From positions 1 to 37,806 of the IMG/VR virus record IMGVR_UViG_3300010970_000056: a stretch of 37,806 nucleotides of DNA; one strand, written 5' to 3'. Of this stretch, positions 1-37,806 are shown piece by piece (position 1 is the first letter of the stretch; each line of letters starts with the position of its first letter). Below the pieces are notes generated by a model. The model had not been told where the DNA came from. It ran no database searches and saw only the letters and a list, made by a program, of their open reading frames with translations. This stretch comes from a virus. The translations under genes were made by a program, and so were the position numbers.

Positions 1-1917
1 TGCGACCTTCGCAGCCGCGGCGTGTACAATTACGCGCAGGACGCCAGCACCGACGTGCTGTGTATGTCATACGCATTTGATGACGAAGACGTGCGGACGT
101 GGCTACCCAGTGAGCCTTTCCCGCAAGCCGTGCGTGACCACAAGGGGCTAGTCTACGCGCACAACGCAGCGTTCGAGCGCCTGATATTCTGGTATGTCCT
201 TCAGGTCGATTTTAAGCTGGAGCAATTCTATTGCACCGCAGCGCAGGCCCGCGCCAACTGTGCGCCGGGCAGCCTTGAGGATGTGGGCCGCTTCGCTGGC
301 GCCACCATGAAGAAAGACCACCGCGGCGGACAACTGATCCGCTTGCTGTCCATCCCGCAGTCCGACGGCACATTCCGCGAGGACGCGGCGCTGATGCAGG
401 AGATGGTCGATTATTGCGAACAGGACGTCAGGGCCATGCGCGCTATCGCGCAGGCGCAGCGTCCGCTGTCGGCTGAAGAGTTGGCCGACTACCACACCAA
501 CGAGCGCATCAACGACCGCGGCGTCCTGCTTGACAGGCCGCTGGCGCAGGCGGCGGTGCGCTACGCTGAGACTGAATTGGCTGAGATACAGAACATCGTT
601 GCAGAGGTGACGCACGGCGAGATTAAGTCCGTCCGCAGCCCGAAGATGAAGGATTGGGTGTTAGCTAGGGTAGGGCCGCAGGCTCTTGAATTGGCTACCA
701 TCCACAAGGACGGCGAGACCAGACTATCTATTGACAAGAACGTGCGCGCTAACTTGCTCACGCTGGCAGGGGAGAATGCAGATGAAGTACCATCGGAAGT
801 TGCGGAAGTCATCCAGTGCGCGGACGATCTGTGGGCATCGTCCGTGGCCAAGTTCCAACGTGCAGCGGCGCTCGCTGATGAGGAAGATTTTCGCGTTAGA
901 GGAGCATTTGTTTTTGCAGGAGGCAGCGCTACTGGGCGTGCTTCATCATTTGGGCTTCAAGTTCACAACTTCCCCAGAAAGTGCGCCGAAGACCCTGCAT
1001 TAGTACGGCAGGCTATGGTGCGCGGCCACCAGATTGTTCCTGAGTATGGCCGCCGCGTGACGGACGTGCTGAAGGGTATGCTCCGCCCTGCGCTGATGGC
1101 AGACAAAGGCAAGCTGCTTGTGGTGGCCGATTGGGCCGCCATCGAAGCGCGGGTGACGCCGTGGGCGTCCGACAGCATCTTTGGCGCGAACAAGCTGGAC
1201 ATCTTTGCCAAGGGTGAGGATGTTTACAAACACAACGCTATGGCGACCTTCCATGTCGGCTATGACGACGTTGACAAAGACCAGCGCCAGATCGGTAAAG
1301 TTCAAGAGTTGGCGTGCGGGTTCGCCGGCGGCGTCGGGGCATTCGCCAGCATGGGCCGCATCTACGGCTTGCTAATGTCAGAGAGCGACGCAAAGCGCAT
1401 GGTGGACGCATGGCGGCGCGCTAACAAGTGGGCTGTGCCGTACTGGTCTGGCCTTGAAGACACCTATATGCGTGCCATGCGGAACAAGGGCCGCGAATTT
1501 AAGATAGGCCGCGTCACATATTTATTTGATGGACTGCATCTTTGGTATGCCCTTCCGTCTGGCCGTGTGTTATGTTATCCTTTCGCCCGTTTCGACGACG
1601 AAGGCAACCTGACCTACGCGAAGGCTTCATGGAAGCCAGCCGCAGACGCTAAGGAATGGCCTAGAGCGCGGCTGTGGCGCGGTCTGGCGTGTGAGAACAT
1701 CACACAGGCTGTCGCTAACGACTTGCTGCGCTACGCCTTGCGGCAGTTGGACGATGTAGTTTTGCACATCCACGATGAAATCGTCTTGGAAGTGCCAGAA
1801 GAAGATGCAGAGGCTGCCGCAGCGCGGCTGGTGCAGATAATGTGTACGCCGCCACCTTGGGCCGCAGGGCTACCCCTGAACGCTGAAGTGGCAATCATGC
1901 AACGTTACGGAAAGTAA
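1..1917 (+). CDS. Family A DNA polymerase with 3'-5' exonuclease domain, 5'-partial
   Basis: Replicative DNA polymerase of the phage. The reading frame is open from base 1 and reads CDLRSRGVYNYAQD into the window. This is the usual continuation of the exonuclease I motif (DFET...CDL), so the gene starts upstream and the GTG at 22 is internal. Visible motifs: exo II YAHNAAFE (about 160-185), exo III YCEQDVRAM (about 412-438), polymerase motif A VADWAAIEAR (1126-1152, Asp codon 1129), the motif B region RQIGKVQELACGFAGG (about 1285-1335) and motif C HIHDE (HDE codons 1771-1779). Only about ten N-terminal residues and exo I seem to be missing. There is no 5'-nuclease domain, as is usual for phage enzymes. 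The primase-helicase follows after 11 bases, so the two are probably co-transcribed. Family assignment is firm. Confidence 0.95.
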   Translation, partial: CDLRSRGVYNYAQDASTDVLCMSYAFDDEDVRTWLPSEPFPQAVRDHKGLVYAHNAAFERLIFWYVLQVDFKLEQFYCTAAQARANCAPGSLEDVGRFAGATMKKDHRGGQLIRLLSIPQSDGTFREDAALMQEMVDYCEQDVRAMRAIAQAQRPLSAEELADYHTNERINDRGVLLDRPLAQAAVRYAETELAEIQNIVAEVTHGEIKSVRSPKMKDWVLARVGPQALELATIHKDGETRLSIDKNVRANLLTLAGENADEVPSEVAEVIQCADDLWASSVAKFQRAAALADEEDFRVRGAFVFAGGSATGRASSFGLQVHNFPRKCAEDPALVRQAMVRGHQIVPEYGRRVTDVLKGMLRPALMADKGKLLVVADWAAIEARVTPWASDSIFGANKLDIFAKGEDVYKHNAMATFHVGYDDVDKDQRQIGKVQELACGFAGGVGAFASMGRIYGLLMSESDAKRMVDAWRRANKWAVPYWSGLEDTYMRAMRNKGREFKIGRVTYLFDGLHLWYALPSGRVLCYPFARFDDEGNLTYAKASWKPAADAKEWPRARLWRGLACENITQAVANDLLRYALRQLDDVVLHIHDEIVLEVPEEDAEAAAARLVQIMCTPPPWAAGLPLNAEVAIMQRYGK

Positions 1918-1928
1918 GGAGAACCGCG

Positions 1929-4277
1929 ATGAGTGAGGATCGCACGAAGTTCATAGACTATATAACAGGTTTGACCGGCGACACAGTCGGCGAGACAGCC
2001 CTAGTTGTGCGCCAGAAGCCGCAGCATGATAGCGATGGCAACCTGATATTCCACGCAGATGGTGCGCCGAAGGCTACATTTCCTGCATTCCTGCCAGAAA
2101 AGACCCGCATGAAAGAAGGCGAGGCTTGGTATGTCAACACAGGCTCGTTCATCGTTGACCGCTTTGTAGACGGCAAGCCTGCCGCCAAGTCGAGCAACGT
2201 CGAGTATGTGTTGTTCATGATGCTGGATGACGTTGGCACTAAGTCGAAAGAACCGCCGCTGGAGCCAACATGGGTGCTGGAAACCAGCGAAGGTTCGTTC
2301 CAGTGGGGCTACGCGTTTAGCGAACAGCCTAAGAAGGGCGACTTCTGCGCTGCCATCAAGGCGATTGCCGATGCAGGCTACACTGATCCGGGCGCGACTA
2401 ACGCTGTCCGCAACTGCCGTATCCCCGGCAGCATTAACCTGAAGCGCGGACGCAACAACTTTGCAGCGCGGCTGGTATCGTTCAACCCTGAGCGTGAGTA
2501 TACCTTAGACCAAATCTGCGAGGCGCTGGACGTCACACCAGAGGAAGGCGACACAGCCGATTATAAAGCTGTGCAGTTGCGCGACACTGGGCTAGACAAC
2601 GTCCTGACATGGCTTGCGGACAACAACCTAGTCCTGTCGCACATCAACGCTGACGGCTGGTGCGGCATCGTCTGCCCTAACCATGAGCAACACAGCGACG
2701 GCATGATCGAAGCGCGCTACAAGCCGCTGGATCGTTCGTTCTGCTGCTATCATGGGCATTGCCAAGACCTAGACAGCCGCACCTTTCTTGATTGGGTAGC
2801 CAATGAGGGCGGCCCGAAGGTAACGCCCGGCTTGCGTGACGAACTAATCGCTGAACGTATGGCGTCGATGTATGACAAGATAGCGCCGACTGAAGCCTTC
2901 CCTGACGAGGCCGCAGCGCGGGTGCGTGAGGTCGAGAAAAAAGAAGCAGGACGGCTGGAACAAAGCGAGTGGTTCGAGCGTTTCGCATACATCCAATCTG
3001 ATGACTGCTATTTTGACATGGTGACGCGTCAAGAGATAGCCCGCAACGTCTTTAACGCGTTGTTCCGTCACGTTGACTGCCGTTCCATCCACAAGAAGAC
3101 GCAGCGTGTGCAGTCGTCCATCTATTTCGACGAGCGCCGGCAGGATCGCGGTGCGCCTGCGCTGTCGGCGGTGACGTTCGCCGCTGGCGATGACGTGTTG
3201 GTGACGCGTGACGGGCTGGTCTACGGCAACCGCTGGACGGATTCCCGCCCTGACGTGTCAGACAGTGACGCGATTGCGGATCACGATGTCGAACCTTGGC
3301 TAGAGCATTGCCGCAATCTGGTGGCAGATGATGTCGAGTTAGACCACATTCTTAACGCTATGGCGTTTAAGATACAAAACCCAACCGTCAAGATTAACCA
3401 TGCCATCCTGATCGGCGGCGACGAAGGCGCTGGTAAGGACAGTATGTTCCAGCCGTTCCTATGGGCGCTGGGCGGTAAGAACTGGCGCAATCGTTCAGTC
3501 ATTGAGGCTGGTGGCTTAGACAGCCAGTGGGGCTATGCGCTGGAGGCTGAAGTTGTCATCCTGAACGAGTTAAAGGAACCAGAAGCGCGTGAGCGCCGCG
3601 CTATGGCTAACAAGCTGAAGCCGCTTATTGCCGCGCCGCCTGAAACGCTGTCGGTCAACCGAAAGGGGATGCACCCCTATGAGTTGGTCAACCGCCTGAT
3701 GGTGATTGCATACACGAACGATCCGCTGCCTATCACGCTGCCGACACAAGACCGCCGCTGGTTCTGCGTGTGGACGCGCGCCCCGCGTATGGCAACGGCG
3801 GCGGCTAAGGCGCTGTGGTCGTGGTATGAGGCCGGCGGTTACGAAAAGTGCGCCGCTTGGCTGTGGCAGCGTGACGTGTCAGCGTTCAACCCTGCCGCTG
3901 CACCGCCTGTCACCGAATGGAAGCTGAACATGGTCGAACATGGCATGAGTGTAGCCGAGAGCTACCTTGTGGACATGATGCGGACGCGATCAGGCGTGTT
4001 CTCTGATGGCGTCATTGGCGGGCCTTTCCATCGCATTTGTGACGCGCTGGCGGTCAACGTGCCTGCCGGTGTAAAGATACCGCAGGCGGCATTGCTTCAC
4101 GCGTTAAAAGAGGCTGGCTGGATTGACATGGGGCGGATCGGTTCGACTGAATTGCCCACCAAGAAGCATATCTTTGTCGCGCCTGATCTTGTTAAGAAGC
4201 ACAGCAAGTCAGAATTGCGCCGCATGGCAGAGGACTTGCCCAAGTCTGGGTTTATGCCGTCGATTGGCAAGAATTGA
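1929..4277 (+). CDS. Phage primase-helicase (RepB-primase-like N-terminus, AAA+ DUF5906-type helicase)
   Basis: A 782-residue replication protein expected to prime and unwind DNA for the polymerase encoded just upstream. Residues about 95-175 resemble the RepB/archaeo-eukaryotic primase fold (MMLDDVGTK, ETSEGSFQWGY, RIPGSINLKRG). Residues about 244-285 hold a Cys/His cluster (WCGIVCPNH then CCYHGHC) that looks like a zinc-binding element. The C-terminal half carries a Walker A motif GGDEGAGKDS (496-505), a Walker B-like stretch VVILNELKE (about 542-550) and a conserved region ending in DRRWFCV, as in virus-type SF3/DUF5906 helicases. ATG at 1929 follows an AGGAG-type ribosome site (aaggagaaccgcg). 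The gene ends before the 4339-4371 terminator, so it closes this rightward transcript. The domain split is inferred from motifs. Confidence 0.85.
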   Translation: MSEDRTKFIDYITGLTGDTVGETALVVRQKPQHDSDGNLIFHADGAPKATFPAFLPEKTRMKEGEAWYVNTGSFIVDRFVDGKPAAKSSNVEYVLFMMLDDVGTKSKEPPLEPTWVLETSEGSFQWGYAFSEQPKKGDFCAAIKAIADAGYTDPGATNAVRNCRIPGSINLKRGRNNFAARLVSFNPEREYTLDQICEALDVTPEEGDTADYKAVQLRDTGLDNVLTWLADNNLVLSHINADGWCGIVCPNHEQHSDGMIEARYKPLDRSFCCYHGHCQDLDSRTFLDWVANEGGPKVTPGLRDELIAERMASMYDKIAPTEAFPDEAAARVREVEKKEAGRLEQSEWFERFAYIQSDDCYFDMVTRQEIARNVFNALFRHVDCRSIHKKTQRVQSSIYFDERRQDRGAPALSAVTFAAGDDVLVTRDGLVYGNRWTDSRPDVSDSDAIADHDVEPWLEHCRNLVADDVELDHILNAMAFKIQNPTVKINHAILIGGDEGAGKDSMFQPFLWALGGKNWRNRSVIEAGGLDSQWGYALEAEVVILNELKEPEARERRAMANKLKPLIAAPPETLSVNRKGMHPYELVNRLMVIAYTNDPLPITLPTQDRRWFCVWTRAPRMATAAAKALWSWYEAGGYEKCAAWLWQRDVSAFNPAAAPPVTEWKLNMVEHGMSVAESYLVDMMRTRSGVFSDGVIGGPFHRICDALAVNVPAGVKIPQAALLHALKEAGWIDMGRIGSTELPTKKHIFVAPDLVKKHSKSELRRMAEDLPKSGFMPSIGKN

Positions 4278-4338
4278 CATCTGATATCAGTCGATGATAT
4301 ACGTTTAGGGTCGGCTATGCTCCGCTGACCTGATTAAG

Positions 4339-4371
4339 CCCCCGGCGTCCTCACTCCGCCGGGGGTTTTTT
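4339..4371 (+). terminator. Rho-independent terminator after the primase-helicase
   Basis: A perfect 9-bp stem (4339-4347 with 4357-4365, CCCCCGGCG/CGCCGGGGG), 9-base loop, then six T. It lies exactly between the convergent primase-helicase and leftward early operon and has its T-run on the + strand, so it ends the rightward replication transcript. Confidence 0.93.
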
Positions 4372-4372
4372 A

Positions 4373-4741
4373 TTATTTCTTTTCGCGTATCTCCAGCCCA
4401 CGGGCTTCCAGTGCGGCACGGAGTTGGTCAGCCCAACTTTCAAAGCGGTCGACGCCGCAATCGGCCAGCGCCTCCACCAGCGGGTCAGGCTTGGGCTTGG
4501 TGATAATGAAGCTGGCAAGCGTATCGCCGCCATCCTCTGCAACCAGATGCTCCCCAAAATACTCCACCACCGCATCGCTGACCTCTTGCTTAAAGGCTTC
4601 GTGCTGTTCGATGGCGCGGCATAGTGCTAAGGTAACAACGTCGCCTGCGCCAACAAGAGCGTCGTAATCAATCGGTGAGCCGCCCACCTCCGCAAATATC
4701 TCATTCACCAGTGCCAGTGCTTTTTGTTCAATGTCAGTCAT
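4373..4741 (-). CDS. Hypothetical early protein, 122 aa
   Basis: Last gene of the leftward early block; its stop codon abuts the terminator at 4339-4371. The product is acidic and predicted mostly helical, with no cysteine pair, signal peptide or membrane segment. It begins MTDIEQKALALVNEIFAE and carries an ARAIEQHE-like stretch (CRAIEQHEAFKQE) that recalls the ARAIEKHERLKDE stretch of the gene at 5109-5351, so the two may be distantly related. ATG at 4741 is preceded by AGGATAGACA, a plausible ribosome site. I do not recognise a family and assign no function. Confidence 0.75.
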   Translation of the reverse strand: MTDIEQKALALVNEIFAEVGGSPIDYDALVGAGDVVTLALCRAIEQHEAFKQEVSDAVVEYFGEHLVAEDGGDTLASFIITKPKPDPLVEALADCGVDRFESWADQLRAALEARGLEIREKK

Positions 4742-4744
4742 TGT

Positions 4745-4930
4745 CTATCCTAACCTAGTGATGAAGGTGACACCATCTACAGTGCGGCACTTGAACGACT
4801 TCCCGTTCCTGATCCCGTATTGCGAGACGTTGCGGCTGGTGCGCTTTGCGTCGCCCTTGTTGGCGGCTGGCATAGTGCCAACTTCGCCAACCTTTAGCGT
4901 TCCCATTGGGTAAAACATCGGGCGGCTCAT
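4745..4930 (-). CDS. Hypothetical early protein, 61 aa, basic
   Basis: The frame is open further upstream (to 5002), but the ATG at 4930 is chosen because it forms an ATGA overlap with the stop of the upstream membrane-protein gene, the usual junction in this operon. The product is small and basic. Its central NVSQYGIRNGKSFKCRT followed by VDGVTFITRL resembles a short phage protein type seen in early regions, perhaps nucleic-acid binding. There is one cysteine, so no zinc site. Function unknown. Confidence 0.65.
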   Translation of the reverse strand: MSRPMFYPMGTLKVGEVGTMPAANKGDAKRTSRNVSQYGIRNGKSFKCRTVDGVTFITRLG

Positions 4931-5112
4931 GGTCGCACCTGCTCGGCAATGGCAAAGGGTATTGCTAGGATGGTTACAGTAGTTATTGCATAAAAACCCC
5001 AATCAAACCCAGTGTTTTGAGCAAGGTCGCCAACCCACAAACCAACCCTTACAGCCATACAAATATATGCGATTATGGCGGCCACGGCGGCGATAATAGT
5101 TAACGCGATCAT
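4927..5112 (-). CDS. Small two-helix membrane protein, 61 aa
   Basis: The product has two hydrophobic segments, residues about 2-22 and 38-56, separated by a short loop (DLAQNTGFDW). This predicts a small inner-membrane hairpin protein. It is joined to both neighbours by ATGA overlaps, indicating translational coupling. It is an early gene far from the lysis cassette, so a holin role is less likely than a membrane-directed host-takeover or superinfection-exclusion role, but that is only inference. No family recognised. Confidence 0.65.
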   Translation of the reverse strand: MIALTIIAAVAAIIAYICMAVRVGLWVGDLAQNTGFDWGFYAITTVTILAIPFAIAEQVRP

Positions 5113-5351
5113 TTCAACAGCCCCCGCGCGATGCAGGCTTGGCGCAGATGCTCCGGCCTAAACCCCCATATGCGGTAGTGATTGCCGTATGTCTGGCAGA
5201 CTAGGGACAGGTGACGTTCATGCCGACGCAATTCGTCCTTTAGGCGTTCGTGCTTCTCAATGGCGCGCGCGGCTACCCGTAGCAAATCCAATTCAGGGTC
5301 GATGTCATCGTCATCGGCTGGGAATGTGTCGATCGGTGTAATGTCAGTCAT
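5109..5351 (-). CDS. Hypothetical early protein, 80 aa
   Basis: A charged, soluble protein with an acidic N-terminus (PADDDDIDPELD) and a basic helical middle (ARAIEKHERLKDELRRHERH). It ends in a Trp/His-containing segment (YRIWGFRPEHLRQAC). ATG at 5351 follows aaaggaaacctgaacc, a usable ribosome site; the stop overlaps the next start as ATGA. It shares the MTDI start and a KHE-type helix with the gene at 4373-4741. No known domain recognised. Confidence 0.65.
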   Translation of the reverse strand: MTDITPIDTFPADDDDIDPELDLLRVAARAIEKHERLKDELRRHERHLSLVCQTYGNHYRIWGFRPEHLRQACIARGLLK

Positions 5352-5365
5352 GGTTCAGGTTTCCT

Positions 5366-5698
5366 TTACAGTTGTACGTTAGTGGTAGGCTTAGGTCGTC
5401 TGTCGTTCAGCCGTGCCAGCCAGTAGGCTTGCTCCGGTCCGTGTGAGCGCGCCGCATGGTATTTGAACAGCGCAAGGGCCAAGTCGTCATAACCCTGCGT
5501 CTGGTGCGTCGCTATGAGCGGTGACGGCGTCATAGGCTTGAGGTTCGGGCGGTAGTCCCTAATCCCTATGCACGCGTCCTCTATATCGCGCAGCGTTAGG
5601 TTAAGGTTCCGTTCCCTGTTGATGTATTGCATAACCGCCGACTTGTCGCTGATGTATCCGCTCAGGTGCCTAATCTTGGCGCGTAGGTTCCTATCCAT
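5366..5698 (-). CDS. Hypothetical early protein, 110 aa, basic, possible DNA binding
   Basis: Start ATG at 5698 overlaps the stop of the upstream gene by eight bases. The N-terminal half (MDRNLRAKIRHLSGYISDKS onward) is basic and helical, with a spacing that could form a helix-turn-helix-like fold (KSAVMQYINRE, then LTLRDIEDACIG). The C-terminal half contains YDDLALALFKYHAA, a helix pattern reminiscent of small phage regulators. A DNA-binding or regulatory role is possible but not shown; I recognise no named family. Confidence 0.65.
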   Translation of the reverse strand: MDRNLRAKIRHLSGYISDKSAVMQYINRERNLNLTLRDIEDACIGIRDYRPNLKPMTPSPLIATHQTQGYDDLALALFKYHAARSHGPEQAYWLARLNDRRPKPTTNVQL

Positions 5699-5897
5699 TA
5701 GATTTCACCCTGCGTTTGTAGCGTCCCGTTTCAGGGTCGCGCATTAGGCCGTGCCGTTTCCATTGCAGCAATTCGGTAGCGTCGCGCAGCCACATAGCGC
5801 GCCATTGGTCGCGCTCCTCTTTTGTGAACCATAGCAGGGTGATCGTAAAGGCTTGCGCGGCTAACAGCCCCGCGATTGCAATCTCATATTGTGTCAT
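5691..5897 (-). CDS. Small single-pass membrane protein, 68 aa
   Basis: An N-terminal hydrophobic helix (residues about 4-24) is followed by a strongly basic, Trp-containing tail (KEERDQWRAMWLRD, then GRYKRRVK). This predicts an inner-membrane anchor with a cytoplasmic domain that may touch nucleic acid or lipid headgroups. Its ribosome site, GGAGG, lies inside the end of the 19-residue gene at 5899-5958, so the two are likely translated in sequence. Function unknown. Confidence 0.65.
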   Translation of the reverse strand: MTQYEIAIAGLLAAQAFTITLLWFTKEERDQWRAMWLRDATELLQWKRHGLMRDPETGRYKRRVKSNG

Positions 5898-5898
5898 T

Positions 5899-5958
5899 TT
5901 AATCCTCCAAAAGTAATGTGAGTAGGAACAAGGCAGCGCCAGCGAGTAGCGCGGTCAT
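5899..5958 (-). CDS. 19-residue hydrophobic membrane micro-peptide
   Basis: Short open frame reading MTALLAGAALFLLTLLLED. It begins with an ATGA overlap on the stop of the coiled-coil gene 5955-6206, and its last codons contain the GGAGG ribosome site of the next gene. The product would be a single membrane helix with an acidic end. The operon is otherwise fully packed, and this frame fills the only gap between two neighbours with coupled junctions at both sides, which supports real translation. It could instead be a leader peptide serving only coupling. Confidence 0.5.
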   Translation of the reverse strand: MTALLAGAALFLLTLLLED

Positions 5959-6206
5959 TTGGCTATAGCAGCTTCTAGCAATGCTATTTCGGCGTCCAGT
6001 GTTGCTTCCATATCGTCCAGCAGGGCGTTATTCTCGGCCACTAGGCGGTCATATAGTATCTGCAATGCTTCTAGCTCTTCCTGTGCGTCTGTGAGCGCGC
6101 TAAGGCGCTCCCCTAGCACTAGGGCGAGGTCGTTGTCGCAATAGCGCGCAGCTTCAGCCAGCGCGGTATCGGATAGCATTCTGAAATAGGTTCGATCTTG
6201 TGCCAT
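5955..6206 (-). CDS. Hypothetical early coiled-coil protein, 83 aa
   Basis: Acidic protein whose C-terminal two thirds (residues about 38-82) is a leucine-rich heptad stretch (LTDAQEELEALQILYDRL and onward), predicting a coiled coil and probable dimer. The first 35 residues (TYFRMLSDTALAEAARYC...) are a separate helical segment. ATG at 6206 is preceded by AAAAGGAGCCTGACC, a strong ribosome site of the GGAG type found before several genes in this block. No enzymatic motif. Confidence 0.68.
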   Translation of the reverse strand: MAQDRTYFRMLSDTALAEAARYCDNDLALVLGERLSALTDAQEELEALQILYDRLVAENNALLDDMEATLDAEIALLEAAIAK

Positions 6207-6209
6207 TGG

Positions 6210-6395
6210 TCAGGCTCCTTTTGCTTTTGCGATTGCGGCTTGCATTTCCTCCAGCAAACCTTGGTTTTGGCATTTCTTATAGTCCATGTATTGGTAGGCG
6301 TCAGTCAGCGCGGCCAACAGGTCGGGCGCGGCGGCGATTAGCCGGGCGTCTGCGTCTAAGTCGGCGCTGTTTGCGCCTATGATTGTGTATGTCAT
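6210..6395 (-). CDS. Small phage protein with ADARLIAAAPDLL motif, 61 aa
   Basis: The motif ADARLIAAAPDLLAALTDA (residues about 15-33) is a recurrent helical motif of small uncharacterised proteins of phages and plasmids in Proteobacteria. The sequence before it (MTYTIIGANSADLD) is typical of that group. The C-terminus is a charged helix ending KAKGA. ATG at 6395 has aaaggaaactaaacca upstream. The role of this motif family is not known to me. Confidence 0.72.
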   Translation of the reverse strand: MTYTIIGANSADLDADARLIAAAPDLLAALTDAYQYMDYKKCQNQGLLEEMQAAIAKAKGA

Positions 6396-6399
6396 TGGT

Positions 6400-6489
6400 T
6401 TAGTTTCCTTTCAATGTGTGAATGATTGACCATATCGCCAGCGCGCCAGCGCCAGCGAATAGGGTTGTGGCGGCGATATGGGCGATCAT
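6400..6489 (-). CDS. 29-residue membrane micro-protein
   Basis: Reads MIAHIAATTLFAGAGALAIW then SIIHTLKGN. One hydrophobic helix covers nearly the whole length and ends with a basic tail. Its ATG overlaps the stop of the upstream 57-residue gene as ATGA, and its end carries the AAAGGAAA ribosome site of the next gene. A longer frame (6392-6637) covers the same bases but has no comparable start signal and an implausible Arg/His-rich product. This pair of small genes is therefore preferred. Confidence 0.55.
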   Translation of the reverse strand: MIAHIAATTLFAGAGALAIWSIIHTLKGN

Positions 6490-6659
6490 GCGAAACGCGC
6501 CTTAAACTTGTGCGCGCTTGTGTCGGCATATTGGTGCAACGCCTCTTTGCAGGTGCGCGCCCATGTTGTGCTGGCAACGTATGCGCCAGTGTCGCGGCGA
6601 TAAATGTCGATATTAGGATAATCGCAGTAAGTGCCATAGGGTGCTGTCTTGCGGTTCAT
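6486..6659 (-). CDS. Hypothetical early protein, 57 aa
   Basis: Begins MNRKTAPYGTYCDYPNIDIY and ends HKFKARFA. ATG at 6659 is preceded by AAGGAGCAAACGAC, matching the AAGGAGCAA ribosome site found before the genes at 7208-7390 and 6982-7182. The stop overlaps the next start as ATGA. The product is soluble, basic, and has two cysteines. The strong start signal and coupling make this real despite its length; it displaces the overlapping 81-codon frame. No family recognised. Confidence 0.65.
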   Translation of the reverse strand: MNRKTAPYGTYCDYPNIDIYRRDTGAYVASTTWARTCKEALHQYADTSAHKFKARFA

Positions 6660-6671
6660 GTCGTTTGCTCC

Positions 6672-6908
6672 TTAGTATTGGTGGTGGCGCATTGCAGCGC
6701 GAATGGTTGTGTAGCTATATGGCGCGCCGTCGCGGGTATATGTCGCGCCTTGTGATTTAAGGCTGTCAATCATCATCCGTGCTGCGCGATCTTTGGTTGG
6801 CGCATAGCCAAGGAAATGGATCATCTCGCGGTAAAGGCTTTCGTCATTGTTAAGCCAAAGCGATACGTTCCAATGGTTCCAGTTTTTATGTCCGCTATAC
6901 ATAGTCAT
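6672..6908 (-). CDS. Conserved phage early protein with WNHWNVSLWLNNDE motif, 78 aa
   Basis: Contains WNHWNVSLWLNNDESLYREM near the N-terminus and ends in DGAPYSYTTIRAAMRHHQY. Both are hallmarks of a small conserved protein widespread in phages and some plasmids; I believe it is filed as a DUF (possibly DUF7249) but am unsure of the number. Function is unknown. Aromatic and charged composition suggests a compact soluble fold. Start at 6908 (MTMYSGHKN) has AGGAGTGAGAAACT upstream; the ATG two codons later is an alternative start. Confidence 0.78.
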   Translation of the reverse strand: MTMYSGHKNWNHWNVSLWLNNDESLYREMIHFLGYAPTKDRAARMMIDSLKSQGATYTRDGAPYSYTTIRAAMRHHQY

Positions 6909-6946
6909 AGTTTCTCACTCCTATAATTGGCACTAGCGCCATGAAG

Positions 6947-6975
6947 GCCGCGCGACCGTTAGCCGCGCGGCTAAC
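6947..6975. promoter_or_regulatory. Overlapping inverted repeats in the 6908-6982 intergenic gap
   Basis: An 18-bp perfect palindrome GTTAGCCGCGCGGCTAAC lies at 6958-6975. An alternative 8-bp stem, GCCGCGCG (6947-6954) with CGCGCGGC (6964-6971), shares half of it. The two structures cannot form together in one RNA. The 73-base gap is the largest inside the otherwise packed early block, so this may be an operator or an RNA switch/attenuator between the first two early genes and the rest. There is no T-run on either side. Confidence 0.5.
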
Positions 6976-6981
6976 ATGGGG

Positions 6982-7182
6982 TTAGGCCGCGTTTCGAATG
7001 CGGCTAAAATGAATGAGACGTTCGCCGGGTGTCATTACCTCGACCTCACCCATTGCGACGCGTTCGCGGCGCGCAATTTCTGCAAGCATGATAGGTGCGT
7101 TGTCGCTGCCCTTGGCTGCCATCACGCGTAACTGTCCGATGGTATAACCGGAATAGGGGGCTGTCTTAAATGCGTTGTCCAT
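6982..7182 (-). CDS. Hypothetical early protein, 66 aa
   Basis: Second gene of the leftward early operon. Reads MDNAFKTAPYSGYTIGQLRV through AEIARRERVAMGEVEVMTPGERLIHFSRIRNAA. The TIGQLRVMAAKG and MLAEIARRE pieces recur in small phage proteins I have seen as unannotated. It is helical, with no membrane segment. AGGAGCAACACAAC precedes ATG at 7182, a good ribosome site. It is followed by the palindrome at 6947-6975. Function unknown. Confidence 0.7.
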   Translation of the reverse strand: MDNAFKTAPYSGYTIGQLRVMAAKGSDNAPIMLAEIARRERVAMGEVEVMTPGERLIHFSRIRNAA

Positions 7183-7207
7183 GTTGTGTTGCTCCTGTTG
7201 GTTGGTG

Positions 7208-7390
7208 TTAAGCGTCTAAATCAATCAGACGCTGCAATGATTTGGTCAGTTCGCTGGCCCGCGCCATGCTGTCGCTTGTTCCGTCAATGAGAAATGCCGT
7301 AATCTTTTCCGAAAGCTCTATTACAGTGTCGCGGTAGGTTAGGCCTTCGCCGCGCAAAAAATCAAAAATGGTGTTGGTGTCGTTAGTCAT
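7208..7390 (-). CDS. Hypothetical first early protein, 60 aa
   Basis: First gene after the leftward promoter at 7421-7449 and therefore probably the earliest and most strongly expressed product on this strand. It is acidic and helical (MTNDTNTIFDFLRGEG, then TYRDTVIELSEKITAFL), ending SLQRLIDLDA. AAGGAGCAACTAAA before ATG at 7390 is a strong ribosome site. Small acidic first-early proteins of lytic phages often bind host enzymes, but nothing in the sequence identifies a target. Confidence 0.68.
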   Translation of the reverse strand: MTNDTNTIFDFLRGEGLTYRDTVIELSEKITAFLIDGTSDSMARASELTKSLQRLIDLDA

Positions 7391-7420
7391 TTTAGTTGCT
7401 CCTTGCTGTCTTGATACCCT

Positions 7421-7449
7421 CTTATATTACCCTCAAACTATAGTGTCAA
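7421..7449 (-). promoter_or_regulatory. Sigma70-type early promoter (leftward)
   Basis: On the - strand TTGACA (7444-7449), a 17-base spacer, then TATAAG (7421-7426): consensus -35, optimal spacing, five of six -10 bases. Transcription would begin about 7414, about 24 bases upstream of the first early start codon. It is the best promoter match I found in the window. Confidence 0.88.
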
Positions 7450-7491
7450 CAACAAATTGTGTTGCGATAAAAAAATATCGCTAGTTTGAGG
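7431..7491. repeat. Nested inverted repeats over the early promoter
   Basis: Outer arms CCTCAAACTA (7431-7440) and TAGTTTGAGG (7482-7491) are perfect inverted copies; the first lies inside the spacer of the early promoter. Between them GCGATA (7464-7469) and TATCGC (7476-7481) form an inner inverted repeat around six A. The arrangement suggests paired operator sites for a looping or dimeric regulator, or an A-tract upstream element. Confidence 0.55.
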
Positions 7492-7532
7492 ATAGCCTAA
7501 CTTTTAGCGCGCGTTTGAGGCGTAAATAAATC

Positions 7533-7541
7533 TGTGGATAA
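7533..7541 (+). other. DnaA box
   Basis: TGTGGATAA, the exact complement of the consensus TTATCCACA. A single 9-mer could occur by chance, but its position at the edge of the iteron region supports a role in host-initiator recruitment. Confidence 0.55.
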
Positions 7542-7638
7542 GTTATAAGGGCGAAATAGGCGAAATAGTCATTTGTTAGGCTATCAATTCAACCTAAATG
7601 ACTATTTTTAAATGGCTGAATTCTGCGCTTCTCCAGCC

Positions 7639-7656
7639 GATCTAGGCGATCTAGGC
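7639..7656 (-). repeat. Left iteron pair
   Basis: Two abutting copies of GATCTAGGC (7639-7647, 7648-7656), the reverse complement of the GCCTAGATC units to the right of the AT-rich stretch. They are followed by TATTGG, so the TAGGCTAT word also overlaps the second unit. Confidence 0.75.
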
Positions 7657-7745
7657 TATTGGATATGTAGTCACTTAAAGATAAAAAAATGATATATAGA
7701 ATATAACCTATACGGTTCGCGTTACTTCGCGGTGACTTGAAAACC

Positions 7746-7793
7746 GATAGCCTAGATCGCCTAGATCGCCTAGACTTGACGTTAACGTAAAGC
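7746..7793 (+). repeat. Long repeat copy A with iterons and near-palindrome
   Basis: GATA, two full GCCTAGATC units (7750-7767) plus a partial third (7768-7774), then CTTGACGTTAACGTAAAGC. Compared with copy B (7825-7863) it has one extra 9-bp iteron and one substitution (G for T) that breaks one pair of the 18-bp palindrome. Confidence 0.8.
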
Positions 7794-7824
7794 AATGACT
7801 CGGTTCGTCGCAGACTTGTAAGAG

Positions 7825-7863
7825 GATAGCCTAGATCGCCTAGACTTTACGTTAACGTAAAGC
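7825..7863 (+). repeat. Long repeat copy B with perfect 18-bp palindrome
   Basis: GATA, one full GCCTAGATC unit (7829-7837) plus a partial (7838-7844), then CTTTACGTTAACGTAAAG (7845-7862), a perfect 18-bp palindrome centred on GTTAAC. The 18-bp dyad is of a size suited to a dimeric DNA-binding protein. Confidence 0.8.
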
Positions 7864-8127
7864 TGCCCCATAGATTGTTGCAATTCATTCGCATTAGCAG
7901 CAGCAATATGTTTTTCTTAATGCGACTCATTAGCAATAAGCGAAAGGCCATCCAAGAATCTGCTATTGCGAATCATTCTCATCAGCGTCGAGCAGGGGGT
8001 GGGGGGTGGCAGGGCCGAGCGCCGCGTGACTGTCACGGTCACATACCGCAAACAATTTTTTTTATTTTAAATGTTATAACGCACACTGCATCAAAGCCTG
8101 TTGCGTATCTGCATCCAGTATATTAGT
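7864..8127. other. Non-coding leader before the terminase genes
   Basis: No convincing gene. It contains a G-rich tract (7995-8014) with runs of 5, 6, 2 and 3 G that could form a G-quadruplex. An interrupted dyad CGTGAC-T-GTCACG (8025-8037) is followed by a third GTCAC half-site (8038-8042). After a T-rich stretch comes TGTTATAAC (8072-8080), an extended -10 type sequence without a clear -35. The late promoter, and perhaps the packaging start site, should lie here, but neither can be fixed by eye. Confidence 0.45.
8072..8080 (+). promoter_or_regulatory. Possible late promoter (extended -10)
   Basis: TG-T-TATAAC matches an extended -10 element and would start transcription near 8087, about 40 bases before the terminase start. 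There is no recognisable TTGACA upstream, so this is weak. Confidence 0.3.
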
Positions 8128-8634
8128 ATGACGCCAATGACATTCTACTCCCTGCCATTCACACCAGAACGGACGCAAGCCACCGAGGCGCGGCTAGAGG
8201 CAATCTATGAAGCTGCCCGCTACGGCCTGAAGGGCGACAGCCTTGCGATGGCGGCTGGATTAACCCCGCGGCAGTTCCGCGTGCTGGCCGACGCAGACCC
8301 GCTGGTGGAGATGGCTGAGATCAAAGGTCGCACCGACGGCGAGTACACCGCGGCTAAGACGATGTACGAAGCAGCGCGCGATGGCGACAGCAAGGCTGCG
8401 CTGGAGATACTCAAGCATCAGCACGGCTGGGTAGCCAAGCAGCAGATCGACGTGAACATTGACCAACAGATAAGCATTACAGGCGCGCTGGAAAAAGCAC
8501 AGTCGCGCGTCATCGAAGGGCTGTACACTGAACTGCCCCGGCTAGAGGATAACACCCATGCAAGCACCGATATACTCAGCCCAAGACGAGATGGAATTGA
8601 TGGCGCGGCTGTGGTCGCCCAGCCTGAAGGATGA
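8128..8634 (+). CDS. Terminase small subunit
   Basis: A 168-residue protein directly before the large terminase. The N-terminal region (residues about 12-50) has a helix-turn-helix character (YGLKGDSLAMAAGLTPRQFR) used for pac/cos recognition. The middle is helical with AALEILKHQHGWVAKQQ, resembling the conserved Gly-Trp segment of many small terminases. The C-terminal 77 bases overlap the large subunit gene in another frame. Start choice is uncertain: a TTG at 8101 extends it by nine residues and an ATG at 8137 shortens it, and none has a clear ribosome site. Role is supported mainly by position plus the HTH. Confidence 0.8.
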   Translation: MTPMTFYSLPFTPERTQATEARLEAIYEAARYGLKGDSLAMAAGLTPRQFRVLADADPLVEMAEIKGRTDGEYTAAKTMYEAARDGDSKAALEILKHQHGWVAKQQIDVNIDQQISITGALEKAQSRVIEGLYTELPRLEDNTHASTDILSPRRDGIDGAAVVAQPEG

Positions 8635-10093
8635 TCCACTAGCTTTTGTCTTATATACATTCCCGTGGGGGCAGCAGGGTACGCCGCTGGAACATTTCCC
8701 CGGCCCGCGTAAATGGCAGCGTCAGATACTCGCCGACCTGCGCGACCACATCAAAGAAAACAACGGCAAGGTTGACTTCGACACAGCACGGTTGGCGATT
8801 GCGTCAGGCCGCGGTATCGGCAAGTCGGCACTGGTCTCATGGCTGGTGATATGGATGCTGTCGTCAAGGATCGGCAGCACGACCATCGTGTCGGCTAACT
8901 CTGAGGCGCAGCTACGCAGTGTCACATGGGCGGAAATTACCAAGTGGCTGGCGATGTCGCTCAACAGTCACTGGTTCGAGGTAGCCGCCACACGCATCAT
9001 GCCGGCCAAGTGGCTGACGGAACTGGTCGAGCGTGACCTGAAGAAAGGTACGCGCTACTGGTCAGTCGAGGGCCGGCTGTGGTCGGAAGAGAACCCTGAC
9101 GCCTACGCAGGGGTTCACAACTTCGATGGTGTGATGCTGATCTTCGACGAAGCCAGCGGCATACCTGACAGCATCTGGTCGGTGTCTGATGGTTTCTTCA
9201 CGGAAAATACGCCGCACCGCTTCCATCTGGCCTTCTCCAACCCGCGGCGCAACACCGGCTATTTCTACGAAACGTTCCACAGCAAACGGGCGTTCTGGAA
9301 TACCCGCGTCATTGATGCCCGCGATGTCGAGGGTACAGATAAAAACCTGTACCAGCGCATCATCGACGAGTACGGGCCAGACAGCTATCAAGCCAGTGTC
9401 GAAGTCTACGGTAATTTCCCGTCTGAAGGTGACGATCAGTTCATCGGCAGCAATCTGGTGGATGACGCTATGAAGCGGCCACCCATCAAAGATGACACAG
9501 CGCCCATCGTCATAGGCGTAGACCCTGCACGCTTCGGGGCTGACGCTACCGTCATCGCTGTGCGTCAAGGGCGTGACATCTTGGAATTGCGAAGACACCG
9601 CGGGGCAGACACGATGGAAGTGGCCGGATACGTCATCGACGCCATAGAACAGTTCAAGCCGGCACTGGTCTGCATCGACGAGGGCGGGCTAGGCGCAGGC
9701 GTCGTAGACCGGCTGAAAGAGCAACGGTACAAGATACGCGGCGTGAACTTCGGCAATAAGGCCAAGAACCAGATCATGTGGGGTAACAAGCGCGCAGAGA
9801 TGTGGGGGTCCATGCGGGATTGGCTCAAGACGGCGCACATCCCCTCAGATCGGTTCTTAAAGACAGACCTCATCAGCCCGCGCACCAAGCCTGACAGCAA
9901 GGGTACGCTGTTCCTCGAAAGCAAGAAGGACATGAAGTCACGCGGGCTGGCGTCACCAGACGCAGCAGACGCCATAGCGGTGACGTTCGCGTACCCTGTA
10001 GCTTCTAGAGACCCGCGACAAGGACGCGTTGACAGACGCACCACAAGCGGGTATTCTCCCGCTGGAATTTCTACATCATGGATGGGGTCATAA
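8558..10093 (+). CDS. terL: Terminase large subunit (ATPase and nuclease)
   Basis: Motor that translocates DNA into the prohead and cuts it. The ATPase domain shows a Walker A motif SGRGIGKS (residues 83-90) and Walker B VMLIFDEASGI (about 192-202), followed by an SNPRR coupling-type segment (about 228). The nuclease domain has RNase H-type acidic residues: VIGVDPARFGAD (about 317-328), CIDEGGLG (about 372) and SPDAADAIAV (about 466-475). At 511 residues the length fits the family. ATG at 8558 has AGAGGATAACACCC upstream and overlaps the small subunit gene, suggesting translational coupling. Confidence 0.96.
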   Translation: MQAPIYSAQDEMELMARLWSPSLKDDPLAFVLYTFPWGQQGTPLEHFPGPRKWQRQILADLRDHIKENNGKVDFDTARLAIASGRGIGKSALVSWLVIWMLSSRIGSTTIVSANSEAQLRSVTWAEITKWLAMSLNSHWFEVAATRIMPAKWLTELVERDLKKGTRYWSVEGRLWSEENPDAYAGVHNFDGVMLIFDEASGIPDSIWSVSDGFFTENTPHRFHLAFSNPRRNTGYFYETFHSKRAFWNTRVIDARDVEGTDKNLYQRIIDEYGPDSYQASVEVYGNFPSEGDDQFIGSNLVDDAMKRPPIKDDTAPIVIGVDPARFGADATVIAVRQGRDILELRRHRGADTMEVAGYVIDAIEQFKPALVCIDEGGLGAGVVDRLKEQRYKIRGVNFGNKAKNQIMWGNKRAEMWGSMRDWLKTAHIPSDRFLKTDLISPRTKPDSKGTLFLESKKDMKSRGLASPDAADAIAVTFAYPVASRDPRQGRVDRRTTSGYSPAGISTSWMGS

Positions 10094-10094
10094 T

Positions 10095-10319
10095 ATGCCT
10101 GCTGATAAATACGGTAAAAGCCTGTATAAAGCCGGGACTGTAAAGTCCGAAAAAGCCGCTATTGCTAACCGCGACCCAGCCCGCAAGGCAGCGGCCATTA
10201 AGATTATGGCGCGTGAAGGCACCACGCGCGGTCCTGAGATGATAAAGCCTGTCAAGGCGCCGCAAATCATCCGCACAACTGTGTCAATGAAGTCGTCACC
10301 TACTACAAAGCGCAAATAA
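10095..10319 (+). CDS. Small basic hypothetical protein, 74 aa
   Basis: Sits between terminase and portal, one base after the terminase stop. It is strongly basic (many Lys and Arg) and low in hydrophobics: MPADKYGKSLYKAGTVKSEK through KSSPTTKRK. The frame extends upstream to 10029 inside the terminase, but ATG 10095 directly follows the previous stop and is preferred. Comparable tiny lysine-rich proteins lie next to the portal gene in related phages, with no known role; DNA contact during packaging is only a guess. Confidence 0.72.
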   Translation: MPADKYGKSLYKAGTVKSEKAAIANRDPARKAAAIKIMAREGTTRGPEMIKPVKAPQIIRTTVSMKSSPTTKRK

Positions 10320-10322
10320 CTT

Positions 10323-12572
10323 ATGGTTGATCCTACAGGTATTAACAAGGTAGGCGACGTAGCTGACCGCGGTAGCGATCCGGCGAACACCCGCGGTGAC
10401 CCTGATACAATGGCTACCATGCGCCATCGGCTGCAAATGTCGATGGCTGCGTTTTCGGACAGCCGTGAAGACGAACTGGACGACCTGCGGTTCATGGCAG
10501 GCAGCCCTGACAACCAGTGGCAATGGCCTGCTGACGTGTTGGCGACCCGCGGTGCGGTGCAAGGCCAGACAATCAACGCACGGCCATGCCTGACGATCAA
10601 CAAGCTGCCGCAGCACGTCCGTCAGGTGACGAACGAGCAGCGCCAGAACCGCCCTGCGGGTAAGGTCATCCCTGTCGATGACAACGCTGATATTGAGGTA
10701 GCAGCGATCTTTGACGGCGTCGTGCGGCATATTGAGTATATGTCCGACGCTGACGTGGCCTACGACACGGCCTGCGACAACCAAGTGACCTACGGCGAAG
10801 GTTATATTCGCTTGATTACCGAGTATTGCAACGAAGAAACCTTCGACCAAGACGTCCGCATCATGCGCGTCCGCAACTCATTCTCAGTTTACATGGACCC
10901 TACGATCCAAGACCCATGCGGCGCTGACGCTGAGTGGTGTTTTGTCACGCAGGACATGACAAAAGAAGAATATGAGCGCGAATTTCCAGATGCAACGCCC
11001 ATTTCGTCGATTTTGTCCACCGCTGTGGGCGATGAAAGTATGTCGGCATGGCTCGACGAAGACACTATCCGCGTTGCGGAGTATTTTTACTACAAACGCA
11101 ACCGTGAAACGCTGAATTTGTACCCAGACAACGTCACTGCGTTCAAAAATACGCCAATGGATAAGCAATTACGCGCCATGTACGGCAAACCTGTCCGCAC
11201 ACGCGAAGTAGACCGCAAAAAAGTCATGTGGATGAAGACCAATGGCTATGATGTGCTGGACGAACGCGAGTGGCCGGGTAGCTGGATACCTGTGGTACGC
11301 GTCGTAGGTAACGAATTTGAGGTGCAAGGCCAGATTTACGTCTCAGGTCTGGTGCGGAACGCCAAAGACGCACAGCGTATGTACAACTATTGGACCAGCC
11401 AAGAGGCAGAAATGCTGGCGCTGGCACCAAAAGCGCCATTTATTGCCTATGGCGGCCAGTTTGAAGGCTACGAACAGCAGTGGAAGACCGCCAACACGAC
11501 CAACTGGCCGTATTTGGAAGTCAACCCAGACGTCACAGACGGCGCTGGGAACGTATTACCGCTTCCGCAGCGTGCAGCACCCCCGCTGCCGCAAACAGGG
11601 CTGATACAGGCTAAAATGGGCGCTGGCGAGGACATCAAGTCCACCACCGGCCAATATGACGCCTCGCTGGGCGCACAAGGCAACGAACGGTCTGCAAAAG
11701 CCATCACCGCACGCGAAAAGCAGGGCGATGTCGGCACGTACCACTATGTTGACAACCTTGCCCGTGCGATCCGCCACATCACCCGCCAGCTTGTCGATAT
11801 TATCCCTAAGATTTACGACACACAGCGCATTGCACGCATTATTGGCGTCGATGGGGAAGTCAGCATGGTCAAAATGGACCCAATGCAGGCCGAACCTGTC
11901 AAGGAAATTCGTGACCAAAATGGCGGTTTGATTGAAAAAATCTACAACCCGTCAATCGGTACATATGACGTTATGGTCACCACTGGCCCCGGCTACATGA
12001 CCAAGCGTCAAGAAGCACTCGACGCCATGTCAACGATCCTGCAATCCAACCCGCAGCTTTGGACTGTGGCCGGCGATTTGTTCATCAAGAACATGGATTG
12101 GCCCGGAGCGCAGGAAATGGCGAAGCGGTTCAAGAAAATCCTCGACCCGAAAGTCTTGGAAGAAGGCGATCAGTCGCCTGAAATCATGGCAGCCCAGCAG
12201 CAGATTGAAGCCCTGTCGCAAGAACTCAACCGCGTCTCTGACATCATGGAAAACATCCAAGATAGCGCAGAACAGCAGAAGATCGCCATCGACAAGTACA
12301 AGGCTGAAGTGCAGGCGTATGACGCTGAGACCAAGCGCATTTCTGCGGTACAGAACAGTATGTCACCTGAGCAAATTCAGGATATTGTCATGGGTACAAT
12401 CGCCGCGGCGATGGACACAGGCGATCTGATCGGCGGCGCGCCTGAGATGCGTGAGATGCCAGAGATGGACGAGCAAATGCCAGAAGCACCTGAAATGGGC
12501 GAACAGCCTGAGATGCCTATGGAAATGCCAGAGATGGAAATGCCAGAACAAGCCCCTGAAGGAATGATGTAA
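10323..12572 (+). CDS. Portal protein, P22 type
   Basis: A 749-residue protein, close to the 725 of P22 gp1. It forms the dodecameric head vertex through which DNA enters and leaves and on which terminase and tail assemble. Typical portal features include an early ELDDLRFMAGSPDNQW segment, RPCLTINKLPQHVRQVTNEQ (residues about 84-103), an aromatic wing region, KITR-like GERSAKAITAREKQGD (about 455-470), and a C-terminal helical barrel from about residue 600. The last 50 residues are an unusual Met/Pro/Glu-rich tail with repeated PEM. There is no strong ribosome site before ATG 10323, so it may rely on coupling to the upstream gene. Confidence 0.93.
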   Translation: MVDPTGINKVGDVADRGSDPANTRGDPDTMATMRHRLQMSMAAFSDSREDELDDLRFMAGSPDNQWQWPADVLATRGAVQGQTINARPCLTINKLPQHVRQVTNEQRQNRPAGKVIPVDDNADIEVAAIFDGVVRHIEYMSDADVAYDTACDNQVTYGEGYIRLITEYCNEETFDQDVRIMRVRNSFSVYMDPTIQDPCGADAEWCFVTQDMTKEEYEREFPDATPISSILSTAVGDESMSAWLDEDTIRVAEYFYYKRNRETLNLYPDNVTAFKNTPMDKQLRAMYGKPVRTREVDRKKVMWMKTNGYDVLDEREWPGSWIPVVRVVGNEFEVQGQIYVSGLVRNAKDAQRMYNYWTSQEAEMLALAPKAPFIAYGGQFEGYEQQWKTANTTNWPYLEVNPDVTDGAGNVLPLPQRAAPPLPQTGLIQAKMGAGEDIKSTTGQYDASLGAQGNERSAKAITAREKQGDVGTYHYVDNLARAIRHITRQLVDIIPKIYDTQRIARIIGVDGEVSMVKMDPMQAEPVKEIRDQNGGLIEKIYNPSIGTYDVMVTTGPGYMTKRQEALDAMSTILQSNPQLWTVAGDLFIKNMDWPGAQEMAKRFKKILDPKVLEEGDQSPEIMAAQQQIEALSQELNRVSDIMENIQDSAEQQKIAIDKYKAEVQAYDAETKRISAVQNSMSPEQIQDIVMGTIAAAMDTGDLIGGAPEMREMPEMDEQMPEAPEMGEQPEMPMEMPEMEMPEQAPEGMM

Positions 12573-12934
12573 TGACTTGCGCTGATTTTGTAGGGACACT
12601 GTTTCTGGCGCGTGATGTGGCTCACTCTACGCACCTGAACACACGCAGCTTCGCCAAGCACTCTGCGCTGAACACCTTTTACGACGAAATCATTGATTTA
12701 GCAGACAAATTTGCGGAAGCCTATCAAGGCAAATATGGCCTAATCGGTCCCATTTCGCTCATGACAGCCAAGAAAACCAACAACATTGTCGCGTTCCTAG
12801 AAGGTCAGCTAGACGAACTTGAGGAAATGCGGTATAAAGTCGTCGATAAAGATTGCACACCGCTACAGAACATTATCGACGAAATTTTTGGGTTGTACTA
12901 CTCAACCCTGTACAAACTCAAATTTTTGGCGTGA
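12572..12934 (+). CDS. Ferritin/Dps-like phage protein (DUF5856-like), 120 aa
   Basis: Starts on the portal stop as TAATG. The sequence FVGTLFLARDVAHSTHLNTR followed by FAKHSALNTFYDEIIDLADK and FAEAYQGKYG matches a conserved phage family that I recall as DUF5856. It has a four-helix, Dps/ferritin-like pattern with paired Glu and His (HSTHLNT, HSALNTFYDE). Function in phages is unknown; Dps-like folds bind metal or DNA. Its fixed place after the portal suggests a late or virion-associated role. Family assignment is from memory of the motif. Confidence 0.72.
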   Translation: MTCADFVGTLFLARDVAHSTHLNTRSFAKHSALNTFYDEIIDLADKFAEAYQGKYGLIGPISLMTAKKTNNIVAFLEGQLDELEEMRYKVVDKDCTPLQNIIDEIFGLYYSTLYKLKFLA

Positions 12935-12942
12935 GATAACAT

Positions 12943-13359
12943 ATGCCTACAGCTACCTATAATAAGTACACTGCTGCTATTGAGCCAATGCTTGAAGGCA
13001 TGAATGTCGGCACGGATACGTGGCGGATAGCATTGTCCAACACCATTAACGCTGGCGACACTACGTTTGTTTCAGGCACGACCGATCTGCCGACTAGCGG
13101 TGGCTATACTGCTGGCGGCGCTACGGTAGCGATTACGTCGGCATCGCAGACCGGCGGTGTGTTCAAGCTGGTGCTGGCTAGTCCGCCTGCATGGACGGCT
13201 ACAGGCGGCGGGTTTACGTTTAGGTACGCTATCATGTGGAACGGCACCACCAGCACGCCAGTAGCGTATTGGGATTACGGCGCCAGCCAAGCTGTAGCCG
13301 CGGGCGACACTGTGACCGTAACTCTCAGCGCAGCAAACGGCGTATTCCAAGCGTCGTAA
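12943..13359 (+). CDS. Hypothetical structural protein, 138 aa, beta-rich
   Basis: A Gly/Thr/Ala-rich, low-charge protein with alternating hydrophobic residues, typical of beta-sandwich virion proteins. It begins MPTATYNKYTAAIEPMLEGM and continues GTDTWRIALSNTINAGDTTF. The opening resembles a class of small phage tail or head-decoration proteins in which a target (here NKYTAAIEPMLEGMNVGTDTW) is followed by a Gly-rich beta body. First of a run of beta-rich genes reaching the tailspikes. Specific role unknown. Confidence 0.65.
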   Translation: MPTATYNKYTAAIEPMLEGMNVGTDTWRIALSNTINAGDTTFVSGTTDLPTSGGYTAGGATVAITSASQTGGVFKLVLASPPAWTATGGGFTFRYAIMWNGTTSTPVAYWDYGASQAVAAGDTVTVTLSAANGVFQAS

Positions 13360-13374
13360 CGCAAAGGCTAATTT

Positions 13375-14541
13375 ATGGCGCATATTACAGCCGACCGCGT
13401 ACAAGAAACGACGACCACTACGGGTACAGGCGCTATCACGCTTGCGGGCGCGGTCACGGGTTTTCGTACTTTTGCCAGCGTCATGGCAGCCAACGATACT
13501 TGCTACTATCTAATTCAAGGTACTAGCGAATGGGAAGTTGGCGTCGGCACGTTCAACACTACCTTAACGCGCACTACGGTTCAGTCGTCAAGCAACGCAG
13601 GCGCAGCGGTAAACTTTAGTGCCGGCACAAAAAATGTGTTCATAACGGAGACTGCAAAGTCGATAGTCGAGTTTGAACCGAACGGCACCGTATCTTTTCC
13701 TGCGGTCGCGGCGGAACCTTCTGCACCGGCTGCGGGCAATATGCTGCTTTATTCCAAAAGCATCGCCAACCGCATCTTACCAAAGATTATCGGCCCTTCT
13801 GGTATTGATACGATATTGCAAGTTGGCCTTTCGGGCAACTCTGTTTTCATGCTTGCACCGCAGTCAGGAACTACCGCTCCGTTGGTGTGGGGCGGCACAC
13901 TGACCACCGCCGCAACCATGTCGGTACAGCAGACCATCGCGTCAGCTAACCCTTGGCAGGCAACATGGCGCAAGCGTTTCCAGACCAGCACAACGGCGGG
14001 TACGGTGACGGGGTGCAGAACAGCATACGCACAATGGTTTCGCGGAAACGCGGCTGGTTTTGGTGGCTTTTGGTTCCGCGCTCAATTTGGGCAGAACATC
14101 AACCTCAACGGTTCGCAATGCTTTATTGGGTTATGCGCTTCAACTGGTGCGCTTGGTACGGGTGCAGGCGCTGTTTCTGCGCTTGTTAACATGATCGGCG
14201 TCGGGTTTGACACCACCGACGCGTCCACTGGCAACTGGCAGCTTTACCGAAATGACGGCACTGGAACGGCGGTTAAGGTTGACCTTGGCGCAACCAACGC
14301 GGCACGCAACACAACGCACGGCTACGATCTGATTATCTACTGCCCTCCGGGCGCTGCGACTGACATTTACGTGCGGATTGTTAACCTTCAGACCAACGTA
14401 ACCGTGATTGACACAAGCTACAACACAGACATCCCAGCCGTAAACACCGGCATGGCGTTTAAGGCAGAATGCAACAACGGCGCAGTAGCGGCAGCAACCA
14501 ACATTGAGGTGGCTAAGGTCTACATCGAAACGGATTACTAA
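13375..14541 (+). CDS. Hypothetical tail/structural protein, 388 aa
   Basis: The N-terminus (MAHITADRVQETTTTTGTGA and the following GTSEWEVGVGTFNTTLTRTT) matches a common module in phage virion proteins. It is followed by VSFPAVAAEPSAPAAGNMLL, a frequent linker in tail-fibre-like proteins, and a C-terminal beta-sandwich-like region (residues about 175-388) with a lectin-like alternation. It ends in TAATG with the next gene, a translationally coupled junction. Probably a tail fibre or adhesin component; no catalytic residues stand out. Confidence 0.65.
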   Translation: MAHITADRVQETTTTTGTGAITLAGAVTGFRTFASVMAANDTCYYLIQGTSEWEVGVGTFNTTLTRTTVQSSSNAGAAVNFSAGTKNVFITETAKSIVEFEPNGTVSFPAVAAEPSAPAAGNMLLYSKSIANRILPKIIGPSGIDTILQVGLSGNSVFMLAPQSGTTAPLVWGGTLTTAATMSVQQTIASANPWQATWRKRFQTSTTAGTVTGCRTAYAQWFRGNAAGFGGFWFRAQFGQNINLNGSQCFIGLCASTGALGTGAGAVSALVNMIGVGFDTTDASTGNWQLYRNDGTGTAVKVDLGATNAARNTTHGYDLIIYCPPGAATDIYVRIVNLQTNVTVIDTSYNTDIPAVNTGMAFKAECNNGAVAAATNIEVAKVYIETDY

Positions 14542-15083
14542 TGCCCGGCTTTGGGAGTATCGCGCAATTTGCCATTGCCGCGTACCCAGTATCAGGCAGC
14601 ACCAACCCCAACTACGACATAACCGCGCTCAACGGCACGTACACAATATCAGGCCAGACGGCCACCCTAGCACGCACACGCGAACTTACGGCGCTCAACG
14701 GTAGCTATGCGATAACAGGTCAGACTGCCGTTTTGGCGTATGGCAGAGTGCTGACATCGCTCAACGGCAGCTACGCGGTAACTGGGCAAACAGCGACTTT
14801 ACAGACCGCCCGCACGATAACGGCGCTTAACGGCAGCTACGCGGTATCAGGTCAAACCGTTAACGTAGTAGTCGCGCGGAATCTTACAGCTTTGAACGGC
14901 AGCTACACTGTCACAGGACAGACTAGCAACATATCTTTTGGCCGCTTGCTTTCCACCCAAAACGGTGTATATTCTGTGGCTGGTCAAGCCGTAGATATTA
15001 CTGTAGGCGGTGGGCCTGCGCCGGTTACGGCCTTAGAGTTCTACGTTGACATTCGTTCGTTTACCGAACGCAGGAGATTTTAA
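14541..15083 (+). CDS. Six-repeat beta protein, 180 aa, structural
   Basis: Residues 26-157 are six consecutive 22-residue repeats of the pattern xxTALNGSYxVTGQTAxLxx(A/G)R. After a short N-terminal cap (residues 1-25), the last 23 residues (PVTALEFYVDIRSFTERRRF at the end) form a conserved-looking C-terminal segment. Regular 22-residue units with NGSY turns suggest short beta hairpins stacked into a rod or solenoid. It lies in a run of virion genes, with TAATG-type coupling to both neighbours, so a fibre shaft or decoration role is likely. No named family recognised. Confidence 0.7.
   Translation: MPGFGSIAQFAIAAYPVSGSTNPNYDITALNGTYTISGQTATLARTRELTALNGSYAITGQTAVLAYGRVLTSLNGSYAVTGQTATLQTARTITALNGSYAVSGQTVNVVVARNLTALNGSYTVTGQTSNISFGRLLSTQNGVYSVAGQAVDITVGGGPAPVTALEFYVDIRSFTERRRF
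14616..15011 (+). repeat. Six tandem 66-bp coding repeats
   Basis: Encodes the six 22-residue repeats of the gene above, with no insertion or deletion. Units 1-5 are alike (LNG-YxxxGQTxxx); unit 6 (from L136, LLSTQNGVYSVAGQA) is the most diverged and caps the array. Confidence 0.9.
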
Positions 15084-15391
15084 TGGCTATCAATTTGAAA
15101 GCAATCACTAGCTGTTTAGGTTACGAGCAAATTACGACCCTCAGTTCTTCGGTAGGGCTTACCGTACCTTCGAAAGACCCTACTACTGGCCTGAACGTAA
15201 TGCCGACCATTGCTATCATTACCCCTGAGACAAACGGTGTTCGCTGGCGCGATGACGGCACGGCGCCTACCGCTTCTGTCGGTATGCCTCTGGCAGCAGG
15301 CGTCACGTTGCAGTATGACGGCGACCTGAAGAAAATCCGGTTTATTGAGCAGACCGCATCTGCCAAACTCAACATCACCTACTACGCGTAA
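15083..15391 (+). CDS. Hypothetical structural protein, 102 aa
   Basis: Starts on the previous stop as TAATG. A small beta-rich protein (MAINLKAITSCLGYEQITTL through QTASAKLNITYYA) with the segment RWRDDGTAPTASVGMPLAAG. That pattern is a known small virion module in many phages: VRWRDDG-TAPTAxxG-MxLxxG, a beta-barrel-like fold. It ends in YYA, consistent with a compact barrel and no membrane segment. Probably a head or tail decoration component; role not established. Confidence 0.7.
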   Translation: MAINLKAITSCLGYEQITTLSSSVGLTVPSKDPTTGLNVMPTIAIITPETNGVRWRDDGTAPTASVGMPLAAGVTLQYDGDLKKIRFIEQTASAKLNITYYA

Positions 15392-15402
15392 GGATTGCGG
15401 AC

Positions 15403-15891
15403 ATGAACATCTCTGGCGACACCCCCGGCGTTAATTACATCGAATACTTCACCAAGCAAATGCCGCTTGACTTGGCTGCTATGGCTGCCTTGCGCGACGA
15501 ACTGGCTGTGCGTCAGGGCGCCCTGTCAGCCGCAGAAGCAGCAGTTGCTGACCGCGACGCAGCGGCAGCCGAACTGGCAGCGGCTAAGGAAGAAGCGGCA
15601 GCGATAAAAGCTGACGCGACTAAGACCAACGCAAAATCCAAAGAACGTGAAGCTGATGTAGCGGCCCGCGAAGCTGCGGTAACAGCCAGCGAAACAGCAT
15701 CAGCCAAAGCGGTTGCAGATATTGAAGCAGACCTTGCAGCCCGCCTCAAAGCGTGTGCGTCGCTGGAAGCTGGTCAAGCTAAACTGACTGCTGATCTGAG
15801 CGAACTTAAAGCCAAACTAGATAACGAAGCTGCTGCGCTAGAACTGCGCGTAAAGGATTTCCAAGCTAAGGTAGCTGCACTCAGCGCGTAA
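15403..15891 (+). CDS. Alanine-rich coiled-coil protein, 162 aa
   Basis: Begins MNISGDTPGVNYIEYFTKQM, then from residue about 25 to 160 is almost pure Ala/Glu/Lys heptad-like helix, with AAEAAVADRDAAAAELAAAK and KEREADVAAREAAV stretches. This is predicted to be a long coiled coil, probably trimeric or dimeric. ATG 15403 has AAGGATTGCGGAC upstream. It directly precedes the first tailspike and could be a trimerisation or connector element of the tail, or a chaperone; neither is shown by the sequence. Confidence 0.72.
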   Translation: MNISGDTPGVNYIEYFTKQMPLDLAAMAALRDELAVRQGALSAAEAAVADRDAAAAELAAAKEEAAAIKADATKTNAKSKEREADVAAREAAVTASETASAKAVADIEADLAARLKACASLEAGQAKLTADLSELKAKLDNEAAALELRVKDFQAKVAALSA

Positions 15892-15900
15892 GGACAACAT

Positions 15901-17982
15901 ATGTCGGTAACCCCATCCCCTATTGGCGGTTTTGCCGCGCAGTTTTTCGATAATAACGGCGTCATTCTGTCAGGTGGTAAGATATACACCTACGCAGCCG
16001 GCACCACTACGCCACAGGCGACATACACCAGCGCGTCTGGCACTACACCGCACGCAAACCCCATCATTCTGGACAGCGCAGGACGCGTACCGGGCGGTGA
16101 GATTTGGCTGACTGACGGTCTGGTCTACAAGTTTGTCATCGAAACGGCCACAGCCATCCTGCTTGGCACTTACGACAACATCACTGGCGTCAACTCCAAC
16201 TTCGTCAACTACACGGTGCAGGAAGAAGTCATCACGGCTACCGCCGGCCAGACTGTGTTCAACCTATCGACGATCAACTACACGCCCGGCACTAACTCGC
16301 TGACAGTCTACATCGACGGCGTAAACCAGTATGTCGGTGACAGCTATCTGGAAACGGACAGCAACACGGTCACGTTTACGTCTGGCGTACACGTCGGCGG
16401 CGAAGTAAAGTTTACCACAGCAATTCAGACAACTAGCGGCGCGGTAAATGCGTCTATTGTGGCTTACGATCCGCCGTTTGCTGGCGCTGTGTCTACTAAC
16501 GTCGAAGACAAGTTGGCGCAATATGTATCGGTCAAGGACTTTGGCGCTACCGGCGACGGCGTAACGGATGATACGGCAGCTATTCAGGCTGCGATTGATA
16601 GCGGAGCAACTTTAATAACTGCGGTTGCCACTGACACATATTCGGTTTCAAGCCTTACCATCCCTTCCAACACAACATTAGATTTTAATGGTGCTACTGT
16701 AGCTGCACGGTCGGCAAGTGTAGCCGTGTTTACGAATACTGCGTACAGCGTTGGCACTAACACAAACATCACAATACGTAATGTCAAGATTAACGGGCGT
16801 AAAGGCAGTCTTGCATCGGTAATCGGTATTGGAATGCAGCGCGTAAACGGCCTTACGGTCAGTTCTTCGACTATTTACGATTGCGGCGGGAACGGTATTT
16901 TTGTTGGTACTACTAGCTCTAACATTAAGTTTGAAAATCTTTCGTTGACGGGTTGCGGCGATAACGGGACTAACAGTTTCAACTCATCCAATATCAACAT
17001 TCTTGGTGGCACAGCTGATTATCCAAACGCTATTCGCGTATCAAATGTTTCGGTTGTTGATTGCACATCGACAAACGCATGGGGTGTCGGATTTATTGCT
17101 CAGTTTACCGATAACCTATCTATGGTCGGCGGCGAATATTCATATAATGGGCAGGGATTATCTCTACCTCTTTTGAACGGAAATGGCATCGGCGGCGGCC
17201 AAATATTTTCAGGAAAATATACCAACATATCATCACACAATAATGCTGAAAGTGGTTTTGACATAGCATCTAAATCACAAAATATCAGCATTGTTGGCTG
17301 TTCCGTATTTGACAACGGCGCGGAAGGTATTTTTGCTGGGCATGGAAACGGGAACGGATATTCGATTATCGGTAACTCTGTATCCACCAATTTGGGTATA
17401 GGTATTTGGGTTTCTGACGCGGCTCGGCGGGTAGCCATCTCAGGAAACTATGTTTTTGCCAATGGTGAACGCGGCATTTTTGTTGAAGATACGCAATATG
17501 TGGCTGTAACTGGCAACGTGGTTATGGATCACTTGTCTGGTTTTGGTGACGGCATAATGATGTCCGACCTTATACCTGACATTGTTGACGGCGGTGTCAT
17601 TTCAGGAAACTACACATCCAACAACGTGCGTAACCTGTATAACCCGTACAATGAGATTGTTCAGATAGGCAATGCTGGCGCACTAGATAACATTCGCACT
17701 AGAGTGGTTAATGCAAACTACAATGTGCTGCAAACGGATCGTATTGTTGTTGCAAACACAATAGGTGTAATTTTGACGCTACCTAACCCCGGCATCGAAA
17801 ACCACGGGGCTACATATCAGTTTTTGAACACTTCTGCGGGTAACATCGTAATTTCAACTTCTGCAAACGGTATTTGGAATGCGGGTACGTCTAGCAATGT
17901 TGACAGCATCACAACTAACTTATCTGCAAAATACACCTGTATACAAATGCCTAGCACTTTATTCCAATGGGTAAGAAATTAA
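15901..17982 (+). CDS. Tailspike 1: head-binding-like domain plus pectate-lyase-type beta-helix
   Basis: A 693-residue receptor-binding protein. Residues about 1-105 resemble the P22 tailspike head-binding domain (GGFAAQFFDNNGVILSGGKI, PIILDSAGRVPGG) that docks to the virion. A second beta region (about 106-200) follows, then VKDFGATGDGVTDDTAAIQ (about 211-230), the entry motif of Pectate_lyase_3 right-handed beta-helices. The body is a run of N-rich, G-rich turns (SSNTIxx-type) predicted as beta-helix rungs. The C-terminus (TLPNPGIENHGATYQF...) looks like a capping/trimerisation beta domain. It probably degrades or binds a surface polysaccharide; catalytic residues are not evident. Confidence 0.85.
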   Translation: MSVTPSPIGGFAAQFFDNNGVILSGGKIYTYAAGTTTPQATYTSASGTTPHANPIILDSAGRVPGGEIWLTDGLVYKFVIETATAILLGTYDNITGVNSNFVNYTVQEEVITATAGQTVFNLSTINYTPGTNSLTVYIDGVNQYVGDSYLETDSNTVTFTSGVHVGGEVKFTTAIQTTSGAVNASIVAYDPPFAGAVSTNVEDKLAQYVSVKDFGATGDGVTDDTAAIQAAIDSGATLITAVATDTYSVSSLTIPSNTTLDFNGATVAARSASVAVFTNTAYSVGTNTNITIRNVKINGRKGSLASVIGIGMQRVNGLTVSSSTIYDCGGNGIFVGTTSSNIKFENLSLTGCGDNGTNSFNSSNINILGGTADYPNAIRVSNVSVVDCTSTNAWGVGFIAQFTDNLSMVGGEYSYNGQGLSLPLLNGNGIGGGQIFSGKYTNISSHNNAESGFDIASKSQNISIVGCSVFDNGAEGIFAGHGNGNGYSIIGNSVSTNLGIGIWVSDAARRVAISGNYVFANGERGIFVEDTQYVAVTGNVVMDHLSGFGDGIMMSDLIPDIVDGGVISGNYTSNNVRNLYNPYNEIVQIGNAGALDNIRTRVVNANYNVLQTDRIVVANTIGVILTLPNPGIENHGATYQFLNTSAGNIVISTSANGIWNAGTSSNVDSITTNLSAKYTCIQMPSTLFQWVRN

Positions 17983-17995
17983 GGTTGTCTAAATA

Positions 17996-18463
17996 GTGGC
18001 CGACAAGAAAATCTCTGCGCTTCCTGCTGCTACCACGCCTCTGGCTGGCACAGAAGTTTTGCCTGTTGTGCAGAGCGGCGTTACAGATCAGGTTAGTGTT
18101 GCTAATTTAACTGCTGGCCGCGATGTCGCAACCAAAAACGTCACAACCACTTCTGGCCGCGTTCAAATTAATTATGACGGCTCGGCTGGCGCACCAATGT
18201 TTGACCTTCGCAACTCAAGCGGGACGCAATGGGAGTTTTACACACCGACTTCGGATAACTCCCTTAAATTAGATGTCTGGGTTCCGGGGCAGCGCGACAG
18301 CGTATTTTCCATCCAAAATGCTGCTGGGTCGCATAACATTACAGTATCCACTGGCAACGTCGTAATCGGCACTGCTGGCAAAGGCATCACATTAACAAGC
18401 CCCGATGGTCTAACCACAAAATTGCTACGCCTTAGCAATTTAGGTGTGTTAGAATTAGTTTAA
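17996..18463 (+). CDS. Tail-fibre-module protein, 155 aa (GTG start)
   Basis: Starts at GTG 17996, reading MADKKISALPAATTPLAGTE. The pattern KKISALPAATTPLAGTEVLP then VVQSGVTDQVSVANLTAGRD is a common module at the start of phage tail-fibre proteins, usually fused to a larger fibre. Here it stands alone, with a Ser/Thr/Gly-rich beta region and a C-terminal SNLGVLELV. It sits between two tailspike genes. It may be an adaptor or attachment protein for the second spike, or an assembly partner. The start lacks a clear ribosome site. Confidence 0.65.
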   Translation: MADKKISALPAATTPLAGTEVLPVVQSGVTDQVSVANLTAGRDVATKNVTTTSGRVQINYDGSAGAPMFDLRNSSGTQWEFYTPTSDNSLKLDVWVPGQRDSVFSIQNAAGSHNITVSTGNVVIGTAGKGITLTSPDGLTTKLLRLSNLGVLELV

Positions 18464-18477
18464 ATAGGATCTGAACC

Positions 18478-20139
18478 ATGTCTTTGACCAAAGCAACATA
18501 CTCGATGATCGAAGGCGCTCCAGTCAACGTGCTGGATTTTGGCGCTGTTGGCGATGGCGTGACTGACGACACTGCGGCTATTCAAGCATCTATTGATTAC
18601 GCATCGTCGCTAGGCGTACCTACTACCGTTACCGCGGGAGCGGGGCGGGAATATCGCATTACACCTCAAACCGCAATTGTTTTTGCGGGTGTTTCGACAC
18701 AATGTTGTCTATTTATAAAATCTAACGTGCAGTTAGATTTTGGCATGGCTACTATTTTGTACAGCCAGACAACTGGTGGCGCGACCGTCGCCTGCATTAC
18801 AAACGGCACTCAAGCTGTTTCAAATTTTGCAATAAAAAACATCACTTTTGAAAACACAAGTGCTGGCGATGTAACTGGCTCCGTAATATTGTTGAACGGC
18901 GGTGTAGATGGTAATTCCGCTGATTTTGTTACGGATTTTGAAATTTCCAATTTGCAATCCAATAAGTCTGGCTTATTAGTTCACTGCCAACATGGCAGAA
19001 CAACTTCTGCCCGGTGCATTAAACGGTTTTCGATTACGGGTCTGAGCAACACAGACAGCAAAAATTGCACCGTGTATTTGTGGGGCGTTGACACAGGCGT
19101 TGTGGACAACATCATCACTGACGTTTCAGATTATGACGCCATCATGCTGTTTTCGGCATCCGACGTGACAATCAGCAATATCGTTGGAAAAAACATTTCC
19201 GATAATGTCGTAGGTCTTGAGGCTCGTAACTATTCAGAGTTTATCCAGAATATCAGCATTTCCAACGTAGTAAGTGACTCTGGAAAGTTTGGCGCAAATA
19301 CAGTAAATGCCGGAAATTTTGTACAAAACATAACTGTGAACAATGTGAACTGTGAATTTCTGTCTATCGATAATAGCGGACTTGGGCAACTTCGCAGGTT
19401 TCAAATAAACAACTTAAAGCTATCCACGCTTAACACCGCTCGAACTGCGTTCATAAACAAACTGTTTGATAGTAATATTTCAATGCTGGTTGAAGAACAA
19501 GGTAGTTCTACCATTGAAACTGTTGCTGTCAGAGATTGCGACAACATTGACATTGACGTTAAAATTGTGGCGGCGGCGTCAACAACACCTGCGTTTGTTG
19601 TTCAAACTAGCACGCGTATACGCGCCAAGGTTTCAGCCACAGGCGGTTCATACGCGCTTTTTGTTCGCGGACTTTTAGGCCCAACACAAAAAAGTAAATT
19701 TGATGTGTTTGCTTCAGGGCAGACTACTGGTGCTGTAGGTTACGACGGCACTGATGGTGTAGGGTATGATTTTACAGTGAACGGACTTTACAACGGCCAG
19801 ACGCTGCAAATGTCCAACAACTCCAGTGATCTCGGCGTGGTCAATTTGGCTTACGGGTTCGGCCCCAATATCACCCTTGCCTCAGACGCGTGCGCGGTCA
19901 CAAATGAGATTCATTTTTTGCTTGCTCAATCAGGAACAACGGACACTTTAAGCACTGTAACAGGCGGCCTGAAAGGACAGACTGTAACTATTTACGCGGT
20001 TAGCGGAACGACAATTACGGTAAAAAGTGCGACAGGTGGATCAGACAACATTTGGCCCAAAGGTCTTGTTAATAGGGATGTGACGTTTATTGCCCCAATG
20101 GTGTTGCAGTACAACGGAACATTCTGGGTTGAGTTATAA
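18478..20139 (+). CDS. Tailspike 2: pectate-lyase-type beta-helix without head-binding domain
   Basis: A 553-residue protein beginning MSLTKATYSMIEGAPVNVLD and continuing FGAVGDGVTDDTAAIQASID, the Pectate_lyase_3 motif, only about 18 residues from the N-terminus. The body has many ISNI/NISN-type turns of a right-handed beta-helix. The last 100 residues (VTIYAVSGTTITVKSATGG, then VLQYNGTFWVEL) form a different C-terminal domain from that of tailspike 1. No virion-anchoring domain is present, so it presumably joins tailspike 1 or the 17996-18463 product. Second receptor-binding enzyme or adhesin; substrate unknown. Confidence 0.82.
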   Translation: MSLTKATYSMIEGAPVNVLDFGAVGDGVTDDTAAIQASIDYASSLGVPTTVTAGAGREYRITPQTAIVFAGVSTQCCLFIKSNVQLDFGMATILYSQTTGGATVACITNGTQAVSNFAIKNITFENTSAGDVTGSVILLNGGVDGNSADFVTDFEISNLQSNKSGLLVHCQHGRTTSARCIKRFSITGLSNTDSKNCTVYLWGVDTGVVDNIITDVSDYDAIMLFSASDVTISNIVGKNISDNVVGLEARNYSEFIQNISISNVVSDSGKFGANTVNAGNFVQNITVNNVNCEFLSIDNSGLGQLRRFQINNLKLSTLNTARTAFINKLFDSNISMLVEEQGSSTIETVAVRDCDNIDIDVKIVAAASTTPAFVVQTSTRIRAKVSATGGSYALFVRGLLGPTQKSKFDVFASGQTTGAVGYDGTDGVGYDFTVNGLYNGQTLQMSNNSSDLGVVNLAYGFGPNITLASDACAVTNEIHFLLAQSGTTDTLSTVTGGLKGQTVTIYAVSGTTITVKSATGGSDNIWPKGLVNRDVTFIAPMVLQYNGTFWVEL

Positions 20140-20148
20140 AAGGTGCGT

Positions 20149-20205
20149 ATGATAGACCCATCGTTCAGCCCTACAGCTACAAAGCAGGTTCTTCACGTAA
20201 ACTAA
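20149..20205 (+). CDS. 18-residue peptide, possibly remnant of a longer gene
   Basis: MIDPSFSPTATKQVLHVN, with AAAAGG upstream. DPSF-P-A-KQ-L-V looks like the opening of small phage structural proteins I recall. After the stop the same frame stays open for about 31 codons (to 20303) and reads QTASNDVVWLPT, similar in character to what would follow in such proteins. The gene may be truncated by a nonsense change or a small rearrangement. It could also be a functional leader for the capsid block. Low certainty. Confidence 0.35.
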   Translation: MIDPSFSPTATKQVLHVN

Positions 20206-20212
20206 CGATATT

Positions 20213-20242
20213 GCCAGACTGCATCAAATGATGTAGTCTGGC
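20213..20242 (+). other. Stable stem-loop upstream of the scaffold gene
   Basis: A 13-bp stem with one G-U pair (20213-20225 with 20230-20242) closed by the tetraloop AAAT. No T-run follows, so it is not a classic terminator. A second hairpin, CTGATG/CATCAG (20254-20259 with 20265-20270), comes next. Together they fill the 85 bases before the capsid genes and may stabilise or process the capsid mRNA. Confidence 0.6.
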
Positions 20243-20290
20243 TACCAACCGTACTGATGCGGCTCATCAGGAACTCTTTAAGGGTTAAAC

Positions 20291-21079
20291 ATGGACGATA
20301 ATGTCTTTACCGAAGCGGATGCCTCCGCGCCAGAACTCGAAGCCACGGCAGCAATCGAGCCTGTAGAAAACACGACGCCGGAAGAGCAGTCTGCTGAACC
20401 TGAAGCGCCTAAGACTTTTTCACAAGAAGACTTGGACGCCATCGTAGGCAAACGACTCGCAAGAGAGCAGCGTAAATGGGAACGCGAACAGGCTCAAAGA
20501 GCAGAGGAAATGCAGGCACGGCAGCAGCCGATCCAAGACATTACCCCTGAACAATTTGAGACTTACGAGGATTACGCAGAGGTTTTGGCCGAACGTAAAG
20601 CCGAAGAACTGCTGGCACGCCGTGAAAAGGACAGCCAGCAACGTGCAATGCTAGAGTCTTATCACGAACGTGAAGAGGCAGCGCGGGACAAATATGACGA
20701 CTTTGAACAAGTCGCCTATAACCCCAACCTTCCCATCACCGACGCGATGGCGATGGCAATACAAGCGTCCGACGTTGGGCCTGATGTGATTTATCACTTA
20801 GGTATCAACGTAAAAGATGCCCAGCGTATTTCGCGTTTAGACCCCATTTTGCAAGCTAGGGAAATTGGTATGATTGAGGCGAGGCTTTCAGCCGAACCTA
20901 CATTCAAGAAAACCTCCAACGCCCCGGCACCTATTGCTCCTGTCACTGCCCGCACCTCTGGTGCGCCGACATTTGATACGACAGACCCACGGTCCGTAAA
21001 GTCCATGAGTACGTCAGATTGGATTGAGGCAGAACGGCAACGACAGATCAAGAAGTACGAGGCACAACGCAACCGATAA
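20291..21079 (+). CDS. Scaffolding protein
   Basis: A 262-residue, highly charged, Glu/Gln/Arg-rich protein immediately before the coat gene. The N-terminal 45 residues are acidic, followed by KTFSQEDLDAIVGKRLAREQ and a coiled-coil stretch (residues about 48-135, REQRKWEREQAQRAEEM). The C-terminus is Pro/Thr-rich, ending in a basic segment (ERQRQIKKYEAQRNR). A basic C-terminal tail is used by P22 scaffold to bind coat. Start ATG 20291 follows TTAAGGGTTAAAC. Role is inferred from composition and position; confidence is high. Confidence 0.85.
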   Translation: MDDNVFTEADASAPELEATAAIEPVENTTPEEQSAEPEAPKTFSQEDLDAIVGKRLAREQRKWEREQAQRAEEMQARQQPIQDITPEQFETYEDYAEVLAERKAEELLARREKDSQQRAMLESYHEREEAARDKYDDFEQVAYNPNLPITDAMAMAIQASDVGPDVIYHLGINVKDAQRISRLDPILQAREIGMIEARLSAEPTFKKTSNAPAPIAPVTARTSGAPTFDTTDPRSVKSMSTSDWIEAERQRQIKKYEAQRNR

Positions 21080-21094
21080 GTTAGGATTATTTCC

Positions 21095-22303
21095 ATGAGT
21101 AACTCGATTTTAACCATTGACATGATTACGCGGAAGGCTCTCGAAATCCTTGAGAACAACCTCGTACTCACACGTAACGTAAACCGCCAGTACGACGACA
21201 GCTTTGCTGTTGAAGGCGCCAAGATTGGTTCGACTCTGCGTATCCGTTTGCCGGATCGCGCACTTGTAACTGACGGCGCAGCCCTTCAGGTACAGGACGA
21301 CAACGAGCAGTTCACAACTCTGACCGTTGCCAACCAGAAGCACATCGGCGTTAACTTCACGACTGCTGAATTGACCATGCAGTTGGATGACTTCGCAGAG
21401 CGCGTTCTCAAGCCACGTATCTCGCAGCTTGCTTCCAGCATCGACGCTGACGTTGCAAACGCGTATGCGTCCATCGGTAACTCGGTTGGCACGCCCGGCA
21501 CTACGCCAGCTACGTCGTTGGTTCTTTTGCAAGCGCAACAGAAACTGAACGAAAACGCTGCCGTGATGTCGCCACGTTATGCCACTGTCAACCCAGCCGC
21601 AAACGCTGGTTTGGTCGAAGGCATGAAGGGTCTCTTCAACCCAACTGACACTGTCAGCAAGCAGTTCAAGAACGGCATGATGGGTACTGGCGTACTTGGT
21701 TTCGACGAAATCAATATGTCGCAGTCCATCAAGCAGTTCACCACTGGTTCGCGTACTGCAACCGGCGGTTCGACTTCGGCTGCTGTCACGTCGGAAGGCG
21801 CGACCACCATCGCCATCACTGGCGCAGGTGCGGCTGCTACCGTCAAGGCTGGCGACGTGTTCACTGTAGCTGACTGCTTTGCTGTCAACCCACAGACCCG
21901 TGAAAGCACAGGTTCGTTGTTCCAGTTCGTTGCTGTTGCTGACGTCACACTCAGCGGCGCTGGCGCTGGTAACATCACTGTTGCACCTGTCTACTCGGCT
22001 GGTCACGCACTTGCCACTGTCAACACGCTGCCCGGTAACTCCAAGGCCGTCGTGTTCGTCGGCGCGGCTTCTACGCAATACGCGCAGAACCTCGTATACC
22101 ACAAGGACGCTATCACCTTCGCAACAGCCGACCTTCTGCTCCCACAGGGTGTAGATATGGCTTCGCGTCAGGTACATAACGGTATCTCGCTCCGCGTTGT
22201 TCGTCAGTACGACATCAACAACGACCGTATGCCTTGCCGTATTGACGTTCTGTATGGCTACAGCGCGATCCGTCCGCAGATGGCTTGCCGTCTCTGGGGT
22301 TAA
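21095..22303 (+). CDS. Major capsid (coat) protein, P22 type
   Basis: A 402-residue coat protein (P22 gp5 is 430). The N-terminus MSNSILTIDMITRKALEILE, then NNLVLTRNVNRQYDDSFAVE, and the IGSTLRIRLPDR segment are typical of the P22_CoatProtein family (HK97 fold). Residues about 220-310 are a Gly/Thr/Ala-rich insertion (AGDVFTVADCFAVNPQTRES) equivalent to the P22 I-domain. The C-terminus ending RPQMACRLWG is also characteristic. The gene has strong codon regularity and is followed at once by a UUCG terminator hairpin, as expected for a highly expressed gene. Confidence 0.94.
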   Translation: MSNSILTIDMITRKALEILENNLVLTRNVNRQYDDSFAVEGAKIGSTLRIRLPDRALVTDGAALQVQDDNEQFTTLTVANQKHIGVNFTTAELTMQLDDFAERVLKPRISQLASSIDADVANAYASIGNSVGTPGTTPATSLVLLQAQQKLNENAAVMSPRYATVNPAANAGLVEGMKGLFNPTDTVSKQFKNGMMGTGVLGFDEINMSQSIKQFTTGSRTATGGSTSAAVTSEGATTIAITGAGAAATVKAGDVFTVADCFAVNPQTRESTGSLFQFVAVADVTLSGAGAGNITVAPVYSAGHALATVNTLPGNSKAVVFVGAASTQYAQNLVYHKDAITFATADLLLPQGVDMASRQVHNGISLRVVRQYDINNDRMPCRIDVLYGYSAIRPQMACRLWG

Positions 22304-22312
22304 CCTGATACC

Positions 22313-22343
22313 GGCCCCCAGTTCGCTGGGGGCCAAACATTTT
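22313..22343 (+). terminator. Terminator after the coat gene (UUCG loop)
   Basis: A perfect 9-bp stem GGCCCCCAG/CTGGGGGCC (22313-22321 with 22326-22334) capped by TTCG, the exceptionally stable UUCG tetraloop. After AAACA comes only TTTT, so termination may be partial, and the hairpin may protect the capsid mRNA 3' end. Confidence 0.8.
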
Positions 22344-22357
22344 AAAGGATTTATATT

Positions 22358-22756
22358 ATGGCTATTCTACCTAATGGTGCCGGCGGCTATCAAGTCGGCG
22401 ACGGCAACCTCGGCGAAGTTACCTTTGGTACTTCAGGCATCCCTACCGCGTACACCGCACTTGCTACACTAACCACTGCCGACCTTGCTGGCGGTGCAGT
22501 TGTGTACACTTCGGGCAGCACGGCAGACCTTACGCTTCCTGCTGTTTCGGTTGTTAACGCCGATCTCAGCAGCGCCAAAGTCAACTCATCGTTTGAGTTT
22601 TCTTTGATTGCTACCAGCACTGGCGTTCCTACTATCGTCGTAGGCACCGGCTGGACGTTGGTCGGCGTTGGTCTCGGCGTTGCATCGCGCAGCGTACTGT
22701 TCCGCGCTGTTAAAACCGGCGCTGAAACGTACAACCTGTACCGTATCGCTGGCTAA
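22358..22756 (+). CDS. Hypothetical decoration/structural protein, 132 aa
   Basis: A Gly/Thr/Val-rich, low-charge, beta-type protein beginning MAILPNGAGGYQVGDGNLGE and ending TGAETYNLYRIAG. The final YNLYRIAG and the internal segment VVGTGWTLVGVG resemble small phage head-decoration or capsid-associated proteins that follow the coat gene. It sits alone between two terminator hairpins, with a good AAAGGATTTATATT ribosome site. A capsid-surface or head-fibre role is likely but inferred. Confidence 0.7.
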   Translation: MAILPNGAGGYQVGDGNLGEVTFGTSGIPTAYTALATLTTADLAGGAVVYTSGSTADLTLPAVSVVNADLSSAKVNSSFEFSLIATSTGVPTIVVGTGWTLVGVGLGVASRSVLFRAVKTGAETYNLYRIAG

Positions 22757-22763
22757 TAGGTTT

Positions 22764-22791
22764 GCCCCGGCTACGGTCGGGGCTTCCTTTT
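22764..22791 (+). terminator. Terminator with UACG loop
   Basis: An 8-bp stem with one G-U pair (22764-22771 with 22776-22783) closed by TACG (UNCG-type tetraloop), then TTCCTTTT. Second of three hairpins downstream of the coat gene. Confidence 0.82.
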
Positions 22792-22804
22792 CAGGAGAAA
22801 ACTA

Positions 22805-23218
22805 ATGGCTAATACAAAAGCTATCGGCGTTGCCTTCCTCGACCAAGATATTGTCGGCGCACAATATCTTTTGTCCGACGAGCAATTCGGCTACACCGCC
22901 GCAGCACAAGGTACAGTTACTCAGTTGACCAGCAAGTCAACAGCAGTCACGCTGAACAAGCCTGCCGGCGTAATCACGATGAACAACGCGTCGTTGAACA
23001 CGGCAACTAACGCTACGTTCACGCTGAACAACAGCTTCATTTCTGCAAATGACACTGTTATTCTGACTATCTCTGGTGGTCAAGCGACCCCCGGATCATA
23101 CAACGTGTTTGCTAACTCGTTGACTGCTGGCGCTGTCAGCATCACGCTACGCAACATTTCTGGCGGTTCGCTGTCAGAAGCGATTGTGATTAACTTCGCA
23201 ATCATCCACTGCGTTTAA
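22805..23218 (+). CDS. Hypothetical head-associated protein, 137 aa
   Basis: Reads MANTKAIGVAFLDQDIVGAQ through VINFAIIHCV. The segment SKSTAVTLNKPAGVITMNNA, with following ATFTLNNSFISANDTVILTI, is a conserved beta-structure common in phage virion proteins. It is frequently found near the coat gene or as a C-terminal module of fibres. AGGAGAAAACTA precedes ATG 22805. It stands between two terminators, so it is expressed as its own short unit or by readthrough. Decoration or head-fibre role likely. Confidence 0.72.
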   Translation: MANTKAIGVAFLDQDIVGAQYLLSDEQFGYTAAAQGTVTQLTSKSTAVTLNKPAGVITMNNASLNTATNATFTLNNSFISANDTVILTISGGQATPGSYNVFANSLTAGAVSITLRNISGGSLSEAIVINFAIIHCV

Positions 23219-23225
23219 CTAATTT

Positions 23226-23251
23226 GGACGGCTTTCGGGCCGTCCATTTTT
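23226..23251 (+). terminator. Third terminator downstream of the coat gene
   Basis: A perfect 7-bp stem GGACGGC/GCCGTCC (23226-23232 with 23239-23245), loop TTTCGG, then ATTTTT. Canonical intrinsic terminator shape; it separates the capsid group from the head-completion and tail genes. Confidence 0.88.
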
Positions 23252-23261
23252 AAGGGTTTTT

Positions 23262-23438
23262 ATGTCTGTCATCTATCTTGTTCACGACGTCCACGGAGCA
23301 AAAGTCGCTATTTCGGAAGAAGAAGCGATTTATGATGAAGATTTTGGCTGGACACGCTATAATCCTGACGCGCCTGTGAAGGTGTCAGTTAACGAAATGC
23401 CAGCGGCCAACCGCCGCCGCACAACGCAGGAAGTCTAA
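23262..23438 (+). CDS. Small hypothetical protein, 58 aa
   Basis: Reads MSVIYLVHDVHGAKVAISEE and ends ANRRRTTQEV. ATG 23262 is preceded by TAAGGGTTTTT, which doubles as a ribosome site and the end of the preceding terminator. An aromatic and charged small protein (FGWTRYNPD) with a basic tail. It lies between the capsid group and the gp4-like gene. Similar 50-70 residue proteins occur there in related genomes, with no function assigned. Confidence 0.7.
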   Translation: MSVIYLVHDVHGAKVAISEEEAIYDEDFGWTRYNPDAPVKVSVNEMPAANRRRTTQEV

Positions 23439-23441
23439 CCA

Positions 23442-24152
23442 ATGGATACGGCTGGGGACATAATCAACGGATCGCTTAGGCTGCTAGGCGTTCTGGCAGA
23501 AGGCGAAGTTCCATCGGCTGAGACGTCGCAAGACGCACTGCGCGCCATGAACCAGATGATTGATAGCTGGAACACAGAGCGCCTGTCCGTCTTTTCGACA
23601 CAAGACCAAGTATTCACATGGCCTGCGGGCCAGCTTTCGCGCACGATGGGACCAACCGGCGACTTCATCGGCAACCGTCCTGTACTGCTCGACGACAGCA
23701 CCTATTTTAAAGACCCCGGCACTGGCGTCAGCTACGGCATTAAATTCATTAACCAGCAGCAGTATAACGGTATTGCGGTCAAGACCGTGACGTCCACCTA
23801 CCCGCAGGTTATCTTCGTCAACATGACGTTCCCTGACATTGAAATGTACATCTACCCGCGGCCCACCCGCGATCTGGAATGGCATTTCATTTCGGTTGAA
23901 GAACTGTCCCAGCCAGCAACGCTGGCGACCGTACTGTATTTCCCGCCCGGCTATTTGCGTGCGTTCCGCTATAACTTGGCGTGCGAAATGGCACCTGAGT
24001 TTGGCGTCGAGCCGTCGTCGCAAGTCCGCCGTCTGGCGATGGCGTCGAAGCGTAATATCAAGCGCATCAACAACCCTGAAGACATCATGTCGGTGCCGTA
24101 TAGCCTTATCGCTTCACGTCAGCGGTTCAACATCTACGCAGGCAACTACTAA
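23442..24152 (+). CDS. Head-completion / tail accessory factor, P22 gp4-like
   Basis: A 236-residue protein beginning MDTAGDIINGSLRLLGVLAE, with AMNQMIDSWNTERLSVF (residues about 37-53). This is the helical signature of the P22 gp4 family, which binds below the portal to close the filled head and start tail assembly. P22 gp4 is 166 residues; this is longer, with an inserted beta region (about 70-150) and a C-terminal helical segment RNIKRINNPEDIMSVPYSLI. It is followed without a gap by the gp10-like gene, the same order as in P22. Confidence 0.88.
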   Translation: MDTAGDIINGSLRLLGVLAEGEVPSAETSQDALRAMNQMIDSWNTERLSVFSTQDQVFTWPAGQLSRTMGPTGDFIGNRPVLLDDSTYFKDPGTGVSYGIKFINQQQYNGIAVKTVTSTYPQVIFVNMTFPDIEMYIYPRPTRDLEWHFISVEELSQPATLATVLYFPPGYLRAFRYNLACEMAPEFGVEPSSQVRRLAMASKRNIKRINNPEDIMSVPYSLIASRQRFNIYAGNY

Positions 24153-25582
24153 TGAAGACGCCGATCCTTGGGTCGGCGTATGTCGCTAGAAGCGTCAACG
24201 CCGCCGACAACCGAATGGTCAACCTCTTCCCTGAGATTGTCCCTGAGGGCGGCAAGGAGCCAGCGTTCCTTCAGCGTGCGCCGGGGCTGACTGCACTGGC
24301 GACTGTCGGCGTTGGTCCTATCCGCGGGCTGTGGACGTATGGCGGCTACGGCTACGCTGTGTCAGGCTCGACGCTGTACCAGATCGACAGTAGCTGGAAC
24401 GCTACTGCTAAAGGCACTGTGGGCGGCTCTGGCCCTGTCAGCATGGCTGACAACGGCACGCAGCTATTCGTTGCTGCTAACCCATTGGGTTACATCTACA
24501 ACGCCAACACCGACGTGTTCCAACAGATCACCGACCCTGACTTCCCCGGCGCTGGTACGGTCGGTTACATCGACGGCTATTTCACGTTCAACGAACCCAG
24601 CACGCAGAAGATTTGGGTTACGCAACTGCTCGACGGCCTGTCCGTTGACCCGCTGGAGTTTTCCAGCGCCGAAGGCAATCCAGACAACGTCGTCGCTATC
24701 TTTGTGGACCACCGCGAAGTCTGGGTGTTTGGCTCCAACTCGACCGAAGTCTGGTATGACGCTGGGCTGCTCGACTTTCCGCTAGCCCGTATCCAAGGCG
24801 CGTTCAACGAACTGGGCTGCGCTGCCCCGTACAGCGTCGCCAAGATGGATAACCAAGTCTACTGGCTGGGTAAGGACGCGCGCGGTCAGGGTATCGTCTA
24901 CAAGGCCGCTGGCTACATCGGGCAGCGCGTGTCTACGCACGCTATCGAATGGCAGATGCAAGAGTATGCCGACATCTCAGACGCCACCGGCTACACGTAC
25001 CAGCAGGACGGCCACAGCTTCTACGTCCTGAACTTCCCCAGCGCCGACACCACATGGGTGTACGATGTCGCCACTGGCGCATGGCATGAGCGTGCGTCGT
25101 TTGCCGCTGGTGATTTTAATCGTCACCGCGCCGACAACCAGATGTTCTTCAACAACACCACTGTTGTTGGCGACTACCAGAACGGCAAGATTTACGAGTT
25201 TGACCTGAACGTGTACGCTGACGACGGCCAACCGCAGAAATGGTTGCGGTCGTGGCGCGCGCTGCCGACAGGCGCTAACAACCTCGCGCGTACTATCCAG
25301 CACTCCATGCAGCTTGACTGCGAGACAGGCGTGGGCCTGAACACCGGCCAAGGCAGCGACCCGCAAGTCATGCTGCGCTGGTCGGATGACGGCGGCCATA
25401 CATGGTCCAGCGAACACTGGAAGTCGATGGGGGCTATCGGTAAGTTTGGCAAGCGGACTATCTGGCGCCGCCTTGGTGCGACAATGAAGATACGTGACCG
25501 CGTCTACGAAGTGTCTGGCACAGACCCTGTACGGATTTACGTCATGGGTGCTGAACTGCTACTGAGCGGGACGAACGCCTGA
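24152..25582 (+). CDS. Packaged-DNA stabilisation / tail hub protein, P22 gp10-like
   Basis: A 476-residue beta-propeller-type protein (P22 gp10 has 472). Opening MKTPILGSAYVARSVNAADN then RMVNLFPEIVPEGGKEPAFL matches the gp10-like family. Repeated aromatic-rich blades include LWTYGGYGYAVSGSTLYQID and VWVFGSNSTEVWYDAG. A C-terminal region CETGVGLNTGQGSDPQVMLR leads to WSDDGGHTWSSEHWKSMG, typical of the family. It forms the hexameric hub between gp4 and the tailspikes or needle. Start overlaps the gp4-like gene by one base, so translation is coupled. Confidence 0.9.
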   Translation: MKTPILGSAYVARSVNAADNRMVNLFPEIVPEGGKEPAFLQRAPGLTALATVGVGPIRGLWTYGGYGYAVSGSTLYQIDSSWNATAKGTVGGSGPVSMADNGTQLFVAANPLGYIYNANTDVFQQITDPDFPGAGTVGYIDGYFTFNEPSTQKIWVTQLLDGLSVDPLEFSSAEGNPDNVVAIFVDHREVWVFGSNSTEVWYDAGLLDFPLARIQGAFNELGCAAPYSVAKMDNQVYWLGKDARGQGIVYKAAGYIGQRVSTHAIEWQMQEYADISDATGYTYQQDGHSFYVLNFPSADTTWVYDVATGAWHERASFAAGDFNRHRADNQMFFNNTTVVGDYQNGKIYEFDLNVYADDGQPQKWLRSWRALPTGANNLARTIQHSMQLDCETGVGLNTGQGSDPQVMLRWSDDGGHTWSSEHWKSMGAIGKFGKRTIWRRLGATMKIRDRVYEVSGTDPVRIYVMGAELLLSGTNA

Positions 25583-26229
25583 TGGCGCTGGCGCCCATCA
25601 ACCCTACCCAGATAACGCCGCCGCGTGTCAATCTGATTGACGAACGGTCGGGCGCCATTAGCCGTGAGTGGTACAGGTTCTTCCTGTCGCTACTAACCGC
25701 GACGCAGGCCAACCAACAAGAAGTCGAGTTAGCCCCAGACGCTGCATCGCTGTTGGCGTCCTACGATGCCATGCTGGCAACGCTGACGCAGACCACAGAG
25801 ACGCAGCCAGACTGCTGCGCGACAGGTCAAGCTGTCCTGCAAAGCGAGATACAGGCGCTGTCATTGGCACCGCCGCCGCTAGACGAACTGGCGATACGGG
25901 CGCTGAATCCTGCGTCCACCGCGCCTGTCACCAAGACGGCTGACTTCACGGTCGCGTACAATGAGACGTGGCTCATCAACAACAAGTCAGGATCGACTTG
26001 CGTCGTCACGCTGCCAGACGCTGCGACCAACAGCGGGCGGTATTTGACGTTCCAGAACAACCAAGACCAGAACCTTGACTCCGCATCCAGCAACGTCGTG
26101 CCGCAAGGCGGCGGCGCAGCCGGAACGTCGATTTTGATTAACGTGTCTGGCAACTGGGCAACCCTAGTGTCAAACGGTACAAATTGGGTTATTATGCAAG
26201 CCGCTTCGTTTAACAATTTGCTGTATTAA
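25582..26229 (+). CDS. Tail-associated protein, 215 aa
   Basis: Starts MALAPINPTQITPPRVNLID; PPRVNLIDERSGAISREWYR is a conserved opening of a phage protein found just after the gp10-like gene. It often carries the line (I/V)SREWYRFFLSL. A Gln/Asp-rich linker (about 50-110) and a C-terminal beta domain (TWLINNKSGSTCVVTLPDAA and NNQDQNLDSASS) follow. It occupies the place of the P22 tail needle but does not resemble gp26. Probably a tail tip or plug component. Start overlaps the previous gene as TGATG. Confidence 0.72.
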   Translation: MALAPINPTQITPPRVNLIDERSGAISREWYRFFLSLLTATQANQQEVELAPDAASLLASYDAMLATLTQTTETQPDCCATGQAVLQSEIQALSLAPPPLDELAIRALNPASTAPVTKTADFTVAYNETWLINNKSGSTCVVTLPDAATNSGRYLTFQNNQDQNLDSASSNVVPQGGGAAGTSILINVSGNWATLVSNGTNWVIMQAASFNNLLY

Positions 26230-26239
26230 GGAACCAGAT

Positions 26240-26575
26240 ATGGCCGTATCCATTAGTAACATCATCCCCGCCAAGACAGCGGAAGCAACTCAGGTGACGC
26301 AGTACACGTCGAACGGCGTGCAGACGATCATCGACAAGTTTACCGCGACGAATTACAGCACAACCGCTGCAACGATCAGCGTCAACCTAATTACGGCTGC
26401 GGGCAGCGCAGGCAACGACAACTTGATCGTCAAGTCGAAAACGCTTCAGGCCAGCGAGACGTATACGTTTCCTGAACTGGTCGGTCATGTGCTGCCCAAC
26501 AATGGCTTCATCAGCACAATCGCTGGCACGGCGTCGGCGATCAACATCCGCGCGTCAGGCCGTCTGGTTAGCTAA
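26240..26575 (+). CDS. Hypothetical tail/structural protein, 111 aa
   Basis: Reads MAVSISNIIPAKTAEATQVT and ends NIRASGRLVS. The Ala/Thr/Ser/Ile-rich beta pattern with TFPELVGHVLPNNGFISTIA and SAINIRASGRLVS is a small module seen in phage tail regions. AAGGAACCAGAT before ATG 26240 is a plausible ribosome site. It is joined by TAATG to the following acetyltransferase gene. Role unknown; likely a small virion component. Confidence 0.68.
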   Translation: MAVSISNIIPAKTAEATQVTQYTSNGVQTIIDKFTATNYSTTAATISVNLITAAGSAGNDNLIVKSKTLQASETYTFPELVGHVLPNNGFISTIAGTASAINIRASGRLVS

Positions 26576-27039
26576 TGGCGGTTATAGTCCGCCCCGCTAC
26601 CGTCGATGACATACCATGCTACATGGACTTGGCGGCAGCGTTTGTGGCGACAACACCTGTCAATCATCTGATCCCGTTTGACCGCGAATGCACCGCTGCG
26701 TTCGTCGAAGGCGCGCTAGACAACGAAGACATGATTGTTTTGGTGGCTGAAGATGCAGGCGAACTGATCGGCATTACCGCCGCTATTGCGTACCCTATGT
26801 ACTTCAACCCTGCAAAACTAGTGGCGCAGGAGTTGTGGTGGTATATTAAACCAGACGCACGAGGTGGAACAGCATCAAAATTGCTGTTTCAAGAAATAGA
26901 AAAATGGGGTATGAGTAAGCAAGCGGCAGCTATGTTTATGGTCGCGCTAGACAACGACCGCGTTGACACTATGGTAAAACTGTACGGGCGTTTAGGTTAT
27001 ACACCTACGGAACGCGCGTTTGTAAAGGGATTAAACTGA
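26575..27039 (+). CDS. GNAT-family N-acetyltransferase
   Basis: A 154-residue enzyme. Opening VIVRPATVDDIPCYMDLAAA is the usual N-terminal strand-helix of GNAT proteins. The central ELWWYIKPDARGGTASKLL (about 86-104) holds the acetyl-CoA-binding motif A (R-G-G-T-A with basic residues). The C-terminus KLYGRLGYTPTERAFVKGLN is the standard motif B with the LYGRLGY signature. It would transfer acetyl from acetyl-CoA to an amine. Phages carry such genes in the structural block, where the substrate is unknown. Coupled to both neighbours (TAATG and TGATG). Enzyme family is firm; substrate is not. Confidence 0.88.
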   Translation: MAVIVRPATVDDIPCYMDLAAAFVATTPVNHLIPFDRECTAAFVEGALDNEDMIVLVAEDAGELIGITAAIAYPMYFNPAKLVAQELWWYIKPDARGGTASKLLFQEIEKWGMSKQAAAMFMVALDNDRVDTMVKLYGRLGYTPTERAFVKGLN

Positions 27040-27842
27040 TGGCAATTACCACAGGTCTAGCAATCGCCGCAGGTGTTTCCGCTGCCGCATCACTAGCTGG
27101 CGGCGCGATGGCTAGTAGCGCCGCTAAAAAAGCCGCTAAGACGCAAGAGCAGGCAGCTAAAGACGCGACCGCTGCACAGCAGCGTATGTTCGAAGAACAA
27201 AAGGCTTTGCAAGAGCCGTTTCGCCAAGGCGGCCTAACTGCACAGCAAGAGATTATGCAGTTGTTGGGTATCGGTGGCGACAAGACCGCCGCTGGTTACG
27301 GCAGCCTTGGCAAAGCCTTTGGTCAAACTGATTTTGAGCAAGACCCCGGATATGCGTTCCGTCAATCGGAAGGCATGAAGGCGCTAGAGCGGTCGGCAGC
27401 AGCGCGCGGCAATCTGCTGTCTGGCTCCACCTTGAAGGGTGTGCAGCGTTTCGGGCAAGACCTAGCCAGCCAAGAATATCAGAACGCATTCAATCGCTAT
27501 CAGACAGAGCGCGCAGCCAAGCTAAACCCGCTGCAATCGCTGATGGGTTCAGGTCAGTCGGCGGCTAACGTGGTGACCGGCGCCGCTGGACAGATGGGCC
27601 AGAACGAAGCATCAAACATTTATAACGCAGGGCAAGCCCGCGCGTCTGGGTACATCGGCTCGACTAACGCGCTGACAAACGCGTTGGGCCAGATCGGCTC
27701 TATTGCTTCTAGTCTACCTGAGCAGAACGCAATGATTAACTATTACAACCGCACCCCAGCCGGCGGCGGCGGCGCTGGTCCCGGCGGTACTTTTGAACCG
27801 GGCTTTGGCGTCCGTAAACCAAAAACAGTGTGGGGATATTAA
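27039..27842 (+). CDS. Ejection-type DNA transfer protein, 267 aa
   Basis: The opening hydrophobic Ala/Gly segment (residues about 2-33) could insert into a membrane. An Ala/Gln/Lys coiled-coil stretch (AAKTQEQAAKDATAAQQRMF) follows, then QEPFRQGGLTAQQEIMQLLG and FEQDPGYAFRQSEGMKALER. The last two pieces are recurrent in a conserved podovirus family placed after the tail hub and treated as virion internal or ejection proteins. The Gly-rich C-terminus is likely flexible. Position matches the P22 gp7/gp20/gp16 block. Function inferred by family and position. Confidence 0.8.
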   Translation: MAITTGLAIAAGVSAAASLAGGAMASSAAKKAAKTQEQAAKDATAAQQRMFEEQKALQEPFRQGGLTAQQEIMQLLGIGGDKTAAGYGSLGKAFGQTDFEQDPGYAFRQSEGMKALERSAAARGNLLSGSTLKGVQRFGQDLASQEYQNAFNRYQTERAAKLNPLQSLMGSGQSAANVVTGAAGQMGQNEASNIYNAGQARASGYIGSTNALTNALGQIGSIASSLPEQNAMINYYNRTPAGGGGAGPGGTFEPGFGVRKPKTVWGY

Positions 27843-27845
27843 GAT

Positions 27846-29549
27846 ATGCCAAACCAGATGATAGCCCTTCAGGCACGCAACCCACAGCTTCCTGATCCAC
27901 AACAGCGCACGGCGCGGTTGGCGAACATGATGAACGCAGCGCGGCAGGCAGAAGCGGCGCAGCTTCAGGGCCAACGCACACGTCAAGAAATGGATTACGC
28001 GGAAGCGGCTGAAGGGCGGGCGGTGCAAACGCAGGCTTCCGCGCAGAAAAAAGCAGAGTTAGAATATGTAGGTTTGGCAACGGAACAATTTAGGCAAGAC
28101 GTAGCGAAACTAAAGGAAGGCGACGTCGCTGGCGCTGAAGCCTTGCGCGCGGATATCGTAGCTAAAATTCCCTCATGGAATAACTACATACGTCCAGCGT
28201 CTGAATGGACACCTGAATACACAGCGCAGTTAATGTCGAAAGCCAGTGAGATAGTTGCTCAGACATATCCCGACGCTAAATCTGTTATTGAGTATGCCGC
28301 TAAAGGCGGCGTGGACGCCCAAGGCCGGCCTGTGCCAGAAGGCACACCTATACAGGTTGTTACTGGCCGTAGGCCCAGCACAATGCCGATACCGGCTGCG
28401 GGTGGCGCGGCTACACCAGCGCCGACTGCACCGCAGGCGGCGCCAGCAGGCCCAGCGCCAGTAGGTGAGTTTGGCGAAACCAGAGTTGTTGACCCAGAGT
28501 CCATACCTCTTACGCCGTATCAGCAAGAGCATATCCGCGAAATGCAGTCTGGCTTGGGGACGTCGCAGCCAGCGTCCTTCTCGCCGGGTGCAAGCGCAGG
28601 ACAGATGACACCTGAAATGGCGCAGCAAGTTGTAGACACTGCGGTTAAGACGGGCATGATGGCGCAGGCAGACTTCGATCAGCTTATGGCGATGGCGCCA
28701 GAGCAGAACAAGCAGCCGTTCATGGACATGATTAAGTCCAACAACATTACGCTGCGCCCCGGCAACATGGGCCAGCAGTCGCAGACTGCTGTTAATTTAG
28801 GCGATAGACCGCAAGCAGAATTTGCTGTTAATCGTAATCAGCCGATGGAGCGGACGTTGGCGCAATACCAGCCGGTTATGAAACGCGACCCTAATGTGTC
28901 ACCGCTGCCCGGCTCGTCTCAGGTGCCTATTGAACGCGTCCGCGCAGAAGGTCTTGCTGGGCGCGAGTCTCCCGCAGAAGCAGCAGCTAAAGCCCGCGCT
29001 GTCGCGGGCGCAAACGCGGAAGCCGAAACCGCCAAGAAGGCTGCGGAAAAATTGCCGGGGCGTAAACAAGTAAGCACGTTAATTAAAAAAGTCCGCGCAG
29101 CTTATGAGGCGCTGGATAAAGCTGAAGCTATTCCCTCAGAAAATCGCGGTGGTTTTGCAAACGCAATGGACTATTTTGCGTCTTCAAGCCTTGGGCGCGA
29201 AGCGCAAAAAATGGTTGGTACAAAAACATCAAAGTATCTATCTGAAATTATCAACTCACGTAAGCTGTTGGCGACCGCCATTAAAAACGCGACAGGTATG
29301 TCCGCGCAAGAGATGAACTCGAACGTAGAACTTCAGTTGACATTGGATGCGCTGACCGATCCTACGCAGGGAATTGAAGCGGCGCGCACCACTCTTAATA
29401 CACTAGAAGAACTGTACGGTGTGCCAGCCAGCGCGCCCGCCGCCCGCAAAACGCCTACCCTTCCAACTTTAACGCCCGCGCAAGTACGCGCCAACCCTAA
29501 GATTAAGCGTTGGAAAACCACCGACGGAAGGGTCATGACGCGGCCATGA
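27846..29549 (+). CDS. Putative internal virion/ejection protein, 567 aa
   Basis: Helical and low-complexity: the N-terminal 90 residues are Ala/Gln/Arg-rich (NAARQAEAAQLQGQRTRQEM), then come an Ala/Pro-rich linker (about 180-205) and further helical stretches, with a Pro-rich tail (LPTLTPAQVRANPKIKRW). No enzyme motif recognised. It is the second of three ejection-block genes and overlaps the third as ATGA. Large helical proteins in this place typically pass into the cell with the DNA. Role inferred. Confidence 0.72.
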   Translation: MPNQMIALQARNPQLPDPQQRTARLANMMNAARQAEAAQLQGQRTRQEMDYAEAAEGRAVQTQASAQKKAELEYVGLATEQFRQDVAKLKEGDVAGAEALRADIVAKIPSWNNYIRPASEWTPEYTAQLMSKASEIVAQTYPDAKSVIEYAAKGGVDAQGRPVPEGTPIQVVTGRRPSTMPIPAAGGAATPAPTAPQAAPAGPAPVGEFGETRVVDPESIPLTPYQQEHIREMQSGLGTSQPASFSPGASAGQMTPEMAQQVVDTAVKTGMMAQADFDQLMAMAPEQNKQPFMDMIKSNNITLRPGNMGQQSQTAVNLGDRPQAEFAVNRNQPMERTLAQYQPVMKRDPNVSPLPGSSQVPIERVRAEGLAGRESPAEAAAKARAVAGANAEAETAKKAAEKLPGRKQVSTLIKKVRAAYEALDKAEAIPSENRGGFANAMDYFASSSLGREAQKMVGTKTSKYLSEIINSRKLLATAIKNATGMSAQEMNSNVELQLTLDALTDPTQGIEAARTTLNTLEELYGVPASAPAARKTPTLPTLTPAQVRANPKIKRWKTTDGRVMTRP

Positions 29550-31162
29550 AAAAGGATGATCCTTACGCTGGGTTAGGCATTTATGAAGATACTGGCGTAG
29601 ACCCCTACGCCGATTTAGGTGTCGTCGAAGTAGCACCTCCGCGCGCTAAGGCGCCGCGTAAAGGTATGGATAAGGCTACGCAAGTAGCTGGCGTCACTAC
29701 TAATGCGCTGCTGCCCTACGCAACCGCGGCGGGGCTTGGCGCGGCTGCGGGGGCGCCGTTTGCGGGCGTAGGTGCTGTCCCCGGTGCTGCGGGCGGCGTG
29801 TTGTCGTTAGGCGTTGCCGATCTTGGCACGGGTATTTACAACCTCGGCGCGTCGCTATTTGACGCTGAACGCATCCCCTTGCCGTCAGAGACTATTAGCA
29901 AGGGGTATAGAAGTGTCGGTATTGGCCGCGCTCCCGAAACGCGCGGCGAACAAGTGTACAGCGACGTTCTGCAAGCGGGCGCGTCCGGCTTTGGTCAAGC
30001 GCAAGGATTTAAGACGTTAGCAGACGTAGCTGCATCGCCTCAATCGCAGAACTTTATGCGCCTAATGGGCCAGAACGCCAGAGGCCAGACCGCTGCGTCA
30101 ATGGGCGCTGCTGGCGCGCCGTCTGTCGCGTCAAACTATTTTGATGTGACAAACCCATATGCGTTAATGGCGCTTTCGGTGCCTGCTGCTGTTGTCGGCG
30201 GCAAAGCGGCTACACCTGCAACAAAACCTGTAACTGCTGCTGCGCTGAAAGAAGAGTCCGGTAAGTTATACCGCGCAATGGAAGCTGAAAACGTAAACAT
30301 TGCCCCGCAAGCAATGACTGATTTGGGCGCTGCTGCGCGTACAAAGTTAAGCGGTTTGCGGTATGACCCTGACACAGACAAAGTAGTCAATGAAGCACTA
30401 AAGCTGTTCGACCTCAAGGCTGGTAAGCCAATGACGTATGATATGCTGGAGAAATTTAGGCGTTCAGTCCGCGATCTTCCTTATAGCGAAGCTGGCGGTA
30501 AGCGCGGTACGCCAGATGAGCGCGCTATGGTCAAGGCGCTTGAGGAAGTCATAGATGATTTCATGGATGGTTTGACGCCAGCGCAGACAACGGCTGGCGA
30601 CGCCGCTGCCGCAAATGCGTTTCTTAAACAAGCGCGCGCCGTCCGCGGACGCGGCTATCAAACAGAGACGCTGGAAAATGCGTTTACAAAAGCAACTGCC
30701 ACGTCTGACGCATTAAACTCTAACAAATCTTTTCCGCAAGCCCTTCGAGATGAGTTTGGTAAAATAGCCAAAGACCCGCGTAAGCTGTCAAAGTTTGATA
30801 AGCCGACGCAAGACTTAATTAAGAAAGTCGCCAACGGAACTGCTACGCAAAAGGTTTTGGCGGCGCTTGGCAAACTTTCACCTAGCGCAACCTTGTTCGG
30901 TATGAAAAATATTGGTTACGGCGCGGGCGGCTATATGGCACCGGCGACTACGGCGACAATCGCAGGGGTTACATCGACTGCAAAAGGTGCAGCAAACCGA
31001 ATGACAAAAAGTCAAGCAAACCGTGCGCTTGTCAGCGCCGCCCAGCCCGGCGGTAATATAAAGCCCGGCGGCAGCGGATATTTTCTCCTTTCGCCAACGG
31101 CGCAGCAAAACGTAATGGCGCAGGATCGCGCTAGGGCTAAGAAAAAAACATCCTCCCGCTAA
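29546..31162 (+). CDS. Putative ejection protein with DPYA-LG repeats, 538 aa
   Basis: Start ATG 29546 overlaps the previous stop as ATGA; the frame runs up to 29510 but the upstream TTG is less likely. The first 25 residues contain two copies of a DPYA(G/D)LG motif. A strongly hydrophobic Ala/Gly segment (about 40-95) follows, with predicted membrane-inserting character, then long helical stretches. The C-terminal 90 residues are basic (ARAKKKTSSR at the end). Composition resembles P22 gp16-type internal proteins that form a DNA channel. No catalytic motif visible. Third of the ejection group. Confidence 0.75.
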   Translation: MKKDDPYAGLGIYEDTGVDPYADLGVVEVAPPRAKAPRKGMDKATQVAGVTTNALLPYATAAGLGAAAGAPFAGVGAVPGAAGGVLSLGVADLGTGIYNLGASLFDAERIPLPSETISKGYRSVGIGRAPETRGEQVYSDVLQAGASGFGQAQGFKTLADVAASPQSQNFMRLMGQNARGQTAASMGAAGAPSVASNYFDVTNPYALMALSVPAAVVGGKAATPATKPVTAAALKEESGKLYRAMEAENVNIAPQAMTDLGAAARTKLSGLRYDPDTDKVVNEALKLFDLKAGKPMTYDMLEKFRRSVRDLPYSEAGGKRGTPDERAMVKALEEVIDDFMDGLTPAQTTAGDAAAANAFLKQARAVRGRGYQTETLENAFTKATATSDALNSNKSFPQALRDEFGKIAKDPRKLSKFDKPTQDLIKKVANGTATQKVLAALGKLSPSATLFGMKNIGYGAGGYMAPATTATIAGVTSTAKGAANRMTKSQANRALVSAAQPGGNIKPGGSGYFLLSPTAQQNVMAQDRARAKKKTSSR

Positions 31163-31180
31163 CAATATGAGACGCTAACC

Positions 31181-31360
31181 ATGACTTCTATTGACCAGAC
31201 CCAAGCACAACTCAACACGCACGAACAGGTCTGCGCGTTCAGGTACGAAAGTATCTGTGCGCGGATGAAGCGCATCGAAAGCATTGGTATCGGCGCTGCG
31301 GGTACGATCATCATGCTGCTGGTCGGCATACTGCTGAACCTAGTGCGGAATGGTCTCTAA
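31181..31360 (+). CDS. Small single-pass membrane protein upstream of the endolysin, 59 aa
   Basis: Reads MTSIDQTQAQLNTHEQVCAF, then RYESICARMKRIESIGIGAA, then a hydrophobic helix (residues about 37-54, GTIIMLLVGILLNLV). A soluble, charged N-terminus followed by one membrane segment is typical of a widely occurring phage protein that precedes the endolysin. It may be a holin or antiholin-like membrane protein. Its TAATG junction with the endolysin gene supports a lysis role. Below the 60-residue length often used for gene finding. Confidence 0.7.
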   Translation: MTSIDQTQAQLNTHEQVCAFRYESICARMKRIESIGIGAAGTIIMLLVGILLNLVRNGL

Positions 31361-31752
31361 TGTCCATCATCCTTGGTCAACGTAGCCTGTCACGGCTTGA
31401 GGGTGTACACCCCGACCTTGTCCGCGTCGTCAAGAAGGCGGCACTGCTGTCCGACCTCGACTTCACGGTGCTGGAAGGCTTGCGTACCGTCGAGCGCCAG
31501 AAGCAGTTGGTCAATCAAGGCGCGTCGAAGACAATGAATTCACGTCACATCACTGGACACGCCGTTGATCTGGCGCCCATGATTGGCGGTAAAGTATCAT
31601 GGGATTGGCCGCTGTATCACAGGCTGGCCAAGATCGTGAAGTCCGCTGCGGCGGATGAGAAAGTCCCGCTCCAATGGGGCGGCGATTGGCGTGCTTTCAA
31701 GGACGGCCCACACTGGGAACTGCCTTGGAAGTTTTATCCTAAGGGAGAATGA
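31360..31752 (+). CDS. Endolysin, M15-family peptidase (L-alanyl-D-glutamate type)
   Basis: A 130-residue enzyme that cleaves the peptide cross-links of the cell wall. It shows SRHITGHAVDLAP (residues 61-73), the SxHxxGxAxD motif with zinc-binding His63 and Asp70, and DGPHWEL (115-121), with the third zinc ligand His118 and catalytic-region residues Asp115/Glu120. No signal peptide, so a holin is needed for its escape. The small membrane proteins on both sides fit that role. Length and motif spacing match single-domain phage M15 endolysins. Confidence 0.93.
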   Translation: MSIILGQRSLSRLEGVHPDLVRVVKKAALLSDLDFTVLEGLRTVERQKQLVNQGASKTMNSRHITGHAVDLAPMIGGKVSWDWPLYHRLAKIVKSAAADEKVPLQWGGDWRAFKDGPHWELPWKFYPKGE

Positions 31753-31753
31753 C

Positions 31754-31936
31754 ATGAAATATGTAAGCTGGTTGGTAAATCGTTTGAAAGAACCAAGTAC
31801 TTACGCAGGGTTCGCCGGCCTCGCGCTGGCGTTTGGCCTGTCTGACGCTGAGTGGGCTGCCGTTTCCACAGCGGTAGCTAGTTTGGCAGGCGTAATCGCT
31901 GTGTTCCTGTCTGAGACGCCTGCGCCAGACGCATGA
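31754..31936 (+). CDS. Putative holin, 60 aa
   Basis: Reads MKYVSWLVNRLKEPSTYAGF and ends FLSETPAPDA. Two hydrophobic helices can be drawn (residues about 17-29 and 35-53) separated by a short SDAEW turn. It lies between endolysin and spanin genes, and its stop overlaps the next start as ATGA. The KEPSTYAGFAGLALAFGL opening recurs in small holin-type phage proteins. ATG 31754 has AAGGGAGAATGAC upstream, overlapping the endolysin end. Which of the two lysis-cassette membrane proteins is the holin cannot be decided. Confidence 0.72.
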   Translation: MKYVSWLVNRLKEPSTYAGFAGLALAFGLSDAEWAAVSTAVASLAGVIAVFLSETPAPDA

Positions 31937-32154
31937 TAAAACTACTGTCGTCTTTGCTGTCGTTGCTTGACCGCCTTTGGGCGGCGTGGAGTGAAAACAA
32001 GCTGCGGCAGCAAGGGCGTCAGGAAGCTATCAAGGAAGCGAACGATGAGATTAACAGACAAATCGAACTTGGCGAAGCTGCCATTGATATTCCTGATCCT
32101 GAACGCGATGAGCGGCTGCGCGACCGTTTCGACAGAAGCCGTACCCCTAAATAG
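31933..32154 (+). CDS. Inner-membrane spanin (Rz-like), 73 aa
   Basis: Begins MIKLLSSLLSLLDRLWAAWS, an N-terminal hydrophobic helix acting as the membrane anchor, followed by a charged coiled-coil periplasmic part (KLRQQGRQEAIKEANDEINR). This is the plan of an Rz-type i-spanin, although at 73 residues it is much shorter than lambda Rz (153). The downstream lipoprotein gene starts inside it in another frame, the typical Rz/Rz1 embedded arrangement. Linked by ATGA to the holin gene. Confidence 0.72.
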   Translation: MIKLLSSLLSLLDRLWAAWSENKLRQQGRQEAIKEANDEINRQIELGEAAIDIPDPERDERLRDRFDRSRTPK

Positions 32155-32281
32155 CTATTGTGCTATTGCCAAACCCATCACCTATGACGCGACAAAAGAC
32201 ACGCCTGAGACGGTAGCCGAAGTCGAACTACACAACGGTGTTTTCATTTGCTTGTGCGAGGATGACTGCCCGAAAGGCTGA
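32045..32281 (+). CDS. Outer-membrane lipoprotein spanin (Rz1-like), 78 aa
   Basis: ATG 32045 starts MRLTDKSNLAKLPLIFLILN followed by AMSGC, a signal peptide with lipobox ending at Cys25. The mature part (ATVSTEAVPLNSYC and onward) has the conserved pattern YCAIAKPITY-DATKDTPETVAE and ends in CLCEDDC. The gene overlaps the Rz-like frame by 110 bases, so the 5' part is in another frame inside it. A lipoprotein paired with an i-spanin bridges inner and outer membranes and disrupts the outer one in the last step of lysis. The longer upstream frame to 31967 is not preferred, because the lipobox requires the 32045 start. Confidence 0.82.
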   Translation: MRLTDKSNLAKLPLIFLILNAMSGCATVSTEAVPLNSYCAIAKPITYDATKDTPETVAEVELHNGVFICLCEDDCPKG

Positions 32282-32286
32282 CAGCC

Positions 32287-33462
32287 ATGCCCCCGTTAAA
32301 GATAGACCCTAATCTTTATCAATATTGCACTCCCAGACAGCGCGAAATTCTTGAAGCCATAGACCGCCTTGGAAGCGCCAAAGATGCGTCGATTGAATTG
32401 GGGCTAAACAAAGGCGCCGCAAGCGAGACGTATATCGACGTTAAGCGCAAGGCTGCAAAGATGGGTTATGCTCCTGCCCATGACTTCACTCGGCCAGTGC
32501 CAGAGGGCTTCGTCGCCAAGGGCGTCTCCACTTACTACAACTCCGAAGGCAAGCCATCAGGCCAATGGGTCAAGGCGTCCCTTAGCCATCAGGCACTAGC
32601 GGACGCCATGCGTGATGCCATCGCCGGCTTCAAGGATGAGATACAGCCGGCGGCGGCTATCGCTGCTCCAGCGGCGTCTGAGGAGCATCTGTGCAACCTG
32701 TACACATTTACCGATTACCACTTAGGTATGCTGGCATGGCATCAGGAAGGCGGGGCTGATTGGTCCGTCTCGCTGGCTGAGAAAACTATCATCGCTGCGC
32801 TCATACAAATGGTCAATCAAAGCCCGAACGCACACACAGGGGTACTCAACATTCAAGGGGACTTCTTGCATACGGACGGCAAGACACCTGTGACGCCCGC
32901 GTCGAAGCACGTTCTGGACGCGGACAGTCGCTTCCCCAAAATACGTCGGGCAGCGATACGGATCATCCGCTCACTGGTGACGATCTGTTTGCAGCGCCAT
33001 CAGGAAGTGCAGTTGATTATAGCCGAAGGCAATCACGACGAAGAGAGCGCCGGCTGGCTGTCCGATCTGTTTGCGGTGCACTACGAAGAAGAACCGCGCG
33101 TCACTGTCAACGACAGCGTCCTGCCGTTCTACGTGTTCGAGTGGGGCACTACTATGCTGGGTGTGCATCACGGCCACAAGGTCAAGAACGAAAGTCTGCC
33201 GCTGCTGTTCGCCGCACAGTTTCCGCAAAGCTGGGGTAGGACTACGCGCAGGGAAATACACTGCGGGCACCGACACCATAGGGATGAAAAAGAATATAAT
33301 GGTGTGACAGTTGTGCAACACCCTACACTTAGTGCTAGGGACGCCTACGCTGCGCGCGGCGGCTGGATCGCAGACCGCGCAGCTTGGGCTATCACCTACC
33401 ATAAGAACTACGGCGCCGTTGGCCGCGTCATGGTCACAACTGAAATGCTAAGTGACGCGTAG
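32287..33462 (+). CDS. Metallophosphoesterase with N-terminal helix-turn-helix
   Basis: A 391-residue protein. Residues about 14-62 look like a DNA-binding HTH (QREILEAIDRLGSAKDASIE and LGLNKGAASETY). The C-terminal part shows the calcineurin-type metal sites in order: D143-Y-H145 (TDYHLG), G191-D192 (QGDF), GNHDE (248-252), VHHGH (293-297) and CGHRHH (326-331). It would hydrolyse a phosphodiester or phosphomonoester with two metal ions; phage homologues are linked to replication or DNA repair, with substrate unknown. Last gene of the late strand; it overlaps DUF3310 convergently by 15 bases. Confidence 0.86.
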   Translation: MPPLKIDPNLYQYCTPRQREILEAIDRLGSAKDASIELGLNKGAASETYIDVKRKAAKMGYAPAHDFTRPVPEGFVAKGVSTYYNSEGKPSGQWVKASLSHQALADAMRDAIAGFKDEIQPAAAIAAPAASEEHLCNLYTFTDYHLGMLAWHQEGGADWSVSLAEKTIIAALIQMVNQSPNAHTGVLNIQGDFLHTDGKTPVTPASKHVLDADSRFPKIRRAAIRIIRSLVTICLQRHQEVQLIIAEGNHDEESAGWLSDLFAVHYEEEPRVTVNDSVLPFYVFEWGTTMLGVHHGHKVKNESLPLLFAAQFPQSWGRTTRREIHCGHRHHRDEKEYNGVTVVQHPTLSARDAYAARGGWIADRAAWAITYHKNYGAVGRVMVTTEMLSDA

Positions 33463-33714
33463 GCTGTCGCGCCACCGCTCCAGATACCAGATAGCTTTGC
33501 GTACCTCTTGGCCAACGGCATCCTTGCGGCCCGCGCGGCTGATGTACTTCAGCGCGTTACCGCGGCAGTAACCGGCGAACTCTTCCGGCGACAGTTTGGC
33601 CTGAATGTAGTCGATAGCTTCTATGCCGCCTGACTTGTAATGGTCAGGGTTGACGGCGTCCTTGTACGCCAACGCTTCTGCCCATGACCCAGCGTCGCTC
33701 TTGTCATCTATCAT
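33448..33714 (-). CDS. DUF3310-family protein, 88 aa
   Basis: A small protein with the conserved segments NPDHYKSGGIEAIDYIQAKL (residues about 22-41), PEEFAGYCRGNALKYISRAG (about 43-62) and KAIWYLERWRDSL. These are the signature of DUF3310, a family of phage early proteins with an all-helical fold sometimes called a nucleotide-kinase-like or SaV-like protein; its biochemical role is not settled. ATG 33714 forms ATGA with the upstream gene. The last codons overlap the end of the metallophosphoesterase on the other strand. Confidence 0.87.
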   Translation of the reverse strand: MIDDKSDAGSWAEALAYKDAVNPDHYKSGGIEAIDYIQAKLSPEEFAGYCRGNALKYISRAGRKDAVGQEVRKAIWYLERWRDSLRVT

Positions 33715-33902
33715 TTCTTCAGCCTCTTCATAATCTCGACGCGTTCCCGCGCCGTCCGCATCGCAGAGTACCGCTGGTGCAACCGCCGTGCAAGGGCTGG
33801 CCGCTTGTGCGTCTGCAATTCAACGTCCAGCGCATCTTTCAGTTGGGCTTCCGTAAGGTCGGACAGCACGGCGATCATCGACCGCCAGTTTAGCTTACTC
33901 AT
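33711..33902 (-). CDS. Small basic hypothetical protein, 63 aa
   Basis: Reads MSKLNWRSMIAVLSDLTEAQ, then LKDALDVELQTHKRPALARR, then LHQRYSAMRTARERVEIMKR and LKK. A strongly basic helical protein with SDLTEAQLKDALDVELQTHKRP, a pattern I associate with small phage replication-region proteins. May bind DNA. It is coupled by ATGA to genes on both sides, within the helicase/nuclease operon. No named family. Confidence 0.72.
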   Translation of the reverse strand: MSKLNWRSMIAVLSDLTEAQLKDALDVELQTHKRPALARRLHQRYSAMRTARERVEIMKRLKK

Positions 33903-34102
33903 TTATCAGTTCCATATATCTGCGGTGTGGTTGCGGGGTGATGGACAAACGCCAACTCTAATTCGTCGCGCTCTTTAATAGCTGCGCCTTTCACTATGAT
34001 TGCTGGCGGGCGGTCTTCAAAGTCCTTGTCGTAATAGCCGACCAGCCGTGCGCCTTCGTCGGTCACGGAATGGCAGTAGTATGTAAAAAACTTAGTTTGC
34101 AT
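33899..34102 (-). CDS. Hypothetical protein, 67 aa
   Basis: Reads MQTKFFTYYCHSVTDEGARL, then VGYYDKDFEDRPPAIIVKGA. The start overlaps the end of the helicase gene by 11 bases, and the stop joins the next gene as ATGA, so it is part of this operon. Mixed alpha/beta by composition; no catalytic or zinc motif. Function unknown. Confidence 0.68.
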   Translation of the reverse strand: MQTKFFTYYCHSVTDEGARLVGYYDKDFEDRPPAIIVKGAAIKERDELELAFVHHPATTPQIYGTDK

Positions 34103-35408
34103 CTTTCAATTCCTCTAAGGCTATGTCGGACACCGCACGCTTGTCGTGCAGCGCCGCCCATATACGTTCGTCAATACTCTTCTCGGTCAGCATCACATAG
34201 ACCCACACATCCTTCGTCTGGCCGCTGCGGTGCAGGCGCCCGACCGTCTGTTCGTACAGTTCCAGCGACCAAGGCAGCGACAGGAACACCATGTGGCATC
34301 CGCCATGCTGTAGGTTCAGGCCATGCCCTGCCGACTTAGGGTGGGCCAACAGCAACTCGACTTGCCCTGCGTTCCAATGTTCGATGACGTTAGGGTCGTC
34401 CATCGTCTTTGCGTGCGGGAAGCGGCGCTTTAGTTCTGCCAACTCTTCCTGATAGGTGTAAGCGACGATGGTGTTCGCCCGCTGGTTCTCCGCCAGCAGT
34501 TCTTCCAGCCGGTCAAACTTGTGGTTGCTAAACCAGATGGACGGCGTACCAGCGCCGCGGTTGTAGACAAACCCAGACGCCATCTGTTGCAGCTTGGTCG
34601 TCGCAGCAGCAGCGTTCTGCGCTACAATCTGGTCGCTGCCGAAACGCGTTACATACTCGCGCTTCATTTCATCATACGGCTTGCGGTCGTCCAGCGTGAC
34701 GCGCACCTCAGTAACGTGGCACGGCGGCAGCTTATCCTTGTATTCGCCCGGCTCCAGCACGAACGTCGCAGGGCGGATACGCTTCATGACTTGCTCCAGC
34801 GCGCCGGCTGCGGGAACCCACTGGCCGAAGTCACGGTTGGTGCAGATGAAATACTGCTGCATGAACGCACCCTTGGCGCGGCCCAGCAGACCTTGGTCAA
34901 TAATCTTGCATTGGCCGAAGACATCTTCAAGGCCGTTCGATGTAAACGAGCCTGTCAAGCCCCAACGTATCCTCATCGTAGACATAATTTTCTCCAGTGC
35001 CTTAAAGCGTTTGCCGCTGGGGTTTTTTAACCGCGTCAGTTCGTCAAACACTACTCCGTCAAAACTTGATAAATCCTCTAGCTTATCCAGATTGTCGTAG
35101 TTAATGACGACAACACTAGCATCACTCTTGAGCGCGGCGGCGCGCTGCGACGGGGGGCCAACAGCCAGCGCAGGAGTGATGCTAGACCACTTCGGTGCTT
35201 CCACCGGCCACACATCCGTACAGACGCGCTTGGGCGCCACCACCAGCCAGCGTTTAACGTAGCCGTCCGACAGCATCTCGCCCATCGCCGTCAAGGTAAT
35301 GGCGGTCTTGCCCGCGCCGACAGGCGCAAGGATCATAGCGCGGTCGCGTTCGTACAGGAACGTCGCCGCCTGCTCCTGATACGGCCTTAGTTGAAGCGTT
35401 TTATCCAT
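34092..35408 (-). CDS. SNF2/DEAD-like DNA helicase
   Basis: A 438-residue superfamily 2 ATPase. Walker A PVGAGKTA (residues 29-36), motif II DELT (122-125), motif III GLTGS, then the C-terminal motifs TIVAYTYQEE, SAGHGLNLQHGG and QTVGRLHRSGQ (motif VI with the Arg finger). This is the standard phage helicase found next to VRR-NUC and DUF2800 genes. The frame runs to 35438 from a GTG, but ATG 35408 has AGAGGATGTGGACGC upstream and makes the protein begin at the conserved LRPYQ (Q motif). Overlaps the VRR-NUC gene by 22 bases. Confidence 0.93.
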   Translation of the reverse strand: MDKTLQLRPYQEQAATFLYERDRAMILAPVGAGKTAITLTAMGEMLSDGYVKRWLVVAPKRVCTDVWPVEAPKWSSITPALAVGPPSQRAAALKSDASVVVINYDNLDKLEDLSSFDGVVFDELTRLKNPSGKRFKALEKIMSTMRIRWGLTGSFTSNGLEDVFGQCKIIDQGLLGRAKGAFMQQYFICTNRDFGQWVPAAGALEQVMKRIRPATFVLEPGEYKDKLPPCHVTEVRVTLDDRKPYDEMKREYVTRFGSDQIVAQNAAAATTKLQQMASGFVYNRGAGTPSIWFSNHKFDRLEELLAENQRANTIVAYTYQEELAELKRRFPHAKTMDDPNVIEHWNAGQVELLLAHPKSAGHGLNLQHGGCHMVFLSLPWSLELYEQTVGRLHRSGQTKDVWVYVMLTEKSIDERIWAALHDKRAVSDIALEELKDAN

Positions 35409-35662
35409 GCGTCCACATCCTCTATTGACCACAAGCACGCGTAATGCTGCTTGGTGTGCGTCATTTCATCTGCAAAAATACGCTGCAACGCAGACAGACG
35501 CCCGCCAGCTTTCTTCAGTTCGATGAACCAAGCCTCACCGTTGGGCATACAAGCGATGCGATCAGCAACGCCGACTTGCGTAATGCTGCGGAACTTATAG
35601 GCAAAGCCGCCCGCCGCCCGCACGCGTTTACAGAAGTACCGCTCTATTTCTTTCTCAGTCAT
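35387..35662 (-). CDS. VRR-NUC domain nuclease
   Basis: A 91-residue stand-alone VRR-NUC endonuclease. Residues GVADR (31-35, Asp34) and E48-L-K50 (WFIELKK) form the PD-(D/E)xK catalytic centre, with the conserved Gln60 region downstream (RLSALQRIF). Members are structure-specific or Holliday-junction-related nucleases, and in phages almost always accompany the SNF2-like helicase, as here. First gene of the leftward replication operon, starting 98 bases from the rightward operon. Assignment firm. Confidence 0.93.
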   Translation of the reverse strand: MTEKEIERYFCKRVRAAGGFAYKFRSITQVGVADRIACMPNGEAWFIELKKAGGRLSALQRIFADEMTHTKQHYACLWSIEDVDAWIKRFN

Positions 35663-35701
35663 GACGAAGGGCTACTACAAAATTTTTTGCATTTAAAGGC
35701 C

Positions 35702-35730
35702 TTGCGATAAAAAATGTTGCAGTCTATAAG
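35702..35730 (+). promoter_or_regulatory. Sigma70-like promoter of the rightward replication operon
   Basis: TTGCGA (35702-35707), 17-base spacer, TATAAG (35725-35730). Spacing is ideal and the -10 hexamer is the same as in the early promoter at 7421-7449. It sits in the AT-rich 98-base gap between divergent operons; the leftward promoter could not be fixed by eye. Confidence 0.65.
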
Positions 35731-35760
35731 GGCCGCTCAAACAGTAAAGGAAGGTTCAGT

Positions 35761-35967
35761 ATGATCTGGTTTAAGAGACCGCCTAATGTGGCGATTACAC
35801 AAAAAATAACGGGTGTTTATGGTTCGACCGAAGAGGTTTTTTTAGTGCGGTCGTTTCGCCGCAGTGGCAAACTTTGGTGCATTTGGCGTGGGGAACATGT
35901 ACTACTAAAAAATGACGGAACTTGTGTCGGCACCAGTGTCTTTCCTCTGACTTGGGAGGCACTCTAA
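35761..35967 (+). CDS. Small hypothetical protein, 68 aa
   Basis: First gene of the rightward replication operon, about 30 bases after the predicted -10 element. Reads MIWFKRPPNVAITQKITGVY, then GSTEEVFLVRSFRRSGKLWC. Basic, Trp/Tyr-rich beta-type protein of about one small domain; no zinc or enzyme motif. AAAGGAAGGTTCAGT gives a strong ribosome site. It overlaps the DUF2800 start as TAATG, so the two are coupled. Function unknown. Confidence 0.68.
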   Translation: MIWFKRPPNVAITQKITGVYGSTEEVFLVRSFRRSGKLWCIWRGEHVLLKNDGTCVGTSVFPLTWEAL

Positions 35968-37088
35968 TGCAGCACAGTAAGATAGTCGGCGGCTCGACCG
36001 CCAAGCGCGTCATCGCCTGCCCCGGCAGCGTGGCGCTGGTAGACACCGTCCCGCCAAAGCCCAGCAGCAGCTACGCCGACGAAGGCACGCTCCTGCATGA
36101 CACCATCGCGTCTATATTAGAGAGCGATCTTGACCCGTACAGCTTGGTTGGCACGACCTACGAAAAGACCGTGCTGACCGAAGCGTTGGTCGATGACAAG
36201 CTGATACCGGCGCTGCGCGCGCTGGACGAGATAGACCCCAAGGGGGAGATGGAATATGCGGTTGAAAGCCGGGTTGGTTTTGGTGATTTTCTGCCTGACG
36301 TTTTTGGTTCTACCGATCTTCTTGGTCGCATTGGTGATAGAGCGGTCGTTCTGGATTGGAAGTTTGGCGATGGTGTGGCTGTCGAAGTCGAGGAAAACAG
36401 CCAGCTTCTCTTCTACGCTGCGGCGGCTAAACGCACTGCGGAAACGTCGTGGGCTTTTGAAGGCGCGAAAGAAGTTGAACTAATCATTGTGCAGCCGCCA
36501 TACGTCAAGCGTTGGGTGACAGACCTTGCCCGCGTTGACGCGTTTGAGAAAGAACTTGCCGCTGCCGTCAAGATTGCGATGCAGCCAAACGCGCCGTTGG
36601 CGTCAGGCGACCATTGTAAGTGGTGCGCGGCAAAGCCTGTCTGTCCTATCATGACCGGCGCTGTAGACCGTGCGCTGAAGGCGAAGCTGGAAGCGTTGCC
36701 GGTCGAGCAGATAGCGCATTATCTGGAACAGGTGCCGCTGATTGAAGGGTTCATCAAGGACTTGCAGCAGTTGGCGCATGGGCTTCTGGAAGAAGGACAG
36801 AAAGTCCCCGGATGGAAGCTGGTCAACAAACGCGCCACAAGACAGTGGACAAATGAAGATAAAGCTGTAGCATTCCTAACCGGTGTCGGTGTAGAAGCAT
36901 GGGGTGATCCCAAGCCGCTGTCACCAGCCCAAGCGGAAAAGGCTTTGAAGAAAGCCAAAATAGAATTGCCGGCGGACTTAGTTGTCGCCGTCTCAACAGG
37001 CTCTACCCTTGCGCCGGCGAATGACTCTCGGCCAGAGGTTTTGCAAATCGGACAGATGCTTACCAAAGCTATGTCTAAAATCCAGTAA
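35967..37088 (+). CDS. DUF2800 Cas4/RecB-like PD-(D/E)xK nuclease
   Basis: A 373-residue protein. GSTDLLG (about 36302-36322) with D-W-K (about 36354-36362) gives the PD-(D/E)xK catalytic residues. The following QLLFYAAA is the QxxxY motif of RecB/Cas4 nucleases. A Cys cluster HCKWCAAKPVCP (about 36613-36648) could hold an iron-sulphur or zinc site. Early SYADEGTLLHD is also typical of DUF2800. The frame opens at 35922 but ATG 35967 overlaps the previous stop as TAATG and has GGGAGG upstream. Works with the helicase and VRR-NUC in phage recombination or replication. Confidence 0.88.
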   Translation: MQHSKIVGGSTAKRVIACPGSVALVDTVPPKPSSSYADEGTLLHDTIASILESDLDPYSLVGTTYEKTVLTEALVDDKLIPALRALDEIDPKGEMEYAVESRVGFGDFLPDVFGSTDLLGRIGDRAVVLDWKFGDGVAVEVEENSQLLFYAAAAKRTAETSWAFEGAKEVELIIVQPPYVKRWVTDLARVDAFEKELAAAVKIAMQPNAPLASGDHCKWCAAKPVCPIMTGAVDRALKAKLEALPVEQIAHYLEQVPLIEGFIKDLQQLAHGLLEEGQKVPGWKLVNKRATRQWTNEDKAVAFLTGVGVEAWGDPKPLSPAQAEKALKKAKIELPADLVVAVSTGSTLAPANDSRPEVLQIGQMLTKAMSKIQ

Positions 37089-37106
37089 CAGAAAAGGTAC
37101 AATACA

Positions 37107-37769
37107 ATGTCAAATATCACTACTTTTGGTGGCGCTAACTTGCCGTCCGTTCAGTCACTCTCCGGCGCGTTGCGCTCCATCCAGTCTGAAGTCGCCCCCG
37201 GCGGCACAGTCATTCTGAAGATGGACAAGACAGGCCATTGGGTTTTCGGTGCAGACCAGACCGAAGTCGAAGACGGCAGCCTGTGGGCCGCCAATCCGTT
37301 CTCATTCGTGCATGGTTACATCGCATGGGGTAAAGGCGAAGTGCTGGCTGAAAAGCTGGTTCCGGTGTCAGAACCGCTGCCGCAGCTTGACCCTGCGCCA
37401 TCAGGCGCGGAACGCGGCTGGGAAATGCAGGTCGGCATGATGCTGGTTTGCACGAATGGTGAAGACAAGGATATGCAGGCACGCTTCACGGCTACATCAG
37501 TCGGCGGCAAGCGTGCAGTGCAGGCGTTGGCGGTTGCCATCGCCGATCAGGTCGAGAAAGACCAGAACAAGCCAGTGCCGTTGATCGAACTGAAGTCTGA
37601 GCATTACCAGCACAAGACCTATGGCCGTATCTATACGCCTATCTTTAACATTACCGATTGGGTGTCGATGGACGCCGATGCGGTTGCCGAAACAGAGGAT
37701 GCGGAGTTGGAAGTCGCCGCTGAAACTGAAGCCGCTGATGGTGCGCGTCGTCGTCGTCGCGTAGTATAA
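37107..37769 (+). CDS. Conserved hypothetical phage replication-region protein, 220 aa
   Basis: Between DUF2800 and the DNA polymerase most relatives carry DUF2815, a single-strand-binding-like protein. This one does not match that consensus by eye. Features: MDKTGHWVFGADQTEVEDGS, then LWAANPFSFVHGYIAWGKGE, a beta-rich body, an acidic C-terminal region (EDAELEVAAETEAADGA) and a final ARRRRRVV. The WVFGA/EDGSLWAxNP pattern recurs in phage proteins I have seen unannotated. A single-strand-binding role is a positional guess. Ends 37 bases before the window edge. Confidence 0.75.
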   Translation: MSNITTFGGANLPSVQSLSGALRSIQSEVAPGGTVILKMDKTGHWVFGADQTEVEDGSLWAANPFSFVHGYIAWGKGEVLAEKLVPVSEPLPQLDPAPSGAERGWEMQVGMMLVCTNGEDKDMQARFTATSVGGKRAVQALAVAIADQVEKDQNKPVPLIELKSEHYQHKTYGRIYTPIFNITDWVSMDADAVAETEDAELEVAAETEAADGARRRRRVV

Positions 37770-37781
37770 CAGGGTGCGAAA

Positions 37782-37806
37782 GCCGGGGCGTGTTGGGCGT
37801 CCCGGC
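37782..37806 (+). terminator. Terminator-like hairpin at the right edge (incomplete view)
   Basis: A 9-bp stem with one G-U pair (37782-37790 with 37798-37806), loop TGTTGGG. The window ends at its last base, so the T-run that would prove a terminator is not visible. If real, it separates the 37107-37769 gene from the next one. Confidence 0.5.

Follow-up and report, generated by a model that had tools for sequence, protein, structure and literature searches.

The stretch at 7464-7863 of the window (the window being the whole 37,806-base stretch of DNA analysed here, a podovirus-like phage contig of ~38 kb) is very probably the core of a replication origin, in which short iterons would be bound by a winged helix of the phage primase-helicase, with the wing of that domain reading their variable bases. 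The initiator is most likely this primase-helicase, and not the product of the ORF at 5366-5698, because primase-helicase residues 738 and 740 track the repeat class and lie in the wing loop of its predicted C-terminal winged helix. This reading draws on sequence comparison across relatives of the phage, as set out below.

Architecture of the probable origin in the window

The window represents a nearly complete, circularly permuted genome, because in relatives the gene matching positions 37107-37769 directly precedes the polymerase gene that opens the window. It carries its own large terminase and endolysin, and a portal is annotated in GenBank relatives, which argues against an integrated, helper-dependent satellite. 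The origin lies in a non-coding gap between divergent genes, with the leftward ORFs ending at 7390 and TerS starting at ~8128; the ORFs listed within 7391-8127 have no support. Read directly from the sequence, all elements named in the preliminary description (DnaA box, two repeat sets and A+T tract) are present where it placed them. It had overlooked two outlying iteron-like units, a central dyad and an 18-bp palindrome, CTTKACGTTAACGTAAAG, that stands 3' of each forward array (Table 1).

Table 1 Features of the putative origin region and of the proposed initiator gene in the window
Feature	Position	Strand	Remark
Primase-helicase, 782 aa, DUF5906/D5-type helicase	1929..4277	+	Proposed replication initiator
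Predicted C-terminal winged-helix domain, residues ~663-768	3915..4232	+	AlphaFold models; weak winged-helix matches
Wing loop, residues 738-744 (GSTELPT)	4140..4160	+	Covaries with iteron word
Intergenic region holding the putative origin	7391..8127	.	Between leftward small ORFs and rightward terminase genes; same site upstream of TerS/TerL in relatives
Outlying iteron-like unit GATAGCCTAAC	7491..7501	+	
DnaA box TTATCCACA in conserved AAATAAATCTGTGGATAA context	7533..7541	-	Plus strand TGTGGATAA; sole exact copy in window
Outlying iteron-like unit	7575..7585	-	Plus strand GTTAGGCTATC
Left iteron array, two reverse 9-bp units	7639..7659	-	GATCTAGGC at 7639-7647 and 7648-7656
A+T-rich tract, putative unwinding element	7671..7712	.	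Lowest-GC 36-mers of contig
Central dyad AACCTATACGGTT	7705..7717	.	
Conserved lead GGTGACTTGAAAACCGAT before forward array 1	7731..7748	+	Form constant whatever the iteron word
Forward iteron array 1, three 9-bp units ATnnCCTAG	7747..7774	+	GCCTAGATC-type
18-bp palindrome CTTGACGTTAACGTAAAG, one mismatch	7775..7792	.	Other palindromes stand there in relatives
Conserved lead GCAGACTTGTAAGAGGAT before forward array 2	7810..7827	+	
Forward iteron array 2, two 9-bp units	7826..7844	+	GCCTAGATC-type
Perfect 18-bp palindrome CTTTACGTTAACGTAAAG	7845..7862	.	

The repeats are specific to this region of the contig. Four exact copies of the 16-mer GCCTAGATCGCCTAGA are present, all within 7641-7844, and at up to three mismatches it has five matches versus 0.19 expected (0/100 shuffles); similarly, each of the five occurrences of CCTAGATCG in the contig falls in the origin region. 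The two iteron sets flank an A+T-rich tract, as in modules of the PICI/SaPI type, and 7676-7711 within this tract (GC 0.14) is the lowest-GC 36-base window in all 37,806 bases. Scans of the region with Rfam models gave no match, a tRNA scan found none, and promoter and terminator scans returned nothing above chance. Direct DNA similarity to the origin region was absent from GenBank phages and plasmids, and a repeat search in prokaryote genomes yielded a single partial copy, in one bin. The GC-skew switch anticipated near 7.5-7.9 kb was not evident, as skew goes from 0.09 to 0.02 between 6 and 9 kb with no sign change, although in a phage genome of this size skew is a weak test. We note that a G-rich stretch, GCAGGGGGTGGGGGGTGG, followed by GCCGCGTGACTGTCACGG and CAAACAATTTTTTT (window ~7985-8065), is strongly conserved 3' of the origin in most close relatives, and is possibly a pac site or a terminator.

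Conserved layout and variable repeat words among relatives

Relatives were fetched by large terminase (80) and by primase (80). Dozens of the closer ones share a common plan upstream of TerS, in which reverse units come first, then an A+T-rich stretch that contains a dyad, and then a lead followed by forward units, the last combination occurring twice. The lead reads GACTTG, about six further bases, and SAT, and 45 of 54 distinct origins contained a match to the dyad AACCTATAYGGTT or a similar one. Orientation is conserved along with layout, as the comparison with related phages proposed in the preliminary description bears out: at 25 class A loci, 108 forward versus 3 reverse units lie to the right of the A+T tract, and 63 reverse versus 30 forward units to the left, whereas class D comprises 4 distinct loci and its orientation pattern is not clear.

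The repeat word itself varies among relatives, with CCTAG, CCTAA, CCCAG, GACGTC/CAACTTG and TCCAC all represented. Units read ATAGCCTAG, ATAGCCTAA, ATGACCCAG, ATGACGTC or ATGACAAC (8-bp period) in closer relatives and ATGACCCAAA, TTGTCCACA, ATGACCTAC and ATAGCCAACA in more distant ones. Class B origins, which have N at primase residue 738 (for example, L136, L139 and L127), mostly show a tandem period of 8 bp rather than 9, so that spacing shifts with the wing. The palindromes after the forward arrays are swapped among relatives (L007, L008, L014 and L022), where ACGTTAACGT, TGTGTTAACACA, TTGTTAACAATTGTAAAC, GTTGCAGTGCAGCA and GTGTATTAATACAC are found, and extra GTCATGAC/CACGCA repeats stand between both forward arrays in L010, L011, L093 and L123. 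Mixed CCTAG and CCCAG units occur in the origins of L107, L111, L121 and L138, whose wings are GSTD or ACV; such origins are possible intermediates of a specificity switch. Two GenBank relatives carry other repeats before TerS, namely L308 (OR003940.1, 3600-4120) with CTGACCCACTGGG and L309 (MW202483.1, 6900-7010) with GTTTACAT/ATGTAAAC, and their prim-pol or their wing differs as well, which suggests that the position of the origin outlives replacement of the initiator.

Domains of the primase-helicase

The primase-helicase scores above the Pfam cut-off for DUF5906 and combines a D5/SF3-like helicase with a predicted C-terminal DNA-binding domain. Its N-terminal RepB_primase match is below the curated cut-off, and the PHROG call is ‘DNA primase’. 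Foldseek matches of the helicase part include NrS-1, poxvirus D5/E5 and SaPI PriRep1 (7pds). In the AlphaFold model, residues 675-768 run helix, strand, helix, helix, strand, loop, strand, which is the winged-helix order. Searched by itself, the C-terminal domain gave only weak PDB matches (E ~0.1 or worse), most of them to winged-helix proteins, and a Pfam search with this domain of the window's copy returned no family.

Covariation of the wing with iteron class

Iteron classes were fixed from DNA counts alone and then compared with the proteins, each primase column being scored in 46-47 relatives as a fraction of the maximal information on class. Residue 738 carries 0.95 of this maximum and residue 740 carries 0.78, with 742-744 ranking behind them, as opposed to 0.005 for the median column and ~0.24 for the best column before residue 680. 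The residue at 738 is G in class A, N in class B and A or H in class D. The covarying residues coincide with the wing (738-745 in the predicted fold), and the helix at ~719-728 is almost invariant. The best columns elsewhere reach 0.19 in TerS, 0.21 in TerL and 0.34 in PolA.

Shared ancestry was rejected as the cause of this covariation. Class is unclustered on a tree of the primase body (residues 1-681), changing 16 times compared with 17.6 for shuffled labels, and N738 switches with class in 7/7 independent supported pairs (sign test, 0.016; 13 such pairs on all branches); because class changes about as often as shuffled labels and all seven contrasts switch N738, common descent fails to explain the match. 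Within-class identity equals between-class identity in the rest of the primase, with only the bin 721-760 clearly differing (0.82 versus 0.71), and the sequence between wing and origin is without a clear class pattern. In near pairs of unlike class, the primase can be aligned over its whole length at ~90% or more, and many intervening blocks and the terminase side align at ~90-95%, but alignment largely or wholly fails in the origin block. In the L032/L093 pair, for example, wing and origin block differ, and identity is ~90% or more over much of the 2-3 kb that separates them. These alignments indicate that wing and origin change together despite their 2-3 kb separation, possibly by paired recombination or through relaxed intermediates. 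Together, the conserved architecture and the covariation strongly support the earlier suggestion that the 9-mers form an origin layout to which a phage initiator would bind.

Tests on further loci and reverse searches

A set of 59 further distinct loci served to test residue rules that had been written down in advance. All 35 of 35 scorable new loci obeyed the residue-738 rule, and 30/34 loci to which the residue-740 rule applied conformed to it, the effective number being smaller since the new loci come mostly from two clades (ASG and KSR) and are not independent draws. Exceptions to the residue-740 rule are L033, L152, L051, L123, L131 and most ASS wings. 

In the reverse direction, DNA words alone were searched against 2.9 million viral contigs. 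The CCTAGATCG word matched 21 stretches, all confined to this phage group rather than shared with a foreign replicon and some of them on contigs seen before, and the wing was GSTELPT in 9 of the 10 readable primases. The CCTAAA word led to wings GSS or GSV, CAACTTG to NSK, and CCCAG to HSV and, in two distant-branch phages, AST, a wing not seen before that obeys both rules in primases 57-64% identical to that of the window. No contradiction of the rules emerged from the CCTAAA, CCCAG and CAACTTG searches; CCTAAA and CCCAG matches outside the phage group are without the wing motif and may be due to chance. The sole exception is L318 (1-7134), where a class-B wing (NSKDYMN) is paired with class-A iterons. 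This locus is 100% identical to L115 over ~5 kb and diverges abruptly at the primase 3' end, which suggests either an assembly chimera or a recent recombinant.

Alternative explanations

Covariation reveals a recognition partner and not its purpose, and the region sits between divergently transcribed genes; the repeats might therefore be operators, through which the primase-helicase or another phage protein regulates divergent early and late promoters instead of starting replication. We consider this improbable, given that the partner is a helicase-primase rather than a regulator, that arrays lie on both sides of the tract with the lowest GC in the genome and that sigma-70-type promoter matches in the region number 0 versus 2.0 expected, although operator and origin roles are not mutually exclusive. 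Still less probable is an origin driven by DnaA in which the iterons are secondary. The consensus box has a conserved context in many relatives, and exact boxes are concentrated in origin regions (25 in 71 kb, versus 0 in 121 kb of primase genes), yet 29 of 54 distinct origins are without an exact box and retain iterons. The host DnaA invoked in the preliminary description is at most an optional helper, because an exact box is present in just 25/54 distinct origins, and the window's box does not appear to be required in the manner of DnaA plus Rep iteron-plasmid origins.

In favour of a packaging (pac) site read by the small terminase is the location of the repeats just upstream of terS/terL in relatives, but covariation with repeat class is lacking in TerS and TerL, whose best columns reach 0.19 and 0.21 of the maximum, although TerS is present in 74/74 relatives; a terminase pac site was rejected on these grounds and retains scarcely any probability. 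The same very low standing applies to the idea that another phage protein is the iteron-binding initiator and the primase merely follows. Both small leftward ORFs are widespread (5366-5698 in 64/74 relatives and 5691-5897 in 71/74), and one 5691-5897 column reaches 0.47 of the maximum, but shuffled labels give up to 0.44 for that product and up to 0.45 for 5366-5698, whose own best value is 0.37, and all are far below the 0.95 of primase residue 738. These ORFs were rejected as initiators on presence and near-shuffled covariation. The preliminary description had offered both the 5366-5698 product and the primase-helicase as candidates; the latter stands, and the former, absent in 10/74 relatives, does not.

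Proposed mechanism and implications

An origin read by the primase-helicase would operate as follows. The C-terminal winged-helix domain would bind the 9-bp iterons, with the almost invariant helix (residues ~719-728) contacting constant bases and wing loop 738-744 reading the variable ones; relative to the A of CC[T/C]A, residue 738 would set the preceding base and residue 740 the following one. Initiators gathering on the left reverse array and the right forward arrays could position helicase rings to either side of the A+T tract, which these rings would melt before priming and starting two forks. A bidirectional start is suggested because the arrays are inverted around the tract. Host DnaA may assist in some relatives only, and relatives would switch specificity by joint change of wing and iterons. 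More tentatively, such coupled switching may split the phage group into many mutually non-recognising replicon types, with the wing loop as a modular specificity dial and a partly decodable two-residue code; satellites, rival phages or defence systems able to read the origin or to steal it might be what drives diversification.

In the open-licence papers searched, we found no description of this type of origin in a free phage group, of such an origin lying apart from its initiator gene, or of a wing-based code that has switched many times in nature. The analysis names a likely initiator and binding site from sequence alone for a large group of uncultured aquatic phages, and provides a natural series of matched initiator/iteron pairs, with over 100 loci, about eight words and repeated independent switches in near-identical proteins. 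With this series, two questions become testable, namely how the wing of a winged helix determines which bases are read, and how a replicon survives the simultaneous change of its initiator and several of its repeats. An origin code would also allow replicon compatibility to be predicted in metagenomes.

Comparison with known systems

For the helicase part, the best structural and sequence match is the NrS-1 primase-polymerase/helicase (6k9c, 6lrb), at ~18% identity over the aligned part. Initiator-iteron matching in geminivirus Rep is reportedly the subject of papers by Arguello-Astorga and Londono, cited by the geminivirus source used here. As in geminiviruses, where close viruses carry unlike iterons matched by the iteron-related domain of the initiator, as described in PMC12548392, repeat and initiator vary together, but geminivirus Rep is a rolling-circle endonuclease of ssDNA plant viruses with an unrelated fold and mechanism. 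The PLE RepA/ori and ICP1 Odn systems likewise treat compatible initiator and iterons as exchangeable modules, and an antagonist reading the iterons is the driver of PLE diversification proposed in PMC8263062; unlike here, the PLE initiator is of RepA_N type and an antagonist is known, none being known for this phage group.

C-terminal recognition of iterons has precedents in SaPI Rep and SCCmec Cch2 (PMC7581432) and in P4 alpha (PMC4234260). Cch2, whose iterons are AAGTG, is a D5-related helicase that recognises short direct repeats through its C-terminal part (residues 400-538); it differs in having a separate primase-polymerase, and the sections of that source consulted describe no natural series of changed iterons (PMC7581432). 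Satellite phage P4 alpha resembles the window's protein in joining helicase and (probable) primase in one polypeptide with a C-terminal winged helix, predicted here and, according to PMC4234260, binding origin repeats in P4. The P4 primase is of Toprim type, whereas the N-terminal part here is weakly RepB_primase-like, and P4 alpha was not matched among the sequences of solved structures searched with the window primase.

The PICI/SaPI pri-rep-ori modules come close in several respects. The PICI origin layout, as given in PMC6092414, matches that of the window, and both initiators are helicases from one broad family, SaPI PriRep1 (7pds) being a fold match. The C-terminal domain of PICI/SaPI Rep reads iterons (PMC7581432), a role that covariation leads us to propose for the domain here. 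The differences are that the window belongs to a phage that encodes terminase and lysis functions itself and is no satellite, that specificity here would map to the wing loop, and that many word types occur within one phage group. The primase gene ends at 4277 and the iterons begin at ~7491, so that the origin stands ~3.2 kb from the initiator gene, beside terS, and not immediately 3' of rep as in PICI/SaPI; nor do the iterons lie inside the initiator gene, as in lambda O-type origins, being intergenic. On our best reading, a free phage here has an iteron origin like those of satellite islands and P4 alpha, with an initiator and repeats that switch specificity together.
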